In this document: positions 1 through 64,000 of the stretch, piece by piece
Numbering within the stretch: position 1 is the stretch's first letter
Layout: each line of letters opens with the position of its first letter
Assembly (NCBI GenBank): GCA_902516465.1
Contig: CABXZD010000001.1
Span: 62,001-126,000, forward strand
Direction: 5' to 3'
Length of the DNA stretch: 64,000 nucleotides
Source of the DNA: an uncultured Pelagibacteraceae bacterium
Lineage (GTDB): Bacteria; Pseudomonadota; Alphaproteobacteria; Pelagibacterales; Pelagibacteraceae
The notes under the pieces: model-generated
Database searches by the model: none
Told to the model about the DNA's origin: nothing
What the model saw: only the letters and a program-made list of their open reading frames with translations
Translations under genes and position numbers: made by a program

Positions 1-193
1 TGATGAAAATTACCATAAATCGTTATTAATTTTAGCCGAAACTAAAAAGGAAGTTTTTGATTTTTTTGATAACGTAAAAGTAAATGAAGAGAATGAAATT
101 TTAAGAAAAAATCGTTTGGAACTCATTAATATGTTATGTAAAACATTTCAGAATTATATAAATTTTCAATTGTTAAAAGCAAATAATGAATAA
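1..193 (+). CDS. glyS: Glycyl-tRNA synthetase beta subunit, C-terminal end (partial)
   Basis: Only the last 63 codons are present, in the frame starting at base 2; the 5' part lies outside the window. The visible tail has the helical pattern of the anticodon-binding C-terminal domain of GlyS: an FFDNVKVN motif, then a run ending LLKANNE. FFDxVxVN with a nearby LRxNRL is typical of the beta-subunit end. The protein charges tRNA-Gly together with GlyQ in the cytoplasm. The stop codon overlaps the ppdK start by 8 bases, so the two genes are probably co-transcribed and translationally coupled. The call rests on a short fragment. Confidence 0.72.
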   Translation, partial: DENYHKSLLILAETKKEVFDFFDNVKVNEENEILRKNRLELINMLCKTFQNYINFQLLKANNE

Positions 194-2846
194 ACTTATT
201 TTAAATTTTAACTCAAAAGATACAAAAAAAATAAAAGATCCAAAAAATTTTTTAGGGGGCAAAGGTGCCAATTTATCTGAAATGGGCGGGATGGGATTAC
301 CGGTACCGCCTGGTTTTACTATCTCAACAAATGTTTGTGAAATATTTTATAAAGATAAAAAAAAATTAAACTCTAAATTGATAAATCAAATTAAAAAGGA
401 ACTTAAAATAGTAGAAAAAGATGTATCCAAAAAATTTGGTGATTTAAAAAATCCTCTTCTTTTATCTGTTAGATCGGGAGCGAGAATATCAATGCCAGGT
501 ATGATGGATACAATTCTTAACCTTGGACTTAATGATAAAACTGTGCTCGCATTAACTAACAAAACTTCAAATGGAAGATTCGCAAAAGACAGCTACAGAA
601 GATTTATTCAAATGTATGGTAGTGTTGTTATGGGTATTGAGAGCTATCACTTTGAGGAGTTAATAGAAAATTTTAAATTAACTAAAGGTGTATTATTAGA
701 TACAGAATTGGACGAGGAAGATTGGAATGGTTTAATAAAAGATTTTAAAAATTTGGTCAAAGAAAAGACTAAAGAAGAATTCCCACAAGATGTTTATAAA
801 CAACTATTTGGAGCTATAAGTGCTGTATTTCTATCTTGGAATAGTAAAAGAGCGAAAGTTTATAGAAAATTAAATCAAATTCCATCAGAGTGGGGCACAG
901 CAGTTAATGTCCAATCTATGGTTTTTGGAAATATGGGAAATAATTGTGCAACAGGCGTTGTATTTACAAGAAACCCGTCCGATGGATCAAATGATATTTA
1001 TGGAGAGTATCTCATTAATGCTCAAGGTGAGGATGTTGTTGCTGGTACGAGAACACCTCAATACATAACAAAAAAAGCAAAGAATAATGCAAAAGTTAGT
1101 GATACTTCAATGGAAGAGTCGATGCCAAAAGTTTATTCTGAATTATATAAGATTTTAAAAAAACTTGAGAAACATTATAAAGATATGCAAGACGTAGAAT
1201 TTACAGTTGAAAATAAAAAACTCTGGATATTACAAACTCGCTCAGGCAAAAGAACGTCAAAATCTGCAGTCAAAATAGCTGTTGATATGGTTAAAGAAAA
1301 ATTAATTTCAAAAAAAGATGCTGTTTTAAGAATTGATCCAAATTCACTTGATACTTTGTTACATCCAACCTTGGACGAAAAAAGTTCAATTAATGTAATT
1401 GCTAATGGATTGCCCGCTTCACCTGGTGCTGCAAGTGGAAAAGTTGTTTTCAGCTCTGAAGATGCTGAAAGATTAAACGATATGATGCAAGATACTATAT
1501 TAGTTAGATTAGAAACGTCACCGGAGGATATCCAAGGGATGCATGCTGCAAAAGGAATTTTAACTGCCAGGGGCGGCATGACGAGTCATGCTGCGGTAGT
1601 TGCAAGAGGAATGGGAAGACCATGCGTTTCTGGTACTAGTGAAATCGATATTAATTATGAAAAAAAAATCTTTAAAACATCTTCAGTTGAAGTTAGAGAA
1701 GGAGAAATTATTACAATAGACGGCTCTACTGGAAGAATTATTTTAGGAAATGTTCCAACAGTAAAGCCAGAAATTTCAGGGGATTTTTCAAAGTTAATGA
1801 GATGGGCGGACAGTGTAAGAAAATTAAAGGTTAGAACTAATTCTGAAACACCGATTGATACAAAGATAGCAAGAGAATTTGGAGCAGAAGGAATTGGTCT
1901 TTGCAGAACGGAACATATGTTTTTTGAGGAAGAAAGAATTTTATCTGTTAGAGAAATGATTTTATCAAAAACTCAAGAAGATAGAGCTAGAGCTTTAGAA
2001 AAACTTTTGCCACATCAAAAAAAAGATTTTATGGAAATATTTAAGATTATGCATGGTCTTCCAGTTACCGTAAGATTGTTAGACCCCCCTTTACATGAAT
2101 TTTTACCAAGGTCTGATAAAGAAATTTCTGAAATTGCAAAAGTTGTAAATGTAGACTTGAAAGAAGTTAAGTCAAGAATAGATGAACTTCATGAACAAAA
2201 CCCAATGTTGGGTCATAGAGGTTGTAGATTGGGAATTTCTTTCCCAGAAATTTATGAGATGCAATGTAGAGCAATTTTTGAAGCTTTAATAGATCTTAAA
2301 AGGATTAAACAAAAATCTGCTTTTCCTGAGATAATGATACCACTTGTTTCGACTGAAGCAGAAATTAAGATAATGAAAAATCTTGTAATTAACATTGCAA
2401 AAAAAATTCAAGAAGAAAATAAAACAAAAATTAAGTTTTTAGTTGGAACAATGATAGAATTACCCAGAGCAGCAATTAAAGCAAAAGATATAGCTAAGCA
2501 TGCAGAATTTTTTAGTTTTGGAACTAACGATTTAACTCAAACTACTTTTGGGATTAGTCGAGACGATAGTGGCAAATTTTTAAGCGATTATATAGATAAT
2601 AAAATATTTTCTGTAGATCCGTTTATTTCAATTGATGATGGAGTTAAAGATTTAATTGAAATAGCAGTAAATAAAGGAAAAAAACAAAACAATAAAATTA
2701 AGTTAGGTATCTGTGGCGAGCATGGAGGCGATCCTGAAAGTATTATCTTTTGCTCTAAAACAGGCTTAGATTATGTTTCCTGCTCACCATATAGAGTTCC
2801 TATTGCAAGATTAGCCGCAGCACAAGCAGAGCTGAAAAAAAAATAA
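186..2846 (+). CDS. ppdK: Pyruvate, phosphate dikinase
   Basis: This 886-residue protein has the usual length for PPDK, which interconverts pyruvate, ATP and phosphate with PEP, AMP and pyrophosphate. The N-terminal ATP-grasp half carries GGKGANLSEM near residue 25 and the CATGVVFTRNPSDG motif near 255. The swivelling phosphohistidine domain has GGMTSHAAVVARGMG with the catalytic histidine at about residue 468. The C-terminal PEP/pyruvate TIM barrel ends with GICGEHGGDP. All key motifs are intact. The start overlaps the end of glyS by 8 bases, and this ATG gives a normal N-terminus. In a SAR11-type metabolism it would supply PEP for gluconeogenesis. Confidence 0.96.
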   Translation: MNKLILNFNSKDTKKIKDPKNFLGGKGANLSEMGGMGLPVPPGFTISTNVCEIFYKDKKKLNSKLINQIKKELKIVEKDVSKKFGDLKNPLLLSVRSGARISMPGMMDTILNLGLNDKTVLALTNKTSNGRFAKDSYRRFIQMYGSVVMGIESYHFEELIENFKLTKGVLLDTELDEEDWNGLIKDFKNLVKEKTKEEFPQDVYKQLFGAISAVFLSWNSKRAKVYRKLNQIPSEWGTAVNVQSMVFGNMGNNCATGVVFTRNPSDGSNDIYGEYLINAQGEDVVAGTRTPQYITKKAKNNAKVSDTSMEESMPKVYSELYKILKKLEKHYKDMQDVEFTVENKKLWILQTRSGKRTSKSAVKIAVDMVKEKLISKKDAVLRIDPNSLDTLLHPTLDEKSSINVIANGLPASPGAASGKVVFSSEDAERLNDMMQDTILVRLETSPEDIQGMHAAKGILTARGGMTSHAAVVARGMGRPCVSGTSEIDINYEKKIFKTSSVEVREGEIITIDGSTGRIILGNVPTVKPEISGDFSKLMRWADSVRKLKVRTNSETPIDTKIAREFGAEGIGLCRTEHMFFEEERILSVREMILSKTQEDRARALEKLLPHQKKDFMEIFKIMHGLPVTVRLLDPPLHEFLPRSDKEISEIAKVVNVDLKEVKSRIDELHEQNPMLGHRGCRLGISFPEIYEMQCRAIFEALIDLKRIKQKSAFPEIMIPLVSTEAEIKIMKNLVINIAKKIQEENKTKIKFLVGTMIELPRAAIKAKDIAKHAEFFSFGTNDLTQTTFGISRDDSGKFLSDYIDNKIFSVDPFISIDDGVKDLIEIAVNKGKKQNNKIKLGICGEHGGDPESIIFCSKTGLDYVSCSPYRVPIARLAAAQAELKKK

Positions 2847-2988
2847 TATGAGGTGCGTTCTTTTCTTAGCTGCCTTCACTGTGTTTCTATAATACTGATT
2901 TTGCAACAAAGTTGACATGTTAAAAGTTATAAGTTTAAATAAGATTACGATCATATTACGAACGAATTATCTATGTTAGAATAATAAG

Positions 2989-3174
2989 ATGATTCGAAAT
3001 TTAATTCTCATCGTTTTGTTCATTTCGTTTATTTTCCTAAATGCATGCAATACGGTAACAGGAACAGTCGAAGGAACCAGTAGAGGTGTTGTTAAGGATA
3101 TTAAGACAATTCATCATTATAGCACATGCATATTTACTGATACGCAATGTGGAGATCTAGACTTAAAAAAATAA
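2989..3174 (+). CDS. Small entericidin-like lipoprotein
   Basis: This 61-residue protein starts with a positive charge and a hydrophobic stretch ending in the lipobox FLNAC, so Cys20 should be the lipidated residue. After it comes a short Gly/Thr-rich segment (NTVTGTVEGTSRGVVKDI) that resembles the entericidin EcnA/EcnB family of tiny membrane lipoproteins. The C-terminal part has two further cysteines (CIFTDTQC), which entericidins usually lack. There is no convincing Shine-Dalgarno sequence. It stands alone between ppdK and the convergent tmRNA gene. Membrane location is well supported by sequence; a function is not known from what can be seen. Confidence 0.7.
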   Translation: MIRNLILIVLFISFIFLNACNTVTGTVEGTSRGVVKDIKTIHHYSTCIFTDTQCGDLDLKK

Positions 3175-3244
3175 TTTAATTACAATCATATTAATTTTGA
3201 TCAGGATTTATATTTAAATTAAAATTGATAACTCAAAAATAATT

Positions 3245-3515
3245 TCAAAAAGCAAGGGGCGTTCTGTTGCCAGGTGCCCCATACCCCGTTTACCTAATTA
3301 ATAAAATTAATTAAGCAGCAAGTGCGTAACTTTCGTTAGCAATTATAAATTAGCCCGTTGCGGTGGAACAATTCCGAACGAAAGAATAGCCTTTAGTCAC
3401 CCGTCGAATCTAGTTCACCCCCATAAGTTGTAAATGGTGGAGGTGGTGGGTACTGCCCCCACGTCCGCAATGGTTATTACGAAATTCGTTTATCGTCGTA
3501 GTTGGCAAGCCAACT
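3245..3515 (-). ncRNA. ssrA: Permuted two-piece transfer-messenger RNA (tmRNA)
   Basis: The gene reads on the minus strand. The acceptor piece comes first (about 3515 to 3435), beginning with a GTTGGC/GCCAAC hairpin and ending with CACCTCC, discriminator A and an encoded CCA. A spacer of about 12 bases follows (3434-3423). The coding piece starts at 3422 with GGGGGTGAACTAGATTCGACGGG, the classic tmRNA 5' end. Its first seven bases pair with CACCTCC to form the acceptor stem. The tag reading frame at 3340-3311 encodes ANESYALAA and a stop. A GGGGC/GCCCC hairpin lies near the 3' end. This acceptor-first order is the known alphaproteobacterial permutation. Outer ends are estimates. The RNA rescues stalled ribosomes. 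Confidence 0.95.
3311..3340 (-). other. tmRNA proteolysis tag reading frame (ANESYALAA)
   Basis: On the minus strand, nine codons read Ala-Asn-Glu-Ser-Tyr-Ala-Leu-Ala-Ala and end in TAA. The resume codon is GCT. The ALAA end is the standard C-terminal degron recognised by ClpXP, so proteins rescued by this tmRNA would be marked for degradation. Confidence 0.93.
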
Positions 3516-3520
3516 CTATT

Positions 3521-3548
3521 AATATAAAAGCAATTACAAGAGATTCAA
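3521..3548 (-). promoter_or_regulatory. Predicted sigma-70 promoter of the tmRNA gene
   Basis: On the minus strand there is TTGAAT (3548-3543), a 16-base spacer and TATATT (3526-3521), placing the start of transcription near 3514, at the start of the acceptor piece. It lies in the short space between the tmRNA gene and the divergent thyX start codon at 3557. Confidence 0.55.
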
Positions 3549-3556
3549 TAAAAATC

Positions 3557-4507
3557 ATGAAATTAACTAAAGAGCAATTAAAAGAGATTAAAGATCAACA
3601 ATCTCATCAAAATTCAACAAAAAGAGTTACAGCCCCTGAGCTTGAAAAAATTCTTTATGAAGCAATGCCAGCCCTGGATCATGGATTTGTTAGAGTGATC
3701 GATTACATGGGTGATGATACATCAATTGTTCAGTCAGCTAGGGTGTCATACGGAAAAGGTACCAAAAAAGTTTCAACAGACTCGGGGCTAATAAAATATT
3801 TGATGAGGCATTGGCATAGTACTCCGTTTGAAATGTGCGAAATAAAATATCATGTTAAATTACCAATTTTTATAGCCCGACAATGGATTAGACACAGAAC
3901 GGCGAACGTAAACGAGTATTCAGCAAGATATTCTATTTTGGATAAAGAATTTTATTTACCTACAGCAGAAAATTTAGCTGCCCAATCTTTAAATAACAGA
4001 CAGGGAAGAGGTGATGTAATCGAGGGGGACCAAGCCAAACAAGTTTTAGAGCTTTTGAAAAATGATGCTGAAAGAACTTATGATAATTATGAAATAATGC
4101 TTAATGAGAGATTTGATGGGTCTATTATCAATGAAAATAAAAAAGGGCTAGCAAGAGAACTAGCGAGGATGAATTTGACTTTAAACACTTATACACAGTG
4201 GTATTGGAAAACTGATTTATTAAATTTGATGAATTTTTTAAGATTAAGAGCTGACAGTCATGCTCAATACGAAATTAGAGTTTACGCAGATATCATGCTT
4301 GATACATTAAAAAGGTGGGTTCCAATTACTTATGAAGCATTTCTGGATTATAGAGTAGCTGGAACCGAAGTTTCTGCAAAAGGAAAAATAGTGCTTCAAA
4401 AATTTATTAATAACGAAAATATTTCCATGGAAGATTCGGGATTATCTAAAAGAGAATGGAATGAATTAATGGATGCTTTTAATTTAAAAGATAAAATTAT
4501 TAAATAA
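3557..4507 (+). CDS. thyX: Flavin-dependent thymidylate synthase ThyX
   Basis: ThyX makes dTMP from dUMP with FAD, NADPH and methylene-tetrahydrofolate. The ThyX signature [15 protein letters not shown] lies at residues 112-126 of the 316-residue product, and the C-terminal [15 protein letters not shown] block holds the arginine that orients dUMP. The reading frame is open upstream to 3434, but that stretch is the tmRNA acceptor piece on the other strand and encodes nothing ThyX-like, so the ATG at 3557 (MKLTKEQ) is chosen. A promoter for thyX would have to lie inside the tmRNA gene. No ThyA gene is seen in the window. Confidence 0.94.
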
Positions 4508-4514
4508 TTTTAAT

Positions 4515-6428
4515 TTGAAAAAAATTATTAACAAAATTAATTATCGTCCAGAGATAGATTTTTTAAGAGCAATTTCAGTATCAGCTGTAATAATTTACCA
4601 TGCTCAAGTTAATCTATTTGGTTACAAATTGTTTCAAGGTGGTTATCTAGGAGTAGATGTTTTTTTTGTAATTTCTGGATATTTAATTACATCGATAATT
4701 TTTAAAGAACTTAAAAATAAAAAAAAATTTACTTTCTCAAAATTCTACTTAAAAAGAGCTAGGAGAATTTTACCGGCACTTTTGTTTGTTATTTTAATTT
4801 CTTTACCTGCAACAATTTTTATTTTGATGCCAACTGGTTTATTAGATTTTGCAAAATCAATATTATTCTCTATTGGTTTCAGCTCTAATTTTTACTTTTA
4901 TTTTACTGGTCTTGAGTATGGCGCTGTCAGCGGCTTACTCAAACCATTACTCCATACCTGGTCATTGGCAGTTGAGGAACAATTTTATTTATTATTTCCT
5001 TTATTATTTGTAACTGGTTTTTTCATTTTTAGGAAAAATATAAGACATTATATTTTGATTGTTTTTTTTTTGAGTTTTATTTTTTCGGAATTTTTTTCAT
5101 TTTATAATCCAAATCTAAATTTTTATATTTTACCTAGTAGAATATGGGAACTATTAGCTGGTTCATTAATAGTTTTTTATCAAGATAGAAACAAAATTAA
5201 AGTTTCAAATAATACCAGTAACATAATGTGTTTAATGGGATTATTTTTAATTTCTTTTTCTTTTTTGTATTTCTACAATTCAATTCCAAGCCCAAATTCT
5301 AAAAATTTAGTACCAATAATAGGAGCAGTATTAATAATTATATTTTCAAAAAAAAATGCCTTGATAACAAATTTTTTTTCAAACAAATTATTTATTAGCA
5401 TTGGTCTAATTTCTTACTCATTATATCTATGGCACTATCCTATCTTTGCATTTGCAAGAAATTTAAGGATTACTCAAAGTACAACAGGTTACACTATTAT
5501 TGGCTTAATAATACTAATTATATCAATAATATCTTATTTTTTAATTGAGAAGCCATTTAGAGATAAAAGATTCATTACAGACAAAAATTTTATTAAATTA
5601 ATTTTCATTTTTTTACTTTCACTTTTTATATTTGCTGTAACAATAATTTATAATAAAGGATTTGAAACTAGATTTTCTAATTATGATAAATTTAATACAG
5701 ATTATACATTTTATTTAAAACAAATTAGATTAACAAAATATGAGTTAGGAAATCCACAATTTAAAGATCCTAATAAAAAAAACGTATTGGTAATAGGAAA
5801 TTCACACGGACGAGATACCTTTAATTCATTAAAATTAAATGAGGAATTATTTCCTGATTATGAATTCTCAATTCTAGATACACAAATTCATTGTATTAGT
5901 AAAATAATTTTAAAATTTGAATTCTGTAAAAAAAAAATGACAAGGTTAGAAAAAAAAATTTTTTTAGACTCCGATTTTATATTACTAAGTTCACATTATA
6001 AAGAAATTGATATTAATGCTCTAGAGGAAATAATGTCAAAATTAAAGATGTTGAATAAAAAAGTTATTTTAACGACTCAAACACCAAATTATTATTTCAA
6101 AAATTATTTCTCATTAGTCGATGAGTTTTATCACAAGAATAAAAGATTACCTGATCAAAAAGAAAAAATTTTACTTGAAAAGAAATATTATAAAACTAAG
6201 AAGGTAAATTCTGTAATTATTAATAATGAATTAAAAAAAATTTCAAAAAATACTAAAACTAAATTATTGGAAAAAAAGAAACTTTTTTGTAATGAAAAAA
6301 CTAAAAGATGCCAGTTTTTAACTGATCAAAATAATAAAATTTATTACGACAACTATCATTTAACAATTCAAGGTGCAATTTTTATTGGACAAAAAATTTT
6401 TAAAACTGGGTGGTTGGAATTAGATTAA
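4515..6428 (+). CDS. OafA/YrhL-type membrane acyltransferase with SGNH domain
   Basis: The 637-residue protein begins YRPEIDFLRAISVSAVIIYHA, the hallmark of acyltransferase-3 proteins that O-acetylate surface polysaccharides. About ten membrane segments cover residues 10-375, with GVDVFFVISGYLIT and TWSLAVEEQFYLLFPL motifs. A periplasmic SGNH hydrolase-like domain follows, with GNSHGRD (Ser430) and the late DNYHLT motif (Asp612, His615), so the catalytic set looks complete. It starts with TTG eight bases after the thyX stop, with no clear ribosome-binding site. It is convergent with the mrp gene, one base away, with no terminator between. It probably modifies cell-surface glycans; the acceptor is unknown. 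Confidence 0.88.
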   Translation: MKKIINKINYRPEIDFLRAISVSAVIIYHAQVNLFGYKLFQGGYLGVDVFFVISGYLITSIIFKELKNKKKFTFSKFYLKRARRILPALLFVILISLPATIFILMPTGLLDFAKSILFSIGFSSNFYFYFTGLEYGAVSGLLKPLLHTWSLAVEEQFYLLFPLLFVTGFFIFRKNIRHYILIVFFLSFIFSEFFSFYNPNLNFYILPSRIWELLAGSLIVFYQDRNKIKVSNNTSNIMCLMGLFLISFSFLYFYNSIPSPNSKNLVPIIGAVLIIIFSKKNALITNFFSNKLFISIGLISYSLYLWHYPIFAFARNLRITQSTTGYTIIGLIILIISIISYFLIEKPFRDKRFITDKNFIKLIFIFLLSLFIFAVTIIYNKGFETRFSNYDKFNTDYTFYLKQIRLTKYELGNPQFKDPNKKNVLVIGNSHGRDTFNSLKLNEELFPDYEFSILDTQIHCISKIILKFEFCKKKMTRLEKKIFLDSDFILLSSHYKEIDINALEEIMSKLKMLNKKVILTTQTPNYYFKNYFSLVDEFYHKNKRLPDQKEKILLEKKYYKTKKVNSVIINNELKKISKNTKTKLLEKKKLFCNEKTKRCQFLTDQNNKIYYDNYHLTIQGAIFIGQKIFKTGWLELD

Positions 6429-6429
6429 T

Positions 6430-7257
6430 CTAGAGCTTGAAATCTTTTTTTATCTTTTTTGCAAAATCAATATAGATTTTTGAAATTTGGTGTTCAGGAT
6501 TTTGCTCGACAATCGGTTTTCCTCTATCTCCAGACTTTCCTACATCAGGATTAATCGGTATTTCTCCTAAAAATTCTTTATTAAATTCTTCAGCTGTTTT
6601 AAGTACTCCACCGTTTCCAAATATATAGTACTTCTTTCCACTATCATCAGTAAAAAAACTCATATTATCTACTAGCCCTAAAATTTTTACACCAAGCTTA
6701 TCAAACATTTTAATTCCTCTTTTTACATCCATAAGAGCAACCTCCTGTGGTGTAGAAACTATAATTGCTCCATCTATTTTAATTTCTTGAGAAAAAGTTA
6801 GTTGTGTATCTCCAGTCCCTGGAGGCATATCTACAATTATAAAATCTAAATCTTTCCAGTTAACCTTTTGTGTAAAAGTTTTGATTGCACTTGTTACCAT
6901 TGGCCCTCGCCATATCATGGGTGTTTGTTGATCAGCCAAAAAACCAATAGACATGCACTGGATATCATACTTATTTACCGGTTCTAGTTTTTGTCCATCA
7001 CTTTTAGGTTTTTCATTTACTCCGAGCATTTTAGGAACAGAAGGTCCATAAATATCTGCATCTAACAGTCCGACTTTACATCCAACATTTTTTAATGCTA
7101 AAGCTAGATTTGTTGCAAAAGTGGATTTCCCAACCCCACCTTTTGCGCTAGAAATTGCTATCGTAAACTTCGTTCCATTGATAGGATTTTTCTCAGGGGT
7201 TTTTCTGCTTAATTTAGCACGCATTGCGTCACTTAATTCTGGTTTTTCTTTTGGCAT
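6430..7257 (-). CDS. mrp: Mrp/ApbC-type P-loop ATPase (Fe-S cluster carrier)
   Basis: A 275-residue MinD/Mrp-family ATPase with the deviant Walker A motif AKGGVGKST at residues 38-46, GLLDADIYGPSVP (switch), and DMPPGTGDTQL. Mrp/ApbC proteins carry and transfer iron-sulfur clusters. Two differences from longer relatives are visible. The N-terminal MIP18/DUF59 domain is absent, and the usual CxxC cluster-binding motif after NMS is replaced by FFTDDSGKKYYIFG with no cysteines. Other alphaproteobacterial Mrp proteins may share this. It is divergent from hflK with 51 bases between start codons. Confidence 0.9.
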   Translation of the reverse strand: MPKEKPELSDAMRAKLSRKTPEKNPINGTKFTIAISSAKGGVGKSTFATNLALALKNVGCKVGLLDADIYGPSVPKMLGVNEKPKSDGQKLEPVNKYDIQCMSIGFLADQQTPMIWRGPMVTSAIKTFTQKVNWKDLDFIIVDMPPGTGDTQLTFSQEIKIDGAIIVSTPQEVALMDVKRGIKMFDKLGVKILGLVDNMSFFTDDSGKKYYIFGNGGVLKTAEEFNKEFLGEIPINPDVGKSGDRGKPIVEQNPEHQISKIYIDFAKKIKKDFKL

Positions 7258-7271
7258 TTCTAGATCTTAAC

Positions 7272-7299
7272 TTGTTTTTCCCAGTAAAGACATTATATA
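7272..7299 (+). promoter_or_regulatory. Predicted promoter of the hflK operon
   Basis: TTGTTT (7272-7277), a 16-base spacer and TATATA (7294-7299) lie just before hflK. The expected start of transcription is about 7306, only about three bases ahead of the hflK ATG, so the message may be almost leaderless. The same 51-base gap must also hold a promoter for mrp on the other strand. Confidence 0.45.
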
Positions 7300-7308
7300 G
7301 ATTGCCGT

Positions 7309-8412
7309 ATGTCAGATGATTTTAGACAAAGTGGTGGAAGTCCCTGGGGAACCCCTCCAGGAGGTGGAAGTGGCAATGGCTCAGGAAGAGGCCCAACACC
7401 TCCAGATATTGAAAAAATTATAAGAGAATTTCAGGAAAAAATTAGAAAATTTTTACCAGGCGGTGGTTCATCTGGAGGCAAACAAGCTATTCTAGTTTTG
7501 ATTATTTTAGGTTTTATATGGTTAGCGAGTGGACTCTATAGAGTTTTACCAGATGAACAGGGAGTTGTTCTTAGATTTGGTAAGTTTGTAAAAACTACTC
7601 AACCTGGTTTAAATTATCACATACCTTTCCCAGTTGAATCAGTGCTCACGCCAAAAGTTACAAAAGTTAACAGAATAGATATTGGTTTTAGGTCAGAAAG
7701 GGATAGCGGATTTTCCTCTTCAGGTGGAGTAGCAGATGTTCCACAAGAAAGTTTGATGCTAACTGGAGATGAAAATATAGTGAACATAGATTTTTCAGTT
7801 TTTTGGGTAATAAAAGATGCGGGAAATTTTTTATTTAAAATTCAAGATCCAGAGGGAACCGTTAAAGCTGCAGCGGAAACAGCGATGAGAGAGGTGATTG
7901 CTAGATCTAATATTCAACCTATTTTAACTGAAGGTAGATCAGTAATAGAGACTGATACTCAAGAAATTATTCAAAAAATTTTAGATGAATATACAAGTGG
8001 AATTCAAATTACTCAGGTTCAAACACAAAAAGCCGATCCACCAGATCAAGTTATTGATGCATTTAGAGATGTTCAAGCTGCAAGAGCTGACATGGAAAGA
8101 TCAAAGAACGAAGCTGAAGCTTATGCTAATGATGTAATTCCGCGAGCAAGAGGTGAAGCGCAAAAAATCCTTCAAGCTGCAGAAGCTTACAAAAAAGAGG
8201 TTGTTGCGAAAGCAGAAGGTGAAGCAAGTAGATTTTTAGCGATTTATAATGAATATAAAATGGCTAAATCTGTAACTCAAGAAAGAATGTATTTGGAAAC
8301 GATGGAAAAAGTTTTAGCTGATATTGATAAAGTAATTATTGAGAAAAATGCAGGCTCAGGTGTTGTTCCTTATCTCCCGTTACCAGAATTAAAAAAGAAA
8401 GCGACTAATTAA
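7309..8412 (+). CDS. hflK: SPFH-domain protein HflK, FtsH protease modulator
   Basis: HflK forms with HflC a membrane-anchored ring that controls the FtsH protease. The 367-residue protein has the typical Gly/Pro-rich cytoplasmic N-terminus (residues 5-60), one membrane segment (about 60-80), then the SPFH domain with LPDEQGVVLRFG and PGLNYHIPFPVE. A long helical tail contains the RARGEAQKILQAAEAYKKEVVAKAEGEASRF coiled coil. The gene is followed directly by hflC, DUF2065 and degP, the usual order in Alphaproteobacteria, which supports the assignment. Confidence 0.95.
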   Translation: MSDDFRQSGGSPWGTPPGGGSGNGSGRGPTPPDIEKIIREFQEKIRKFLPGGGSSGGKQAILVLIILGFIWLASGLYRVLPDEQGVVLRFGKFVKTTQPGLNYHIPFPVESVLTPKVTKVNRIDIGFRSERDSGFSSSGGVADVPQESLMLTGDENIVNIDFSVFWVIKDAGNFLFKIQDPEGTVKAAAETAMREVIARSNIQPILTEGRSVIETDTQEIIQKILDEYTSGIQITQVQTQKADPPDQVIDAFRDVQAARADMERSKNEAEAYANDVIPRARGEAQKILQAAEAYKKEVVAKAEGEASRFLAIYNEYKMAKSVTQERMYLETMEKVLADIDKVIIEKNAGSGVVPYLPLPELKKKATN

Positions 8413-9282
8413 ATGAAAACAGGAAAAATTATTGCTGGAATAATTGTTTTACTTGCGGTTACAGCGTTCTTTTCAATTTTTATAGTTAAAGAGGTAAATC
8501 AAGCAATTGTTCTTCAATTTGGTGACCCAAAAAGAATCATCTCTAAACCCGGACTCAATTTTAAGATACCATTTATTCAAAACGTGGTTTTTTTAGATAA
8601 AAGAATTTTAAACTTAGATACTCCTCCTGAGGAGGTCATTGCATCTGATCAAAAAAGATTGATTGTTGACGCTTTTGCGAGATTTCAAATTATTGATCCT
8701 TTAAAATTTTATATTTCAGTTGGAAATGAAAGAGTTGCTAGATCTAGATTAGCAACGATTATAAATTCAAGAATAAGAAATGTTTTAGGTCAGCAAGAAC
8801 TCCAAACACTTTTGTCAGAAGACAGAACTAAACAAATGGCTTTAATTCAAGAGGGTGTAAATAATGAGGCAGAAAATTTTGGAATAAAAATTAATGATGT
8901 TAGAATTAAAAGAGCAGATCTTCCTCAAGCTAATAGTGATGCAATTTTTAGAAGAATGCAGACAGAAAGAGAGAGAGAAGCAAAAGAATTTAGAGCAAGG
9001 GGTGCTGAAATGGCTGTGACCATTACCTCAACTGCTGATAAAGAGGTGACTGTAATATTAGCTGATGCCCAAAAGAAATCAGAGATAATGAAGGGTGAGG
9101 GGGATGGTAAAAGAAATAATATTTTTGCTGGTGCTTTTGGTCAAGATCCTGAGTTTTTTGCATTCTACAGAGCTATGCAGGCTTATGAAAAAGCTTTAAT
9201 CGGTGGAGAGACATCATTGATATTATCTCCTGATAGTGAGTTTTTTAAATTCTTTGGAAATATCAAGCCCGAGTCAAATTAA
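8413..9282 (+). CDS. hflC: SPFH-domain protein HflC, FtsH protease modulator
   Basis: Partner of HflK in the periplasm-facing cap on FtsH. The 289-residue protein has an N-terminal membrane anchor (about residues 5-27) and the HflC opening block NQAIVLQFGDPKRIISKPGLNFKIPF, then RSRLATIINSRIRNVLG and the ADLPQANSDAIFRRMQTERERE helix that is diagnostic of HflC. The start ATG follows the hflK stop with no gap. The C-terminus ends in a phenylalanine-rich stretch as usual for the family. Confidence 0.95.
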   Translation: MKTGKIIAGIIVLLAVTAFFSIFIVKEVNQAIVLQFGDPKRIISKPGLNFKIPFIQNVVFLDKRILNLDTPPEEVIASDQKRLIVDAFARFQIIDPLKFYISVGNERVARSRLATIINSRIRNVLGQQELQTLLSEDRTKQMALIQEGVNNEAENFGIKINDVRIKRADLPQANSDAIFRRMQTEREREAKEFRARGAEMAVTITSTADKEVTVILADAQKKSEIMKGEGDGKRNNIFAGAFGQDPEFFAFYRAMQAYEKALIGGETSLILSPDSEFFKFFGNIKPESN

Positions 9283-9290
9283 ATTTTCAA

Positions 9291-9476
9291 ATGAAAGAGC
9301 TGATTATAGCTTTTGGTTTGTTTCTATTTATTGAGGGTATTTTATATGCCGTATTTCCATCGAAAATGAAAAATATGTTAAAAAAATTAGAATTAATAAA
9401 AGAAAGTCAATTAAGGACTGGTGGATTAATTTTTGCAATAATAGGATTTGTCATAATTTACTATATAAAGAATTAA
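9291..9476 (+). CDS. DUF2065 (YjeT-like) small membrane protein
   Basis: A 61-residue protein with two predicted membrane helices (about residues 4-20 and 44-58) and a short basic loop (PSKMKNMLKKLELIKESQLRTGG) between them. Length, layout and position immediately after hflC match the DUF2065/YjeT family. The function is unknown; its steady association with hflKC and degP suggests membrane protein quality control. It lies 8 bases after hflC, and its stop is 1 base before the degP start. Confidence 0.8.
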   Translation: MKELIIAFGLFLFIEGILYAVFPSKMKNMLKKLELIKESQLRTGGLIFAIIGFVIIYYIKN

Positions 9477-9477
9477 A

Positions 9478-10884
9478 ATGAAAAAATTGAGATTATTTTT
9501 ATTAGTTATAATAGCTTCTTTGAATTTACAAACAAACTCAATTTCCCAAAATCCTCCTGGATCGTTTGCAAATTTAGCTGAAAGATTAATGCCATCGGTT
9601 GTCAATATTTCAACTACAACAGTTGTAACTACCCAGTCTAATCCATTTCCTTTTCAATTTCCCCCAGGATCTCCTTTTGAAGATATGTTCAAAGAATTTG
9701 GAGCACCTCAAGAGAGAAAATCAGCCGCATTAGGATCAGGATTTATAATTGAGGAAAAAGGATTAGTAGTAACTAATAATCACGTAATTAGCGATGCTGA
9801 GGACATAATTGTTCGTGTAAATGGTGATAAGGAATTTAAAGCAAAAGTGATTGGAGCTGACCCACTATCGGATATAGCAGTATTACAATTAGAAACGACA
9901 GAAAAATTTATTCCTGTAAAATTTGGAGACTCTGATAAGGCAAGAATTGGAGATTGGGTCATCGCAATAGGAAATCCTTTTGGTTTAGGTGGAACCGTAA
10001 CATCAGGGATTATATCTGCTAGAAATCGATCTATTGGATTATCAAGGTATGAAGATTATATCCAAACAGATGCATCAATAAATTCTGGAAATTCTGGGGG
10101 ACCGTTATTTGATATGAATGGAGATGTGATTGGGATTAATACCGCAATCCTTGGAAGAAATGGATCTATAGGGATTGGTTTTTCGATACCCTCCAACAGT
10201 GCTAAAATAGTAATCGACCAATTAATAAAGTTTGGTGAAACCAAAAGAGGTTGGCTAGGTGTTCGTATTCAAGAAGTCACCAAAGAGATCGCCGATGTAG
10301 AAAAATTAGATGAGCCGAGAGGGGCATTAGTTGTGAGCGTTGCTCAAAATAGTCCTTCAGAAAAAGCAGGGGTAAAAGCTGGAGATATTATACTTGAATT
10401 TAATGGAGAAAAAATACAACAAATGAAAGAACTTCCAATAATAGTTGCAAGAACCGAAGTTGGAAAAAAAGTTAAAGTTAAAATTTGGAGAAATAAAAAA
10501 GAAATAACCAAAACAATCACTCTTGGAAGACTAGAAACTTCTGAGGATTTTAAGGTCGCAGAAAAAATTAAACCTGAAAAAGAAATAAGGATTGAGGGTC
10601 TGAAAATTTCAGTCAGAAAAATTACAAATGAAGACGTCAAAAATAGAAATCTGCCTAACCAAACTTCTGGTTTAGTTATAACTAAAATAGAAAATAATAG
10701 TCCGTTGATTAATTCTATAGAGGTTAATAGCATCATTTTAGAAGCACAAAAGAAAAAGATAAGAGTGCCAAATGACTTAAATAAAATTGTTAAAGAAGTT
10801 ATCGATAGTAACCAAAAAACTATCTTATTAGTAATTTATAATATTCAAAATCAAAGAAGATATATTGGTATTAAATTAGATTAA
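9478..10884 (+). CDS. degP: Periplasmic Do/DegP-type serine protease
   Basis: A 468-residue HtrA-family protease-chaperone. A signal peptide covers about residues 1-23. The trypsin-like domain has the full catalytic triad: His102 (TNNHVIS), Asp132 (SDIAVLQL) and Ser206 (GNSGGPL). The flexible LA loop carries a Pro/Phe-rich segment (about 55-75). Two PDZ domains follow, the first starting at RGWLGVRIQ (about 255) and the second near residue 360. It degrades or refolds damaged envelope proteins. DegP, DegQ and DegS types cannot be told apart with certainty; two PDZ domains exclude DegS. Confidence 0.93.
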   Translation: MKKLRLFLLVIIASLNLQTNSISQNPPGSFANLAERLMPSVVNISTTTVVTTQSNPFPFQFPPGSPFEDMFKEFGAPQERKSAALGSGFIIEEKGLVVTNNHVISDAEDIIVRVNGDKEFKAKVIGADPLSDIAVLQLETTEKFIPVKFGDSDKARIGDWVIAIGNPFGLGGTVTSGIISARNRSIGLSRYEDYIQTDASINSGNSGGPLFDMNGDVIGINTAILGRNGSIGIGFSIPSNSAKIVIDQLIKFGETKRGWLGVRIQEVTKEIADVEKLDEPRGALVVSVAQNSPSEKAGVKAGDIILEFNGEKIQQMKELPIIVARTEVGKKVKVKIWRNKKEITKTITLGRLETSEDFKVAEKIKPEKEIRIEGLKISVRKITNEDVKNRNLPNQTSGLVITKIENNSPLINSIEVNSIILEAQKKKIRVPNDLNKIVKEVIDSNQKTILLVIYNIQNQRRYIGIKLD

Positions 10885-10887
10885 GTT

Positions 10888-11796
10888 ATGGATTTAAAAT
10901 CCAAAATTATTTTGATTTATGGACCTACAGCCTCTGGTAAGTCAGATTTTGCGATAAAGCTTGCCAAAAAAATCAAAGGTGAAATAGTTAATGCTGATAG
11001 TATGCAGATATATAAAGAATTAAAAATTTTATCAGCAAGACCACCTTCAAAAAATCATAAAAAAATCAATCACCATTTATATGGATTTCATAGTGTTAAA
11101 AAAAGTTTCTCTACTGGAGGTTGGTTAAAATTAGTTAATAAAAAAATTTTAGATTTAAAGAAAAAAAAAAAAGTACCGATAATCGTTGGAGGAACAGGAT
11201 TATATTTTAAAGCTTTGACAGAAGGCTTGGTGAATATTCCAAATATTCCAATCAAATTTAGAGAAGAAGTAAGGTCTTTACATAAAGAAGTTGGATCAAG
11301 AAAATTTTATATTAAATTAATCAAATTAGATCCACTAGCAAAAAAACATGTCGACCCCTCAGATACACAAAGATCTATAAGAGCTTATGAAATAAAATTA
11401 TTTACCCAAAAATCTCTATATGAATGGTTTAAAAGTACCAAATCGAATTATGAAGAAAAAGATTTTTATAAAATCTATGTTGATTTTCCAAGGAAAGAAC
11501 TTCTCGATAGAATTTTCAATAGATCTCAAGAAATGGTAAAAAAAGGAGCTATTGAGGAAGTTAAAAGATTTTTTAAGTTGAGAATATCAAAAAACAAAAG
11601 CGCCAATAAAGCTATTGGGATTAAGGAAATCAGAGAATATCTTAACAAAAAAATTACAATTACCCAGGTAATTGAAAAAATATCAATAAAGACTAGGCAA
11701 TATGCTAAAAGACAGAGCACATGGGGCAGGGGAAATATGGTGAGTTGGAATAAAATCAGTCCAAAAGGTCTTAGTAAATTTTTAAAAAAAATTTAG
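10888..11796 (+). CDS. miaA: tRNA dimethylallyltransferase
   Basis: MiaA adds a dimethylallyl group to A37 of tRNAs that read codons starting with U. The 302-residue product has the P-loop GPTASGKS (residues 12-19), NADSMQIYKEL, VGGTGLYFKAL, and the C-terminal KTRQYAKRQSTWGRG motif that contacts the tRNA, all typical. It starts 3 bases after the degP stop and is probably the last gene of the hflK operon. The 3' end is followed by about 50 bases before ilvB, which has its own promoter-like sequence. Confidence 0.95.
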   Translation: MDLKSKIILIYGPTASGKSDFAIKLAKKIKGEIVNADSMQIYKELKILSARPPSKNHKKINHHLYGFHSVKKSFSTGGWLKLVNKKILDLKKKKKVPIIVGGTGLYFKALTEGLVNIPNIPIKFREEVRSLHKEVGSRKFYIKLIKLDPLAKKHVDPSDTQRSIRAYEIKLFTQKSLYEWFKSTKSNYEEKDFYKIYVDFPRKELLDRIFNRSQEMVKKGAIEEVKRFFKLRISKNKSANKAIGIKEIREYLNKKITITQVIEKISIKTRQYAKRQSTWGRGNMVSWNKISPKGLSKFLKKI

Positions 11797-11813
11797 ATAT
11801 CTCTTACTTAGCC

Positions 11814-11843
11814 TTGACCAATTAGCACAACTTCAGCTAGATT
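11814..11843 (+). promoter_or_regulatory. Predicted promoter of the ilvB operon
   Basis: TTGACC (11814-11819), an 18-base spacer and TAGATT (11838-11843) sit just before ilvB. The expected start of transcription, about seven bases after the -10 element, falls at the ilvB ATG at 11850, and no Shine-Dalgarno sequence is visible. This points to a leaderless message. Confidence 0.5.
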
Positions 11844-11849
11844 GCATAA

Positions 11850-13615
11850 ATGTCTAAATTATACACAGGTGCTGAAATTGTATTTAAATGTCTTGAAGAT
11901 CAAGATGTTGAATTTATTTTTGGTTATCCGGGAGGAGCAGTTTTACCAATTTATGATGAATTAAAAAATCACTCCTCAATTAAACATATTTTAGTAAGAC
12001 ATGAGCAGGGAGCAGGACATGCAGCAGAGGGATATGCAAGATCTTCAGGCAAACCTGGAATTGTTTTAGTTACTTCAGGCCCTGGGGCTACAAACGTTGT
12101 TACTGCTTTGACTGACGCTTATATGGACTCAATACCATTAGTTTGTATATCAGGCCAAGTACCAACTCATTTAATTGGCACAGATGCTTTCCAAGAATGT
12201 GATACCACAGGAATAACTAGACCATGCACTAAGCACAACTGGTTAGTTAAAGACATAAAAGATTTATCTAAAATTTTACATGAAGCTTTTAGAGTTGCAA
12301 CGACAGGAAGACCTGGCCCTGTTTTAGTTGATATTCCTAAAGATATTCAATTTGCAAAAACAAATTATTTTAAACCTAAAAATGAAAAAAAAATAAATGG
12401 CAAAATACACAATAAGTTTTCTCAGGATGAAATTAATGACCTAATTGGTCTGATTTCTAATGCAAAAAAACCTGTAATTTATTCTGGTGGAGGAGTTATA
12501 AACTCTGGGCCAAAAGCGAGTGAGGCTTTAAGAGAGTTTGTTAGATTAACTGGGTTTCCTATAACGTCAACATTGCAAGGTCTTGGAGCTTTTCCAGGTG
12601 ATGATAATCAATTCATAGGAATGTTAGGAATGCATGGAACATATGAAGCAAATAATGCTATGCATGATTGTGACCTACTAATTAATATTGGAGCAAGGTT
12701 TGATGATAGAATTACTGGAAAGATAGATGAGTTTTCACCTAAATCAAAAAAAGTACACATTGATATTGATCCATCATCAATTAATAAGATTATAAAAGTA
12801 GATTTAGCAATAGTAGGAGATGTTAATGAAGTTCTTAAAAGCGCTATTAAAAAAATTAATAAAAAACAAAATGGCTCTAAGATTTCTAATAAACAGAAAA
12901 TATCAAAATGGTGGGAACAGATTCAAAAATGGAGAACAAAAAACTCTTTAGGATATATAAATAGTAATAAAACTATTAAACCTCAGTATGCTGTCCAAAG
13001 ACTTTATGAGTTAACAAAAAATAAAGATACTTTTATTACTACAGAAGTTGGTCAACATCAGATGTGGGCTGCACAACATTATAAATTTAACAAACCTAAT
13101 AGGTGGATGACATCTGGTGGACTTGGGACCATGGGCTACGGTCTTCCAGCTGCAGTTGGAGTTCAAATTGCACATCCAGATAAACTTGTTATTGACATAG
13201 CTGGTGAAGCTTCAGTTTTGATGACAATGCAAGAAATGTCAACTGCTGTTCAATATAATTTACCAATTAAAATTTTTGTTTTGAATAATCAGTATATGGG
13301 AATGGTGAGACAATGGCAGGAATTACTTCATGAAAAAAATTACTCAGAAAGTTATTCTGAAGCATTACCGGATTTTGTTAAATTAGCAGAAGCTTATGGA
13401 TGTAAAGGTATTAAAGCGGATAATCCTGAGGATCTTGATATAAAAATAAAAGAAATGGTTGATTATAATGGTCCAGTAATATTTGACTGCCAAGTAGATC
13501 CTAATGAAAATTGTTTTCCAATGATACCTTCAGGAAAGCCACATAATCAAATGATTTTAGGCCCGAATGATAAAAAAGAAAATAAGATTTCAGCCAAAGG
13601 TAAAGCTTTAGTTTA

Positions 13616-13616
<1 letters not shown>
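11850..13616 (+). CDS. ilvB: Acetolactate synthase, large (catalytic) subunit
   Basis: This enzyme condenses two pyruvates, or pyruvate and 2-oxobutyrate, in the first step of valine, leucine and isoleucine synthesis. The 588-residue protein has the TPP-activating glutamate Glu52 in RHEQGAGHAAEG, the FAD-binding middle domain (YSGGGVI), and the C-terminal TPP domain with IAGEASVLM and the matching LNNQYMGMVRQW. The Mg-binding motif reads GEA rather than the textbook GDG. The ilvH gene overlaps the stop by one base (TAATG), so the two subunits are translationally coupled. Confidence 0.96.
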
Positions 13617-15201
<1,585 letters not shown>

Positions 15202-15244
15202 TCTTCAAAATAGACCCAAAAAGACCAACAAAATAAAATCAAAT

Positions 15245-15284
15245 TTGACATTTATTTTGCAATATCACTTATAGATTGTATTAT
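15245..15284 (+). promoter_or_regulatory. Predicted overlapping promoters of leuA
   Basis: Two sets of promoter elements overlap in the 105-base gap before leuA. One is TTGACA (15245-15250) with TTATAG (15269-15274), spaced by 18. The other is TTGCAA (15257-15262) with TATTAT (15279-15284), spaced by 16. Either would give a short leader before the ATG at 15307. No leader peptide or terminator hairpin typical of leucine attenuation is seen. Confidence 0.5.
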
Positions 15285-15306
15285 AGATTCTCAAAAAAAT
15301 TTAGAT

Positions 15307-17920
<2,614 letters not shown>

Positions 17921-17925
17921 GAACA

Positions 17926-19137
17926 ATGGCCACAAGCAGGGATGATTTTATAATTGCAATTCGTTCTGCTTTTTTAAAAAAAAGTACTCAACAAAAGTTT
18001 TCTTTATTATCCCTTCTTTTGATCTCAATATCTATAATTGTTTTATCAAACTTAAATTTTAAAGTTATTAAATACGTAAAAATAGGTTTAAATGAAGTAG
18101 TTTATAGATCTTCTTTCCTAGTTTCGATACCAGAAAATTTTGTTAAAAATTCTTTTTTTGAGATTAAAGAATACTCATCTTTTTTTAATGAATATAAAAA
18201 AAATAAAAAAGAATTAGATCAATTTAAATCTAATTATGTTTCTAATGAAATTATGCAATTTGAAAACAAAGAATTAAAAGAACTTATTGATGATTTTGTC
18301 TCTAGTTCAAATAAAATATTAGCTAAAATCATTGTGGATCATAAAAGTCCTTATTTAAAAAGTATAATCATAAATAAGGGAAGTAAAGATAATATCAAAA
18401 TTGGAACCAATATATATGATCAGTCTTATTTAATAGGCAGAGTAATTGAGGTTAATTACAAGACTTCAAGAGTATTATTGTTATCTGATTTAAATTCTAA
18501 TGTGCCTGTAACTATTGCACCTCAAAATGTACAGGCAATCATTACTGGTACAGGAAAAAATGATGGAAAAATAAAATATATCAAAGGAGATTTCTCAAGT
18601 GACCTTTCCGAGGAAAATATTATTTATTCCTCAGGAACGGGCGGAGTTTTTAAAAGTGGTATACCTATTGGGAAGTTGAAAATAAAAAAAGATGAATCGA
18701 CTAGAAATATGTCTGTTCAGTTTTATAGTGATTTTTCTCAACTCAAATACGTATTTGCCGAAATAATCTCTAAAAAAGATATTGAAGATCTAGATCAAGT
18801 AATAAACCAAACCAATACGACGGATACTAAGCTAAAACTTTTAGAGGATGAAATTGAAATAATTGAAGATACAAATCTTAAATTTTTAAAAGAAAATGAA
18901 ACTTTAAAATTTGAAATTAATAATTTGAATACTCAAATTTCAAGTTTAAAAGATCAGGTATTTTTGCAAAAAAAGGAAATTGATAAATTTAATTTTGATG
19001 AAAAAGAATTAGAGTTTTTGAGATTAAACTTAATTTATGGTCATAAGTGTAGAAAAACATTTCTAAATAGCTCTGGTTTCAAAATTAATACATTAGAATA
19101 CAGGGAGTGTGTACTTAACAAAGGAATTATTAATTAA
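17926..19137 (+). CDS. mreC: Rod-shape protein MreC with long C-terminal extension
   Basis: MreC is a bitopic inner-membrane protein that links MreB to the wall synthases PBP2 and RodA. A membrane helix (about residues 27-47) is followed by a helical segment (about 85-125) and the beta-barrel pair, recognisable from GSKDNIKIGTNIYDQSYLIGRVIEVN and SGTGGVFKSGIPIGKL. At 403 residues it is longer than many MreC proteins. The extra 110 or so residues after the barrels form a second coiled coil (about 295-350) and a cysteine-containing tail (CRKTF, YRECVL). Its stop overlaps the mreD start. Confidence 0.88.
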   Translation: MATSRDDFIIAIRSAFLKKSTQQKFSLLSLLLISISIIVLSNLNFKVIKYVKIGLNEVVYRSSFLVSIPENFVKNSFFEIKEYSSFFNEYKKNKKELDQFKSNYVSNEIMQFENKELKELIDDFVSSSNKILAKIIVDHKSPYLKSIIINKGSKDNIKIGTNIYDQSYLIGRVIEVNYKTSRVLLLSDLNSNVPVTIAPQNVQAIITGTGKNDGKIKYIKGDFSSDLSEENIIYSSGTGGVFKSGIPIGKLKIKKDESTRNMSVQFYSDFSQLKYVFAEIISKKDIEDLDQVINQTNTTDTKLKLLEDEIEIIEDTNLKFLKENETLKFEINNLNTQISSLKDQVFLQKKEIDKFNFDEKELEFLRLNLIYGHKCRKTFLNSSGFKINTLEYRECVLNKGIIN

Positions 19138-19643
19138 TGAATGCTCTTAAAACAAACAATTATTTTTTTAAAATATACTCTTTTTTACCAATAATTTTAT
19201 TATTTGTATCAGTATTAAATGAATTTGATTTTAATTACTTAAATTTAAAATATTTTTCGTTTAATTTTCCGTTTATTCTAATTTTTTTCTTTACTTTAAA
19301 AGATTTAAAAAGATTTGATTATCTCTTAGTTTTTTTTGCTGGTTTGTTAAATGATATTGTTGTTAGTTTGCCTTTGGGGATAAGTAGTTTTTCATATTTG
19401 CTTATTTGCATTGCTACATCGTATTTTAGAAATATAACAATTAGACCAAGCGGGATTAAAGATTGGTTTTATTTTTTATTTGTAATTAGCTTAATTAATT
19501 CAATAAATTATTCAATATTAATCTTATTCTTCTCTTACGAACTTATTTTAATGTATTATTTGGTAAATACTTTTTTTACATTTTTATTTTATATAATTTT
19601 TGTATCAATATTTAAATTTTATCTAAAGGGTTTAAATGATTAA
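19137..19643 (+). CDS. mreD: Rod-shape protein MreD
   Basis: A 168-residue, strongly hydrophobic protein with about five membrane segments, placed between mreC and mrdA where MreD is expected. The segment FFAGLLNDIVVSLPLGISSFSYLL matches the conserved GLLxDxxxxxPLG motif of the family. It is part of the elongasome in the inner membrane. The start shares one base with the mreC stop and the end overlaps mrdA by 8 bases, so coupling is likely. Confidence 0.88.
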   Translation: MNALKTNNYFFKIYSFLPIILLFVSVLNEFDFNYLNLKYFSFNFPFILIFFFTLKDLKRFDYLLVFFAGLLNDIVVSLPLGISSFSYLLICIATSYFRNITIRPSGIKDWFYFLFVISLINSINYSILILFFSYELILMYYLVNTFFTFLFYIIFVSIFKFYLKGLND

Positions 19644-21510
19644 TTCCTCAAGTGAAAATGTTACAAAGCTTAATTCTATTAATAGAAGAATGTTTATTAC
19701 CGGTTCCTTAAAATTTTTTATAATGATTGGTTTGGTTAGTAGATTGTTTTTTTTACAAGTTAAAGAAAACAAAAAATACCTAACACTTTCAGATAAAAAT
19801 AGAATCAGAGAGTGGAAATTAGCCCCAATTAGGGGTGAATTTCACGATTATTTTGGCAACGTCATAGCGGGAAATTTTGAAGCCTATCAATTACATCTAA
19901 TTCCAGAACAAATTGAGGACTTTAGATATGTAATGTACAGACTAAAAGATTTACTAGAATTAAGTGAAAAAGAATTTCAAAAAATTGTGAAGAAAAAAAA
20001 TGCAATTAAACCATGGGAAACCTTAATTATTGCAGATAACTTAAATTGGAAAAAGTTTTCAAAGGTAAATAATCAATTATACGATTTAAATGGTGTTAAA
20101 CCTGTCATTTCTATATCTAGAAACTATCCATATAATGAAAATTTTACTCATATTATTGGTTATGTAAGTCAAGCTAATGAAAAAGATATCGAATTAAATG
20201 ATATTATTAAAAAAAATTTTGTTCCAGGTTTAAAAGTTGGAAAGATTGGTCTTGAGAAATCATTTGAAAAAAGACTTATAGGTTCAAATGATATTGAAAG
20301 ATATGAGGTAAATGCTTACGGAAGAAGAATAAATCAACTCGAATTTCAAAAGGGTGAGAGAGGAAAAACTTTAAAATTAACGATTGATACTGAAGTTCAA
20401 AAACTTGCAAATGAATTATTGAAAGACAAGTCTGGCTCTATTAGTGTAATGGATATTTATACTGGCGATTTGATAGCAATGCACTCATCTCCATCATTTG
20501 ATCCAAATTTATTTGTATTTGGAATAAATCAGGATGATTGGCAAATTATCCGAAATAATCCTATGAAACCACTTGTAAATAAAACACTTCAGGGTAATTA
20601 CTCGCCAGGTTCAACAATAAAACCAATAGTTGCCTTATCTGCTTTAGAGAATGGCATCATAGATACTAACTTCACTGTTAAATGTAATGGTAAAACTGAA
20701 ATGTACGGCCAAACATATCACTGTTGGAAAAAAAAAGGTCACGGTTTTGTCAGTCTAAGAAACGCAATGAAACAATCTTGTGATACTTATTTTTATGAGA
20801 TAGCCCGAAAACTTGGAGTAGACAAGCTTAGTCAAACAGCAGAAAAATTCGGTTTAGGAAAAAAGGTATTTGGGGACTTATTCGATATTGAAAAAAATGG
20901 ATTGATACCCAACACAGAATGGAAAAAGAACGCATTAGGAAAAGGATGGCTCTTGGGAGAGACTATAATAACTGGTATTGGCCAAGGCTATATCCAGACA
21001 ACTCCAATTCAGTTGTGCTTAATGACAGCTCAAATCGCCAATGGTGGATATAAAATTTATCCTAAAATTATAGTTAATGACAAAGAAAATATTATTCCAA
21101 ATGATAAATTTACTCCATTATATAAAAATCCAAAAAATATAAAGATTATTCAAGATGCGATGTTTGGATCAACCAACGAGGTTATGGGTACATCTTATCG
21201 ATCAAGAATAGATGATCCAAAATATCGTTTTGCTGGAAAGACTGGTACTGCCCAAGTAAGAAAGATTACTGAAGAAGATCGGGAATTAGATTTACAAACT
21301 TTTGAAATTCCTTATGAGGAAAGAGATCACGCTTTATATATTGCTTTTGGACCCTACATTAATCCGAGATATGCTTTGAGTATTCTAGTAGAACATGGAG
21401 GAAATGGAAGTACAACAGCAGCACCTATGGCAAAAAAATTGTTCAAAAAAATCATTGATCGACATTTTTTAAGACAATCGATGAACAACAAAAAATATAT
21501 GGAAATTTAA
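19636..21510 (+). CDS. mrdA: Penicillin-binding protein 2 (elongasome transpeptidase)
   Basis: PBP2 cross-links peptidoglycan during elongation. The 624-residue protein has an N-terminal membrane anchor (about residues 24-42), the class B dimerisation domain, and the transpeptidase domain with all three active-site motifs: S326-T-I-K in YSPGSTIKP, S381-C-D, and K535-T-G-T. Length and motif spacing are normal. It overlaps mreD by 8 bases and is followed immediately by rodA, its glycosyltransferase partner. The intact KTGT and SxxK motifs imply a beta-lactam target. Confidence 0.96.
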   Translation: MINSSSENVTKLNSINRRMFITGSLKFFIMIGLVSRLFFLQVKENKKYLTLSDKNRIREWKLAPIRGEFHDYFGNVIAGNFEAYQLHLIPEQIEDFRYVMYRLKDLLELSEKEFQKIVKKKNAIKPWETLIIADNLNWKKFSKVNNQLYDLNGVKPVISISRNYPYNENFTHIIGYVSQANEKDIELNDIIKKNFVPGLKVGKIGLEKSFEKRLIGSNDIERYEVNAYGRRINQLEFQKGERGKTLKLTIDTEVQKLANELLKDKSGSISVMDIYTGDLIAMHSSPSFDPNLFVFGINQDDWQIIRNNPMKPLVNKTLQGNYSPGSTIKPIVALSALENGIIDTNFTVKCNGKTEMYGQTYHCWKKKGHGFVSLRNAMKQSCDTYFYEIARKLGVDKLSQTAEKFGLGKKVFGDLFDIEKNGLIPNTEWKKNALGKGWLLGETIITGIGQGYIQTTPIQLCLMTAQIANGGYKIYPKIIVNDKENIIPNDKFTPLYKNPKNIKIIQDAMFGSTNEVMGTSYRSRIDDPKYRFAGKTGTAQVRKITEEDRELDLQTFEIPYEERDHALYIAFGPYINPRYALSILVEHGGNGSTTAAPMAKKLFKKIIDRHFLRQSMNNKKYMEI

Positions 21511-22638
21511 ATGTATCAGCACACTAGATTAAAGGATAATAATTTTGGATTATTTCAAAAATTCAAAAATTTTGATTATGTATTATTTTTTTGTATCCTA
21601 TTACTAGGATTTATTAGCCTAATTGCAATGTATTCAACAGATGGAGGGGAAATTCTCTTTCATACAAAAAGTCATTTTACTAAATTAATAATATTCACTT
21701 TAATGATGGTGTTGTTCTCATTTATAAATATAAAATTTTGGTTCTTAATAGGTTATTTTTCCTACTTTGTAGTAATAGTTCTATTAATTTGGACCTATTT
21801 ATTTGGAATCAAATCTTCAGGATCACAGAGATGGATTGATTTATATTTTATAAATTTACAGCCATCAGAATTAATGAAAATTTTTATAATTTTATGTTTA
21901 GCAAAATATTTTCATAGAATGAAGTTAGATAAAATTAATTCTATTTATACAATTCTGACATCATTAATTGTTATTTTGTTACCAATGGGATTAGTGATTG
22001 TACAGCCTGACCTAGGAACTTCGTTGTTAATAGCAATAAGCGGTGTTGCTGTTTTATGGTTTGTTGGCATAAATCATAAATATTTTATCTATACTATGTT
22101 AGGTTTTTTACTTTTATTACCATTTATAATTTCATTTTTAAAACCTTATCAAAAGTTAAGAGTCCTAACTTTCTTAAATCCGGATAGAGATCCATTAGGT
22201 GCTGGTTATCAAATAATACAATCTAAAATTGCTGTTGGCTCTGGTGGACTATTTGGGAAAGGTTTTTTAAAAGGAACCCAAAGTTATTTGGAATTCTTAC
22301 CAGAAAAACATACTGACTTTATTTTCACTCTTTTTTCAGAAGAATTCGGATTTATAGGTTCTGCTTTGCTTCTTTTAATTTATGCAGTAATTATTTATAG
22401 AATTGTAGCTATTGGTGCTTCTTCAAGAAGTTATTTTGCAAAAGTTTTTTGTTATAGTTTTGGCTCTGCAATTTTTGTTTACATCACAATTAATATGAGC
22501 ATGGTCCTTGGTCTTTTACCTATTGTTGGTTCTCCACTACCGATTATGTCATATGGTGGTTCCTCAATGTTAGCCACCATGACAGGCCTGGGTATTGTTA
22601 TGAGTGCAAAAGTTCATAGTCAGCAAGCAATTGCTTAA
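21511..22638 (+). CDS. rodA: SEDS-family peptidoglycan glycosyltransferase RodA
   Basis: RodA polymerises lipid II during rod elongation together with PBP2. The 375-residue protein has about ten membrane helices and the SEDS motifs LQPSELMKI, VQPDLGTSLLI, and the LPEKHTDFIF loop before the last helices, where the aspartate is catalytically important. The C-terminus has GLLPIVGSPLPIMSYGGSSML, diagnostic of RodA/FtsW. It starts directly after the mrdA stop. No terminator is seen in the 49 bases before the next gene. Confidence 0.95.
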   Translation: MYQHTRLKDNNFGLFQKFKNFDYVLFFCILLLGFISLIAMYSTDGGEILFHTKSHFTKLIIFTLMMVLFSFINIKFWFLIGYFSYFVVIVLLIWTYLFGIKSSGSQRWIDLYFINLQPSELMKIFIILCLAKYFHRMKLDKINSIYTILTSLIVILLPMGLVIVQPDLGTSLLIAISGVAVLWFVGINHKYFIYTMLGFLLLLPFIISFLKPYQKLRVLTFLNPDRDPLGAGYQIIQSKIAVGSGGLFGKGFLKGTQSYLEFLPEKHTDFIFTLFSEEFGFIGSALLLLIYAVIIYRIVAIGASSRSYFAKVFCYSFGSAIFVYITINMSMVLGLLPIVGSPLPIMSYGGSSMLATMTGLGIVMSAKVHSQQAIA

Positions 22639-22687
22639 GTATAATTTGTCACCTAAATAAATTTTTTAAAAGATTGTATGTTTAGTT

Positions 22688-23929
22688 ATGAGTAAAAATA
22701 TAGAAGTAGGAATAGTTGGAGCTGGAATACAAGGAATTTCAAACGCTTTATTTTTGCAAAAAAAAGGATTTAGTGTAACAATTTTTGACAGAGACGAGCC
22801 AGGTAGCCCGGCAGCTTCTTACGGAAATGCTGGACACTTCTCCCCTTACGCATCATTATCTTTGAATAGAACTGATGTTTTAGCTGATGTCCCAGCAATG
22901 TTATTAAGTTCAACTGGACCCTTAGCTCTAAGATGGAATTATGTGCCCAAAATGGTTCCATGGTTTATCAAATTTATTTTTAATACGACAAAAAAAAAAA
23001 TGATGCATACAGCAAAAAATATGCATCAAATTTTAGATCAAGCCCTACCAGCTTATGATGAACTTTTTGATGAAATTGATTTAGAAAATTTAGTTGAAAA
23101 TAAAGGAATACTTTATGTATGGAGCAATAAAGATTTAAAAAGTAGAGATTTAGAAATTAAAGTTAGAGATGAATTAGGTGTAAAACAACAATTATTGAAT
23201 AAGGATGAAATTCACGACTTAGAACCCAATCTAAAAAAATTTTATCACGGAGGGGTTTTCTACCCTTATGCAAGACATGCTAGAAATCCTAAAAAAATCT
23301 TATTAAAATTTTTTGAGCTATTTTTAAAAAAAGGTGGGATTTTTAAGAAAATCAATGTGCAAAAAATAGATTTTGAAGAGGAAAAACCTGTATTTGTATC
23401 TGACACAAGTAGATTTATTTTTGATAAAGTTGTCATTGCCTGTGGTGCATTCTCAAAAAAATTGACAGATAAATTAGATGAAAAAATACCTTTAGATACT
23501 GAAAGAGGTTATCATGTACATTTTAAAGATTGTGATCATTTACTTAGAAGGCCAGTAATTTTTTCAAATAGGGGATTTGGCATTACCCCGATGGAGCAAG
23601 GATTAAGAGTTGTTGGTACCGTTGAATTTGGAGGATTGGATAACCCTTTATCAAAATCAAGAATTAAAAATTTAATAAATAATGCTAAATATATGTTAGG
23701 AAATTTACCAGAGCATGATGATGAGTGGCTAGGATTCAGACCAACTTTACCTGACTTTTTACCTGTTATGGGACCTTCTAGAAATCATAAAAATGTATTC
23801 TATTGTTTTGGCCATCATCATTTAGGATGGACATTAGGACCAATATCTGGAAAGATTGTTTCTGGAATGATAGCTAAAGAAAATACCAATCTTAATTTAG
23901 ATCCTTATAGCTCTTTAAGATTTAATTAA
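22688..23929 (+). CDS. DadA-like FAD-dependent D-amino acid dehydrogenase
   Basis: A 413-residue DAO-superfamily flavoenzyme. The FAD-binding motif VGIVGAGIQGISNALFLQKKG is at residues 7-27, followed by ASYGNAGHFSPYA, close to the SYANAGxxSPGxA motif of DadA. The C-terminal block LGFRPTLPDFLPVMGPS and HHHLGWTLGP matches the family's substrate and flavin contacts. It likely oxidises a D-amino acid or other small amino compound to an oxo acid and passes electrons to the respiratory chain. The exact substrate cannot be read from the sequence. The next genes, a permease and a hydroxyacid dehydrogenase, follow with almost no gap. Confidence 0.85.
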   Translation: MSKNIEVGIVGAGIQGISNALFLQKKGFSVTIFDRDEPGSPAASYGNAGHFSPYASLSLNRTDVLADVPAMLLSSTGPLALRWNYVPKMVPWFIKFIFNTTKKKMMHTAKNMHQILDQALPAYDELFDEIDLENLVENKGILYVWSNKDLKSRDLEIKVRDELGVKQQLLNKDEIHDLEPNLKKFYHGGVFYPYARHARNPKKILLKFFELFLKKGGIFKKINVQKIDFEEEKPVFVSDTSRFIFDKVVIACGAFSKKLTDKLDEKIPLDTERGYHVHFKDCDHLLRRPVIFSNRGFGITPMEQGLRVVGTVEFGGLDNPLSKSRIKNLINNAKYMLGNLPEHDDEWLGFRPTLPDFLPVMGPSRNHKNVFYCFGHHHLGWTLGPISGKIVSGMIAKENTNLNLDPYSSLRFN

Positions 23930-23932
23930 ACA

Positions 23933-24826
23933 ATGCCAAATACTAAGGCTTATATAATGTTGGTTTGCGCTTCATTATTTTGGTCTGGGAATTTTATAGT
24001 GGGAAAATTTGCTTTTTTAACAGATATACCTCCTTTGTCCTTAGTATTTTATAGATGGTTACTTGTATGGATAATATTATTACCTTTTACTTACAAAGAA
24101 ATATTGAAATATAAAGATTTAATTTTAAAAAATTTACCATTACTATTTTTTTTGGGACTTACCAGTGTTGGTTTATTCAACTCATTTACCTATTTATCCT
24201 TAATACACACACAGGTTATAAACGCAACTCTGTTAAATGCAGCAATACCTGCAGTTATAATTTTACTTTGTTTTTTATTTAAAATTGAAAGTACAAATAA
24301 ATTTCAAATTGTCGGACTTATAATTTCAATTATTGGAGTTATATCGATTTTAACAAAACTTAATTTAGATATTTTAATTTCATTAGACTTTAATAAAGGA
24401 GATCTAATAATGATAGCAGGAGTTTTAACTTGGGGTATCTACTCTTCTCTTCTTAAGAAGAAAACTTTTACATTACCCCTACTGACTTTAGTACATATTA
24501 TTTGTACGTTTGGGGTAATTTGCGTTACACCTCAATATCTTTATGAGCTTTCTCAAGGACAGATTATAAAATTTGATATCAATTTAGTTTACACACTTAT
24601 TTTTTTGGCAATATTTCCAAGTATAGGGTCATACTATTGTTGGGCAGGTGCAGTTTCAATCATTGGTGCTAATAGAGCTGGAATCTCTCTGTCTTTAATT
24701 CCATTGTTTAGCTCAATAATGGCAATTTTTCTTTTTAAAGAACAATTTCAATTTTTTCACTTGATTGGAGCTATATTAATTATATTAGGTTTAATTTTAT
24801 CAAATAAAGAAGTTAAGAATGCTTAA
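23933..24826 (+). CDS. DMT-superfamily (EamA) permease
   Basis: A 297-residue membrane protein with ten predicted helices in two EamA repeats, the first opening with MLVCASLFWSGNFIVGKFA, the second with GVLTWGIYSSLLKK. EamA proteins export or import amino acids and metabolites. It starts 3 bases after the DadA-like gene and overlaps the next dehydrogenase by 8 bases, so it may move a substrate or product of those enzymes. Transport direction and substrate are not evident. Confidence 0.88.
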   Translation: MPNTKAYIMLVCASLFWSGNFIVGKFAFLTDIPPLSLVFYRWLLVWIILLPFTYKEILKYKDLILKNLPLLFFLGLTSVGLFNSFTYLSLIHTQVINATLLNAAIPAVIILLCFLFKIESTNKFQIVGLIISIIGVISILTKLNLDILISLDFNKGDLIMIAGVLTWGIYSSLLKKKTFTLPLLTLVHIICTFGVICVTPQYLYELSQGQIIKFDINLVYTLIFLAIFPSIGSYYCWAGAVSIIGANRAGISLSLIPLFSSIMAIFLFKEQFQFFHLIGAILIILGLILSNKEVKNA

Positions 24827-25772
24827 AGTTGCTATTTTGGATGATTATCAAAATATTTCACAACAGTTTATCAATATAGAAAAGCTATCTGGGAAATATG
24901 AAATTAAAATATTCAGTGAACCTTTTAAAAATGAGGCAGATACGCTTGACCAACTATCAGAATTTGAGGCATTATTAATAATGAGAGAAAGAACTCCAAT
25001 TACAAAAAATATTATTGAAAATTTAAATAGTTTAAAATTTATTGTTACCAGTGGATTAAGAAATAAATCTATTGACCTTGAGGCTGCCAAAAAAAAAAAG
25101 ATTATTGTTTGCGGAACAGAAATGAATACTAATCCAACTCCCGAATTAACATGGGGTTTAATACTTGGTTTAGCTAGAAATTTTAAAGAAGAAATTGACA
25201 ATATGTATCAAGGCTACTGGCAGACTACAGTAGGGGTTGAACTTAAAGGAAAAATCTTAGGCCTAATTGGTTTAGGTAAAGTTGGATCACAAGTAGCTAA
25301 AATTGGAAAAGCCTTTGGCATGCAGGTTATGGCCTGGAGTGAAAATTTAGATTTAGATAAATGTAAAGAGCTAGATGTTCTGCCGTGTAGTAAAGAAGAT
25401 TTGATTAAAAACTCAGATTTTTTATCAATACATGTACAGGGTGGAGAAAGATATAAAGATTGTATTACTTTAAAAGAGATGGATAAAATGAAAAAAACCT
25501 CATTTTTAATTAATACTTCGAGAGGCCCAATCATAAACGAGGATGATTTGATTATTGCTTTATCAACAAATGAAATTGCAGGCGCAGGAATTGATGTTTA
25601 TGAAAAAGAGCCATTGCCTGAAAATAATAAGTTACGTTTTTTACCTAACGCTCTTTTAACACCTCATATTGGTTACGTTACAGCTGAAAATTATAATATA
25701 TTTTATAATCAAATGATTGAGTCGTTAGAGTCTTGTGTAAATGGAAAACCTATTAGAAAAATTGAGCAATAA
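24819..25772 (+). CDS. D-isomer-specific 2-hydroxyacid dehydrogenase
   Basis: A 317-residue NAD-dependent oxidoreductase related to SerA and hydroxypyruvate reductase. The Rossmann motif GLIGLGKVGSQVAKIGKAFGM lies near residue 147, the substrate-binding arginine is in INTSRGPIINEDDL, the glutamate in GAGIDVYEKEPLP, and the catalytic histidine in LLTPHIGYVT. All catalytic residues of the family are visible. It would reduce a 2-oxo acid or oxidise the hydroxy acid; with the DadA-like oxidase next door a joint amino acid to hydroxy acid route is possible. The substrate is unknown. Confidence 0.88.
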   Translation: MLKVAILDDYQNISQQFINIEKLSGKYEIKIFSEPFKNEADTLDQLSEFEALLIMRERTPITKNIIENLNSLKFIVTSGLRNKSIDLEAAKKKKIIVCGTEMNTNPTPELTWGLILGLARNFKEEIDNMYQGYWQTTVGVELKGKILGLIGLGKVGSQVAKIGKAFGMQVMAWSENLDLDKCKELDVLPCSKEDLIKNSDFLSIHVQGGERYKDCITLKEMDKMKKTSFLINTSRGPIINEDDLIIALSTNEIAGAGIDVYEKEPLPENNKLRFLPNALLTPHIGYVTAENYNIFYNQMIESLESCVNGKPIRKIEQ

Positions 25773-25774
25773 TA

Positions 25775-26506
25775 GTGAACAATTCCAATTCAAAACTTTT
25801 AGAATTGTCAAAAAAATTTAAGTCTTTTAAAAAAATTTACTATTTTTATAATATCTATATAAGAAATTTTAAATTTTTGAAAAATGGTACGCAGTTTGGA
25901 GAGGATAAATTTATTATAAAACTATTCAATGAAAATTTTAAAGGAAAGTTTTTAGATGTTGGATGCTATCATCCTACAAGACATAACAATACTTATTTAA
26001 TGTACAAAAAAGGTTGGTCGGGTATTAATATTGACTTAAACCCTTTAACAATTGAATTATTTAATTTTATGAGACCCAGGGATATTAATATAAATTCTGG
26101 AGTTTCAAATTCTGAGTCTTTCCAAAAGTTATATTTTATCGGTGATTTAAATACGCAAAATACAATTGATAAAAATCAGTTAGATTTTTTAAGACAACAT
26201 CACAATATAAAGGAGGATCAAATAATAGAAAAAAAAATTAAAACAATAAATTTAAATACTATTTTGGATGATTATAAATTTTATAATATAGATTTTATGA
26301 ATTTAGATATTGAGGGAAATGAGCTAAAAGTTCTTAAAACTATAGATTTCAAAAAAATTAATATTAAATATTTGTGTGTTGAAATGATAGAGCATAATAA
26401 AAATTCAATTTTGAATAATGCAAACATAAAAAATTTACTTGCTGACAATGGTTATAAATTGATTAAAAATTTTGATTTTAATTATATCTATGAAAATATA
26501 AGTTAA
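25775..26506 (+). CDS. FkbM-family methyltransferase
   Basis: A 243-residue protein with the FkbM pattern: GTQFGEDKFIIKLF, then FLDVGCYHPTRHNNTYLMYKKGWSGINIDLNP (SAM binding), a central loop with KTINLNTILDDY, and DFMNLDIEGNELKVLKTID, the acidic motif II of the family. FkbM enzymes O-methylate sugars and other small molecules. It begins with GTG, two bases after the preceding stop. Very AT- and lysine/asparagine-rich, as are its neighbours. Substrate unknown. Confidence 0.82.
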   Translation: MNNSNSKLLELSKKFKSFKKIYYFYNIYIRNFKFLKNGTQFGEDKFIIKLFNENFKGKFLDVGCYHPTRHNNTYLMYKKGWSGINIDLNPLTIELFNFMRPRDININSGVSNSESFQKLYFIGDLNTQNTIDKNQLDFLRQHHNIKEDQIIEKKIKTINLNTILDDYKFYNIDFMNLDIEGNELKVLKTIDFKKINIKYLCVEMIEHNKNSILNNANIKNLLADNGYKLIKNFDFNYIYENIS

Positions 26507-26512
26507 AAAGAT

Positions 26513-27406
26513 ATGGACTTTCCAGTTGTAAATCACGAGGATTATTTTGCTAAAATTGATGAAGATCATAGATTTCCTATAAATAAATTTGGAGAATTAG
26601 CAAATTATTTATTAAAAAAAAAAGTCGTAAAAAAATTTCACAAACCCTATCCATGCTCTGATGAAACTTTAAAAAGAGCTCATTCTGAAAAGTATATAAA
26701 TGAGATAAAAAATAAAACTCTAGAAAAAAATAAAATAAAAAAAATAGGATTTCCATTAATTGATAGTGTTGTGAGAAGATCTTTGGTTGCAACTGGTGGA
26801 ACAGTTTTAGCTTCAAAACTTGCGATTAATTTTGGACTAGCTTGTAACACTGCGGGAGGTAGTCATCATGCTAACTTTGATGAAGGTGCTGGTTATTGTG
26901 TTTTTAATGACGTAGCTGTTGCTGCTCAATATTTACTTGATAGAGGATTGGCAAATAGGATTTTAATTGTTGATCTTGATGTTCACCAAGGAAATGGAAA
27001 TTCTGATATATTTAAGAATAATAAAGATGTATTTACTTTTAGTATGCATTCAAAATCTAACTATCCAGCTAAAAAATCTATTAGTGATTTAGATGTTGAA
27101 CTTGAAGATAATTTAGAGGACAAAAATTATCTTAAAACCCTTAAGTTTTATCTACATAAGCTAAACAAAGAAAATTTTGACTTTGTTTTTTATATAGCTG
27201 GTGTGGATATCCATTTTAATGATCGTCTAGGTAAATTAAATATTACTGATGATGGAGTTAAAGAAAGAGACGAACTTATTACTCAAAATTTTTATTCAAA
27301 ATGTATTCCTCTATGCGGTGTTTTAGGTGGTGGTTATAACAAAGATTTTAATAAATTGGTGGAATTACATTCATTTTTACATCAATCTTGTGCCAAATTA
27401 TTATAA
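26513..27406 (+). CDS. Histone-deacetylase-superfamily amidohydrolase (class IV-like)
   Basis: A 297-residue zinc hydrolase of the arginase/deacetylase fold. The tandem catalytic histidines are His118-His119 in GGSHHA, the zinc ligands Asp156 and His158 in DLDVHQGNG, and a third aspartate in IAGVDIH; the loop GVLGGGYN is near residue 265. The opening FPVVNHEDY and the short length resemble HDAC11-like bacterial proteins. Bacterial members remove acyl groups from acetylated amines or lysine. It lies six bases after the FkbM gene. The natural substrate is not known. Confidence 0.85.
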   Translation: MDFPVVNHEDYFAKIDEDHRFPINKFGELANYLLKKKVVKKFHKPYPCSDETLKRAHSEKYINEIKNKTLEKNKIKKIGFPLIDSVVRRSLVATGGTVLASKLAINFGLACNTAGGSHHANFDEGAGYCVFNDVAVAAQYLLDRGLANRILIVDLDVHQGNGNSDIFKNNKDVFTFSMHSKSNYPAKKSISDLDVELEDNLEDKNYLKTLKFYLHKLNKENFDFVFYIAGVDIHFNDRLGKLNITDDGVKERDELITQNFYSKCIPLCGVLGGGYNKDFNKLVELHSFLHQSCAKLL

Positions 27407-27409
27407 TAA

Positions 27410-27778
27410 ATGACAAAAAAGAATCCTAATCTTACAGCAGAGCAAAAATTGATAATGTTTGAAGAAGGAACGGAACCACCTGGGTCTAGTGAATTGAATA
27501 ATGAAAAACGAGAAGGAAGTTATCATTGTGCTAATTGTGGAATAAAATTATTTAATTCAATTAGTAAATACGAAAGTGGCTCAGGTTGGCCATCTTTTTA
27601 CGAGTCTCTACCAGAGGTTTTTGAAACTAAGACAGATCATTTGATAGGATATGCTAGAACAGAATATCATTGTAAAAATTGTGGTGGTCATCATGGTCAC
27701 GTATTTGAAGATGGACCTCAACCAACTGGAAAGAGATACTGTAATAACGGTGTTTGTTTAGTTTTTAAACCAAAATAA
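27410..27778 (+). CDS. msrB: Peptide-methionine (R)-S-oxide reductase
   Basis: MsrB repairs R-methionine sulfoxide. The 122-residue protein has the SGSGWPSFYE motif (residues 56-65), four zinc-binding cysteines (Cys40, Cys43, Cys88, Cys91) and the catalytic Cys111 in GKRYCNNGV. No signal peptide is present, so this is the cytoplasmic reductase, in contrast to the exported MsrA encoded near 61 kb. It is convergent with grxC, with a gap of two bases and no terminator. Confidence 0.95.
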   Translation: MTKKNPNLTAEQKLIMFEEGTEPPGSSELNNEKREGSYHCANCGIKLFNSISKYESGSGWPSFYESLPEVFETKTDHLIGYARTEYHCKNCGGHHGHVFEDGPQPTGKRYCNNGVCLVFKPK

Positions 27779-27780
27779 TT

Positions 27781-28035
27781 TTATTTTAATAAATCTTGAA
27801 GTTTATTTTCTTTTTCTAAAGCTCTTACTTCATCATAACCACCAATATGTTGATCATCAAAAAATATTTGTGGGATAGTCCTTTTTCCATTAGCTTTTCT
27901 AATCATTTCATCCATTGCACCATCTACTTTACCGATATCTATTTCATTATAGTTAGCATTATTTCTGGTTAATAATCTTTTGGCAGCATCGCAATAATTA
28001 CAATAAGGACCTGTATAAATTGTAATTTTTTTCAT
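27781..28035 (-). CDS. grxC: Glutaredoxin 3 family protein
   Basis: An 84-residue glutaredoxin with the redox motif Cys12-Asn-Tyr-Cys15 (usual form CPYC; the proline is replaced by asparagine), the TVP-type cis-proline motif RTIPQIFF, and GGYDEVRAL for glutathione binding. It reduces protein and glutathione disulfides in the cytoplasm. It follows the DUF2805 gene on the minus strand by 3 bases, forming a two-gene operon. It faces msrB, a possible electron acceptor in redox repair, but the genes are on opposite strands. Confidence 0.92.
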   Translation of the reverse strand: MKKITIYTGPYCNYCDAAKRLLTRNNANYNEIDIGKVDGAMDEMIRKANGKRTIPQIFFDDQHIGGYDEVRALEKENKLQDLLK

Positions 28036-28038
28036 TAT

Positions 28039-28335
28039 TTAAAGATAATCACCTTTTTTAATTTTACTAGTGATTTGTTTTCTTGAGTATTCAAATTTTT
28101 TTCTGTGTTTTATACTTTTTTGATTTACTCTTTTCCTCCACAATCTAAATGAAGAAGGTTTTAGGGATCTCCTCATTATTTTAATAACATCAGTTTCTCT
28201 ATAACCAGTTTTTTCTTCGATCTCCTCAAAAGTTATCCTATCTGCCCATGCGGCCCAGATGACCCAATCTGGACTTTCAATATTTGGTTCCGGATTTTTA
28301 ACCTTGGTGATAGGGGTGTGACCTTTTTTTTTCAT
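28039..28335 (-). CDS. DUF2805 (TIGR03643 family) protein
   Basis: A 98-residue basic protein. The core WVIWAAWADRITFEEIEEKTGYRETDVIKIMRRSLKPSSFRLWRKRV matches the DUF2805 family, whose members pair a helix-turn-helix-like segment (about residues 35-58) with the invariant LKPSSFRLWRKRV block (58-70). The function is unknown; basic residues and the helical pattern suggest nucleic acid binding. A Shine-Dalgarno-like AAGGAA precedes the ATG. It is first in a minus-strand pair with grxC. Confidence 0.82.
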   Translation of the reverse strand: MKKKGHTPITKVKNPEPNIESPDWVIWAAWADRITFEEIEEKTGYRETDVIKIMRRSLKPSSFRLWRKRVNQKSIKHRKKFEYSRKQITSKIKKGDYL

Positions 28336-28398
28336 TAATTCCTTATATTTTAAAAAAATTGATAATGCATTTTTTTTTAGGCCTGATATATTACACTT

Positions 28399-28454
28399 GA
28401 TAGTCCTTCTTAGCCATCTTTAGCTCCCGGTTTTTTAGGACTATCTTTTTTTTT
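28399..28454 (+). promoter_or_regulatory. Hairpin plus U-run directly before lysE (terminator or attenuator)
   Basis: GATAGTCCT (28399-28407) pairs perfectly with AGGACTATC (28437-28445), nine base pairs around a 29-base loop, and nine T residues follow (28446-28454). This has the shape of an intrinsic terminator on the plus strand. It ends two bases before the lysE ATG and no Shine-Dalgarno sequence lies between. No plus-strand gene ends here, so it looks like a leader attenuator or the end of a short RNA. Confidence 0.55.
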
Positions 28455-28456
28455 AT

Positions 28457-29071
28457 ATGCTCCCCTTAGATTTTTTTCTTTTTTTACAGATAATAATTTT
28501 TCTTTTTATTACGCCAGGCACACCAAGAATTGTCATTGTCTCATATTCAATGAATTATGGAGTCCAAAAGTGTATTTGGACTGCATTGGGGGATATCTCT
28601 GCAAATTTAATACAAGCTACTTTAGTTATTTTTGTTTTAGGAAGTTTTTTTTCAGACAACCCTAATTTTTTGAATATATTAAAATGGATTGGTGTAATTT
28701 TTTTACTTTATTTAGCATATGATGTTTATAAAACATCTCCAAAAAATATAAATTCAAATATAATTTCCTCAAAAAGTTTTTTTTCTTTTTTTAAAGATGG
28801 TTTTTTGGTTGCTGGAACAAGTCCAAAAGCATGGTTGTTTTTTCCTTTAATATTCCCACAATTTATTGATTTTAACTCAAATTATATTGTGCAATTTTTT
28901 ATTTTAATAACAACTTATGTAGTTTTAGATTTTTTATCTTTGATAGGTTATGCTTTTCTCGCACAAAAACTAATTACATGGATTAAAGCAAATCCAAAAA
29001 CAATAAATACAATCTCAGCGAGTGCTTTAATCTTAATTGCTTTAATAATTATTGTTTCACAACAATATTAG
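28457..29071 (+). CDS. LysE/RhtB-family exporter
   Basis: A 204-residue membrane protein with six predicted helices. The N-terminal segment has the family motif ITPGTPRIVIVSYSMNYG (usual form TPGP), and GTSPKAWLFFPLIFPQFID matches the conserved central NPKxxLFF block. LysE-family proteins export amino acids such as lysine, homoserine or threonine. The ATG at 28457 fits the family N-terminus but has no ribosome-binding site; a hairpin and U-run lie immediately upstream. The product is complete. Confidence 0.88.
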   Translation: MLPLDFFLFLQIIIFLFITPGTPRIVIVSYSMNYGVQKCIWTALGDISANLIQATLVIFVLGSFFSDNPNFLNILKWIGVIFLLYLAYDVYKTSPKNINSNIISSKSFFSFFKDGFLVAGTSPKAWLFFPLIFPQFIDFNSNYIVQFFILITTYVVLDFLSLIGYAFLAQKLITWIKANPKTINTISASALILIALIIIVSQQY

Positions 29072-29157
29072 AACAAACCCTATGAACTTTTTGTCTCTTG
29101 CAAAAATGAGATTTTCTTTATTTAATTAGATTTTAATTAATTAATAAGGGAAATAAA

Positions 29158-30396
29158 ATGAAAATAAATAAAATAATCTTAAGTTTTATTTCTGCAATAG
29201 CATTATTATTATCAACATCTGTAACTTCCTTTGCAAAAGTTGTTGGAGATAAGATAATTTTAGGCTCTGCTATTTCATTAACTGGTAAATACTCTTCTAA
29301 TGGTGTTCATACTCAAAACGGCTATAACATGGCTGTAGATAGAATTAATAGTATGGGTGGAGTTAAAGTTGGTGGAAAAACTTACAAGTTTGAAATCATT
29401 TATTATGACGATGAGTCAAACCCAAAAAGAGCAGCACAGCTTGCAGAAAGATTAATATCACAAGATGGTGTTGAGTTTATGCTTGGTCCATATAGTTCAG
29501 GTTTAACAAAAGCAATTGCTCCTGTAACGGAAAAATATGGTGTACCGATGGTTGAGGCCAATGGTGCGTCTAGATCTTTGTTCACTAAAGGTTACAAATA
29601 TCTATTTGCAGTTTTAGCGCCAGCTAATTTATATCTTGATGTTGCTATTAGAACAGCTGTCGAGTTAAATGGTGGAAAAGGTGTAAAAATTGCACAAGCA
29701 TTTGAACAAGATGCCTTTTCACAAGACGTAAGATTAGGTATTTTAGATGCAGCAAAAGAGACTGGATCTGAGATCATAATCGACGATAAACTGCCAAAAG
29801 AGCTTAACGATATGGCTGCTACATTGGTTAAAGTAAAACAAATGAAGCCAGATGTTTTAGTTGTTTCAGGACATACAAAAGGAGCATTAACTGCAATCAG
29901 ACAAATTGCTGAAATGAAAGTAGATGTTCCTATGCTTGCAATGACACACTGTGATGCTGCGAAATTATCAAAACAACACGGTAAAAATTCTCAGTATGCT
30001 CTTTGTGCTTCTCAATGGCATAAAACACTAACTTATAAAGATGACTTCTTTAAAGATGGTATGACTTATGCAGCAGACTTTACAAAAGAGTTTGGATATG
30101 ATCCGCCGTATCAGGCAGCTGAGTCTTCAGCAGCATTGTTAGTTTTCAAGGATGCTTTTGAAAGAGCTAATTCTTTTGATCAAAAGAAAGTAAGAGATGC
30201 TCTTGCTGCCACTAACATGCAAACATTCTATGGAAACATAAAGTTCGCACCGGGTGGTCAAAACGTTGACAAACCAATGGTACTTTTCCAAGTTATGTGT
30301 GATAGCGCAGGAAAATGTGAAAACAAAGTTGTGGCTCCACTTAAGTGGGCTTCTGCTAAGTTAATTCACCCAGTTCCTAAGTGGTCTGAAAGATAA
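29158..30396 (+). CDS. Branched-chain-type ABC transporter substrate-binding protein (system 1)
   Basis: A 412-residue periplasmic type I binding protein with a signal peptide (residues 1-26, ending SFA-KVV). The two-lobed fold is recognisable from ILGSAISLTGKYSSNGVHTQNGYNMAVD and YYDDESNPKRAAQLAERLISQDGVEFMLGPYSSGL. Such proteins capture branched-chain amino acids, amides, urea or related compounds. A good AAGGGA ribosome-binding site precedes the ATG. It heads the operon with livH, livM, livG and livF-type genes, and a hairpin terminator separates it from livH, which should favour high expression of the binding protein. Ligand not predictable by eye. Confidence 0.93.
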   Translation: MKINKIILSFISAIALLLSTSVTSFAKVVGDKIILGSAISLTGKYSSNGVHTQNGYNMAVDRINSMGGVKVGGKTYKFEIIYYDDESNPKRAAQLAERLISQDGVEFMLGPYSSGLTKAIAPVTEKYGVPMVEANGASRSLFTKGYKYLFAVLAPANLYLDVAIRTAVELNGGKGVKIAQAFEQDAFSQDVRLGILDAAKETGSEIIIDDKLPKELNDMAATLVKVKQMKPDVLVVSGHTKGALTAIRQIAEMKVDVPMLAMTHCDAAKLSKQHGKNSQYALCASQWHKTLTYKDDFFKDGMTYAADFTKEFGYDPPYQAAESSAALLVFKDAFERANSFDQKKVRDALAATNMQTFYGNIKFAPGGQNVDKPMVLFQVMCDSAGKCENKVVAPLKWASAKLIHPVPKWSER

Positions 30397-30409
30397 AAAC
30401 AAATCTACA

Positions 30410-30445
30410 AATACCCCCTAAACTTCTAGGGGGTATTTTTTTTTT
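30410..30445 (+). terminator. Intrinsic terminator between binding protein and permease genes
   Basis: An 11-base-pair perfect stem (30410-30420 with 30427-30437) closes a six-base loop and is followed by ten T residues. It sits inside the transport operon, after the binding-protein gene and before the permease. Partial termination here would give more message for the periplasmic binding protein than for the membrane parts. Confidence 0.9.
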
Positions 30446-30456
30446 AAAGGCAAATT

Positions 30457-31350
30457 ATGGATTTCATGGTTTTTCAATATCCAATGATAAGCGTTCAAGC
30501 TTGCTTGGATGGAATACTGCTTGGTATTTTATTTGCCTTAATTGCTTATGGTATGGCTTTGCAATGGGGAGTTATGAATATTATAAATATTGCTCAAGGT
30601 GATTTAGTCATTCTTGGCGGATATATTGCATATTTTATGTATCTATATGGAATTCATCCTGCATGGGGAGTAATTGTTGCGCCTATCATAATGTATTTTG
30701 TTGGAGTTGGACTTTACAAACTAGTAATTAACAAAGTTGTAGATAGAGATTTATTTATCTCAATTCTTGCTACATTTGGCATAAGTATTCTTTTTATGCA
30801 GTTAATGAATTTTGCATTTGGAGCAGACGTTGTTTTAGCTAATTCAGGTTATGGAACAACCTTTTTATTTGAAAGTGCAGTAGTTTTACCAAATTCAAAA
30901 ATATTTTCTGCATCCATTAGTATTTTATTTGCTATTTGTTTAGTTATTTACATGAAGAAATCGAAGCTTGGTCGTGCAATTAGAGCGACTGCTCAGAATG
31001 CGAGAGCAGCAAAAATTTTAGGAGTGGATACTGAAAAAGTTTATGCAGCTACATTTGGCATTAATGCGGCCCTTTGTGGTGTTGCAGGAGCTTTAATATC
31101 AATAACATTTACAATCCATCCTTACATGGGATTACCTTATACGATTAGGTCCTTTATGATCGTGATTGTTGCTGGATTGGGAAATTTACCTGGAGTAGCA
31201 TTATCTGGAATGGGATTAGGAGTTTTTGAGGAATTTGCAGATTATATTTTAGGTACAGAATTTAGAATTGGTGCGGTATTTTTATTATTAGTTTTAATTT
31301 TAGTTTATAGAAGATTTAAATTATCAAGAAAAAGAGAATATTTAAAATAA
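30457..31350 (+). CDS. Branched-chain-type ABC permease LivH (system 1)
   Basis: A 297-residue inner-membrane permease with about eight helices and the LivH motifs GILFALIAYGMALQWGVMNIINIAQGDLVILGGY and RAIRATAQNARAAKILGVDTEKVY, the cytoplasmic loop that contacts the ATPases. It forms the channel together with the LivM-type protein encoded next. The gene starts just after the internal terminator and abuts livM with no gap. The set is complete (binding protein, two permeases, two ATPases). Confidence 0.93.
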   Translation: MDFMVFQYPMISVQACLDGILLGILFALIAYGMALQWGVMNIINIAQGDLVILGGYIAYFMYLYGIHPAWGVIVAPIIMYFVGVGLYKLVINKVVDRDLFISILATFGISILFMQLMNFAFGADVVLANSGYGTTFLFESAVVLPNSKIFSASISILFAICLVIYMKKSKLGRAIRATAQNARAAKILGVDTEKVYAATFGINAALCGVAGALISITFTIHPYMGLPYTIRSFMIVIVAGLGNLPGVALSGMGLGVFEEFADYILGTEFRIGAVFLLLVLILVYRRFKLSRKREYLK

Positions 31351-32400
31351 ATGAACAAAAATTTAATTTTATATGCTGCTATATTAGTTTTTGGAATAAC
31401 AGCTCCCTTTATTTTTCCAGCATTTAAAGTTCAATTATCAATACTTTGTGTCTTAATTGTATTAGCCCTTACTTGGAATATTCAAGGTGGAGAAATGGGC
31501 TACAATACTTTTGGAAATATATTGTTTTATGGCCTTGGAATGTATCTTTGTGCTTCTGTTCAAGTTGGAATGTTTTTTCCGTTAGCTGAATGGACTGAAA
31601 GTGGTGGTGAGAAAACATTTGTACATACTCCAGCTCAATTTTTTCAAGGAATGGCCGTTGGATTAGTAGTAGCAGCGGTAGTTCCAACAATAGTTGCTGG
31701 ATTAATTGGTTACTCGATTTTAGGATTAAGAGGTCATTACTTTGCGATTTGTACATTAGGTTTAGGAGTTGCTGCAGGAGAAATTTCTGGAGGTATAGAA
31801 ATTATTGGAGCCGGACAAGGTTTTACAACACCACCATTTCCTGATGTTGGTGGTTTAGAAGCAAGAGGTGAATTTTTTTACTTCTTAAGTTTTATGGCAG
31901 TTGTTTTAACTTTTATTGCTGTTAGAGCAATTTATTCAACCAGATTTAAATTAATCTTAAATGCAATAAGAGATAATGAAGACAAAGCAGAGGCGATGGG
32001 AATTCAAACAATGAAATATAAGATCATTGGTTGGATGATATCAGCTTTCTTTTGTGGGCTAGCTGGAGGAATTATGGGTGGACTAGTTGGATATATAGAT
32101 TCCACTGATGTTGCATTTGATGGAAGAGAGATGGGAGTATTTATGGTCTTGATGGCAATCTTGGGTGGTAAAGGAACTTTATGGGGACCAGTTATTGGAG
32201 CAACTGTATTTCATATTTTCAAGGAAGGGTTTTGGACATTCTTTTTAGGCTGGCAGTACGTTGCACTTGGAGTTCTTATAGTTGTAATAGTAATTTATTT
32301 TCCAGAGGGAATAATGGGATGGTTAAGAGAAAAATACCCTGAAAGATTTGGGGAAGTAGTTGATGAAGCTGATCGAAAAGCACAGGTAGAATTAAAGTGA
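31351..32400 (+). CDS. Branched-chain-type ABC permease LivM (system 1)
   Basis: A 349-residue permease with the LivM hallmarks LTWNIQGGEMGYNTFGNILFYGLGMYL (first helices), GLRGHYFAICTLGLGVAAGEI and the ATPase-contact loop NAIRDNEDKAEAMGIQTMKYKIIGW. About nine membrane helices. A C-terminal cytoplasmic tail (REKYPERFGEVVDEADRKAQVELK) is present. The stop overlaps the livG start (GTGA), indicating coupled translation. Confidence 0.93.
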   Translation: MNKNLILYAAILVFGITAPFIFPAFKVQLSILCVLIVLALTWNIQGGEMGYNTFGNILFYGLGMYLCASVQVGMFFPLAEWTESGGEKTFVHTPAQFFQGMAVGLVVAAVVPTIVAGLIGYSILGLRGHYFAICTLGLGVAAGEISGGIEIIGAGQGFTTPPFPDVGGLEARGEFFYFLSFMAVVLTFIAVRAIYSTRFKLILNAIRDNEDKAEAMGIQTMKYKIIGWMISAFFCGLAGGIMGGLVGYIDSTDVAFDGREMGVFMVLMAILGGKGTLWGPVIGATVFHIFKEGFWTFFLGWQYVALGVLIVVIVIYFPEGIMGWLREKYPERFGEVVDEADRKAQVELK

Positions 32401-33137
32401 GTATTTTGAAAGTCAGTAATGTAAGCAAATCATTTGGTGGGGTTAAAGCCAATGTTGATATATCAATGAATGTAGAGAAAGGTAAAATTGTAGGTTTAAT
32501 TGGACCAAATGGTTCTGGTAAAACTACTTTATTTAATTCTATCGTAGGTACTTATCCAATAGACAATGGTTCTATTAAATTTAACGGAAAAGAAGTATCT
32601 GAATTACCAGTGCCAGTGATCGCAAAACTTGGTCTGTTAAGAACTTTTCAACAAACAAGAATTTATGGAAAGTTGAATTGTGTAGAAAATATGCTGATTA
32701 GTCACAAAGGTAGTGATGCTAGTTTATTTACAATATTTAACAAGATTCCAAAAAATTTAACAGAGAAAGCAGAAAATTTATTAAATTTTGTTGGTTTATA
32801 TCAGAAAAGAAAATTGAGAGCTGGCGACTTGTCTTTTGGTCAACAAAAATTGTTAGAATTAGCTATGGCATTAATGAATGAACCAGAAATGCTTTTATTA
32901 GATGAACCTACTGCAGGAATTAACCCAACATTGATTAATGGGATTATTGATAGGCTGATCAAAGTTAATCAAGATTTTGGTATCACACTTTTAGTGATTG
33001 AACATAATATGAAAGTAATTATGCAATTAGCAGAAGATATTTTTTGTTTAGCACATGGAAAAATGCTTGCCAATGGAACACCTAGCGAAATTAAAAATGA
33101 TAAGCGTGTAATTGATGCTTATTTAGGAGCTCAATAA
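32397..33137 (+). CDS. Branched-chain-type ABC ATPase LivG (system 1)
   Basis: A 246-residue ATPase. Walker A GPNGSGKTT is near residue 36, the signature reads LSFGQQKLLELA (F in place of the usual G at the third position), and Walker B LLLDEPTAGINP follows, with the switch histidine in VIEHNM. It starts with GTG overlapping the livM stop. Together with the LivF-type ATPase it drives substrate import by system 1. Confidence 0.93.
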   Translation: MSILKVSNVSKSFGGVKANVDISMNVEKGKIVGLIGPNGSGKTTLFNSIVGTYPIDNGSIKFNGKEVSELPVPVIAKLGLLRTFQQTRIYGKLNCVENMLISHKGSDASLFTIFNKIPKNLTEKAENLLNFVGLYQKRKLRAGDLSFGQQKLLELAMALMNEPEMLLLDEPTAGINPTLINGIIDRLIKVNQDFGITLLVIEHNMKVIMQLAEDIFCLAHGKMLANGTPSEIKNDKRVIDAYLGAQ

Positions 33138-33922
33138 TGTCAAATCAATATGAAGTTTTAGGTAAAGCTCCTAATGCAGAAGATCTTAAAAATCTATCAC
33201 CTAATAATGTTCATTTGACAATTAAAGATCTTAACGCTGGCTATGGAAAAATGGAAATTCTTCATAACTTTGATCTTTGCGTTAGTAAAGCACAATCACT
33301 TTGTTTGATAGGCCCTAATGGTGCAGGTAAATCTACTATACTCCATTCAATTTATGGATTCACAAATATCTTTTCAGGAAGAATAGAAATCGATGGAAAA
33401 GAAATAACAAATCTTTCACCAGCAGAAAAACTTAAATCAGTAGGTATTGCTTATATCCTTCAAGATAATTCTGTATTCCCTGATATGACTGTTGAAGAAA
33501 ATTTATTAATGGGTGGTTTCATCAAAGATAAAACAGAGGATTCTTATGAAGAAGCAGAAAAAATTCTTCAAAAATATGAAAGATTGGGAAATAGAAGAAG
33601 CCAACCTGCTAAAGTCTTATCTGGAGGAGAAAGAAGGTTATTAGAAATATCAAGAGCTTTAGTAATGAAACCATCAGTTCTACTTGTTGATGAGCCATCA
33701 ATAGGATTAGAGCCAAGATATATCGATATGGTTTTCGAAATTTTAAGAGATCTACAGGAGAATGAAAAAAAAACTATTATTCTTGTGGAGCAAAATGCAA
33801 AAAAGGGTCTTGAGTTTGCAGACATTGGATATGTGTTAGTTTCTGGTCAAACCGCTATTGCAGGGAAAGGTGATGATCTTTTAAAGAATCCTGATGTAGG
33901 TCGCCTATTCTTAGGTGGGTAA
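33137..33922 (+). CDS. Branched-chain-type ABC ATPase LivF (system 1)
   Basis: A 261-residue ATPase with Walker A GPNGAGKST (about residues 58-66), signature LSGGERRLLEIS and Walker B LLVDEPSIGLEP. An N-terminal extension of about 25 residues precedes the core domain. The start overlaps the livG stop by one base, and the stop overlaps the azlC start by one base. That tight junction ties the importer to azlCD and the oxygenase gene that follow. Confidence 0.93.
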   Translation: MSNQYEVLGKAPNAEDLKNLSPNNVHLTIKDLNAGYGKMEILHNFDLCVSKAQSLCLIGPNGAGKSTILHSIYGFTNIFSGRIEIDGKEITNLSPAEKLKSVGIAYILQDNSVFPDMTVEENLLMGGFIKDKTEDSYEEAEKILQKYERLGNRRSQPAKVLSGGERRLLEISRALVMKPSVLLVDEPSIGLEPRYIDMVFEILRDLQENEKKTIILVEQNAKKGLEFADIGYVLVSGQTAIAGKGDDLLKNPDVGRLFLGG

Positions 33923-34626
33923 TGGTAGATACAGAATATTTTTTAAAAGGATTTAAATCTATAAAAGGTGTTGGAAGTCCAGCTATAGCTTTAGGAGCAA
34001 GTTTCATTGCAATTGGTGCACTTTTAAAAAATTTAGGTTTTTCAATCCAAGAAAGTATTTTTTCCACTTTTTTAACTTATGCATTGCCTGGTTCATTAGT
34101 AATGGCAGAATCAATGCTAATAGGTGCATCTCTAATTAATATTTTTTTAGCAGTATGGCTAGTTAACGCAAGGTTATATCCTATGACTGTAGCTTTGATG
34201 CCATTACTGATACATGAAAATCAACCAAGATGGAAATATTATTTATCGTGTCACTTCATTGCGGTTTCTTCATGGCTTATCATGAAAGACAATTATGAAA
34301 ATATAGAAAAAGAAAATAGAATAGATTTTTGGATAGGTATTGGGACTGCAACTTGGTCTGTAGCAATTGTTTCAACAGTAATAGGTTATGTTGTCTCTGA
34401 TTTTTTGAATAAAGATATACTTATCGGCTTATCAATTATTAATCCGATTTATTTTATATGCATGATGATAGGAGCAATGAAAACAATACAGATAAGTTTA
34501 TCTGTAGCATTAGGCACAATACTAGGACCAGTTTTTTACTTTTTATCTCCTGAGTGGTGTATATTATTTGGAGGCTTCATAGCTGGTACTATTGCCTTTT
34601 TAATTGGAGAAAAAAATGGGAAATAA
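33922..34626 (+). CDS. azlC: AzlC-family permease
   Basis: A 234-residue membrane protein of the AzlC family, which works with AzlD to export branched-chain or related amino acids. The family features are GSPAIALGASFIAIGALLKNLGFS, then STFLTYALPGSLVMAESM and WLVNARLYPMTVALMPLL. About seven helices. It begins with an ATG that overlaps the livF stop by one base and ends inside the azlD start region. Finding an exporter in the same operon as an importer suggests control of one class of substrate. Confidence 0.88.
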   Translation: MVDTEYFLKGFKSIKGVGSPAIALGASFIAIGALLKNLGFSIQESIFSTFLTYALPGSLVMAESMLIGASLINIFLAVWLVNARLYPMTVALMPLLIHENQPRWKYYLSCHFIAVSSWLIMKDNYENIEKENRIDFWIGIGTATWSVAIVSTVIGYVVSDFLNKDILIGLSIINPIYFICMMIGAMKTIQISLSVALGTILGPVFYFLSPEWCILFGGFIAGTIAFLIGEKNGK

Positions 34627-34939
34627 TATACTAGTTGTAATTATTGTTACTTCTTTAGCAACTTATTTATCAAGATTTTTAGGTGTAGTAAGTGCAGAAA
34701 AAATAAAAGAAACTTCTAAAATATTTAGATGGTTTAATTGCCTTGCATATTCAACTCTTGCAGCTCTGATTGCAAGAATAGTAATTTTTCCTTCAGGTAC
34801 TTTGTCTGAGGTAGATTATTTAGTTAGATTTATTGTTGTTATTTTATCAATAGTAATTTTTTTTCTAACAAAAAAAAATTTAGTTTACCCAACACTTTTC
34901 TCTGCTATGATATTATCTTTATTAAACGTTTATTTATGA
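34616..34939 (+). CDS. azlD: AzlD-family small permease subunit
   Basis: A 107-residue membrane protein with four predicted helices, matching AzlD (LVVIIVTSLATYLSRFLGV at the start, CLAYSTLAALIARIV in the middle). The ATG at 34616 is preferred to an in-frame TTG at 34604. It overlaps the end of azlC by 11 bases. AzlC and AzlD together form the exporter. Its own stop overlaps the next gene's ATG by four bases (ATGA). Confidence 0.85.
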   Translation: MGNNILVVIIVTSLATYLSRFLGVVSAEKIKETSKIFRWFNCLAYSTLAALIARIVIFPSGTLSEVDYLVRFIVVILSIVIFFLTKKNLVYPTLFSAMILSLLNVYL

Positions 34940-35844
34940 TTGAAAAAATAGAAGGATTTGAAATTTCTCGTAACCAATTATCGCAAAGAATAATTGATAT
35001 AAGAATAGATGACGAAACTATCAAAAAATTGATTTTTCCTTTTAATAAATTTGATTTAACAGCAATTGAATACAAACCTTTTACCAGATTTACCATTGCT
35101 AGAAGTTTAGATGATTTAAGTAAAAATAAATTAAGTATTTTACTTAACAAAATAGTAAGAGATAGAAATACTGGCTGTTTTATTATTTCGCCTAAAAATT
35201 TTCAAAAAAAATTAGACGAAAATTTTTATATAAAATTATCTACCGCTATATCCCATTTGATTGGAAAACCTAACCACGATTCTATGTCTGGAAAATATTA
35301 TGCTAAATTTTATATTAAACACGAAGATGCTAGTGACTCATATTTGAGAAAAGCTTACAAAAATATGGATCTACATACCGATGGCACTTATGTTAATGAA
35401 ATAACTGATTGGCTAATGATGACTAAATTAGAAGAAAAAAATGTTGAGGGAGGTGAAACAGTAATGCTTCATTTGGATGATTGGGAACATTGTAAAGAAT
35501 TATTTAATAACCCGATAGGGAAACAAAACTTTATTTGGGGTTCTCCAAAGAGTAAGAATGTTGATTATAAAGTAGAACACCCAGTTTTCTTTGCTGATGA
35601 AAAAGGAAGGCCAAAAATTTCATATATTGATCAATTTCCAGAACCAAAAAATATGGAACAGGGTAATTTCTTGCAAAATTTATCTGATGGCTTAGAGGAA
35701 AGTAACAACAAAGTAATTACTAAATTAAGTCCTGGATCAACAATTGTTGCAAATAATTATTTTTGGCTACACGGTAGAAAACCTTTCAAAGAAAATGAAA
35801 AATTAAGTAGAGGACTGATAAGAATCAGGGGTTCTTTTAACTGA
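34936..35844 (+). CDS. CsiD/GlaH-family 2-oxoglutarate-dependent oxygenase (glutarate 2-hydroxylase-like)
   Basis: A 302-residue Fe(II) oxygenase that resembles E. coli CsiD/GlaH, which hydroxylates glutarate to L-2-hydroxyglutarate using 2-oxoglutarate and O2. The iron ligands are His147 and Asp149 in LHTDGTYV and His279 in FWLHGRKPF; the arginine that binds 2-oxoglutarate is probably in SRGLIRIRG. Long shared blocks with CsiD include HLDDWEH and PKISYIDQF. It overlaps azlD by four bases and is the last gene of the import operon. L-2-hydroxyglutarate oxidase (LhgO), the usual partner, is not recognisable beside it. A related C5 substrate other than glutarate is possible. Confidence 0.85.
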   Translation: MIEKIEGFEISRNQLSQRIIDIRIDDETIKKLIFPFNKFDLTAIEYKPFTRFTIARSLDDLSKNKLSILLNKIVRDRNTGCFIISPKNFQKKLDENFYIKLSTAISHLIGKPNHDSMSGKYYAKFYIKHEDASDSYLRKAYKNMDLHTDGTYVNEITDWLMMTKLEEKNVEGGETVMLHLDDWEHCKELFNNPIGKQNFIWGSPKSKNVDYKVEHPVFFADEKGRPKISYIDQFPEPKNMEQGNFLQNLSDGLEESNNKVITKLSPGSTIVANNYFWLHGRKPFKENEKLSRGLIRIRGSFN

Positions 35845-35944
35845 TTACTTTCTTTTTAAAATGGTCAGTTAACTCTTGAGTTGAATAAAAAATTACTTAA
35901 AGATAACCTCTAAAAACCCATATTTTATTGAGCTTTTTAGTTGT

Positions 35945-36000
35945 AAAAATACCACACTAATAAAATAAATTTATTGCCTTGTTTAGGGGGGTGTTTTTTT
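35945..36000 (+). terminator. Terminator-like long hairpin after the GlaH operon
   Basis: Bases 35945-35960 pair with 35983-35998 with two mismatches around a 22-base loop, and the 3' arm ends in a T-run. The likely job is ending the importer-azlCD-oxygenase operon. The remaining bases of this 210-base gap are AT-rich and hold an AAGGA ribosome-binding site for the next gene. Confidence 0.5.
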
Positions 36001-36054
36001 AATAAAAAAAAGTGTAAATACTTCCAATAATATTAATAAAACATAAGGATTAAA

Positions 36055-36759
36055 ATGAAAAAAATTATAATTGCGTTCACTATGCTTATTATAGGCACAG
36101 TGTCATCACACGCATTTGACAGATCTGTGTTCTCAGTTACTGCAGGAATAGCAGCTAACCAAGGTGTATTTGGAGCGACAGCTACGGAGACTAACTTTAC
36201 TGATACTAATACAACAGGACACATTAAAAAAGAATCAGGTGTATTTACAGATAGTTATGGGTCACAATTCCTTGAATTAGGTATTGGTGAGTGGATTTCA
36301 TTAGGTTATGAGCACACTCCAGATTCAGTTACAACTCCAACAAATACATCAAGACATGGTAATGCAGCTGGAGAGAATAATGTTTCAGTAGACTTTAATG
36401 ATTTAAACACTACATATTTAAAAATAGGTCTTCCATTTGCTTCAGGCATGTATGTTAAGGCTGGATCAGTCTCAACAGATTTAGATATTAAAGAAACAAT
36501 GGGATCAGGATCATCTTACAAAAACGTAAGTACTGACGGTTCAGTGATTGGTGTTGGTTATAGTAAGTTTCTTGGAGATTCGAGATTTGGTCTTAGAATT
36601 GAAGGAAGTTATTTAGAACTAGATGCTGTAAGTACAGATAACGGAGTTTCAAAAACTGGAGGTACAGTAGCTAACGGTGGTAGAAACCAAATCGATGCTA
36701 AGAATCTAGAAGGTCTTCAGGCTAAAGTTGCTTTAACAATTACTTTAGGTAAAGACTAA
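36055..36759 (+). CDS. Outer-membrane beta-barrel-like protein
   Basis: A 234-residue secreted protein with a clear signal peptide (residues 1-20, SSHA-FD). The mature part alternates short hydrophobic strands and Gly/Asn/Thr-rich loops (FLELGIGEWISLGYEHT, TTYLKIGLPFASGMYVKAG, GSVIGVGYSKFLGDSRFGLRIEGSYLEL), consistent with an eight-stranded barrel of the opacity/OmpW kind. It ends LTITLGKD, without the usual terminal aromatic residue. It has its own ribosome-binding site (AAGGA) and a strong terminator, so it is a single-gene unit. Function unknown. Confidence 0.72.
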   Translation: MKKIIIAFTMLIIGTVSSHAFDRSVFSVTAGIAANQGVFGATATETNFTDTNTTGHIKKESGVFTDSYGSQFLELGIGEWISLGYEHTPDSVTTPTNTSRHGNAAGENNVSVDFNDLNTTYLKIGLPFASGMYVKAGSVSTDLDIKETMGSGSSYKNVSTDGSVIGVGYSKFLGDSRFGLRIEGSYLELDAVSTDNGVSKTGGTVANGGRNQIDAKNLEGLQAKVALTITLGKD

Positions 36760-36787
36760 AAAATAAAAAAGTTTTTATTAATATTAC

Positions 36788-36829
36788 AATAGCCGACAAC
36801 ACTTAAATGTTGTCGGCTATTTTTTTTTG
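36788..36829 (+). terminator. Strong intrinsic terminator after the outer-membrane protein gene
   Basis: A perfect 14-base-pair stem (36788-36801 with 36808-36821) closes a six-base loop and is followed by a run of eight or nine T residues. It is the strongest terminator in the window and isolates the outer-membrane protein gene from the operon that follows. The A-rich 5' flank is short, so it works mainly on the plus strand. Confidence 0.93.
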
Positions 36830-36868
36830 TAGATAGTAAACTCAGATTAACTACAATCTTTTTAAGAA

Positions 36869-37636
36869 ATGAAAATCGGTTTTATTGGAACTGGGAAAAT
36901 AACATCAGCAGTTGTCACTGGAATTTCTAGATCGTCAATTAAATATAAAAAAATTTTAATATCCTCAAGAAATAAAACAATATCTAGAAATTTAAAAAAA
37001 AGTTTTAAAAAAATCTCAATTATAAAGGATAATCAAAAAATAGTAGATGAATGTAATTGGGTTTTTTTATCAGTAACACCTATTGTGGGTAAAAAAATAA
37101 TTAAAAATTTAAGGTTTAAATCTAATCAGACCATTATAAGTTTTATTTCAACAATAAGTCTTCTTGACTTAAAAAAAATGATTAAAGTTAAATCAATAAT
37201 TGTGAGAGCTATCCCTTTACCTCCAATATCTCTCAAAAAGGGTCCAGTTCCTATTTGCCCACCAAATAAAAAAGTAAAAGCTTTTTTTGATAAAATAGGA
37301 TCAACAATTGAAATTAAAGACGAAAAGTTATCAATAAATTTTTGGGCAATATCAGGAATGATGGCTTCTTATTATGAAACATTAAGAGTCATGAGTAATT
37401 GGCTATCTAAAAGAGGGGTTAAAAAAAAAGAAGCGCAAAAATATATTACCTCTTTATTTTTAGCATTATCAGAAGATGCTCTCATAAATTCAAAAAAGGA
37501 CTTAAAATTTTTAGTAAAAGACTCTCAAACACCTAAAGGCTTAAATCAACAGGGATTAAAAGAGATGTTAAAAAAAGGAACATTTAAATCTGTAACTGAT
37601 ACATTAAATATTATTCGCAAAAGATTAAATAATTAA
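36869..37636 (+). CDS. ProC-like pyrroline-5-carboxylate reductase family protein
   Basis: A 255-residue protein with the ProC-type NAD(P)-binding motif MKIGFIGTGKITSAVVTGI at the start, then VFLSVTPIVGKKII and the VRAIPLPPISLKKGPVPICPP segment that corresponds to the VRxMPNTP region. The C-terminal dimerisation domain ends with DSQTPKGLNQQGL, which stands where ProC has SPGGTT. The divergence suggests a paralog rather than housekeeping ProC. Its stop overlaps the start of the second ABC importer (TAATG), so it may act on the imported compound, for example a cyclic imine or proline relative. That is inference. Confidence 0.75.
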   Translation: MKIGFIGTGKITSAVVTGISRSSIKYKKILISSRNKTISRNLKKSFKKISIIKDNQKIVDECNWVFLSVTPIVGKKIIKNLRFKSNQTIISFISTISLLDLKKMIKVKSIIVRAIPLPPISLKKGPVPICPPNKKVKAFFDKIGSTIEIKDEKLSINFWAISGMMASYYETLRVMSNWLSKRGVKKKEAQKYITSLFLALSEDALINSKKDLKFLVKDSQTPKGLNQQGLKEMLKKGTFKSVTDTLNIIRKRLNN

Positions 37637-38421
37637 TGTCTGAAAATATTTTAGAGATCAGTAATTTATCAAAATATTTTGGAGGCCTGGCTGCAGTCTC
37701 TAATTGTTCTCTTAAAATAAAAAAAGGGACAATTACTGGTATCATTGGTCCTAATGGATCAGGCAAAACAACTTTGTTTAATTTAATTGCTGGTAATTTA
37801 AAGTCATCAGAAGGAAGTGTAGTTTTTAATAATGAAGATATTACAGATGTTCCCTCTTACGAGCTATTTTCAAAAGGGTTGTTAAGGACCTTTCAGATTG
37901 CCCATGAGTTCACTAATTTATCTGTTTTAGAAAATTTAATGATGGTTCCTAGTAATCAATCTGGAGAAAAATTGATGAATGCATTATTAAAGCCTTTATT
38001 AGTCGAAAAAGAGGAAAGTCAAATAAAAGAAAAAGCTATGGAAGTTGTTAATTTTTTAAATTTAGGTCATCTAAAAAATGAATTAGCAGGAAATTTGTCT
38101 GGAGGACAAAAAAAATTATTGGAATTAGGTAGAACGATGATGGTTGATGCTAAATTAGTATTATTAGACGAAGTTGGTGCCGGAGTTAACAGGACATTAT
38201 TAAAAGACCTTGGAACAGCTATAAAGAAATTAAATATAGAAAAGGGGTATACTTTTTGCATGATTGAGCACGATATGGATTTTATAGGAAGATTATGTGA
38301 TCCTGTAATTGTTATGGCAGAGGGATCTGTACTTTTTGAAGGATCGGTTGAAAATGCTAAAAAAGATGAAAAAGTTATCGAAAGTTATTTGGGTAGAGGT
38401 TCAAAATTAAAGGATAATTAG
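37636..38421 (+). CDS. Branched-chain-type ABC ATPase LivG (system 2)
   Basis: A 261-residue ATPase with Walker A GPNGSGKTT (near residue 37), signature LSGGQKKLLELG and a Walker B that reads LVLLDEVGAGVN. The proline of the normal DEPxxG is valine here. The catalytic glutamate is kept, and the switch histidine is in MIEHDM. The domain TFQIAHEFTNLSVLENLM is typical of LivG. The start overlaps the ProC-like gene by one base. Confidence 0.92.
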   Translation: MSENILEISNLSKYFGGLAAVSNCSLKIKKGTITGIIGPNGSGKTTLFNLIAGNLKSSEGSVVFNNEDITDVPSYELFSKGLLRTFQIAHEFTNLSVLENLMMVPSNQSGEKLMNALLKPLLVEKEESQIKEKAMEVVNFLNLGHLKNELAGNLSGGQKKLLELGRTMMVDAKLVLLDEVGAGVNRTLLKDLGTAIKKLNIEKGYTFCMIEHDMDFIGRLCDPVIVMAEGSVLFEGSVENAKKDEKVIESYLGRGSKLKDN

Positions 38422-38423
38422 TA

Positions 38424-39131
38424 ATGGCATTTTTTGAAGGTAATAACATGACTGGTGGATATGGAAATGGTCCAGATATAATTAATTCTTGTTCTGTAAA
38501 TGTTGAAAGAGGTGAAATAGTTTCAATTCTTGGACCAAATGGCGCTGGAAAATCTACAGCTATGAGAGCAATGTTAGGTTTATTAAATTTAAAATCTGGA
38601 ACAATTATTATTAATGGAAAAGATATTTCAAAGTTATCACCTCAAGATAGAGTAAAAGAAGGCATTTCGTTTGTACCTCAAACAAAAAATGTTTTTACAG
38701 GCATGACAGTTGAAGAAAATTTAGAGATGGGTGCTTTTTTAATAAATAGCGATTTCAAATTAGTGTTAGATGAAATTTATGAATTATTTCCAATACTTAG
38801 AGAAAAGAAGAGTCAGTTAGTTGGAGAATTATCTGGAGGTCAAAGGCAACAAGTTGCACTCGGTAGGGCATTAATGATCAAACCCTCAGTTTTAATGCTT
38901 GATGAACCAACAGCAGGTGTTTCACCTATAGTTATGGACGAATTATTTGATCATATAATAAAAGTTAAGAAAACTAACGTTGCAATTTTAATGGTTGAGC
39001 AAAATGCTAAACAAGCATTGAATATTTCTGATAGAGGATATGTTTTAGTTACAGGAGAAAATAGATACTCAGGGACTGGGAAAGAATTATTAAATGATCC
39101 AAGAGTAAGAAGCTCTTTTTTAGGTGGTTAA
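38424..39131 (+). CDS. Branched-chain-type ABC ATPase LivF (system 2)
   Basis: A 235-residue ATPase with Walker A GPNGAGKST (about residue 38), FVPQTKNVFTGMTVEENLEMG, signature LSGGQRQQVALG and Walker B LMLDEPTAGVSP. All nucleotide-binding motifs are standard. It begins 2 bases after livG and overlaps livH by 8 bases. In system 2 the two ATPases precede the permeases, the reverse of system 1. Confidence 0.92.
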   Translation: MAFFEGNNMTGGYGNGPDIINSCSVNVERGEIVSILGPNGAGKSTAMRAMLGLLNLKSGTIIINGKDISKLSPQDRVKEGISFVPQTKNVFTGMTVEENLEMGAFLINSDFKLVLDEIYELFPILREKKSQLVGELSGGQRQQVALGRALMIKPSVLMLDEPTAGVSPIVMDELFDHIIKVKKTNVAILMVEQNAKQALNISDRGYVLVTGENRYSGTGKELLNDPRVRSSFLGG

Positions 39132-40143
39132 CATGGATTTTTTAAATGCAATTGTACTTTTGTTAAATTATATTTTTGTACCAGCTTTAGCGTATGGATC
39201 TCAGTTGGCATTAGGTGCGATTTTCGTAACTTTAATTTATGGAATTTTGAGATTTGCAAATTTTGCTACAGGGGACATGATGTCTTTTGGAACAATGTTT
39301 ACTATTTTATTTACTTGGTATTTTCAATCTGTTGGTATTAGTCTTGGAATTCTACCAACAGCTCTCTTAGCGATTCCCTTTGCTATCATCTTTATGGTTG
39401 GGTATATGCTTTTTATAGATCAATTTGTTTTTAAATATTACAGAGTAAACAAAAGCCCACCTGTTCAATTAGCAATGGTAAGCATTGGTGTAATGTTTAT
39501 AACACAGGCTGTTGTAAGAATAATAATCGGACCTTCTGATAGAAGATTTTTTGATGGTGAAAAATTTCTAATTAAAGCAGGAGAATTTAAAGAAATGACA
39601 GGTTTGAATGAGGGATTGGCAATTAAATCAACTCAAGTCATTACAATTTTTATTACTTTAATTCTCGTTACGACTCTTTTTTGGTTTTTAAATAAAACTA
39701 AAACTGGAAAAAGTATGAAAGCATACTCTGATAACGAAGATTTAGCATTACTTTCTGGTATTGATCCAAAAAAAATAGTCATGATTACTTGGATTATTGC
39801 AGGTATTATAGCTACGATCGGGGGAGCACTTTATGGTTTAGATAAAAGTTTTAAACCGTTTACATACTTTAATAATATGCTTCCAATATTTGCAGCTGCA
39901 ATTGTTGGAGGTATAGGAAATCCTTTCGGAGCATTCTTAGGAGGTTATGTAATAGCGTTTTCAGAAATATTTTTGACATATGCCTATAAAAAATTTTTTA
40001 TGTATATTTTGCCAGAAACTATGGAACCAGATGGATTAGTACAATTACTTTCAACAGATTATAAATTTGCGGTATCTTTTTCTATACTAGTAATTGTATT
40101 GTTATATCGACCATCTGGAATATTCAAAGGAAAGATTTTATGA
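39124..40143 (+). CDS. Branched-chain-type ABC permease LivH (system 2)
   Basis: A 339-residue permease with about eight membrane helices. Recognisable parts are ALGAIFVTLIYGILRFANFATGDMMSFG near the N-terminus, the ATPase-contact loop SMKAYSDNEDLALLSGIDPKKIV, and AAAIVGGIGNPFGAFLGGYVIA. It overlaps livF by 8 bases and livM by four (ATGA). It is somewhat longer than system 1 LivH, with an added periplasmic loop around residues 140-165. Confidence 0.9.
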   Translation: MVNMDFLNAIVLLLNYIFVPALAYGSQLALGAIFVTLIYGILRFANFATGDMMSFGTMFTILFTWYFQSVGISLGILPTALLAIPFAIIFMVGYMLFIDQFVFKYYRVNKSPPVQLAMVSIGVMFITQAVVRIIIGPSDRRFFDGEKFLIKAGEFKEMTGLNEGLAIKSTQVITIFITLILVTTLFWFLNKTKTGKSMKAYSDNEDLALLSGIDPKKIVMITWIIAGIIATIGGALYGLDKSFKPFTYFNNMLPIFAAAIVGGIGNPFGAFLGGYVIAFSEIFLTYAYKKFFMYILPETMEPDGLVQLLSTDYKFAVSFSILVIVLLYRPSGIFKGKIL

Positions 40144-41510
40144 GAAAAAATTTAAATGTTATTACAGCATATTGCATTATGATGGGATTAATTATTCTCG
40201 TGGGTATATTTCAATCCTGGAATATAGCTTTGTCTATATTCAATCTTTGTTTGATTTCAGCTGTTATGACAATGGGTGCTAATATTCAATGGGGGTATGC
40301 TGGTTTAATAAATTTTGGAATAATGGGTTATACTGCACTTGGAGGTTTAGCAGCAGTTTTAGTTTCAGTAAATCCAGTTCAAGAAGCTTGGAGTGTAGGA
40401 GGTTTAAATATTTTAATAAGTTTTTTCTTAATCATAGGAATGGTTTTAGCTGTTAGATATGTTTTGAAAAATTACAAAAAGTCTAAAATTAGAACTTATA
40501 TTATTTCTACAATTATCATTTTAGGAATCATATTAATAAGATTTGTTTCTGAACCTGGTATTGAGGCAATTGAGGAGGTAAACCCTGCTAAAACCGGTTT
40601 TCTGGGAGGTTTTGGTTTACCAATTATTTTTTCTTGGATAGTAGGTGCTTTGTTTGCTGGTGGACTAGCATTTGTAATAGGTAAAGTCGCCTTAGGTTTA
40701 AGGGCTGATTACTTAGCTATAGCTACACTGCTGATATCGGAGATTGTCATTGCAATCATCAAACATGAAGATTGGTTGACAAGAGGAGTTAAAAATGTGA
40801 TTGGACTAAAACGTCCTGCGCCTTATGAGGTAAATTTACAACAAACAGATTGGTTTATAAATTTAGTTGAAAAATTTAATTCTGGTAAATTAAATTTAAT
40901 TACAGATTTTGCAGAAAGACAAGCTGCTCTTAACCAATTGGTAATCGAAGGATCGTCAGTTTTCGTAAAACTTTGTTACTCTGGACTATTTTTAGTTGTT
41001 GTAATTATTCTTTTAATTTTAACTCAGAAAGCTCTTTACTCTCCCTGGGGAAGAATGATGAGAGCTATTAGAGATAATGAGGAAGCTGCAAATGCAATGG
41101 GAAAAAATGTTGTGAAACAACACTTATTAATTTTTGTTTTAGGTTCAGCAATAGTAGGAATTGCAGGAGCAATGCTAGTAACCCAGGATGGGTTATTTAC
41201 GCCAGGAAGTTATAGACCAATGAGATATACTTTTTTAATATGGGTAATGGTTATTGTTGGTGGAAGTGGAAATAATTTTGGAGCGATATTAGGTGGTTTT
41301 GTAGTTTGGTTTTTATGGATTGAGGCTGCCCCAATAGGATTGTACTTAGTAAATTTAACCACTGCAGGTCTAGATGATACACATTTCTTAAAAGTTCATT
41401 TAATTGAAAGTGTGCCATATTTTAGGTTTTTAATGATGGGAATAGGTCTATTATTGATTATGAGATACAGACCAAAAGGTATACTTCCAGAAAAAATAGA
41501 AATAAAATAA
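40140..41510 (+). CDS. Branched-chain-type ABC permease LivM (system 2), enlarged
   Basis: A 456-residue LivM-type permease. The family markers are GANIQWGYAGLINFGIMGYTALGGLAAVL, LGLRADYLAIATLLISEIV and the loop RAIRDNEEAANAMGKNVVKQHLLIF. Most LivM proteins have 300-420 residues; extra length here comes from an insertion around residues 95-150 and a long periplasmic stretch near 225-270 (ERQAALNQLVIEG). It overlaps livH by four bases. The binding protein of the system is probably the one on the opposite strand just downstream. Confidence 0.9.
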   Translation: MRKNLNVITAYCIMMGLIILVGIFQSWNIALSIFNLCLISAVMTMGANIQWGYAGLINFGIMGYTALGGLAAVLVSVNPVQEAWSVGGLNILISFFLIIGMVLAVRYVLKNYKKSKIRTYIISTIIILGIILIRFVSEPGIEAIEEVNPAKTGFLGGFGLPIIFSWIVGALFAGGLAFVIGKVALGLRADYLAIATLLISEIVIAIIKHEDWLTRGVKNVIGLKRPAPYEVNLQQTDWFINLVEKFNSGKLNLITDFAERQAALNQLVIEGSSVFVKLCYSGLFLVVVIILLILTQKALYSPWGRMMRAIRDNEEAANAMGKNVVKQHLLIFVLGSAIVGIAGAMLVTQDGLFTPGSYRPMRYTFLIWVMVIVGGSGNNFGAILGGFVVWFLWIEAAPIGLYLVNLTTAGLDDTHFLKVHLIESVPYFRFLMMGIGLLLIMRYRPKGILPEKIEIK

Positions 41511-41515
41511 ATTTT

Positions 41516-41584
41516 ATGAAATATATTATATTAGGTGCTGCATTAGCTTGGGCTATGTATATGGCTGACAAGTATATGTTTTAA
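41516..41584 (+). CDS. Possible 22-residue membrane microprotein
   Basis: An ATG five bases after livM opens a 22-codon frame encoding one hydrophobic helix (MKYIILGAALAWAMYMADKY) and a stop that abuts the terminator. It is in the same direction as livM and could be a small subunit or regulator of the importer. No Shine-Dalgarno is evident and a frame this short can occur by chance. Conservation in related genomes would be the deciding evidence. Confidence 0.4.
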   Translation: MKYIILGAALAWAMYMADKYMF

Positions 41585-41620
41585 AAAAAACCTCAGCGAA
41601 TTTCTTCGCTGAGGTTTCGT
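41584..41620 (-). terminator. Bidirectional terminator between convergent transport genes
   Basis: A 13-base-pair stem (41588-41600 with 41605-41617) closes a TTTC loop. On the minus strand eight U residues follow, a strong terminator for the binding-protein gene. On the plus strand the tail is shorter (TTTCG), so it may end the livM transcript less efficiently. Confidence 0.88.
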
Positions 41621-41631
41621 AATATTAAATA

Positions 41632-42813
41632 TTATCTTTGTTTTTTAGTTTTAAATTTTCCACCTTTAATTTCTTGCTCTAAAAAAGAACCTTCAGCTTC
41701 ACCGACTTTAGTAAAAGACACTCCAGTTGCTCCTTCGTAGTCAACTTTTTTGCCTTTAGCTAATAAATCCAAACCTTTTTTAAGTTCACCAGGATATATT
41801 TTTGTTCCCGGACCATTAGCGACATCCATTACATTTTTTGCGATAGATGCTCTATCTGCAGATCCACCTGCTTGCATAGCTAAGACAATTAAAGCCGCTG
41901 CATCGTATGATTCACCAGTGTAAGGTCCAGAGCTATCTATTCCCGCAGCTTTTGCTACTGAACCAAATACTCCAGCTCCTTTTCCTGTAGAGCCTGGCAT
42001 AGAACCAAATGATTTTTTAAGATCGTTGCCAAATGCATCTACTAATGATTGGCCAATCATACCATCAGATAAGATAAATTTATCAAATGCTCCTGAATCT
42101 AAAGAGGCTTGAATGATACCTTTTCCTCCTTGATCAAGATAACCTATTACAGCTACCGCATCTCCACCAGCCGAAGCCAGAGTTGCAACTTCCGAAGAGT
42201 AATCAGCTTTTCCATCCTCATGAGCAGTCACAGTAGTTACTTTGATACCGTGGGCCTCAACAGCTGCTTTATAAACATCTGCTAGACCTTTTCCATAGTC
42301 ATTATTTGTGTAAGTAATAGCTACACTTTTAACTTTTCTATCTTTTGTAATATCTGCTAAAATCTGACCACCTCTAGCGTCTGAAGGCGCGGTTCTAAAA
42401 AAATACCCTTTGTCATCAAGAGTTGTCAATCCTGGAGATGTAGCTGATGGTGAGATCATTGTTACACCATTTGGTACAGCAACATTTGAAGCTATCGCTC
42501 CAGTTACACCAGAACAATCTGCTCCCATGATTGCAGCAACTCCTTGAGAAATGACTCCTTCAGCTGCTGCGGTAGCTGCTGCCGAGTCAACACAAGTTGA
42601 GTCTGCTCTTATTACTGAAATAGTTTCACCACCTAGCAGTGATCCAGATTCGGATGCTTCTTTAAACGCAAGTTCAGCAGATGCAGCCATAGCCGGTGTA
42701 AGGGACTCAATAGGACCAGTAAACCCTAAAATAATTCCCATTTTAACTTCCGCAAAAATATTTGTTGTAAATGTAGAAACAAATATAAATGCAGCAATAA
42801 ATAGTTTTTTCAT
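41632..42813 (-). CDS. Branched-chain-type ABC substrate-binding protein (system 2)
   Basis: A 393-residue periplasmic binding protein with signal peptide (residues 1-21, IFA-EVK). The fold is shown by MGIILGFTGPIESLTPAMAASAELAFKEA, MGADCSGVTGAIASNVAVPNGVTMISPSATSPGL (the amino acid-binding loop of LivJ types) and VKSVAITYTNNDYGKGLADVYK. It faces the system 2 permease and ATPase genes across a bidirectional terminator and probably serves them, but it has its own promoter on the other strand. The ribosome-binding site is AGAGGAT. Confidence 0.93.
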   Translation of the reverse strand: MKKLFIAAFIFVSTFTTNIFAEVKMGIILGFTGPIESLTPAMAASAELAFKEASESGSLLGGETISVIRADSTCVDSAAATAAAEGVISQGVAAIMGADCSGVTGAIASNVAVPNGVTMISPSATSPGLTTLDDKGYFFRTAPSDARGGQILADITKDRKVKSVAITYTNNDYGKGLADVYKAAVEAHGIKVTTVTAHEDGKADYSSEVATLASAGGDAVAVIGYLDQGGKGIIQASLDSGAFDKFILSDGMIGQSLVDAFGNDLKKSFGSMPGSTGKGAGVFGSVAKAAGIDSSGPYTGESYDAAALIVLAMQAGGSADRASIAKNVMDVANGPGTKIYPGELKKGLDLLAKGKKVDYEGATGVSFTKVGEAEGSFLEQEIKGGKFKTKKQR

Positions 42814-42888
42814 TATTATCCTCTTATATTGTTAACAATTTATAAAAAATAAATTAAAACCTATTTGAGTATTTTTTCAATAAGCAAA

Positions 42889-43746
42889 TTATTTTATTTT
42901 ATTAAGAAAAAAGACAGAAGAAATAACGATAATACCACCCAATATGAACAATAAAGTGGGCACTTCATCAAAAATAACATATGAAAGGATTATTCCAAAG
43001 ATTGGGAATAAAGAATAAAAGGGAAAAATTTTTCCAACTGTATAAAATTTATACAAGTAAAACATTAACAAATGAGCTCCTAAAGAAACAACAATTGCTT
43101 GATAAGAAATTAAGATCCAAGAGTTAGATGTTATTAAACTAATATTTAAAAGTGTATTTCCTTCTATAAAAAAAGAGATGAAGAGTAAAATTATAAAACC
43201 AAACAAGCCACAAAACACATTTAATACGCTAATATCTAAACTTCTTAATTCTCTTGAATAAACTTGTGCTAAACCAAAAGATAGTGCCATTAAACTAGCA
43301 AAAAATAATCCTAAAAAATTATTCACTAACTTAGGATCAAAAAAGATTATAAAAATTCCTATAAAAGCGCTTAAAATAAGGAACCATTTTTTGTAACTTA
43401 TTTTTTCTTTTAGCATTATCGAGCTTGCAAGAATTCCAAATGGTATAGCTAGTTGAGAACCTAAAATAATAGGAGATATAATTGTTGAATGGTAAAGAGA
43501 CAGATTCATAAAAACATAAACTAAAACACCCATATAAATAGAAAAAGCCATTAAAGATTTAAAATATTTTTTTTTTGGAATCTTAAATTTCCAAAAAGGA
43601 ATTAGTAATATAAATACTAGACCCATTCTTAATGATGCCATTAAAATGGGTGGAACTGAATTGTTAAGAGCTAATTTTGCTACAGGAAATGCGCTGCCAT
43701 GAGCTATCATGATAAAGATTAAAATTAGTAAATGCTTAATTGGCAA
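42889..43746 (-). CDS. DMT-superfamily (EamA) permease
   Basis: A 285-residue protein with ten predicted helices in two EamA halves. The first half opens with LILIFIMIAHGSAFPVAKLAL; the second with LFFASLMALSFGLAQVYSRE. The start codon is TTG, 11 bases after the end of the terC gene. The substrate is unknown. The 75 bases to the next gene on the minus strand side hold nothing clear beyond that gene's ribosome-binding site. Confidence 0.85.
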   Translation of the reverse strand: MPIKHLLILIFIMIAHGSAFPVAKLALNNSVPPILMASLRMGLVFILLIPFWKFKIPKKKYFKSLMAFSIYMGVLVYVFMNLSLYHSTIISPIILGSQLAIPFGILASSIMLKEKISYKKWFLILSAFIGIFIIFFDPKLVNNFLGLFFASLMALSFGLAQVYSRELRSLDISVLNVFCGLFGFIILLFISFFIEGNTLLNISLITSNSWILISYQAIVVSLGAHLLMFYLYKFYTVGKIFPFYSLFPIFGIILSYVIFDEVPTLLFILGGIIVISSVFFLNKIK

Positions 43747-43757
43747 CTTAAAGAAAA

Positions 43758-44369
43758 TTAAAAATATTTTTTAAATGTTTCATTGATAGACAATACCCCG
43801 TAATCATTTAGTCCACCAATGACTAATTGCAATGCTACAAGTAAGATGAAACCTAGTCCTACATATGCAATCCATAAATGTTTTTGAATATAGTTAGCAA
43901 GATAAGTTGCTAGTGCACCTGTTAAAACAACTGATAGAACTAATCCAAAAATCATAAATCCAAAATTTCCTTTGGATGCACCGACAACACCTATTACATT
44001 ATCGAAACTAATCGTGATGTCAGCAAAAAGAACCTTGTATATACTTTGAATAAAAGATGGTTCTTTTGATTTTTTTGTAGGTGACTTAATTTTTTTAATT
44101 TCGAATAAGTCTTTTCTTAAGTCATTTACAATCCATATTAGTAATAAACCACCTATAATTTTTATCCAATAAAATTGAAATAAATAAGTTGCAAATAACG
44201 CAAATATAATTTTAAAAATTAATGCACCTACAACTCCCCAAAAAATAATTAATTTTCTATTTTTAGGTACAAAATTTGCTGCGATTAAACCGATAATAAT
44301 TGCATTATCTGCTGCAAGGATAATATCAATAAAAATAATTTGTAATAATATTAATGCTTCTTCAATCAA
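43758..44369 (-). CDS. TerC/YjbE-family integral membrane protein
   Basis: A 203-residue membrane protein with six or seven helices. The TerC motif IDIILAADNAIIIGLIAANF at the start carries the conserved aspartates, and a second copy, ADITISFDNVIGVVGA, lies in the C-terminal half. This inverted-repeat pattern is typical of TerC/YjbE proteins, some of which export manganese or other metals. The start codon appears to be TTG; no in-frame ATG lies just upstream. The next gene downstream, a DMT permease, is 11 bases away. Confidence 0.85.
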   Translation of the reverse strand: MIEEALILLQIIFIDIILAADNAIIIGLIAANFVPKNRKLIIFWGVVGALIFKIIFALFATYLFQFYWIKIIGGLLLIWIVNDLRKDLFEIKKIKSPTKKSKEPSFIQSIYKVLFADITISFDNVIGVVGASKGNFGFMIFGLVLSVVLTGALATYLANYIQKHLWIAYVGLGFILLVALQLVIGGLNDYGVLSINETFKKYF

Positions 44370-44418
44370 AGTGACTATGTATAGTAAATTATAAGAACAA
44401 TTTCAAATTAAAGTTATA

Positions 44419-44937
44419 TCAATTCTTTTCTAAAAGATTTTTAAGTTTTATATATTCTTGACAATTACATATGCTTAAAGCTTCTAATCTTTCTTTAGCT
44501 AGGTTTATTCTTTTTGTTTCAAGGTAAAGTTCACCCAATCCTTGGTTTATAGTAGGATTTTTTGGATCTAATACTAAAGCTTGTTGATAATAAATTTCTG
44601 ACATGATCAAATCACCAATTACATTGTATGTAAAACCAAGATAGTTAAGTATTTCAACATTCTCTGGATATTCCTTGTGAGCTAAAACAAAGTAACCTAA
44701 AGCTTTTTCAAATTTTATACCTGATTTTTTGATTTTATTTTTTTTTTTTAACTTTATAGCTTGTTTAAAAAAATCTTTACCTTTTTTTAAATTACTATTT
44801 GTTACATTCAAAAAAGAATGATCTTCAGCTCCTCCTTTACCCTCGAATGTCCCACTTTTTTTTTCTGTTGAATAAGATTTCGTAAACATTATTAAAGTAC
44901 AAAAAAAAATGAAAAATAAAAGCTTATTAATTTTCAT
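44419..44937 (-). CDS. Secreted TPR-repeat protein (copy A)
   Basis: A 172-residue protein with a signal peptide (about residues 1-23) and TPR repeats: EILNYLGFTYNVIGDLIMSEIYYQQALVLDPKNPTINQGLGELYLETKR spans two helix pairs. The C-terminus has the RLEALSICNCQEYIKLKNLL motif. It is clearly a paralog of the next gene (44959-45450), sharing the NYLGFT, GELY and CNC-EY blocks. TPR domains mediate protein contacts; the location would be the periplasm. Function unknown. Confidence 0.82.
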   Translation of the reverse strand: MKINKLLFFIFFCTLIMFTKSYSTEKKSGTFEGKGGAEDHSFLNVTNSNLKKGKDFFKQAIKLKKKNKIKKSGIKFEKALGYFVLAHKEYPENVEILNYLGFTYNVIGDLIMSEIYYQQALVLDPKNPTINQGLGELYLETKRINLAKERLEALSICNCQEYIKLKNLLEKN

Positions 44938-44958
44938 TTGAAAATTATAATATCTAAT

Positions 44959-45450
44959 TTAATACTTTGAAGCCTTATTTCCCTCGATTACATCTTTTAA
45001 TTCTTCATATTCTTCACAATTACAACCTTTTAAAACTTCAAGTCTTTCTTTAGCCAAGGAAAGTCTATTAGTGGCGACATAAAGTTCTCCTAAATATTCA
45101 TTTATACCATTATGTTTAGGATCAATAGCAAGACCTTGAAGATAGTATTTTTCACCATTTGAAAAATCTCCAAGTTTTCTGGTTGTAAAACCAAGATAAT
45201 TGAGCGTATCTGCACTATTTGGTTTTTCAATGTTTGATTTTATCAGAAGATCTAAAGCTTTTTCATAACTTTTATTGGCTTTTTTATCGTTACCTTTTTT
45301 TTCATATTTTTTTGCTGATTTTATATGTGACACTGCTTTATCGTAATTGGATTCTGATTGGTTAGAGTCACTACTGCTTGATCCTGCAGCAAAACCATTA
45401 ACAGTTAAAAAAAGTGATATGATACATGTTAAAAATATTTTCTTAATCAT
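44959..45450 (-). CDS. Secreted TPR-repeat protein (copy B)
   Basis: A 163-residue protein with a signal peptide (residues 1-22, GFAAG) and two or three TPR units (ALDLLIKSNIEKPNSADTLNYLGFTTRKLGDFSNGEKYYLQGLAIDPKHNGINEYLGELY). It ends with RLEVLKGCNCEEYEELKDVIEG, matching copy A. The start codon overlaps the pxpA stop by one base (TAATG), so it is in one operon with pxpA and copy A. The CNCxEY motif may bind metal or form a disulfide; this is inference. Confidence 0.84.
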   Translation of the reverse strand: MIKKIFLTCIISLFLTVNGFAAGSSSSDSNQSESNYDKAVSHIKSAKKYEKKGNDKKANKSYEKALDLLIKSNIEKPNSADTLNYLGFTTRKLGDFSNGEKYYLQGLAIDPKHNGINEYLGELYVATNRLSLAKERLEVLKGCNCEEYEELKDVIEGNKASKY

Positions 45451-46223
45451 TAAATAAATTTCTCCATTTCGTTTAAAGGTTTTAATTTAAGCTTATTTTC
45501 TAATAGATTATTTCTAATACACTTAGCTGTTTCTAATGAACTTAAATTATCACCATGTATACATATAGAGTCAATTTCACAAGGTATCTGTTTTCCACTG
45601 TGACAATTAATAGCCTGATTTTTAACCATTTTTAAGACATGTTTTTTAGCTTCTTCAGGATTAGTTATCAATGCATTTGATTTTTTGCGGGAAACTAAAT
45701 TACCATCATCCTCGTAATTTCTATCTGCAAAAATTTCACAAGCGATTTTCATGTTGAGTTTTTTTGCTGCTTTTTCCATTTTTGAACCAGTTGGAACAAG
45801 ATAAATTAAGTCTTTATCAATATCATATATTATTTTTGCTAAAATTTTTGAGAGCTCAACATCCTCACAAGCCATATTATTTAATGCACCATGAGGTTTT
45901 ATATGAGTAACTTTATCATTATGATCTGAAGCTATTTTTTGAAGTATCTCATATTGGTCAATGACAAGTTTTCTAATTTCGGTTGACGTTAGGTTTACTC
46001 TTTTTCTTCCAAAATTTTCTGGATCATTAAAAGATGGGTGCGCACCAATACTAACACCATTTTTTTTTGAAATCTTTACAACTTGATTCATTGTTTCTTT
46101 ATCACCAGCGTGATATCCACATGCAATATTAGCTGAATTTACTATCTCCAGTAAATCTGGATCATTTTTATTAGAGTGGTGTTTCGACTTTTCACCCAAA
46201 TCACAGTTGATATTAATTTCCAT
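45450..46223 (-). CDS. pxpA: 5-oxoprolinase subunit A (LamB/YcsF family)
   Basis: PxpA works with PxpB and PxpC to hydrolyse 5-oxoproline (pyroglutamate) to glutamate with ATP. The 257-residue protein opens MEININCDLGEKS, followed by SANIACGYHAGD, SIGAHPSFNDPENFGRK, THIKPHGALNN and SICIHGD, all LamB/YcsF family blocks. It is read away from pxpB-pxpC, with 28 bases between the two start codons, instead of lying in the same operon as in many bacteria. The two TPR proteins follow it on the minus strand. Confidence 0.93.
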   Translation of the reverse strand: MEININCDLGEKSKHHSNKNDPDLLEIVNSANIACGYHAGDKETMNQVVKISKKNGVSIGAHPSFNDPENFGRKRVNLTSTEIRKLVIDQYEILQKIASDHNDKVTHIKPHGALNNMACEDVELSKILAKIIYDIDKDLIYLVPTGSKMEKAAKKLNMKIACEIFADRNYEDDGNLVSRKKSNALITNPEEAKKHVLKMVKNQAINCHSGKQIPCEIDSICIHGDNLSSLETAKCIRNNLLENKLKLKPLNEMEKFI

Positions 46224-46251
46224 AGTTTAAATAGTTGAAGTATAACATGAC

Positions 46252-46926
46252 ATGATAAAAAATATATCAAATCTTGGTGACGCAGCTTTGTATTGTGACT
46301 TTGGTGAAGATGTGAATAAGGAAGTAAATTCTAATGTAATTAAATATTTTAAAAATATAAAAGAAAAAAATATTAAAGGAGTTATCAATTTAACCCCTTC
46401 ATATAATAAGTTGATTATTTCATTTGATTTAAAAAAGATTAATTTTATAGAAATTAAAAAAATCGTTGAAAATTTGGATATTAATGATTTTAAATCTGAA
46501 TTTTCAAAAAAGATTGAAATACCAATTTGTTGTGCCGACTTTTTTTCACTAGATATTAAAAGATTAGAAGAAAAATTATCTTTGAATAAAAATAAAATTT
46601 ATGAAAATTTTTTTAATAAAGAATATTTTTGTTATATGACAGGTTTTGTTGCTGGAATGCCATTTTTGGGTGATCTTGATAAAAGTATGAGAGCTAAAAG
46701 GTTAGAAACTCCAAGAGTTAAAGTTCCTAAGGGGTCTGTAGGTTTAACTGAACAATTTGCTAACATTTACAGTTTTGAAAGCCCAGGAGGATGGAATATA
46801 ATTGGAAATACTCCACTAGAAATTTTTAACAGTTCAAAAATAGATAACCCAAATTTAATTTCGCCTGGAGATACAGTAACTTTTAAACAAATCTCTCTCA
46901 AAGATCACAAAAATTATAATGAATAA
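46252..46926 (+). CDS. pxpB: 5-oxoprolinase subunit B (KipI family)
   Basis: A 224-residue KipI/allophanate-hydrolase subunit 1-type protein. It has the LGDAALYCDFGED start, the central PSYNKLIISFD, and the C-terminal block FVAGMPFLGDLDKSMRAKRLETPRVKVPKGSVGLTEQFANIYSFESPGGWNIIGNTPL, which is highly conserved in the family. Together with the KipA-type protein it activates the PxpA reaction. It overlaps pxpC by 8 bases. Confidence 0.92.
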   Translation: MIKNISNLGDAALYCDFGEDVNKEVNSNVIKYFKNIKEKNIKGVINLTPSYNKLIISFDLKKINFIEIKKIVENLDINDFKSEFSKKIEIPICCADFFSLDIKRLEEKLSLNKNKIYENFFNKEYFCYMTGFVAGMPFLGDLDKSMRAKRLETPRVKVPKGSVGLTEQFANIYSFESPGGWNIIGNTPLEIFNSSKIDNPNLISPGDTVTFKQISLKDHKNYNE

Positions 46927-47863
46927 TTGTTTTGAAATAATAAGAGCAGGAACCAATACCACATTTCAAGATAATGGTAGAAATAATCTTAATCATATTG
47001 GTATACCATTCAGTGGAGCTATGGATAAAAGAAATTATGTTTTAGCTAACAGTTTAGTTGGCAATAAAATTAATGACCCTGTTATTGAGTTTGCTTACCA
47101 AGGACCTTTAGTCAAATATAGAGGAAAAAAAATTAGTTTTGTTATTACTGGAGATGTAATATTTAAAATAATTAAAAAAAAAAATGAAATTAACGGTAAC
47201 TGTTATGAAACTTACAACATTGAGGATGGAGATCAAATAGATATTATTTCAACTAACAAATCTGTGTATGGTTATTTTGCAATTAGCGGTAAATTTTACT
47301 TAAATTTTCAATGGGGAAGTTGTTCAACAAATACAACGGCAAATATAGGTTCAAATGAGGGGAAAAAGCTACAAGACTCTCAAAAAATTGAGATACTAAA
47401 TATTAATTCAAATCAAATTCAAAAAAAATTAAATTATATTAACACGAGACTGGAAAAAATCAGGGTCATTAAAGGAACAAATTTCAATTATTTTTCAAAT
47501 GAAGGAAAAAAAATTTTTTTTGAAAAAGAATTTATTATTTCAAAATTATCAGATCGGATGGGAATGCGATTAGAGGGGCCAAATATTGAAAATATTGTTG
47601 AAACAAATATTAGATCAGAGGGATTAATAAAAGGAGTAATTCAAATAACAGCAGATGGCAATCCAATTATAATGCTATCAGATCATGGAACAATAGGAGG
47701 TTATCCGAAAATTGGAGTTGTAATAAGTGCAGATTATGACAAATTGGTTCAACTATCACCTGGTTCAAAATGTAAATTTCAAGAAATTGAATTAACAGAT
47801 GCAGAAAATTTGTTTAAATTATATGAAATTGAAACGAATAATCTAATTTCACAATTGAGATGA
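46919..47863 (+). CDS. pxpC: 5-oxoprolinase subunit C (KipA family)
   Basis: A 314-residue biotin-dependent carboxylase-like domain protein. Family blocks are GTNTTFQDNGRNNLNHIGIPFSGAMDKRNYVLANSLVGN at the start and DRMGMRLEGP, EGLIKGVIQITADGNPIIMLSDHGTIGGYPKIGVV in the C-terminal half. It completes the PxpABC complex. The stop overlaps the DMT permease start by four bases, so the permease may move pyroglutamate, glutamate or a related compound; that link is inference. Confidence 0.93.
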   Translation: MNNCFEIIRAGTNTTFQDNGRNNLNHIGIPFSGAMDKRNYVLANSLVGNKINDPVIEFAYQGPLVKYRGKKISFVITGDVIFKIIKKKNEINGNCYETYNIEDGDQIDIISTNKSVYGYFAISGKFYLNFQWGSCSTNTTANIGSNEGKKLQDSQKIEILNINSNQIQKKLNYINTRLEKIRVIKGTNFNYFSNEGKKIFFEKEFIISKLSDRMGMRLEGPNIENIVETNIRSEGLIKGVIQITADGNPIIMLSDHGTIGGYPKIGVVISADYDKLVQLSPGSKCKFQEIELTDAENLFKLYEIETNNLISQLR

Positions 47864-48738
47864 ATATAGTTAGAAACTTACCTGGTCCTTTATTAATTTT
47901 TTTGGGAGCTTTAAGTTTAAGTTTTGGTGGATTAATCGTAAAATCTTTTGAAGGAGCTACGTTATGGCAAATTTTATTTTGGCGTTCATTTTTTTTTACT
48001 TTAACTGTTTTAGCTTTCTTAATGATTAGTTACAGGAAAGAGACTTTAAATTCTTTTTATAATTCTGGATTACCAGGATTTTTTGGTGGAATAGTATTAT
48101 CTTTTGGTTTTTGTGGTTATGTATTTGCTATGTATAACACAACAGTCGCAAACGTAAATTTCATAATATCACTTCAAATATTATTTCTTGCAGTGTTTGG
48201 ATACATCTTTTTAAAGGAAAAAATCAATACTCTAACTATAACATCAATCATATTAGCAATAAGTGGAGTTTTATTAATGGTTGGTAATTCGTTAACCCCT
48301 GGAGAGTTATCTGGAAATTTAGCTGCGTTTTCAATGCCAATTTGTTTTGCTGTTTTAATTATGATTGTAAGAAAATATCCAACAGTAGATATGATTCCTG
48401 CACAATTTGTAGCAGGAATTTGCTCTTGTTTAATAGGATTTATTCTTTCAACAAAAATTATGATTTCTCCTCATGATATTTTTTTAGGATTTCTAGCCGG
48501 TTTTTTTCAAATTGGTTTCGGATTTATTTTTATCACTATTGGTGCTAAAACCACACCATCAGCAGTGGTTGGGATAATAATGTTATCCGAATCTGTGTTG
48601 GGCCCAGTTTGGGCTTTTATGTTTGTAGCTGAAAGGCCATCAATATTTGGTTTAATTGGTGGTGCGATAATACTCTTCGCAGTATTGCTTCAATTTTATG
48701 CACTTTTAACTAAAAGTAAAAAAAGTGTTTCCCATTGA
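47860..48738 (+). CDS. DMT-superfamily (EamA) permease linked to 5-oxoprolinase
   Basis: A 292-residue protein with ten predicted helices. First half: LLIFLGALSLSFGGLIVKSFEGATLWQILFWRS; second half begins near NLAAFSMPICFAVLIMIVRKY. It overlaps pxpC by four bases (ATGA), the closest coupling a transporter in this region shows with an enzyme. Substrate and direction are unknown. The 3' end runs into the 5' leader of gcvT with no visible terminator in the 30 bases before the riboswitch. Confidence 0.86.
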   Translation: MNIVRNLPGPLLIFLGALSLSFGGLIVKSFEGATLWQILFWRSFFFTLTVLAFLMISYRKETLNSFYNSGLPGFFGGIVLSFGFCGYVFAMYNTTVANVNFIISLQILFLAVFGYIFLKEKINTLTITSIILAISGVLLMVGNSLTPGELSGNLAAFSMPICFAVLIMIVRKYPTVDMIPAQFVAGICSCLIGFILSTKIMISPHDIFLGFLAGFFQIGFGFIFITIGAKTTPSAVVGIIMLSESVLGPVWAFMFVAERPSIFGLIGGAIILFAVLLQFYALLTKSKKSVSH

Positions 48739-48767
48739 CATTTATAGTCACTTGTAAGATTATCAAT

Positions 48768-48931
48768 TTACGGGAGAGACTACAGATTATCGTAGCGCCG
48801 AAGGAGCAACCACCCGGGAATCTCTCAGGCAAAAAGGACCGTAACATATTAACTCTGGAAAGAGATTAAGTTCTCGCCGAAGGAGCAAAACTCTCAGGCA
48901 AATATACAGATGGGTAGAATGAGTTAATATG
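48768..48931 (+). promoter_or_regulatory. Tandem glycine riboswitch upstream of gcvT
   Basis: Two glycine aptamers are in series. The first runs from CGGGAGAGAC (48771) through GCCGAAGGAGCAA and TCTCTCAGGCAAAAAGGACCG to about 48848. The second runs from CATATTAACTC (48845-48855) through CGCCGAAGGAGCAAAACTCTCAGGCAAATA to GAGTTAATATG (48921-48931); its P1 stem is an 11-base-pair perfect match. GCCGAAGGAGCAA and CTCTCAGGCAAA are the invariant glycine-aptamer cores. The P1 ends three bases before the gcvT ATG, so control could be over translation start. Glycine riboswitches before gcvT are known in SAR11 bacteria. Confidence 0.96.
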
Positions 48932-48934
48932 TAA

Positions 48935-50026
48935 ATGAAAGAAACATCTTTAATAAATCTTCATAAATCAAATGGAGCAAAGCTTGTTGAGTTTGCAGGT
49001 TATTATATGCCTATCCAATACCCAGACGGAATTCTCAAAGAGCATAGGTTTACTAGGACAAAAAGTGGTATTTTTGATGTTTCACATATGGGTCAATTAT
49101 TCATTTACGGCGACGATATGTTAACAAAAGATCTTGAAAAAATTTTTCCTATAGATCTACAAAATTTAAAGATAAATCAAAGCAAGTACTCATTTTTGAT
49201 GAATGAAAATGGTGGGATTTTCGACGATCTAATTATAACTAAGATTAGTAAAGGTTATATGATTATTTTGAATGCCGCTTGTAAAATTAATGATTATAAA
49301 ATTCTTAAAGAAAAATTAAATGACAGCTATAAATTAGAACTTAAAGAAAACCTTTCTCTAATTGCGATACAGGGACCAGGTGCCAAAAATATACTTGGAA
49401 AAATTATACCTGAAACTACTAATCTAAAATTTATGCATGGGGGAGATTTCAATTACAATAATTTTAATATTTATGTCACTAGATCTGGATATACTGGGGA
49501 AGATGGATTCGAGATTTCAATTCCAAATGAAATAGCAGAGGATTTTACAAAAATTTTGCTTAAAAATGGATCGAAATTAATTGGTTTAGGTGCAAGGGAT
49601 ACATTACGTTTAGAAGCCGGGCTTTGCTTATACGGAAATGACCTAGATACAGAAACTACTCCTATAGAGGCTAATCTAAAGTGGGCGATATCAAAAAAAA
49701 GAATTGATGACCAATATCCAGGATCAGAGGTAATTAAAAAACAATTTTTTTCTGGAGTAAAAAAATTAAGAGTTGGGATAAAGCCAGATATCAAAGTTAT
49801 TGCTCGAGCTAATACAAAAATTTATAATGATGATAATAAAGAAATTGGAAAAATCACAAGTGGCTCTTTTGGACCAAGTGTAGAATATCCAATATCTATG
49901 GGTTATATAGATAATAATTATTCGTCAATAGACACAAAAATATTTTTAGAAATTAGAGGGAAAAAGATTGCCGCAAATGTCTGCAAGTTACCTTTTTATC
50001 AAAAAAACTATTTAAAGGAGATTTAA
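48935..50026 (+). CDS. gcvT: Aminomethyltransferase, glycine cleavage T-protein
   Basis: GcvT takes the aminomethyl group from lipoylated H-protein and makes methylene-tetrahydrofolate and ammonia. The 363-residue protein has the T-protein start (LHKSNGAKLVEFAGYYMPIQYPDGILKEH) and GIFDVSHMGQ, the folate-contact region IQGPGAKN, SGYTGEDGFEISIP, and LRLEAGLCLYGNDLD. It is the first gene of gcvT-gcvH-gcvP, immediately behind the glycine riboswitch, so glycine levels should set its expression. Confidence 0.95.
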   Translation: MKETSLINLHKSNGAKLVEFAGYYMPIQYPDGILKEHRFTRTKSGIFDVSHMGQLFIYGDDMLTKDLEKIFPIDLQNLKINQSKYSFLMNENGGIFDDLIITKISKGYMIILNAACKINDYKILKEKLNDSYKLELKENLSLIAIQGPGAKNILGKIIPETTNLKFMHGGDFNYNNFNIYVTRSGYTGEDGFEISIPNEIAEDFTKILLKNGSKLIGLGARDTLRLEAGLCLYGNDLDTETTPIEANLKWAISKKRIDDQYPGSEVIKKQFFSGVKKLRVGIKPDIKVIARANTKIYNDDNKEIGKITSGSFGPSVEYPISMGYIDNNYSSIDTKIFLEIRGKKIAANVCKLPFYQKNYLKEI

Positions 50027-50407
50027 ATGTCTGAAGTAAAATTTTCAAAAGAACATGAGTGGATTAAACTTGAAGGAGAGGTTGCAACTATAGGAATAAC
50101 AAAGCATGCAACGGAAATGTTAGGTGACATTGTATTTGCTGAACTTCCCGAGAAAGGTTCAAAAATAGAAAAAGATGGTACAGCTGGGGTAGTTGAGTCA
50201 ACAAAAGCAGCAAGTGATGTTTATACTCCTCTAAGTGGGGAGGTTATTGATACTAATCAAAAAATTGTAGATGATCCTGCAAAAATAAATGAAGATCCAG
50301 AAGACACAGCATGGTTTTTTAAATTAAAATTAAAAGATAAATCTGAGATGGATACTTTAATGAATAAAGAAGAATACGATAAATTTGCAAAAGAAAGTAG
50401 TAGTTAA
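50027..50407 (+). CDS. gcvH: Glycine cleavage H-protein
   Basis: A 126-residue lipoyl carrier that shuttles the aminomethyl group between P-, T- and L-proteins. The lipoylation site is Lys60 in [20 protein letters not shown]. The start [21 protein letters not shown] is typical. The ATG follows the gcvT stop directly and its own stop abuts gcvP, so stoichiometric translation is likely. No change at the lipoylation site. Confidence 0.96.
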
Positions 50408-53266
50408 ATGTTAAAAAATGCTCAAAAAGATTTTATCAAAAGACACATAGGCCCCTCTGAAAAGGAGCAAGAAATAATGCTTAAAGAGCTTGGTTATAAA
50501 AGTTTGGATAATTTAATAGAAAATACTGTACCAGAAAAAATTCTATTGAAGGATAATTTAGATATTGGCGATCCGAATTCTGAGTATGAAGCCTTGAGAA
50601 AACTTAAAAATATTTCTAAGAAAAATAAAATTTTTTCAAGTTTTATTGGTATGGGTTATTATGGAACATATACTCCTTACGTAATCCTTAGAAATATATT
50701 AGAAAATCCAGGGTGGTATACTTCCTATACGCCATATCAACCCGAGGTAGCTCAGGGCAGATTAGAAATGTTGTTAAATTTTCAACAAATGATTATTGAT
50801 TTTACTGGGATGGACATTGCAAATGCCTCTCTCTTAGATGAGGCTACTGCAGCTGCTGAAGCTATGGGATTGAGTTTTAGACTTTCAAAAACTGAGACAA
50901 AAAAAGTTTTTGTTTCAAAAAACTGTCATCCTCAAACTATTGAAGTTATTAAAACTAGGGCTGAACCTTTAGGAATAGAAATAATAGTTGGTGATGAAGA
51001 TAAAGACATTAATGAAAATATTATTTGTGGAATACTTCAATATCCTGGGACTTTGGGCGATATAAAAGATCCAAGCGAGGCAATAAGTAAAATTCATAAA
51101 AATAATGGTAAAGCAGTTTTAGCTTGTGATTTACTTGCTTTAGCTAAACTTAAAACACCTGCGGAATTAGGTGCTGATATAGCTATTGGTAGTTCACAGA
51201 GATTTGGAATTCCAATGGGATATGGAGGTCCTCATGCAGCTTTTTTTGCTACAAAAGATGAATTTAAAAGATCTATGCCAGGAAGAATAGTGGGTGTTTC
51301 AGTTGATAGACATGGTAAGAAAGCCTTTAGATTAGCCCTGCAGACTAGAGAACAACATATCAGAAGAGATAAAGCTACAAGTAATATTTGCACAGCTCAA
51401 GCTTTGCTTGCAATAGTCTCGGCAGCTTACGCAGTTTATCATGGACCGACAGGTATCAAAAAAATTGCAGAAACTGTTTCTCAACTAACAAAAAATTTTG
51501 CAGACAAATTAAAGCAATCAGGATATGAATTATATTCTGATAAATTTTTTGATACAGTCACAGTAAAAACTTTAGATAAAACAGATAAAATTTATAAAAA
51601 TGCGCTAGATCAAGGTGTTAATATAAGGAAAGTTAGTTCTGAATTATTGGCAGTATCTTTTGATGAACGAAAAAACCTTTATAGAGCAAATCAACTTTTA
51701 AAAATATTCAATTGCTCAGAAACAATCAAAGAGACAATGAATGAAAGTTTATCAAACTTACCAAAAAAATTATTACGAACTTCTACTTATTTAGATCATC
51801 CAGTATTTAATAGCTATCATTCTGAGACAGAAATGCTCAGATATTTAAAAAAACTAGAGGACTCAGACATAGCTCTTAATAGAACAATGATAGCTCTTGG
51901 TTCTTGCACCATGAAATTAAATGCAGTTTCAGAAATGACACCTATTACATGGAAAGAGTTTTCACAACCACATCCATTTTCTCCAGTTGAGCAGATGGAT
52001 GGTTATAGAGAACTTTTCACTGATTTAAAGAATTGGTTAAGATCAATTACAGGTTTTTCTGGCGTTTCACTTCAGCCTAACGCTGGTGCTCAAGGAGAAT
52101 TTACAGGATTGATGGTAATAAGAAAATATCATGAAAAAAATGACGAGCTTAATCGAAATATTTGTTTAATTCCAAGTTCTGCTCACGGTACAAATCCAGC
52201 GAGTGCTCAAATGGTGGGTATGAAAGTTGTTGTTGTTAAATGTGATGAAAAAGGAAATGTTGATTATGAAGATTTAAAAAAGAAAGCCGAGGAACATTCA
52301 GAAAATTTGGCAGCGTTAATGGTAACATATCCTTCAACTCATGGTGTTTTTGAGGAAAAAATAATAGATATTTGTGACTTAATTCACAAACACGGTGGAC
52401 AGGTATATATGGATGGGGCAAACTTAAATGCTTTGGTAGGAGTAGCAAAACCTGGAAATTTTGGTCCAGATGTATGTCATATTAATTTACACAAAACTTT
52501 TTGTATTCCACATGGAGGTGGAGGTCCGGGTATGGGTCCAATAGCGTGTAAAAAACATTTAGAAATATTTTTACCCAAGCATTCTGTAATCAAGGATTGT
52601 GGACCAGCAACAGGAATTGGTGCGGTATCAGCTGCCCCATGGGGAAGTTCAAGTATTTTGTCTATTTCTTGGATGTATATTAAAATGATGGGATCAGAAG
52701 GTTTGAAAAAAGCGTCTCAAGTTGCAATCTTGAATGCTAATTACCTAGCTCATAAATTAAGAGATACATTTCCAATTTTGTATAAAGGAAAAAATGGTAA
52801 CGTTGCACATGAATGTATAATAGATATTAGAAAAATAAAAAAAGATATTGGCATTACCGAGGAAGATATTGCAAAAAGACTTATTGATTTTGGTTATCAT
52901 GCACCGACAATGTCATGGCCAGTTGCTGGTACAATGATGATCGAACCCACCGAAAGTGAAAGTTTTAATGAAATTAATAGATTTTGCTCAGCTCTCAAAA
53001 AGATCAGACAAGAAATTGATAAAGTTCAGTCTGGTGACTACGATAAAGTTGATAATCCACTTAAAAATGCGCCACATACACACGTTGAATTAAGTTCTAA
53101 CAAATGGGAACATATGTATGAAAGGGAAGAAGCTGCTTATCCTACTGAAGCTCTGAAAACAATAAAGTATTGGCCTCCAGTTGGAAGAGTAGACAACGTC
53201 TATGGAGATAAAAATTTATTTTGTACTTGTCCGTCCATGGATGAATATGAGGACTCAGCAGCATAA
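50408..53266 (+). CDS. gcvP: Glycine dehydrogenase (decarboxylating), P-protein
   Basis: The 952-residue homodimeric (fused) form of the P-protein, which decarboxylates glycine with pyridoxal phosphate. The N-terminal half starts FIKRHIGPSEKEQEIM and has SLLDEATAAAEAM; the C-terminal half has the PLP-binding Lys696 in NLHKTFCIPHGGGGPGMGP. ALGSCTMKLNAVSEM links the halves. Full length, no frameshift. It ends 12 bases before the next operon-like group and has no terminator-like hairpin, so read-through is possible. Confidence 0.96.
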   Translation: MLKNAQKDFIKRHIGPSEKEQEIMLKELGYKSLDNLIENTVPEKILLKDNLDIGDPNSEYEALRKLKNISKKNKIFSSFIGMGYYGTYTPYVILRNILENPGWYTSYTPYQPEVAQGRLEMLLNFQQMIIDFTGMDIANASLLDEATAAAEAMGLSFRLSKTETKKVFVSKNCHPQTIEVIKTRAEPLGIEIIVGDEDKDINENIICGILQYPGTLGDIKDPSEAISKIHKNNGKAVLACDLLALAKLKTPAELGADIAIGSSQRFGIPMGYGGPHAAFFATKDEFKRSMPGRIVGVSVDRHGKKAFRLALQTREQHIRRDKATSNICTAQALLAIVSAAYAVYHGPTGIKKIAETVSQLTKNFADKLKQSGYELYSDKFFDTVTVKTLDKTDKIYKNALDQGVNIRKVSSELLAVSFDERKNLYRANQLLKIFNCSETIKETMNESLSNLPKKLLRTSTYLDHPVFNSYHSETEMLRYLKKLEDSDIALNRTMIALGSCTMKLNAVSEMTPITWKEFSQPHPFSPVEQMDGYRELFTDLKNWLRSITGFSGVSLQPNAGAQGEFTGLMVIRKYHEKNDELNRNICLIPSSAHGTNPASAQMVGMKVVVVKCDEKGNVDYEDLKKKAEEHSENLAALMVTYPSTHGVFEEKIIDICDLIHKHGGQVYMDGANLNALVGVAKPGNFGPDVCHINLHKTFCIPHGGGGPGMGPIACKKHLEIFLPKHSVIKDCGPATGIGAVSAAPWGSSSILSISWMYIKMMGSEGLKKASQVAILNANYLAHKLRDTFPILYKGKNGNVAHECIIDIRKIKKDIGITEEDIAKRLIDFGYHAPTMSWPVAGTMMIEPTESESFNEINRFCSALKKIRQEIDKVQSGDYDKVDNPLKNAPHTHVELSSNKWEHMYEREEAAYPTEALKTIKYWPPVGRVDNVYGDKNLFCTCPSMDEYEDSAA

Positions 53267-53278
53267 AGTTTTAATTTA

Positions 53279-54517
53279 ATGAAAATAGCTGTAGTTGGTT
53301 CAGGCATTTCTGGTTTAAGTGCTGCACATTATTTATCAAAAAAATATCATGTGGATCTTTTTGAAAAAGAAGATCATTTTGGAGGACACTCTCACACAAT
53401 AGATCTTAACTTTGGATCAAAAAAAATATCAGTAGATATCGGCTTTATTGTTTTTAATTTTAAAACTTATCCAAATTTGATTAATTTTTTTAAAGAAAAT
53501 AAAATCAAAATAGAAAAAAGTAATATGTCTTTTTCAGTTTCAGTCAAAAATACAAATTTTGAATATTGTGGAAAAGGTTTGAATGGTATTTTTTCAAATA
53601 AATCAAATTTATTTAACCTCAAATTCTTAAAAATGTTTTTTGATATTATTAGTTTTTACAAAAAATGTGATGACCTAAAAAACTTTAATGAAGGAATAAC
53701 TCTAGGAGATTATTTATCTAAAAATAGACTATCAAAAGAATTTATAAATTATCATTTAATACCTATGGTTTCAGCTATTTGGTCAATGCCACCATACGAG
53801 GCTAGTAAAATGCCTTTAAAATTCTTCCTGAAATTTTTTCAAAATCATGGTTTATTTAAACTGAAAGACAGACCACAATGGTACACTGTTACCAATAGAA
53901 GCAGAACCTATGTTCAAAAAATTATTTCAAGTTTGAGTGGTGAATATTTTAAAAATTATGCTGTAAAAAAAATTGTAAGTAATAATTCAGGAATAGATTT
54001 ATATTATGGTGGAGATAGTGAATTTTTTAATTACGATAAAGTTGTATTGGCAACACATGCTGATGAAGCCCTTTCAATTATAGAAAATCCATCAAAAGAT
54101 GAAAAAAAAATATTATCAAATTTTAAATACAAAGAAAATTTCGCTTTCATCCACACCGATGAAAAAGTTATGCCTAAAAATAAGAATGCTTGGTGTTCAT
54201 GGAATTCCTCGATGGATAAAAATTTTGTTGAAAAAAACTCAATAACTTATTGGCTAAATTTATTACAAAATTTAAAATGTGATCAAAATATATTTTTGAC
54301 TTTGAACCCTTACTTTGAAATAGATAAATCAAAAATATTAAAAAAAACAAAATACACTCATCCTTATTTTGATCAATCTGCATTAGACTACCAAAGTGAC
54401 CTTAAAAGTTTACAAAATAAAAGAAATATTCTTTTTTGTGGTAGTTATTTTGGTTATGGATTTCATGAGGATGGAATAAAATCATCTCTTGAAATGTTAA
54501 AAAATTTTAATGAATAG
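53279..54517 (+). CDS. FAD-dependent amine-oxidase-fold oxidoreductase (COG2907 type)
   Basis: A 412-residue flavoprotein with the N-terminal FAD motif MKIAVVGSGISGLSAAHYLSKKY and the GGHSHTID block, then FIVFNFKTYPNLINFF and SAIWSMPPYEASKMP, matching the COG2907 family that accompanies Cfa-like enzymes. In Rhodobacter sphaeroides a flavin protein of this kind (UfaD) desaturates methylated fatty acids on the route to furan fatty acids. It overlaps the DUF1365 gene by 8 bases. Assignment to that function is inference from neighbours, and the family contains other activities. Confidence 0.8.
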   Translation: MKIAVVGSGISGLSAAHYLSKKYHVDLFEKEDHFGGHSHTIDLNFGSKKISVDIGFIVFNFKTYPNLINFFKENKIKIEKSNMSFSVSVKNTNFEYCGKGLNGIFSNKSNLFNLKFLKMFFDIISFYKKCDDLKNFNEGITLGDYLSKNRLSKEFINYHLIPMVSAIWSMPPYEASKMPLKFFLKFFQNHGLFKLKDRPQWYTVTNRSRTYVQKIISSLSGEYFKNYAVKKIVSNNSGIDLYYGGDSEFFNYDKVVLATHADEALSIIENPSKDEKKILSNFKYKENFAFIHTDEKVMPKNKNAWCSWNSSMDKNFVEKNSITYWLNLLQNLKCDQNIFLTLNPYFEIDKSKILKKTKYTHPYFDQSALDYQSDLKSLQNKRNILFCGSYFGYGFHEDGIKSSLEMLKNFNE

Positions 54518-55271
54518 CTCAATTTATAATGGAACTGTAATTCACAAAAGATTTAAACCTAAAAGTCATTTTTTTAAATATAGTGTATTTACTTTTTTAA
54601 TAGATTTATCTGAATTAAATTATCTAAATAAAAAAATTAAATTTTTTTCGTACAATCGTTTCAATCTTTTAAGTTTTTATGAAAAAGATCACGGTGATAG
54701 GGATGGCTCATCATTAGTTCAATGGGTTAAAAAGAATTTAGACGATAACAATATTAATTCAGAAAGTGTGAAGATTAGATTGTTATGTTATCCTAGAATT
54801 TTTGGTTATGTATTTAATCCACTAAGTGTATTTTATATTTACGATATTAATGAAAAATTAATTTGTATTTTATATGAGGTAAAAAATACTTTTGGAGAAC
54901 AACACACATATATTTTTAAGGTTCATGGAGATAAAAACCTTTATCAACATAATTGTTTGAAAAAATTTCATGTGTCTCCTTTTATTGAAATGGATTGTGA
55001 ATATTTTTTTAGGATTTTAAAACCTGGAGAAAAAATTTCTGTTATTATCAATCAATATCAAACAAATGAAAAAATATTATATGCATCTCAAGATGGTAAA
55101 AGAGTTGAATTCAATTCGAAAGAATTAATTAAATCCTACATAAAACACCCATTAATGACATTTAAAATAATTTCAGCGATACATTTTGAAGCGTTCAAAT
55201 TGTGGATAAAAGGAATTAAGTATGTAAAAAAAAAATTAAAAATTAAAAATAATATTACTTTTGAAAATTAA
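54510..55271 (+). CDS. DUF1365 protein of the lipid-modification cluster
   Basis: A 253-residue protein with the DUF1365 pattern: IYNGTVIHKRFKPKSHFFKYSVFTFLIDLSEL at the start, IRLLCYPRIFGYVFNPLSVFYIYD in the middle, and FHVSPFIEMDCEYFFRI. Almost always found between the COG2907 oxidoreductase and a Cfa-like gene, as here. The biochemical function is unknown. It overlaps the upstream gene by 8 bases and its stop shares a base with the start of the Cfa-like gene. Confidence 0.85.
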   Translation: MNSSIYNGTVIHKRFKPKSHFFKYSVFTFLIDLSELNYLNKKIKFFSYNRFNLLSFYEKDHGDRDGSSLVQWVKKNLDDNNINSESVKIRLLCYPRIFGYVFNPLSVFYIYDINEKLICILYEVKNTFGEQHTYIFKVHGDKNLYQHNCLKKFHVSPFIEMDCEYFFRILKPGEKISVIINQYQTNEKILYASQDGKRVEFNSKELIKSYIKHPLMTFKIISAIHFEAFKLWIKGIKYVKKKLKIKNNITFEN

Positions 55272-56449
55272 TGGGTTTATTTAAAATTTCAGACAAAATT
55301 GTATTTAATGCTTTAAAAAATATAAGATTTGGTTATTTAGAGATCACCAATCATAATGGTGATGTACATAAATTTGGAGACTCAAACGAGATATTAAAAG
55401 CTTATCTTGAGATAAAAAAGCCTAATTTTACTTTTAATATAATAAAAGGAGGAAGTGTTGGGCTGGCTGAGTCTTATATGAGGAATGAATTTGAGACTAA
55501 AAATTTGTCAAATTTAATAGAATTAACTGCAAGAAATATAAAACAAGTTCATAAATTTTCAGGTCTTCTTGATATGCCATTATTTAATTTTTTCAAAAAT
55601 ATTTTTATTAAAAATACAAAAAGTAGAAGTAAAGCAAATATAGCAAAACATTACGACCTAGGTAATGAATTTTTCTCTCTCTGGCTAGATAAGACGTTGA
55701 CATATTCGAGCGCAATTTTTGATGAAAAAAATAAAGACTTATCAGATGCACAAAATAATAAATATCAAAAATTGATTAACTTAATCAAACCAAATATTGG
55801 TGATAAAGTTTTAGAGATAGGATGTGGCTGGGGAGGTTTTGCTGAATATTTGGGTAAAAAATATGATGTTAAACTTGATTGTATTACAATTTCTAAAAAA
55901 CAATTTGAATATGCAAAAAAAAGAATTCATAAATGCGGCTTAAGTGAAAAAGTTAATATTGAAATTAAAGATTATAGAGACTTAAAAAATAAATATAATT
56001 CAATAGCTTCTATAGAAATGATTGAAGCAGTAGGTCAAAATTATTTAGAGAGTTATTTTCAAACAATTAAAAATAACTTATCACAAAATGGAAAAGCAGC
56101 TATTCAAGCTATTACAATTGACGATACTTTATTTAATAGATACAAAAATAAAGAAGATTTTATTCAAAAATATATTTTCCCAGGAGGGTTTCTACCTAAT
56201 AAAAATAGTATAAATAAGTATGTTTCTAATAATGGGTTGACTATAAAATCTTATGAATCTTATGCTGATCATTATTCAAATACTTTGGCTATATGGAGAG
56301 ACGAATTTAATAGAAAATGGGATCAAATTAAAAATCAAGGCTTTGACTTAACATTTAAAAGAATGTGGGAATTTTACTTGTGTTATTGTGAGGCTGGTTT
56401 TAAATCAAAAAATATTGATTTGATACAATTTTCGATACAAAACAAATAG
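55271..56449 (+). CDS. Cfa-like SAM-dependent fatty-acid methyltransferase
   Basis: A 392-residue relative of cyclopropane fatty acid synthase that moves a methyl group from SAM to a lipid double bond. It has HYDLGNEFFSLWLDKTLTYSS, the SAM motif VLEIGCGWGGFAEYLG (residues 180-195) and KRMWEFYLCYCEAGF. By motif alignment with E. coli Cfa, Glu239 (here Glu252) and Tyr317 (Tyr335) are kept, but Cys139 is Ser147 and His266 is Gln279. Those two residues help bind bicarbonate in cyclopropane synthases. A methyltransferase making a methyl-branched product (as UfaM does) is therefore as likely as cyclopropane synthesis. Confidence 0.85.
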   Translation: MGLFKISDKIVFNALKNIRFGYLEITNHNGDVHKFGDSNEILKAYLEIKKPNFTFNIIKGGSVGLAESYMRNEFETKNLSNLIELTARNIKQVHKFSGLLDMPLFNFFKNIFIKNTKSRSKANIAKHYDLGNEFFSLWLDKTLTYSSAIFDEKNKDLSDAQNNKYQKLINLIKPNIGDKVLEIGCGWGGFAEYLGKKYDVKLDCITISKKQFEYAKKRIHKCGLSEKVNIEIKDYRDLKNKYNSIASIEMIEAVGQNYLESYFQTIKNNLSQNGKAAIQAITIDDTLFNRYKNKEDFIQKYIFPGGFLPNKNSINKYVSNNGLTIKSYESYADHYSNTLAIWRDEFNRKWDQIKNQGFDLTFKRMWEFYLCYCEAGFKSKNIDLIQFSIQNK

Positions 56450-56461
56450 AAAAATATAAAT

Positions 56462-57010
56462 ATGACGAACACAAAATTTTTTAAATCAATTTTATTGATA
56501 ATTTCTTTAATCTTAATTACAAGTTGTTCAAAAAATAGTTCTATGAAACCAGAAGATTTTAAAGATAAAAAACCAAGATTAATTATTGAGGAATACTTGT
56601 CAGGAAATGTTAAGGCTTGGGGTGTTCTTCAAAATAGATCTGGAAAAGTTACAAGACAATTTTCAGCTGATCTTAATGGAAAATGGGATGGTAAAGAATT
56701 AATACTTGATGAAAAATTTAATTGGGATGATGGTGAAGTTCAAAATCGACAATGGAAAATAACAAAAATTGATGAAAATAATTATGAAGGCACAGCTGGT
56801 GATGTTGTAGGTAAAGCAAAAGGTTTTTCTTATGGCCCAGCTTTTAAATTTGAATATATTTTGTTAGTGCCCGTCAAAGGTAAAGAAATGAAAATTACAT
56901 TTGATGACTGGATTTTTAAACAAGACGATCGTGTAGCAATTAATAGAGCAACAATGACTAAGTTTGGCTTTAAAGTTGCTGAATTAACGGTGGTATTTGT
57001 TAAAGACTAG
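56462..57010 (+). CDS. DUF3833 lipoprotein
   Basis: A 182-residue protein with a lipoprotein signal ending LITSCS (Cys22). The mature part has LIIEEYLSGNVKAWGVLQNRSGKVTRQFSADLNGKW and LVPVKGKEMKITFDDWIFKQDDRVAINRATMTKFGFKVAELTVVF, matching the DUF3833 family. In other bacteria it accompanies DUF1365/Cfa clusters. It probably binds a lipid at the membrane surface, but no activity is established. It ends in a CTAG shared with the convergent SDR gene's stop. Confidence 0.85.
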   Translation: MTNTKFFKSILLIISLILITSCSKNSSMKPEDFKDKKPRLIIEEYLSGNVKAWGVLQNRSGKVTRQFSADLNGKWDGKELILDEKFNWDDGEVQNRQWKITKIDENNYEGTAGDVVGKAKGFSYGPAFKFEYILLVPVKGKEMKITFDDWIFKQDDRVAINRATMTKFGFKVAELTVVFVKD

Positions 57011-57768
57011 TTCTTCTTTTGATGTTTAGTCATTTTACCAACTAAGCCAAAATAAATTTTACTTGGTAAAAAACTTAATATTTTAAGTATTAAAGTTAAA
57101 GATTTCGGGAAATGAATTTCAAAAACATTTTTATTGATTAAACCATCATAAATTTTCTCAGCTGCATATTCAGTTGTTTTTAAAAAGGGCATTTTAAAAT
57201 CATTTTTATCTGTCATTGGAGTTTTTATAAAACCAGGACTTACTAAGCAAATTCGTACATTTGATCTTTTAAAATCAAAATATAAACTTTCAGCTAAATT
57301 ATTTAATGCTGATTTTGATGGCCCATACCCAGTTGAATTAGGTAATCCTCTATATCCTGCGATAGAAGAGACTATTGTGATAGTACCGTTTTTTTTATTT
57401 TTGAAATATTCTTCAACAGCTTTAATACTATTTAGTGTTCCAAAAAAATTTATTCTAAAAACATCTTCTATTTGTTCAACATCTATATCTTTTTCTTTTT
57501 TTGGATTCCATGTACCGGTTGAAAAGAAACAAATGTCAATATTTTCAAATTTTTTTTTGATTTCTTCAAAAACTTCTTTGCATTTGGATTTATTTGTAAC
57601 ATCAAGTGGGAAATCATAAATATTTTCGTACTCGTCTGAGATCTCTTTAAGAAGATTTTCTCTTCTAGCTGAAATGGCAACATTCCAACCTTGATTAGCA
57701 AATTTAATTGCTAATGCTTTGCCAATACCTGTACTTCCACCAGTTATCCAAATAGTTTTTTTATTCAT
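57007..57768 (-). CDS. Short-chain dehydrogenase/reductase (SDR)
   Basis: A 253-residue SDR. The cofactor motif TGGSTGIGKALAIKFANQGW is at residues 10-29, and the catalytic Tyr and Lys are in STGYGPSKSALNN. The C-terminal segment has a hydrophobic tail (about residues 220-250). Such SDRs recur in clusters with DUF1365 and Cfa-like genes. The gene converges on the DUF3833 gene with a four-base overlap in which the two stop codons share CTAG. It also starts divergently from tspO, nine bases apart. Confidence 0.88.
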   Translation of the reverse strand: MNKKTIWITGGSTGIGKALAIKFANQGWNVAISARRENLLKEISDEYENIYDFPLDVTNKSKCKEVFEEIKKKFENIDICFFSTGTWNPKKEKDIDVEQIEDVFRINFFGTLNSIKAVEEYFKNKKNGTITIVSSIAGYRGLPNSTGYGPSKSALNNLAESLYFDFKRSNVRICLVSPGFIKTPMTDKNDFKMPFLKTTEYAAEKIYDGLINKNVFEIHFPKSLTLILKILSFLPSKIYFGLVGKMTKHQKKN

Positions 57769-57777
57769 TATATTGTG

Positions 57778-58260
57778 ATGTATAATACTTATATGTTAAA
57801 AAATAAATTTCTATCATTTGTTATTTTCTTTGTAATTACATATTCAGCATCGTTTATTGGAGGTTTTGTCACATTAAGTTTCAAAGAACCTTGGTATTCA
57901 GAGCTTATTAAGTCAAATTATAATCCTCCTGACTGGGTTTTTGCCCCTGTGTGGACAATACTTTACTTAATGATGACCTTGGCTATCTGGTTTTTCTGGC
58001 ATAGTAAAAATAGAGATATAAAGACAATTTATGTTTATTTAATTCATATAGCTCTTAATACAACTTGGAGCATTGTTTTTTTTGGTTTACACCAAATTTT
58101 ATTAGCGCTTCTTGTACTTTTATTATTAATTTTTTTTATAATTTATCTTATTTTAAGATACAAGCGTGTCAATTTAGTGAGTTATTATCTTATGATTCCC
58201 TATTTACTTTGGACTATCTATGCACTATTTCTGAATTTTAACTTATTAATTTTAAACTAA
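57778..58260 (+). CDS. tspO: TspO/MBR-family tryptophan-rich sensory protein
   Basis: A five-helix membrane protein of about 160 residues. It has the family motifs SFIGGFVTLSFKEPWYSELIKSNYNPPDWVFAPVWTILYLMMTLAIW and the late LNTTWSIVFFGL. TspO binds porphyrins and takes part in oxygen and light stress responses. A GTG at 57775 and an ATG at 57793 are alternative starts; 57778 is reported, but 57793 (MLKNKF) is equally plausible. It diverges from the SDR gene with a nine-base gap. In other bacteria TspO homologs occur close to lipid-modification clusters that respond to singlet oxygen. Confidence 0.88.
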   Translation: MYNTYMLKNKFLSFVIFFVITYSASFIGGFVTLSFKEPWYSELIKSNYNPPDWVFAPVWTILYLMMTLAIWFFWHSKNRDIKTIYVYLIHIALNTTWSIVFFGLHQILLALLVLLLLIFFIIYLILRYKRVNLVSYYLMIPYLLWTIYALFLNFNLLILN

Positions 58261-58262
58261 AT

Positions 58263-59366
58263 ATGAATGATGTTGTAATTGTTGGAGGAGGCATAATAGG
58301 TACTGCAACTGCCTATTTTTTGTCTAAAGAAAGAAGAAATGTTAAAGTTATAGAGAGAGATCCAACATATAAAACGGCTTCATTCCCATTATCTCTAGGA
58401 GGTTTTAGAAGACAGTTTTTTCAAACAGAAAACATTTTGTTAGGTAAATTTGCTCGAGAATTTATATCTCAAATACCAGAGCTTCTTAAGACAGAAAAAA
58501 ACCCTAGACCCACTGCAAGTATGGTTGCCAATGGTTATTTATTAATGTTCGGCCCAGAACATGCAGAAGAGCAATATAAAGCTCTTGAAAATCACAAGGC
58601 TTGTGAAGCTGGAACTAAAAATATTAAAGGGTCTGAATTAACAAATTTTTTTCCATACATAAATAATACTGGAATTGAAACTGCTACATTTACAGATAAT
58701 CAAAGCGAGGGTTGGATAGATCCATTTATGTTTCATGGTGCTTTAAAGAGTAAAGCGATAGAACTTGGAGCGGAATTTATTAAAGGAGAAGTCAAATCTC
58801 TTTCAGAAATAAAAGCAAAAACAATTATTTCTGCTGCGGGTTGTTGGACAAAAGAACTTCTAGAAGATATTCCTGTTGAGCCTCAAAAGCACACAGTATT
58901 TAGAGTTAAATGTCCAAAACATATACCAGAAATGCCCTTAACAGGTGATCTTACTACTGGTGTTTATTGGAGACCAGAGGGAAAGGAGTATTTAGCAGGA
59001 TCTCCCAAATCTGTTTTTGATGCAAATGATCTTGAACCGGCCTGGGAGGATTTTGAGGAACTTGTTTGGCCTGCATTAGCTAAAAGGATACCTGCAATGG
59101 AAGAGCTAAAATTAACTGGAGGATGGGCTGGTTATTACGATTGTAATAGACTAGACAATAATGCTGTAGTAGGAAAACACCCAAAATTCGAAAACGTTTA
59201 TTTAGCTACAGGTTTCACAGGTAGAGGGTTGATGCAAGCACCAGGAATTGGAAGAGCTTTAACTGAGCTTATTACTACGGGGTCATATCAAACAATCGAT
59301 ATTTCTAACATGGCAGTTGAGAGAGTATTAGGTAAAGAAGCAAGACCAGAGCCTTACGTCCTCTAA
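58263..59366 (+). CDS. FAD-dependent oxidoreductase of the DAO family
   Basis: A 367-residue flavoenzyme with the motif DVVIVGGGIIGTATAYFLSKE (residues 3-23), then FPLSLGGFRRQFFQTENILLG and the C-terminal YLATGFTGRGLMQAPGIGRALTELI, which closes the FAD site. It is nearest to sarcosine/glycine oxidase or FOXRED1-like proteins. It probably oxidises a small N-methylated or amino compound to supply one-carbon units or ammonium, but the substrate cannot be fixed by motif. It ends exactly where the convergent selO gene ends. Confidence 0.82.
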   Translation: MNDVVIVGGGIIGTATAYFLSKERRNVKVIERDPTYKTASFPLSLGGFRRQFFQTENILLGKFAREFISQIPELLKTEKNPRPTASMVANGYLLMFGPEHAEEQYKALENHKACEAGTKNIKGSELTNFFPYINNTGIETATFTDNQSEGWIDPFMFHGALKSKAIELGAEFIKGEVKSLSEIKAKTIISAAGCWTKELLEDIPVEPQKHTVFRVKCPKHIPEMPLTGDLTTGVYWRPEGKEYLAGSPKSVFDANDLEPAWEDFEELVWPALAKRIPAMEELKLTGGWAGYYDCNRLDNNAVVGKHPKFENVYLATGFTGRGLMQAPGIGRALTELITTGSYQTIDISNMAVERVLGKEARPEPYVL

Positions 59367-60821
59367 TTAAGTTCCACAAAAAGTTTGATATTTTTCATCT
59401 AAGTTAGATGGAATTTGATAATTGAGGATACCATTTTGTTGAGTATATGGACTTTTTAAAATTTTTAATAGATGAGTAAGAGGTTTCATATTATCTTTTT
59501 TAGCTGCTTCAAGGGCCTCTTCTACTTTGTGATTTCTCGGAATGACAAGAGGATTAAAAGTTTTCATAAGTTTTTTATATTTATCAGGAGAATTGTTATT
59601 AATTTTTAGTCTTATCTTCCATCTTTTTTTCCAACTTTGAAAATCTTCATTATCATAAATTTTATCATCTTTTATTTTCTCATCCATTAAATGACAAAAA
59701 GTATTTGTGTAATCTACTTTATTTTGATGCATCCAAGTAAGTAAATCAACTATTAAGAATTTATCTTTATCATCTGAACCTTGTAATCCTAGTTTCTTTC
59801 TCATCATGTTCATCCATCTTTCTTCATATTTTTTTTCAAATGTATTAATGATTTCCTTTGCTCTTTTAATTGCTTGATCTTTATCTTTGTGAATTAATGG
59901 TATTAGACATTCTGCAAATCGTGAAAGGTTCCACTTTGTTATAGCAGGTTGGTTACAGTATGCGTACCTACCTGTTTTATCAATTGAGCTAAAAACAGTT
60001 TCTGGATCATATGTGTCCATAAATGCACATGGTCCATAATCAATTGTATCTCCAGAAATTGTCATGTTATCAGTATTCATGACACCATGAATAAAACCAA
60101 CGCGCATCCAATTGACCACAAGATTTATTTGTTTATCTATAAGAATGTTCAAAAGATCTAAAGCTTTTTTTTTTGAATTTACAAGTTCTGGATAGTGCCG
60201 TTTTATAGCATAATCTAAAAAAATTTCTAACTCATCATCTTTATTTCTTGCAGCAACATATTGAAAAGTTCCAACTCTAATATGACTTGAGGCAACTCTT
60301 GTCAAGATAGCACCTTGTAATGGGGCATCTCGTATTATTGTTTCACCTGTTTTAGCTACTGCTAAACTTCTTGTTGAGGGAACATTAAGATAATACATTG
60401 CTTCACTAATAATATATTCTCTCAACATTGGACCTAGTGCAGCTCTACCATCACCATTTCTAGAAAATGCAGTTTTACCTGATCCTTTAAATTGAATATC
60501 GTATCTTTTATTATCATTCGTTATATGTTCACCTATTAAGACTGCTCTTCCATCCCCTAACATTGTGAAATGTCCAAATTGGTGACCTGCATAGGCTTGA
60601 GCAATTGTATTACTTCCCTCTGGAAGAATATTTCCAGTAAATAAATCTGATAATTTATCTTTATTAATTTTGGTAAAGTCTAGATTTAATTCTTTGCATA
60701 AATCCTCATTTAATAAAACTAATTCTGGGTTTTTTACAGCTACAGGTTTAATGTGCTCTTTAAATGCATCTGATAGTCTTGAATAAGAGTTATCGAAATT
60801 CCAATTTATATTATTTCTCAT
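59367..60821 (-). CDS. selO: SelO/YdiU-family protein AMP-transferase
   Basis: SelO is a pseudokinase that attaches AMP to proteins, including glutaredoxin in E. coli, and affects redox balance. The 484-residue protein has AQAYAGHQFGHFTMLGDGRAVLIGE near the start, QFKGSGKTAFSRNGDGRAALGPMLREYIISEAMYYL (the nucleotide-binding block), GVMNTDNMTISGDTIDYGPCAFMD (metal-binding DYG), and a C-terminal Cys-Gly-Thr, where the cysteine stands in for the selenocysteine of animal SelO. It is followed on the same strand by nothing related; the upstream gene is msrA, 6 bases away. Confidence 0.92.
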   Translation of the reverse strand: MRNNINWNFDNSYSRLSDAFKEHIKPVAVKNPELVLLNEDLCKELNLDFTKINKDKLSDLFTGNILPEGSNTIAQAYAGHQFGHFTMLGDGRAVLIGEHITNDNKRYDIQFKGSGKTAFSRNGDGRAALGPMLREYIISEAMYYLNVPSTRSLAVAKTGETIIRDAPLQGAILTRVASSHIRVGTFQYVAARNKDDELEIFLDYAIKRHYPELVNSKKKALDLLNILIDKQINLVVNWMRVGFIHGVMNTDNMTISGDTIDYGPCAFMDTYDPETVFSSIDKTGRYAYCNQPAITKWNLSRFAECLIPLIHKDKDQAIKRAKEIINTFEKKYEERWMNMMRKKLGLQGSDDKDKFLIVDLLTWMHQNKVDYTNTFCHLMDEKIKDDKIYDNEDFQSWKKRWKIRLKINNNSPDKYKKLMKTFNPLVIPRNHKVEEALEAAKKDNMKPLTHLLKILKSPYTQQNGILNYQIPSNLDEKYQTFCGT

Positions 60822-60827
60822 AAAGAT

Positions 60828-61406
60828 TTATTTACTCCAAATCCTTTTCAACAATTCTTCTCTTCCACAAGCTTTTTTATATTTAAGATATCGCTCAAAC
60901 TTGATTTTATAAAAATCTTGATGGTACTCTTCTGCTTTATAAAATTTTTCAAATTTTCTAATATAAGTCACTACTTTCTTATTAAATTTAATTTCTAATT
61001 CTTTAATATCTTTTTCTATTGCAGTTTTTTCATCATTGTTTGTATAAAATGCGACTGATCTATAACTATATCCTTTGTCACAAAATTGACCATAAGCATC
61101 AAATGGATCTATATTAACCCAAAAATTTTTTAATAATTCTTCATACGAAATAATTTTTTTATCATAGATTATTTCTACAACCTCAAAATGACCAGTTTTT
61201 CCATATGTTACTTCTTTGTAAGTTGGGTTTTCAGTTATACCTCCTGAATATCCAGAAATAACCTCATTTACACCTCTCAATTTTTCAAACGACTCTTCTA
61301 CACACCAAAAACATCCCCCAGCAAAATATGCTTTATCCTTCTGTACAGAATGTGAAAGATTTGTATTAATTAATAAAATAAAAATTATAACTAAATATTT
61401 CATCAA
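60828..61406 (-). CDS. msrA: Exported peptide-methionine (S)-S-oxide reductase
   Basis: MsrA repairs S-methionine sulfoxide. The 192-residue protein has a signal peptide (about residues 1-20, SHS-VQK), so it is likely periplasmic. The active site GGCFWC has the catalytic Cys32, and later blocks read VISGYSGGITENPTYKEVTYGKTGHFEVVEI and KFYKAEEYHQDFY. It is followed by selO after 6 bases, forming a redox-repair pair. The cytoplasmic MsrB in this window (27.4 kb) handles the other stereoisomer. Confidence 0.94.
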   Translation of the reverse strand: MMKYLVIIFILLINTNLSHSVQKDKAYFAGGCFWCVEESFEKLRGVNEVISGYSGGITENPTYKEVTYGKTGHFEVVEIIYDKKIISYEELLKNFWVNIDPFDAYGQFCDKGYSYRSVAFYTNNDEKTAIEKDIKELEIKFNKKVVTYIRKFEKFYKAEEYHQDFYKIKFERYLKYKKACGREELLKRIWSK

Positions 61407-61440
61407 TAATAATAAACAAAATATCTGTGATTAGTCCATG

Positions 61441-61480
61441 ATATTAAAGGTAGCTACTTTTAGTAGTCTACCCTTAATAT
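61441..61480. repeat. Imperfect inverted repeat between msrA and formate dehydrogenase
   Basis: Bases 61441-61458 pair with 61462-61480 around a three-base loop, about 17 base pairs with one mismatch and one bulge. It lies just after the formate dehydrogenase stop (both neighbours read on the minus strand). No U-run follows on that strand, so it may stabilise the 3' end of the mRNA rather than terminate it. Confidence 0.55.
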
Positions 61481-61493
61481 TAATTTTTAATAA

Positions 61494-62693
61494 TTATTTT
61501 TTTTGATATTTGGCTGCTTCCTCTGAACCACCAGTTGCTGAACCTTTACTATATGAATGAGCACCCATCCCAGCTAACTGACCATCTTTTACAATTAAAT
61601 ACTGATTTCTAATTTCTTTGCCATCAAAGAAACATTCAAGTATTTCTCTTACACCATCAGCATATCTTGCTTGTGCTGTCAAAGATGTTCCCGAAGTATG
61701 AGGTGTCATACCGTGATTTGGCATACTTCTCCATGCATGATCATTAGGTGCTGGTTGAGGAAACCATACATCTCCAGCATAACCACTTAATTGACCACTT
61801 TTTAGTGCTTTCGCTATTGCATCACGATTACAAATTTTTCCCCTTGCAGTATTTACAATATAAGCTCCTTTTTTCATTTTACTTATCATCGCATCATCAA
61901 ATAAGTTTTCTGTTTCAGGATGAAGGGGACAATTAATTGTCACCACATCACAAACTTTCACCATTGACTCAACAGACTCATGAAATGTAAGATTAAGTTC
62001 TTTTTCAACTGCATCAGGTAGTCTATGTCTATCAAAATAATGTAGGTGAGTGTCAAAAGGTTTCATTTTTCTTAATGCATCTAAACCAATACGTCCTGCA
62101 GCAACAGTTCCAATATGCATACCTTCAACATCATATGATCTTTGAACTGCATCTGCAATGTTCCAGCCCCCTTCATTTACGATCCTATGTTGATTGTGGT
62201 AATCTCTTACCATTGAAACTATCATCATGACAATATGCTCAGCTACTGATCTAGAATTACAATAAGTTACCTCTACAACATCAATTTTATTATCCATTGC
62301 AGCTTGTAAATCAACGTGATCTGAACCAATACCTGCTGTAATTGCCATCTTAAGATTTTTAGCTTTACCAATCCTTTCTTTTGTCAAATAGTATGGAAAA
62401 AATGGTTGAGAAATTACAATGTCAGCATCAACAATATGTTTATCAGCTTCGCATCCATCACCATCTTTACTATTAGTAACAACCAACTCATGACCGTTAC
62501 TTTCTAAAAACTTTCGTAATCCAAGTTCACCAGATACACAACCTAATAATTGCCCTGGGGTATAATCTCGACCTTTAGGTGAAGGTAAAGTCATTCCGTC
62601 CGGGTATTTTTCTATTTTTGGTAATTGTGAAAGTGCGTAAGATTTTGGCATTCCACCCTTGGGATCATCATATAATACACATAATATTTTCAT
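61494..62693 (-). CDS. fdh: NAD-dependent formate dehydrogenase
   Basis: A 399-residue metal-free formate dehydrogenase of the 2-hydroxyacid dehydrogenase fold, oxidising formate to CO2 with NAD. The length and the whole sequence match the methylotroph enzyme. The cofactor motif is AAGRIGLDALRKM and the adenine-side aspartate is in HYFDRHRLP, which favours NAD over NADP. Catalytic residues are in NCPLHPETENLFD, NTARGKICNRDAI and the late DVWFPQPAPNDHAWR, MTPHTSGTS. A strong AGAGAGGA ribosome-binding site precedes it. It should give energy from formate released by one-carbon oxidation. Confidence 0.95.
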   Translation of the reverse strand: MKILCVLYDDPKGGMPKSYALSQLPKIEKYPDGMTLPSPKGRDYTPGQLLGCVSGELGLRKFLESNGHELVVTNSKDGDGCEADKHIVDADIVISQPFFPYYLTKERIGKAKNLKMAITAGIGSDHVDLQAAMDNKIDVVEVTYCNSRSVAEHIVMMIVSMVRDYHNQHRIVNEGGWNIADAVQRSYDVEGMHIGTVAAGRIGLDALRKMKPFDTHLHYFDRHRLPDAVEKELNLTFHESVESMVKVCDVVTINCPLHPETENLFDDAMISKMKKGAYIVNTARGKICNRDAIAKALKSGQLSGYAGDVWFPQPAPNDHAWRSMPNHGMTPHTSGTSLTAQARYADGVREILECFFDGKEIRNQYLIVKDGQLAGMGAHSYSKGSATGGSEEAAKYQKK

Positions 62694-62757
62694 TTATTCC
62701 TCTCTGTAAATTTAAATGTTTAAACATTATCTAACATCATTTTAAGATATCTAGCAA

Positions 62758-63225
62758 TTAATATTTCTGACTAGGGTAATTTTTTTTTAAAATAAACCTA
62801 TTGATAATAATTGCAAATACAATAATTATTATAGAACCTGATATAACAGGACTTAGTAAAAAATCTAGGGAAACGCTACCTATAATCACGATTATTGGAT
62901 TACCACCTGCTGGAGGATGGGTTATATTTAACAATATCATTGCTCCAACACCAAATCCTACAGCTAATGGAATAATTAAAAAAATTGGTAATGGAATAAA
63001 ATACAAAAAAATTAGACCTACTGCCGCAGTAGTTAAATGACCGAAAAAAACATTTTTTGGTTGCGCAAAAGGACTTTCAGGGTAGCCATATAGTAAGACC
63101 ATTGAGGAACCAAAAGAAGCTAATAGAAATATTCCTAATCCAGTTTTATAAGTTAAAAAAGTTAATATACTAATTGTTATAGTAGAAAATAATCCAGCGA
63201 AAATCGATTGTTTTAAGTTACCCAT
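62758..63225 (-). CDS. HPP-family membrane protein
   Basis: A 155-residue integral membrane protein with four predicted helices. The blocks LASFGSSMVLLYGYPESPFAQPKNVFFGH and LLNITHPPAGGNPIIVIIGSVSLDFLLSPVISG match the HPP family, named for its His-Pro-Pro motif (THPPAGG here). Some HPP proteins carry nitrite in plastids; the bacterial function is largely unknown. It follows the IscU-like gene by 4 bases on the minus strand and is followed after 64 bases by formate dehydrogenase. Confidence 0.85.
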   Translation of the reverse strand: MGNLKQSIFAGLFSTITISILTFLTYKTGLGIFLLASFGSSMVLLYGYPESPFAQPKNVFFGHLTTAAVGLIFLYFIPLPIFLIIPLAVGFGVGAMILLNITHPPAGGNPIIVIIGSVSLDFLLSPVISGSIIIIVFAIIINRFILKKNYPSQKY

Positions 63226-63229
63226 TTTT

Positions 63230-63628
63230 TTAATTTGATACTATTTTTTTCAGAGCATTGAAAGGTAATAATATACATTCTTTTCTAGAAAAATTTTTTT
63301 TCTTAAATAATTTGTTAAATGATAAATTTTTTTTTTTAAAAATATCAAAATTTCCCTCAAAAAAATTTTTTGCATCCTCACATAATTTTTTTATTTTATC
63401 TTTTCGATTATTGATAGATGCTTTGGAAAGAATACTTGCAGATGCCTGGCAGTAAATACAGGAATTTCCTTGATATCCAAAATCAATTATTTTATTTTTT
63501 TTAATAATCAATTTTATTTGTACTTCGTCTCCACATAAAGAGTTTTTTAATTTTGAATAGTGAGTATGATTTTTGATATTTTTATTATTATCAGAATCAG
63601 ATGCTATACCTAATATTTCTAAGTCCAT
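63230..63628 (-). CDS. IscU/SufU-like iron-sulfur scaffold-type protein
   Basis: A 132-residue protein with the NifU N-terminal (SufU/IscU) pattern: LKNSLCGDEVQIKLIIKKNKIIDFGYQGNSCIYCQASASILSKASI. The cysteines Cys32, Cys57 and Cys60 stand at the scaffold positions. Cys57-x-x-Cys60 is an extra spacing beyond the classical single cysteine. A third ligand in the C-terminal half may be Cys117. It lies away from any isc or suf genes, with an HPP membrane protein next. A Fe-S scaffold or accessory role is likely but not certain. Confidence 0.75.
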   Translation of the reverse strand: MDLEILGIASDSDNNKNIKNHTHYSKLKNSLCGDEVQIKLIIKKNKIIDFGYQGNSCIYCQASASILSKASINNRKDKIKKLCEDAKNFFEGNFDIFKKKNLSFNKLFKKKNFSRKECILLPFNALKKIVSN

Positions 63629-63801
63629 TTTTATTTATATAATAAAGATGTTAAATCCTTTAGTTAAGCCTTAAATTTTCAAAAAAAAAATAAAAAAAAT
63701 TAGGAAATAAAATACTTTTTTGAAGTATTTTAGTGAAATTTTATTTTATTACAATTCAATTTTTGTTGTAGTTCAAACTAATTACAACTAAATATCTAAT
63801 T

Positions 63802-64000
63802 ATGATAGAGCTAAAAAAAGAAAAAATAGCCATACCAGTTGTTTTGTTCGCTGGCATTTTATGGTCATTTGGACCTTTAGTAGTCAGGTATATGGATAAT
63901 CCACATATGGTGCCTTGGCAGTATATTTTTGGTCGGGGATTAACAATATTTATAATTTTGAATTTGTATCTATATTTTGAGGAAGGAATAAATTTTTATA
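63802..64000 (+). CDS. DMT-superfamily (EamA) permease, N-terminal part (partial)
   Basis: Sixty-six codons run off the end of the window. The visible part has two helices: IPVVLFAGILWSFGPLVVRYMD, the typical first helix of EamA transporters, and a second (GRGLTIFIILNLYLYF) after a short loop. The ATG at 63802 fits the family start. The upstream gap (63629-63801) is AT-rich and includes an imperfect palindrome near 63759-63788 that could be regulatory. Confidence 0.72.
   Translation, partial: MIELKKEKIAIPVVLFAGILWSFGPLVVRYMDNPHMVPWQYIFGRGLTIFIILNLYLYFEEGINFY

Follow-up and report, generated by a model that had tools for sequence, protein, structure and literature searches.

A predicted ufaD-ufaO-ufaM operon for furan fatty acids in SAR11, downstream of riboswitch-associated glycine cleavage genes

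The window analyzed here, a 64,000-nucleotide stretch from an uncultured Pelagibacteraceae bacterium of the SAR11 order, very probably carries a furan fatty acid operon, ufaD-ufaO-ufaM, at positions 53279 to 56449. In Rhodobacter and Rhodopseudomonas, the ufaD-ufaO-ufaM enzymes convert cis-vaccenoyl phospholipid chains to furan fatty acids (PMC7380195). The pathway is known; the host is unexpected, and the wiring is unusual. All three genes lie on the plus strand. The first encodes a ufaD-type flavoprotein desaturase of 412 amino acids (53279..54517; Pfam NAD_binding_8, 1.2e-15, and Amino_oxidase, 6.3e-15), in line with the predicted NAD-FAD domain and similarity to phytoene desaturases described for UfaD (PMC7380195). 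It is followed by a ufaO-type DUF1365 protein of 253 amino acids (54510..55271; PF07103, 1e-77) and a ufaM-type S-adenosylmethionine (SAM)-dependent fatty-acyl methylase of the CMAS/Cfa family with 392 amino acids (55271..56449; PF02353, 3.9e-83). Because the three pathway families, an FAD/NAD-domain desaturase, a DUF1365 protein, and a CMAS-family methylase, are all present in the order seen in Rhodopseudomonas palustris, we read this stretch as a ufaD-ufaO-ufaM set.

Three neighbors follow: a DUF3833 protein that begins like a lipoprotein and lies 12 bases 3' of ufaM (56462..57010, plus strand; PF12915, 6.2e-61), an SDR family oxidoreductase on the opposite strand (57007..57768, minus strand; PF00106, 7.7e-44), and a TspO/MBR family protein (57775..58260, plus strand; PF03073, 2.2e-37). 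DUF3833 follows ufaM in 10/10 gcv-linked SAR11 loci. The SDR and TspO genes occur in the same 8 of these 10, and the two remaining fetched stretches stop within 1.4 kb of DUF3833. A sequence-only reading of this DNA had grouped all six genes as one set, and open reading frames and Pfam matches located every one of them; the first three would form the pathway, and the last three are neighbors. That reading had recognized the methylase and the flavoprotein but overlooked the DUF1365 protein as UfaO.

In R. palustris, the same three families are encoded by consecutively tagged genes in D-O-M order (RPA2571-2570-2569; PMC7380195), and the species has a second methylase, FufM, besides UfaM. The three genes are also adjacent in the related R. 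pseudopalustris, whose methylase carries the motif SIEMIEAVG and the Gln residue described below. Measured against the R. pseudopalustris proteins, with the tested RSP2144 and RPA2569 lying outside the comparison, the window proteins were 36% (UfaD; 7e-101), 41% (UfaO; 1e-73), and 41% (UfaM) identical. A cysteine synthase-like gene lies 3' of the R. pseudopalustris set, and no gcvP match was found in the fetched 17 kb. Rhodobacter (Cereibacter) sphaeroides shares the adjacency of ufaD and ufaO with the window, but its ufaM (RSP2144) is located apart from RSP1091-1087, whereas ufaM is adjacent in the window (PMC7380195, PMC6852236, PMC3818230). The three operon genes after ufaO in that species, RSP1089-1087, are reported as dispensable for the lipid (PMC7380195). 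Like the window genome, Halomonas sp. YLGW01 has consecutive ufaD, ufaO, and ufaM genes plus a separate true cfa; it belongs to another class, and only ufaM of the three genes was expressed in the work described (PMC12089945). Expression of this ufaM in E. coli yielded 11-methyloctadec-12-enoate, a result beside which we count the host's own Cfa as a caveat (PMC12089945).

Orthology of the window methylase to UfaM, and not to Cfa, is well supported by sequence comparison. The sequence-only reading had drawn attention to the bicarbonate site, and our alignment to E. coli Cfa (from NC_000913) confirmed its residue assignments, with C139/E239/H266/I268/Y317 corresponding to Ser147/Glu252/Gln279/Ile281/Tyr335. 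The bicarbonate ligands of CFA synthase are Glu239, His266, and Tyr317 (PMC11387697), and this set is incomplete in the window protein, which has Gln279 in place of His. Of the two changes that had been singled out, His266 to Gln proved diagnostic, with Gln in 60/60 UfaM-side rows and 0/25 remaining rows, but Cys139 to Ser did not, since the UfaM-side rows have S in 47 cases, A in 9, C in 3, and G in 1. Gln also occupied the site in 81/81 rows of a second set, consisting of the window and 80 named loci that were the best 80 of at least 598 candidates when ordered by their similarity to a single UfaM-type protein. In a tree of 85 CMAS proteins, built by a quick search without bootstrap and with TmsB/BfaB, RSP2144, and RPA2569 not among its rows, a branch with an SH-aLRT value of 95 separated the 60 Gln rows, window included, from the rest, among them E. 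coli Cfa and eight SAR11 Cfa copies. Four rows shorter than 330 residues were left out before the residue count and the tree, as were exact duplicates, which by subtraction number 11; two exceptions were retained, the one long-branch outlier L146 (S-E-H-F-Y) and L137, which has EALERLG and lies on the UfaM side. The window protein therefore stands apart from CFA synthases, and the clustering with Ser- and Gln-bearing CFA synthases that would have spoken against the earlier reading did not appear.

The window and R. pseudopalustris methylases were reciprocal best matches. Searched against the window genome, the R. pseudopalustris protein hit the window methylase at 5.8e-102 and that genome's own Cfa at 4.5e-55; in the other direction, the match was 1.5e-99 and the sole other match 6.9e-13. 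CMAS matches in the window genome comprised two strong ones, one weaker match over the cut-off (6.5e-11), and four below it. One of these genes is a separate, ordinary Cfa with all five residues, C-E-H-I-Y. The predicted UfaM model (pLDDT 91.1) shows the fold of Cfa. E. coli Cfa resembles the window protein in family and fold but differs from it in C139/H266 and GMFEHVG versus S147/Q279 and EMIEAVG. That the protein is instead a cyclopropane fatty acid synthase with unrelated neighbors is very improbable: membership of PF02353, CFA synthases as nearest solved relatives, retention of the ligands Glu252 and Tyr335, and cyclopropanation genes encountered in SAR11 strain HTCC1062 (PMC11813361) speak for it, but the change of His266 to Gln and of the EHVG His to Ala, the tree placement apart from E. 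coli Cfa, and the second Cfa copy speak against an ordinary Cfa, and scores below the NCBIfam CFA cut-offs (266.7 of 600 and 261.6 of 400) add weak evidence, weak because the true Cfa copy lay outside that scan.

On sequence grounds, the DUF1365 protein is UfaO, the expected furan-forming oxygenase, so that the furan-forming step itself would be encoded. Among 38 non-SAR11 DUF1365 rows, 27 positions are each at least 90% conserved, and 22 of these were unchanged in 24/24 SAR11 rows. The predicted UfaO model was confident (pLDDT 92.8), and Foldseek returned no solved structure at E ≤0.001, the best being nitrobindin at 1.2e-3; a sequence search of solved structures up to E 1 found no relative. 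The leading VIA-align row was a designed membrane barrel (Z 6.9), followed by nitrobindin and fatty-acid-binding-like barrels (Z 6.8, 130 to 135 residues at 4.1 to 4.4 Å). These Z values lie in the range that the tool terms a common arrangement, and we therefore claim no cofactor for UfaO. No DUF1365 relatives were found in viral contigs, and the 97 plasmid records with DUF1365 matches were all below 60% identity.

DUF1365 was present in 218/297 genomes of the SAR11 order and missing from the other 79, including 25 of 150 near-complete ones, so the pathway is dispensable. The arrangement is not accidental: the 23 SAR11-order loci fetched, taken from the 218 positive genomes to cover ten genera, all had the D-O-M order, and in all 23 the DUF1365 gene overlapped ufaM. 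Among 37 loci from other alphaproteobacteria, picked for having DUF1365, 30 had D, O, and M all within the fetched 8 to 13 kb. The furan genes occur and vanish together, the loss counts covering ufaO and ufaM: among the 26 of the 79 DUF1365-negative genomes that were searched, 25 lacked a UfaM-type methylase, 22 having 31 to 38% matches alone and 3 having none, and the sole UfaM-type match (85%) began at the first base of its contig. The tree, the residues of the active site, the order of the genes, the reciprocal best match, and the co-loss thus bear out the earlier suggestion of a cluster for methylated or furan rather than cyclopropane fatty acids.

DUF1365 also occurs as a neighbor in branched-acid clusters of mycobacteria, which we count toward a reading in which the products stop at methyl-branched or methylated diene (or tuberculostearate-like saturated) chains and the SAR11 DUF1365 protein is no longer furan forming. 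We regard this as improbable. Five of the 27 well-conserved positions, including H132 (21/24), vary in some SAR11 rows, and UfaM without its partners yields a branched olefin (PMC12089945). Against this stand the constancy of the other 22 positions, the retention of DUF1365 in most genomes of the order with its invariable overlap with ufaM, and the comparison of the window with four relatives, in which dN values of 0.11 to 0.26 lie well below dS values of 1.0 to 2.1 (near saturation).

Judged from its genes, SAR11 would make furan lipids by the chemistry shown in Rhodobacter and Rhodopseudomonas. With SAM as methyl donor, UfaM would methylate an unsaturated phospholipid acyl chain, which in the tested bacteria is cis-vaccenoyl (18:1), at its double bond. 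The intermediate would lose a proton from the adjacent chain carbon, without cyclopropane closure, to give a methyl-branched trans olefin. Since the bicarbonate-holding His is replaced by Gln, we infer deprotonation in place of ring closure, and Gln may thus have a mechanistic role in product choice. The UfaD flavoprotein would then convert the olefin to a methylated conjugated diene, and UfaO would add O2-derived oxygen to form the furan ring. By analogy with the tested bacteria, the predicted products are 11Me-12t-18:1, the methylated diene, and 9M5-FuFA. We found no report of SAR11 furan fatty acids in the literature searched, the term marine furan acids was absent among the literature matches listed, and no paper was found for the HTCC1062 tags SAR11_0668-0672, inferred numbers expected after gcvP, or by a search on the mechanism.

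Upstream of the set, a glycine riboswitch aptamer (RF00504; 48761..48851, plus strand; Rfam 69.3 bits, gathering threshold 32, E 8.6e-13) precedes gcvT, encoding the glycine cleavage T protein (48935..50026, plus strand; NCBIfam NF010093, 461.7 bits, cut-off 459), gcvH (50027..50407, plus strand), and gcvP, encoding glycine decarboxylase (50408..53266, plus strand; NCBIfam TIGR00461, 1439.6 bits, cut-off 859.2). We assigned gcvH from position and homology, as an open frame between gcvT and gcvP, and this interval holds a matching gcvH frame in 8/8 related loci. In relatives that share the gcv-linked arrangement, 8/8 of the upstream stretches fetched contained the aptamer as well. Only 12 bases separate the end of gcvP from the start of ufaD in the window, and in the window genus and three other genera the furan genes begin 6 to 14 bases 3' of gcvTHP, itself behind a glycine riboswitch. 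In the window genus, ufaDOM may be co-transcribed with gcvTHP, and the furan genes of SAR11 may be under glycine control. Tentatively, and at somewhat less than an even chance, we propose that in four genera, the best-sampled one of SAR11 among them, a light-stress lipid pathway that sister genera keep beside a photolyase lies inside a riboswitch-gcvTHP operon, in which a glycine-sensing RNA would set the furan share of the membrane and couple one-carbon supply for SAM methylation to photo-oxidative protection.

In R. sphaeroides, the furan pathway is tied to singlet oxygen, and the RpoE regulon includes RSP1091-1087 (PMC7380195, PMC6852236, PMC3818230), whereas ChrR was not found in the SAR11 genomes searched. 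The ChrR model TIGR02451 gave no match over the cut-off in 61 genomes, drawn from the window genus and three genera of a second family with genera g2 to g7 outside the search; 10 of them gave weak matches, and the window's own genome (87% complete) gave none. RpoE-ChrR control, which R. sphaeroides has but the pathway does not require, was thus not found. The sequence-only reading had reported the usual regulators and photolyase as absent; this holds for ChrR, but the upstream riboswitch-gcvTHP genes had been overlooked, and in three sister genera a photolyase gene precedes the furan genes, abutting or overlapping ufaD in 8/8 loci, which points to light. By analogy with R. sphaeroides, furan lipids may quench singlet oxygen in SAR11 and so protect the membrane.

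It is also possible, though unlikely, that furan acids are made but serve membrane fluidity or a one-carbon overflow tied to glycine supply. The riboswitch-gcvTHP context in four genera, sarcosine oxidase genes about 380 to 400 bases upstream in 3/5 loci of the second family, and the ChrR result fit such a role. So does the lack of a positive link between DUF1365 and either rhodopsin (10/11 listed near-complete rhodopsin-less genomes have DUF1365) or photolyase, for which strong matches (PF03441, E <1e-60) were found in 13/17 positive versus 12/13 negative genus members searched. Rhodopsin is nearly universal (264/297), however, and the co-occurrence test therefore has little power. Against such a role stand the photolyase genes at ufaD in the sister genera and near DUF1365 in 34/86 loci overall, which point to light, and the promotion of furan acid destruction by singlet oxygen in R. 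sphaeroides (PMC6852236).

The CMAS genes of the SAR11 order are of two kinds, separable by one residue. In five genomes searched from genera g2, g3, and g4, the only CMAS match at E <1e-40 was UfaM-type, and cyclopropanes should therefore not be predicted from it. The placement of the furan genes directly behind the glycine cleavage genes offers a concrete, testable regulatory hypothesis. SAR11 is one of the most abundant cell types of the ocean; if it makes furan fatty acids, photo-oxidative defense would exist in streamlined cells where ChrR was not found, and these lipids, known from certain plants, fish, and microorganisms, would have a large marine bacterial source.

All six open reading frames described at 53279-58260 in the sequence-only reading match our ORF calls and Pfam families: a ufaD-type flavoprotein gene (53279-54517, +), a ufaO-type DUF1365 gene (54510-55271, +), a ufaM-type methylase gene of the CMAS family (55271-56449, +), and genes for DUF3833 (56462-57010, +), SDR (57007-57768, −) and TspO (57775-58260, +) proteins. 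The first four are tightly packed, with overlaps of 8 bases between ufaD and ufaO and 1 base between ufaO and ufaM and a gap of 12 bases before the DUF3833 gene, and the cluster genes were computed to be under purifying selection. The order of the first three genes is that of Rhodopseudomonas palustris, in which UfaD, UfaO and UfaM are RPA2571, 2570 and 2569 (PMC7380195). The trio is likewise adjacent in R. pseudopalustris, with protein identities to the window of 36% (UfaD), 41% (UfaO) and 41% (UfaM) and the two UfaM proteins as reciprocal best hits. Consecutive ufa genes, all three, are also reported for Halomonas (PMC12089945), and proteins resembling UfaM/UfaD and UfaO have been described in Arabidopsis (PMC10940516). 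We therefore consider it very probable that the window cluster is a ufaD-ufaO-ufaM furan fatty acid set.

The reading of the methylase as Cfa-like but not Cfa agrees with its residues, its position in the tree and the reciprocal best hit. In E. coli Cfa, bicarbonate is held by Glu239, His266 and Tyr317 (PMC11387697). In an 85-row alignment, the window protein carries S-E-Q-I-Y at E. coli positions 139/239/266/268/317, and a second CMAS protein, encoded on a different contig of the window's genome, carries C-E-H-I-Y, identical to E. coli Cfa. Both proposed changes (Cys139 to Ser147, His266 to Gln279) are thus present; Ser proved common but variable among the Gln rows (S 47, A 9, C 3, G 1), whereas Gln itself defines all 60, the other 25 rows having His. 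Glu, Ile and Tyr are kept in 60/60 Gln rows and EM[F/I/L/M]EAVG in 59, and C-E-H-I-Y occurs in 24 of the 25 His rows, with L146 as the one outlier. In a tree built by a short search with SH-aLRT support and without bootstrap, one branch (SH-aLRT 95) sets off all 60 Gln rows, window included, from the 25 His rows. Six Gln rows (L175, L177, L181, L187, L188 and L194) belong to loci retrieved as stand-alone CMAS genes, away from ufaD and ufaO, as is ufaM in R. sphaeroides. A second set of 81 rows, made up of the window and 80 named loci, gave S-E-Q-I-Y in 79 and A-E-Q-I-Y in 2; because the locus-finding patterns contained part of EAVG, this set is independent of Gln but not of that motif. Loss of His may steer the reaction away from ring closure.

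In the DUF1365 protein, 22 of 27 well-conserved positions are invariant in all 24 SAR11 rows, including H12, R14, P95, F102, K151, S156-F158, Y165 and H225, and H132 is kept in 21. Its predicted structure is a confident model with many antiparallel strands that weakly resembles nitrobindin and fatty-acid-binding barrels, a possible clue to how UfaO might handle oxygen and lipid.

DUF1365 was detected in 218 of the 297 genomes of the order (217 above the cut-off), in 125 of 150 near-complete genomes and in 10 of 11 genera, and ufaD-ufaO-ufaM occurs in 23/23 fetched loci from ten genera. A co-loss search with the window UfaM covered 26 of the 79 DUF1365-negative genomes (20 of the window's genus, 6 of genus g8): 22 gave only 31 to 38% matches, three gave none, and one (G082) gave an 85% match that begins with base 1 of its contig. 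UfaM was the sole CMAS match at E below 1e-40 in the five genomes searched from genera g2 to g4. Another such match accompanied it in the window's genus g1 (three genomes), g6 (one), g7 (one) and one of two g5 genomes; in the order's second family, a second match was found in 1/4 genomes.

Upstream of the window cluster lie gcvT, gcvH, gcvP and a glycine riboswitch (48761-48851). The gap between gcvP and ufaD is 12 bases in the window and 6 to 14 bases in all 10 loci of g1, g5, g6 and g7, and the riboswitch was present in 8/8 upstream stretches fetched from these genera. This spacing suggests that the gcv and ufa genes are co-transcribed, and the riboswitch may control the SAR11 ufa genes. In three of five loci of the second family (L116 828-4401, L117 97-3670, L118 788-4400), the sarcosine oxidase genes soxA (TIGR01372) and soxG-like lie on the ufaD strand, about 380 to 400 bases upstream of that gene; one of the two remaining stretches stops within ufaD. 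These neighbours are a second link of ufa genes to folate one-carbon enzymes.

The absence of photolyase noted from the sequence holds for the window, where gcvTHP and the riboswitch occupy the upstream position, but not for sister genera: photolyase abuts or overlaps ufaD in 8/8 loci of g2, g3 and g4, one identified by Pfam (PF03441, 5.3e-87) and the others by likeness to it, with that of L109 split across two frames. Sister genera thus show the light link; the setting in the window's genus is a different one, linked to glycine. Photolyase falls within the flank in 34 of 86 fetched DUF1365 loci. In many loci (L102-L109, L121, L123, L129, L199, L253 and others) it stands immediately before ufaD or, in several Rhodobacteraceae (e.g., L253, L266), before ufaM. 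The window's genome, 87% complete at 1.04 Mb in 20 contigs, has only partial photolyase-family matches (C2:2728-3102, C2:7400-7672), unlike 25 of the 29 other members of its genus that were searched. ChrR, also described as absent, exceeded the cut-off in none of 61 genomes sampled from the window's genus and three genera of the second family (none from g2 to g7), with 10 weak matches.

Several SAR11 and other alphaproteobacterial loci, R. pseudopalustris among them, have a cysteine synthase-like gene after ufaM (L102 7883-8881; R. pseudopalustris L217 9302-10408). Two neighbours of the window cluster are possibly tied to oxidative stress: a protein that looks secreted and carries a GCFWC motif like that of methionine sulfoxide reductase A (60828-61406, −), and a presumed SelO-like protein (59367-60821, −). 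A below-threshold match to Brucella sRNA 120 at 41542-41635 (31 bits, gathering 114) is probably a mere hairpin.

Genomes of the order are small and A+T-rich, a rhodopsin-family gene was found, and a glycine riboswitch ahead of gcvT has been published for Candidatus Pelagibacter ubique (PMC2704228). The SAR11 label given to the window fits these traits, in a comparison that covered no named SAR11 genome. In the literature searched, mostly without subscription papers, we found no report of furan fatty acids in SAR11 or Pelagibacter; the sole co-mention, in the text available, was a dinoflagellate volatile study, and cyclopropanation genes are mentioned for HTCC1062 (PMC11813361).

The pathway in R. 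sphaeroides and R. palustris starts with methylation of phospholipid-bound cis-vaccenoyl chains by UfaM; UfaD then desaturates the methylated product, and furan ring formation requires UfaO, with oxygen from O2 (PMC7380195); Halomonas UfaM expressed in E. coli yields 11-methyloctadec-12-enoate (PMC12089945). Methylation, desaturation and O2-dependent ring formation, demonstrated in those bacteria, would proceed likewise in SAR11, as orthologous genes and conserved residues suggest; from these we infer the SAR11 substrate, product and mechanism of product choice. We are less confident of the in vivo product and of glycine control than of the pathway assignment. Singlet oxygen promotes furan acid breakdown in R. 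sphaeroides (PMC6852236), and furan acids may protect SAR11 from singlet oxygen. The pathway is already known; its host is new and ecologically important, and its wiring is unusual.
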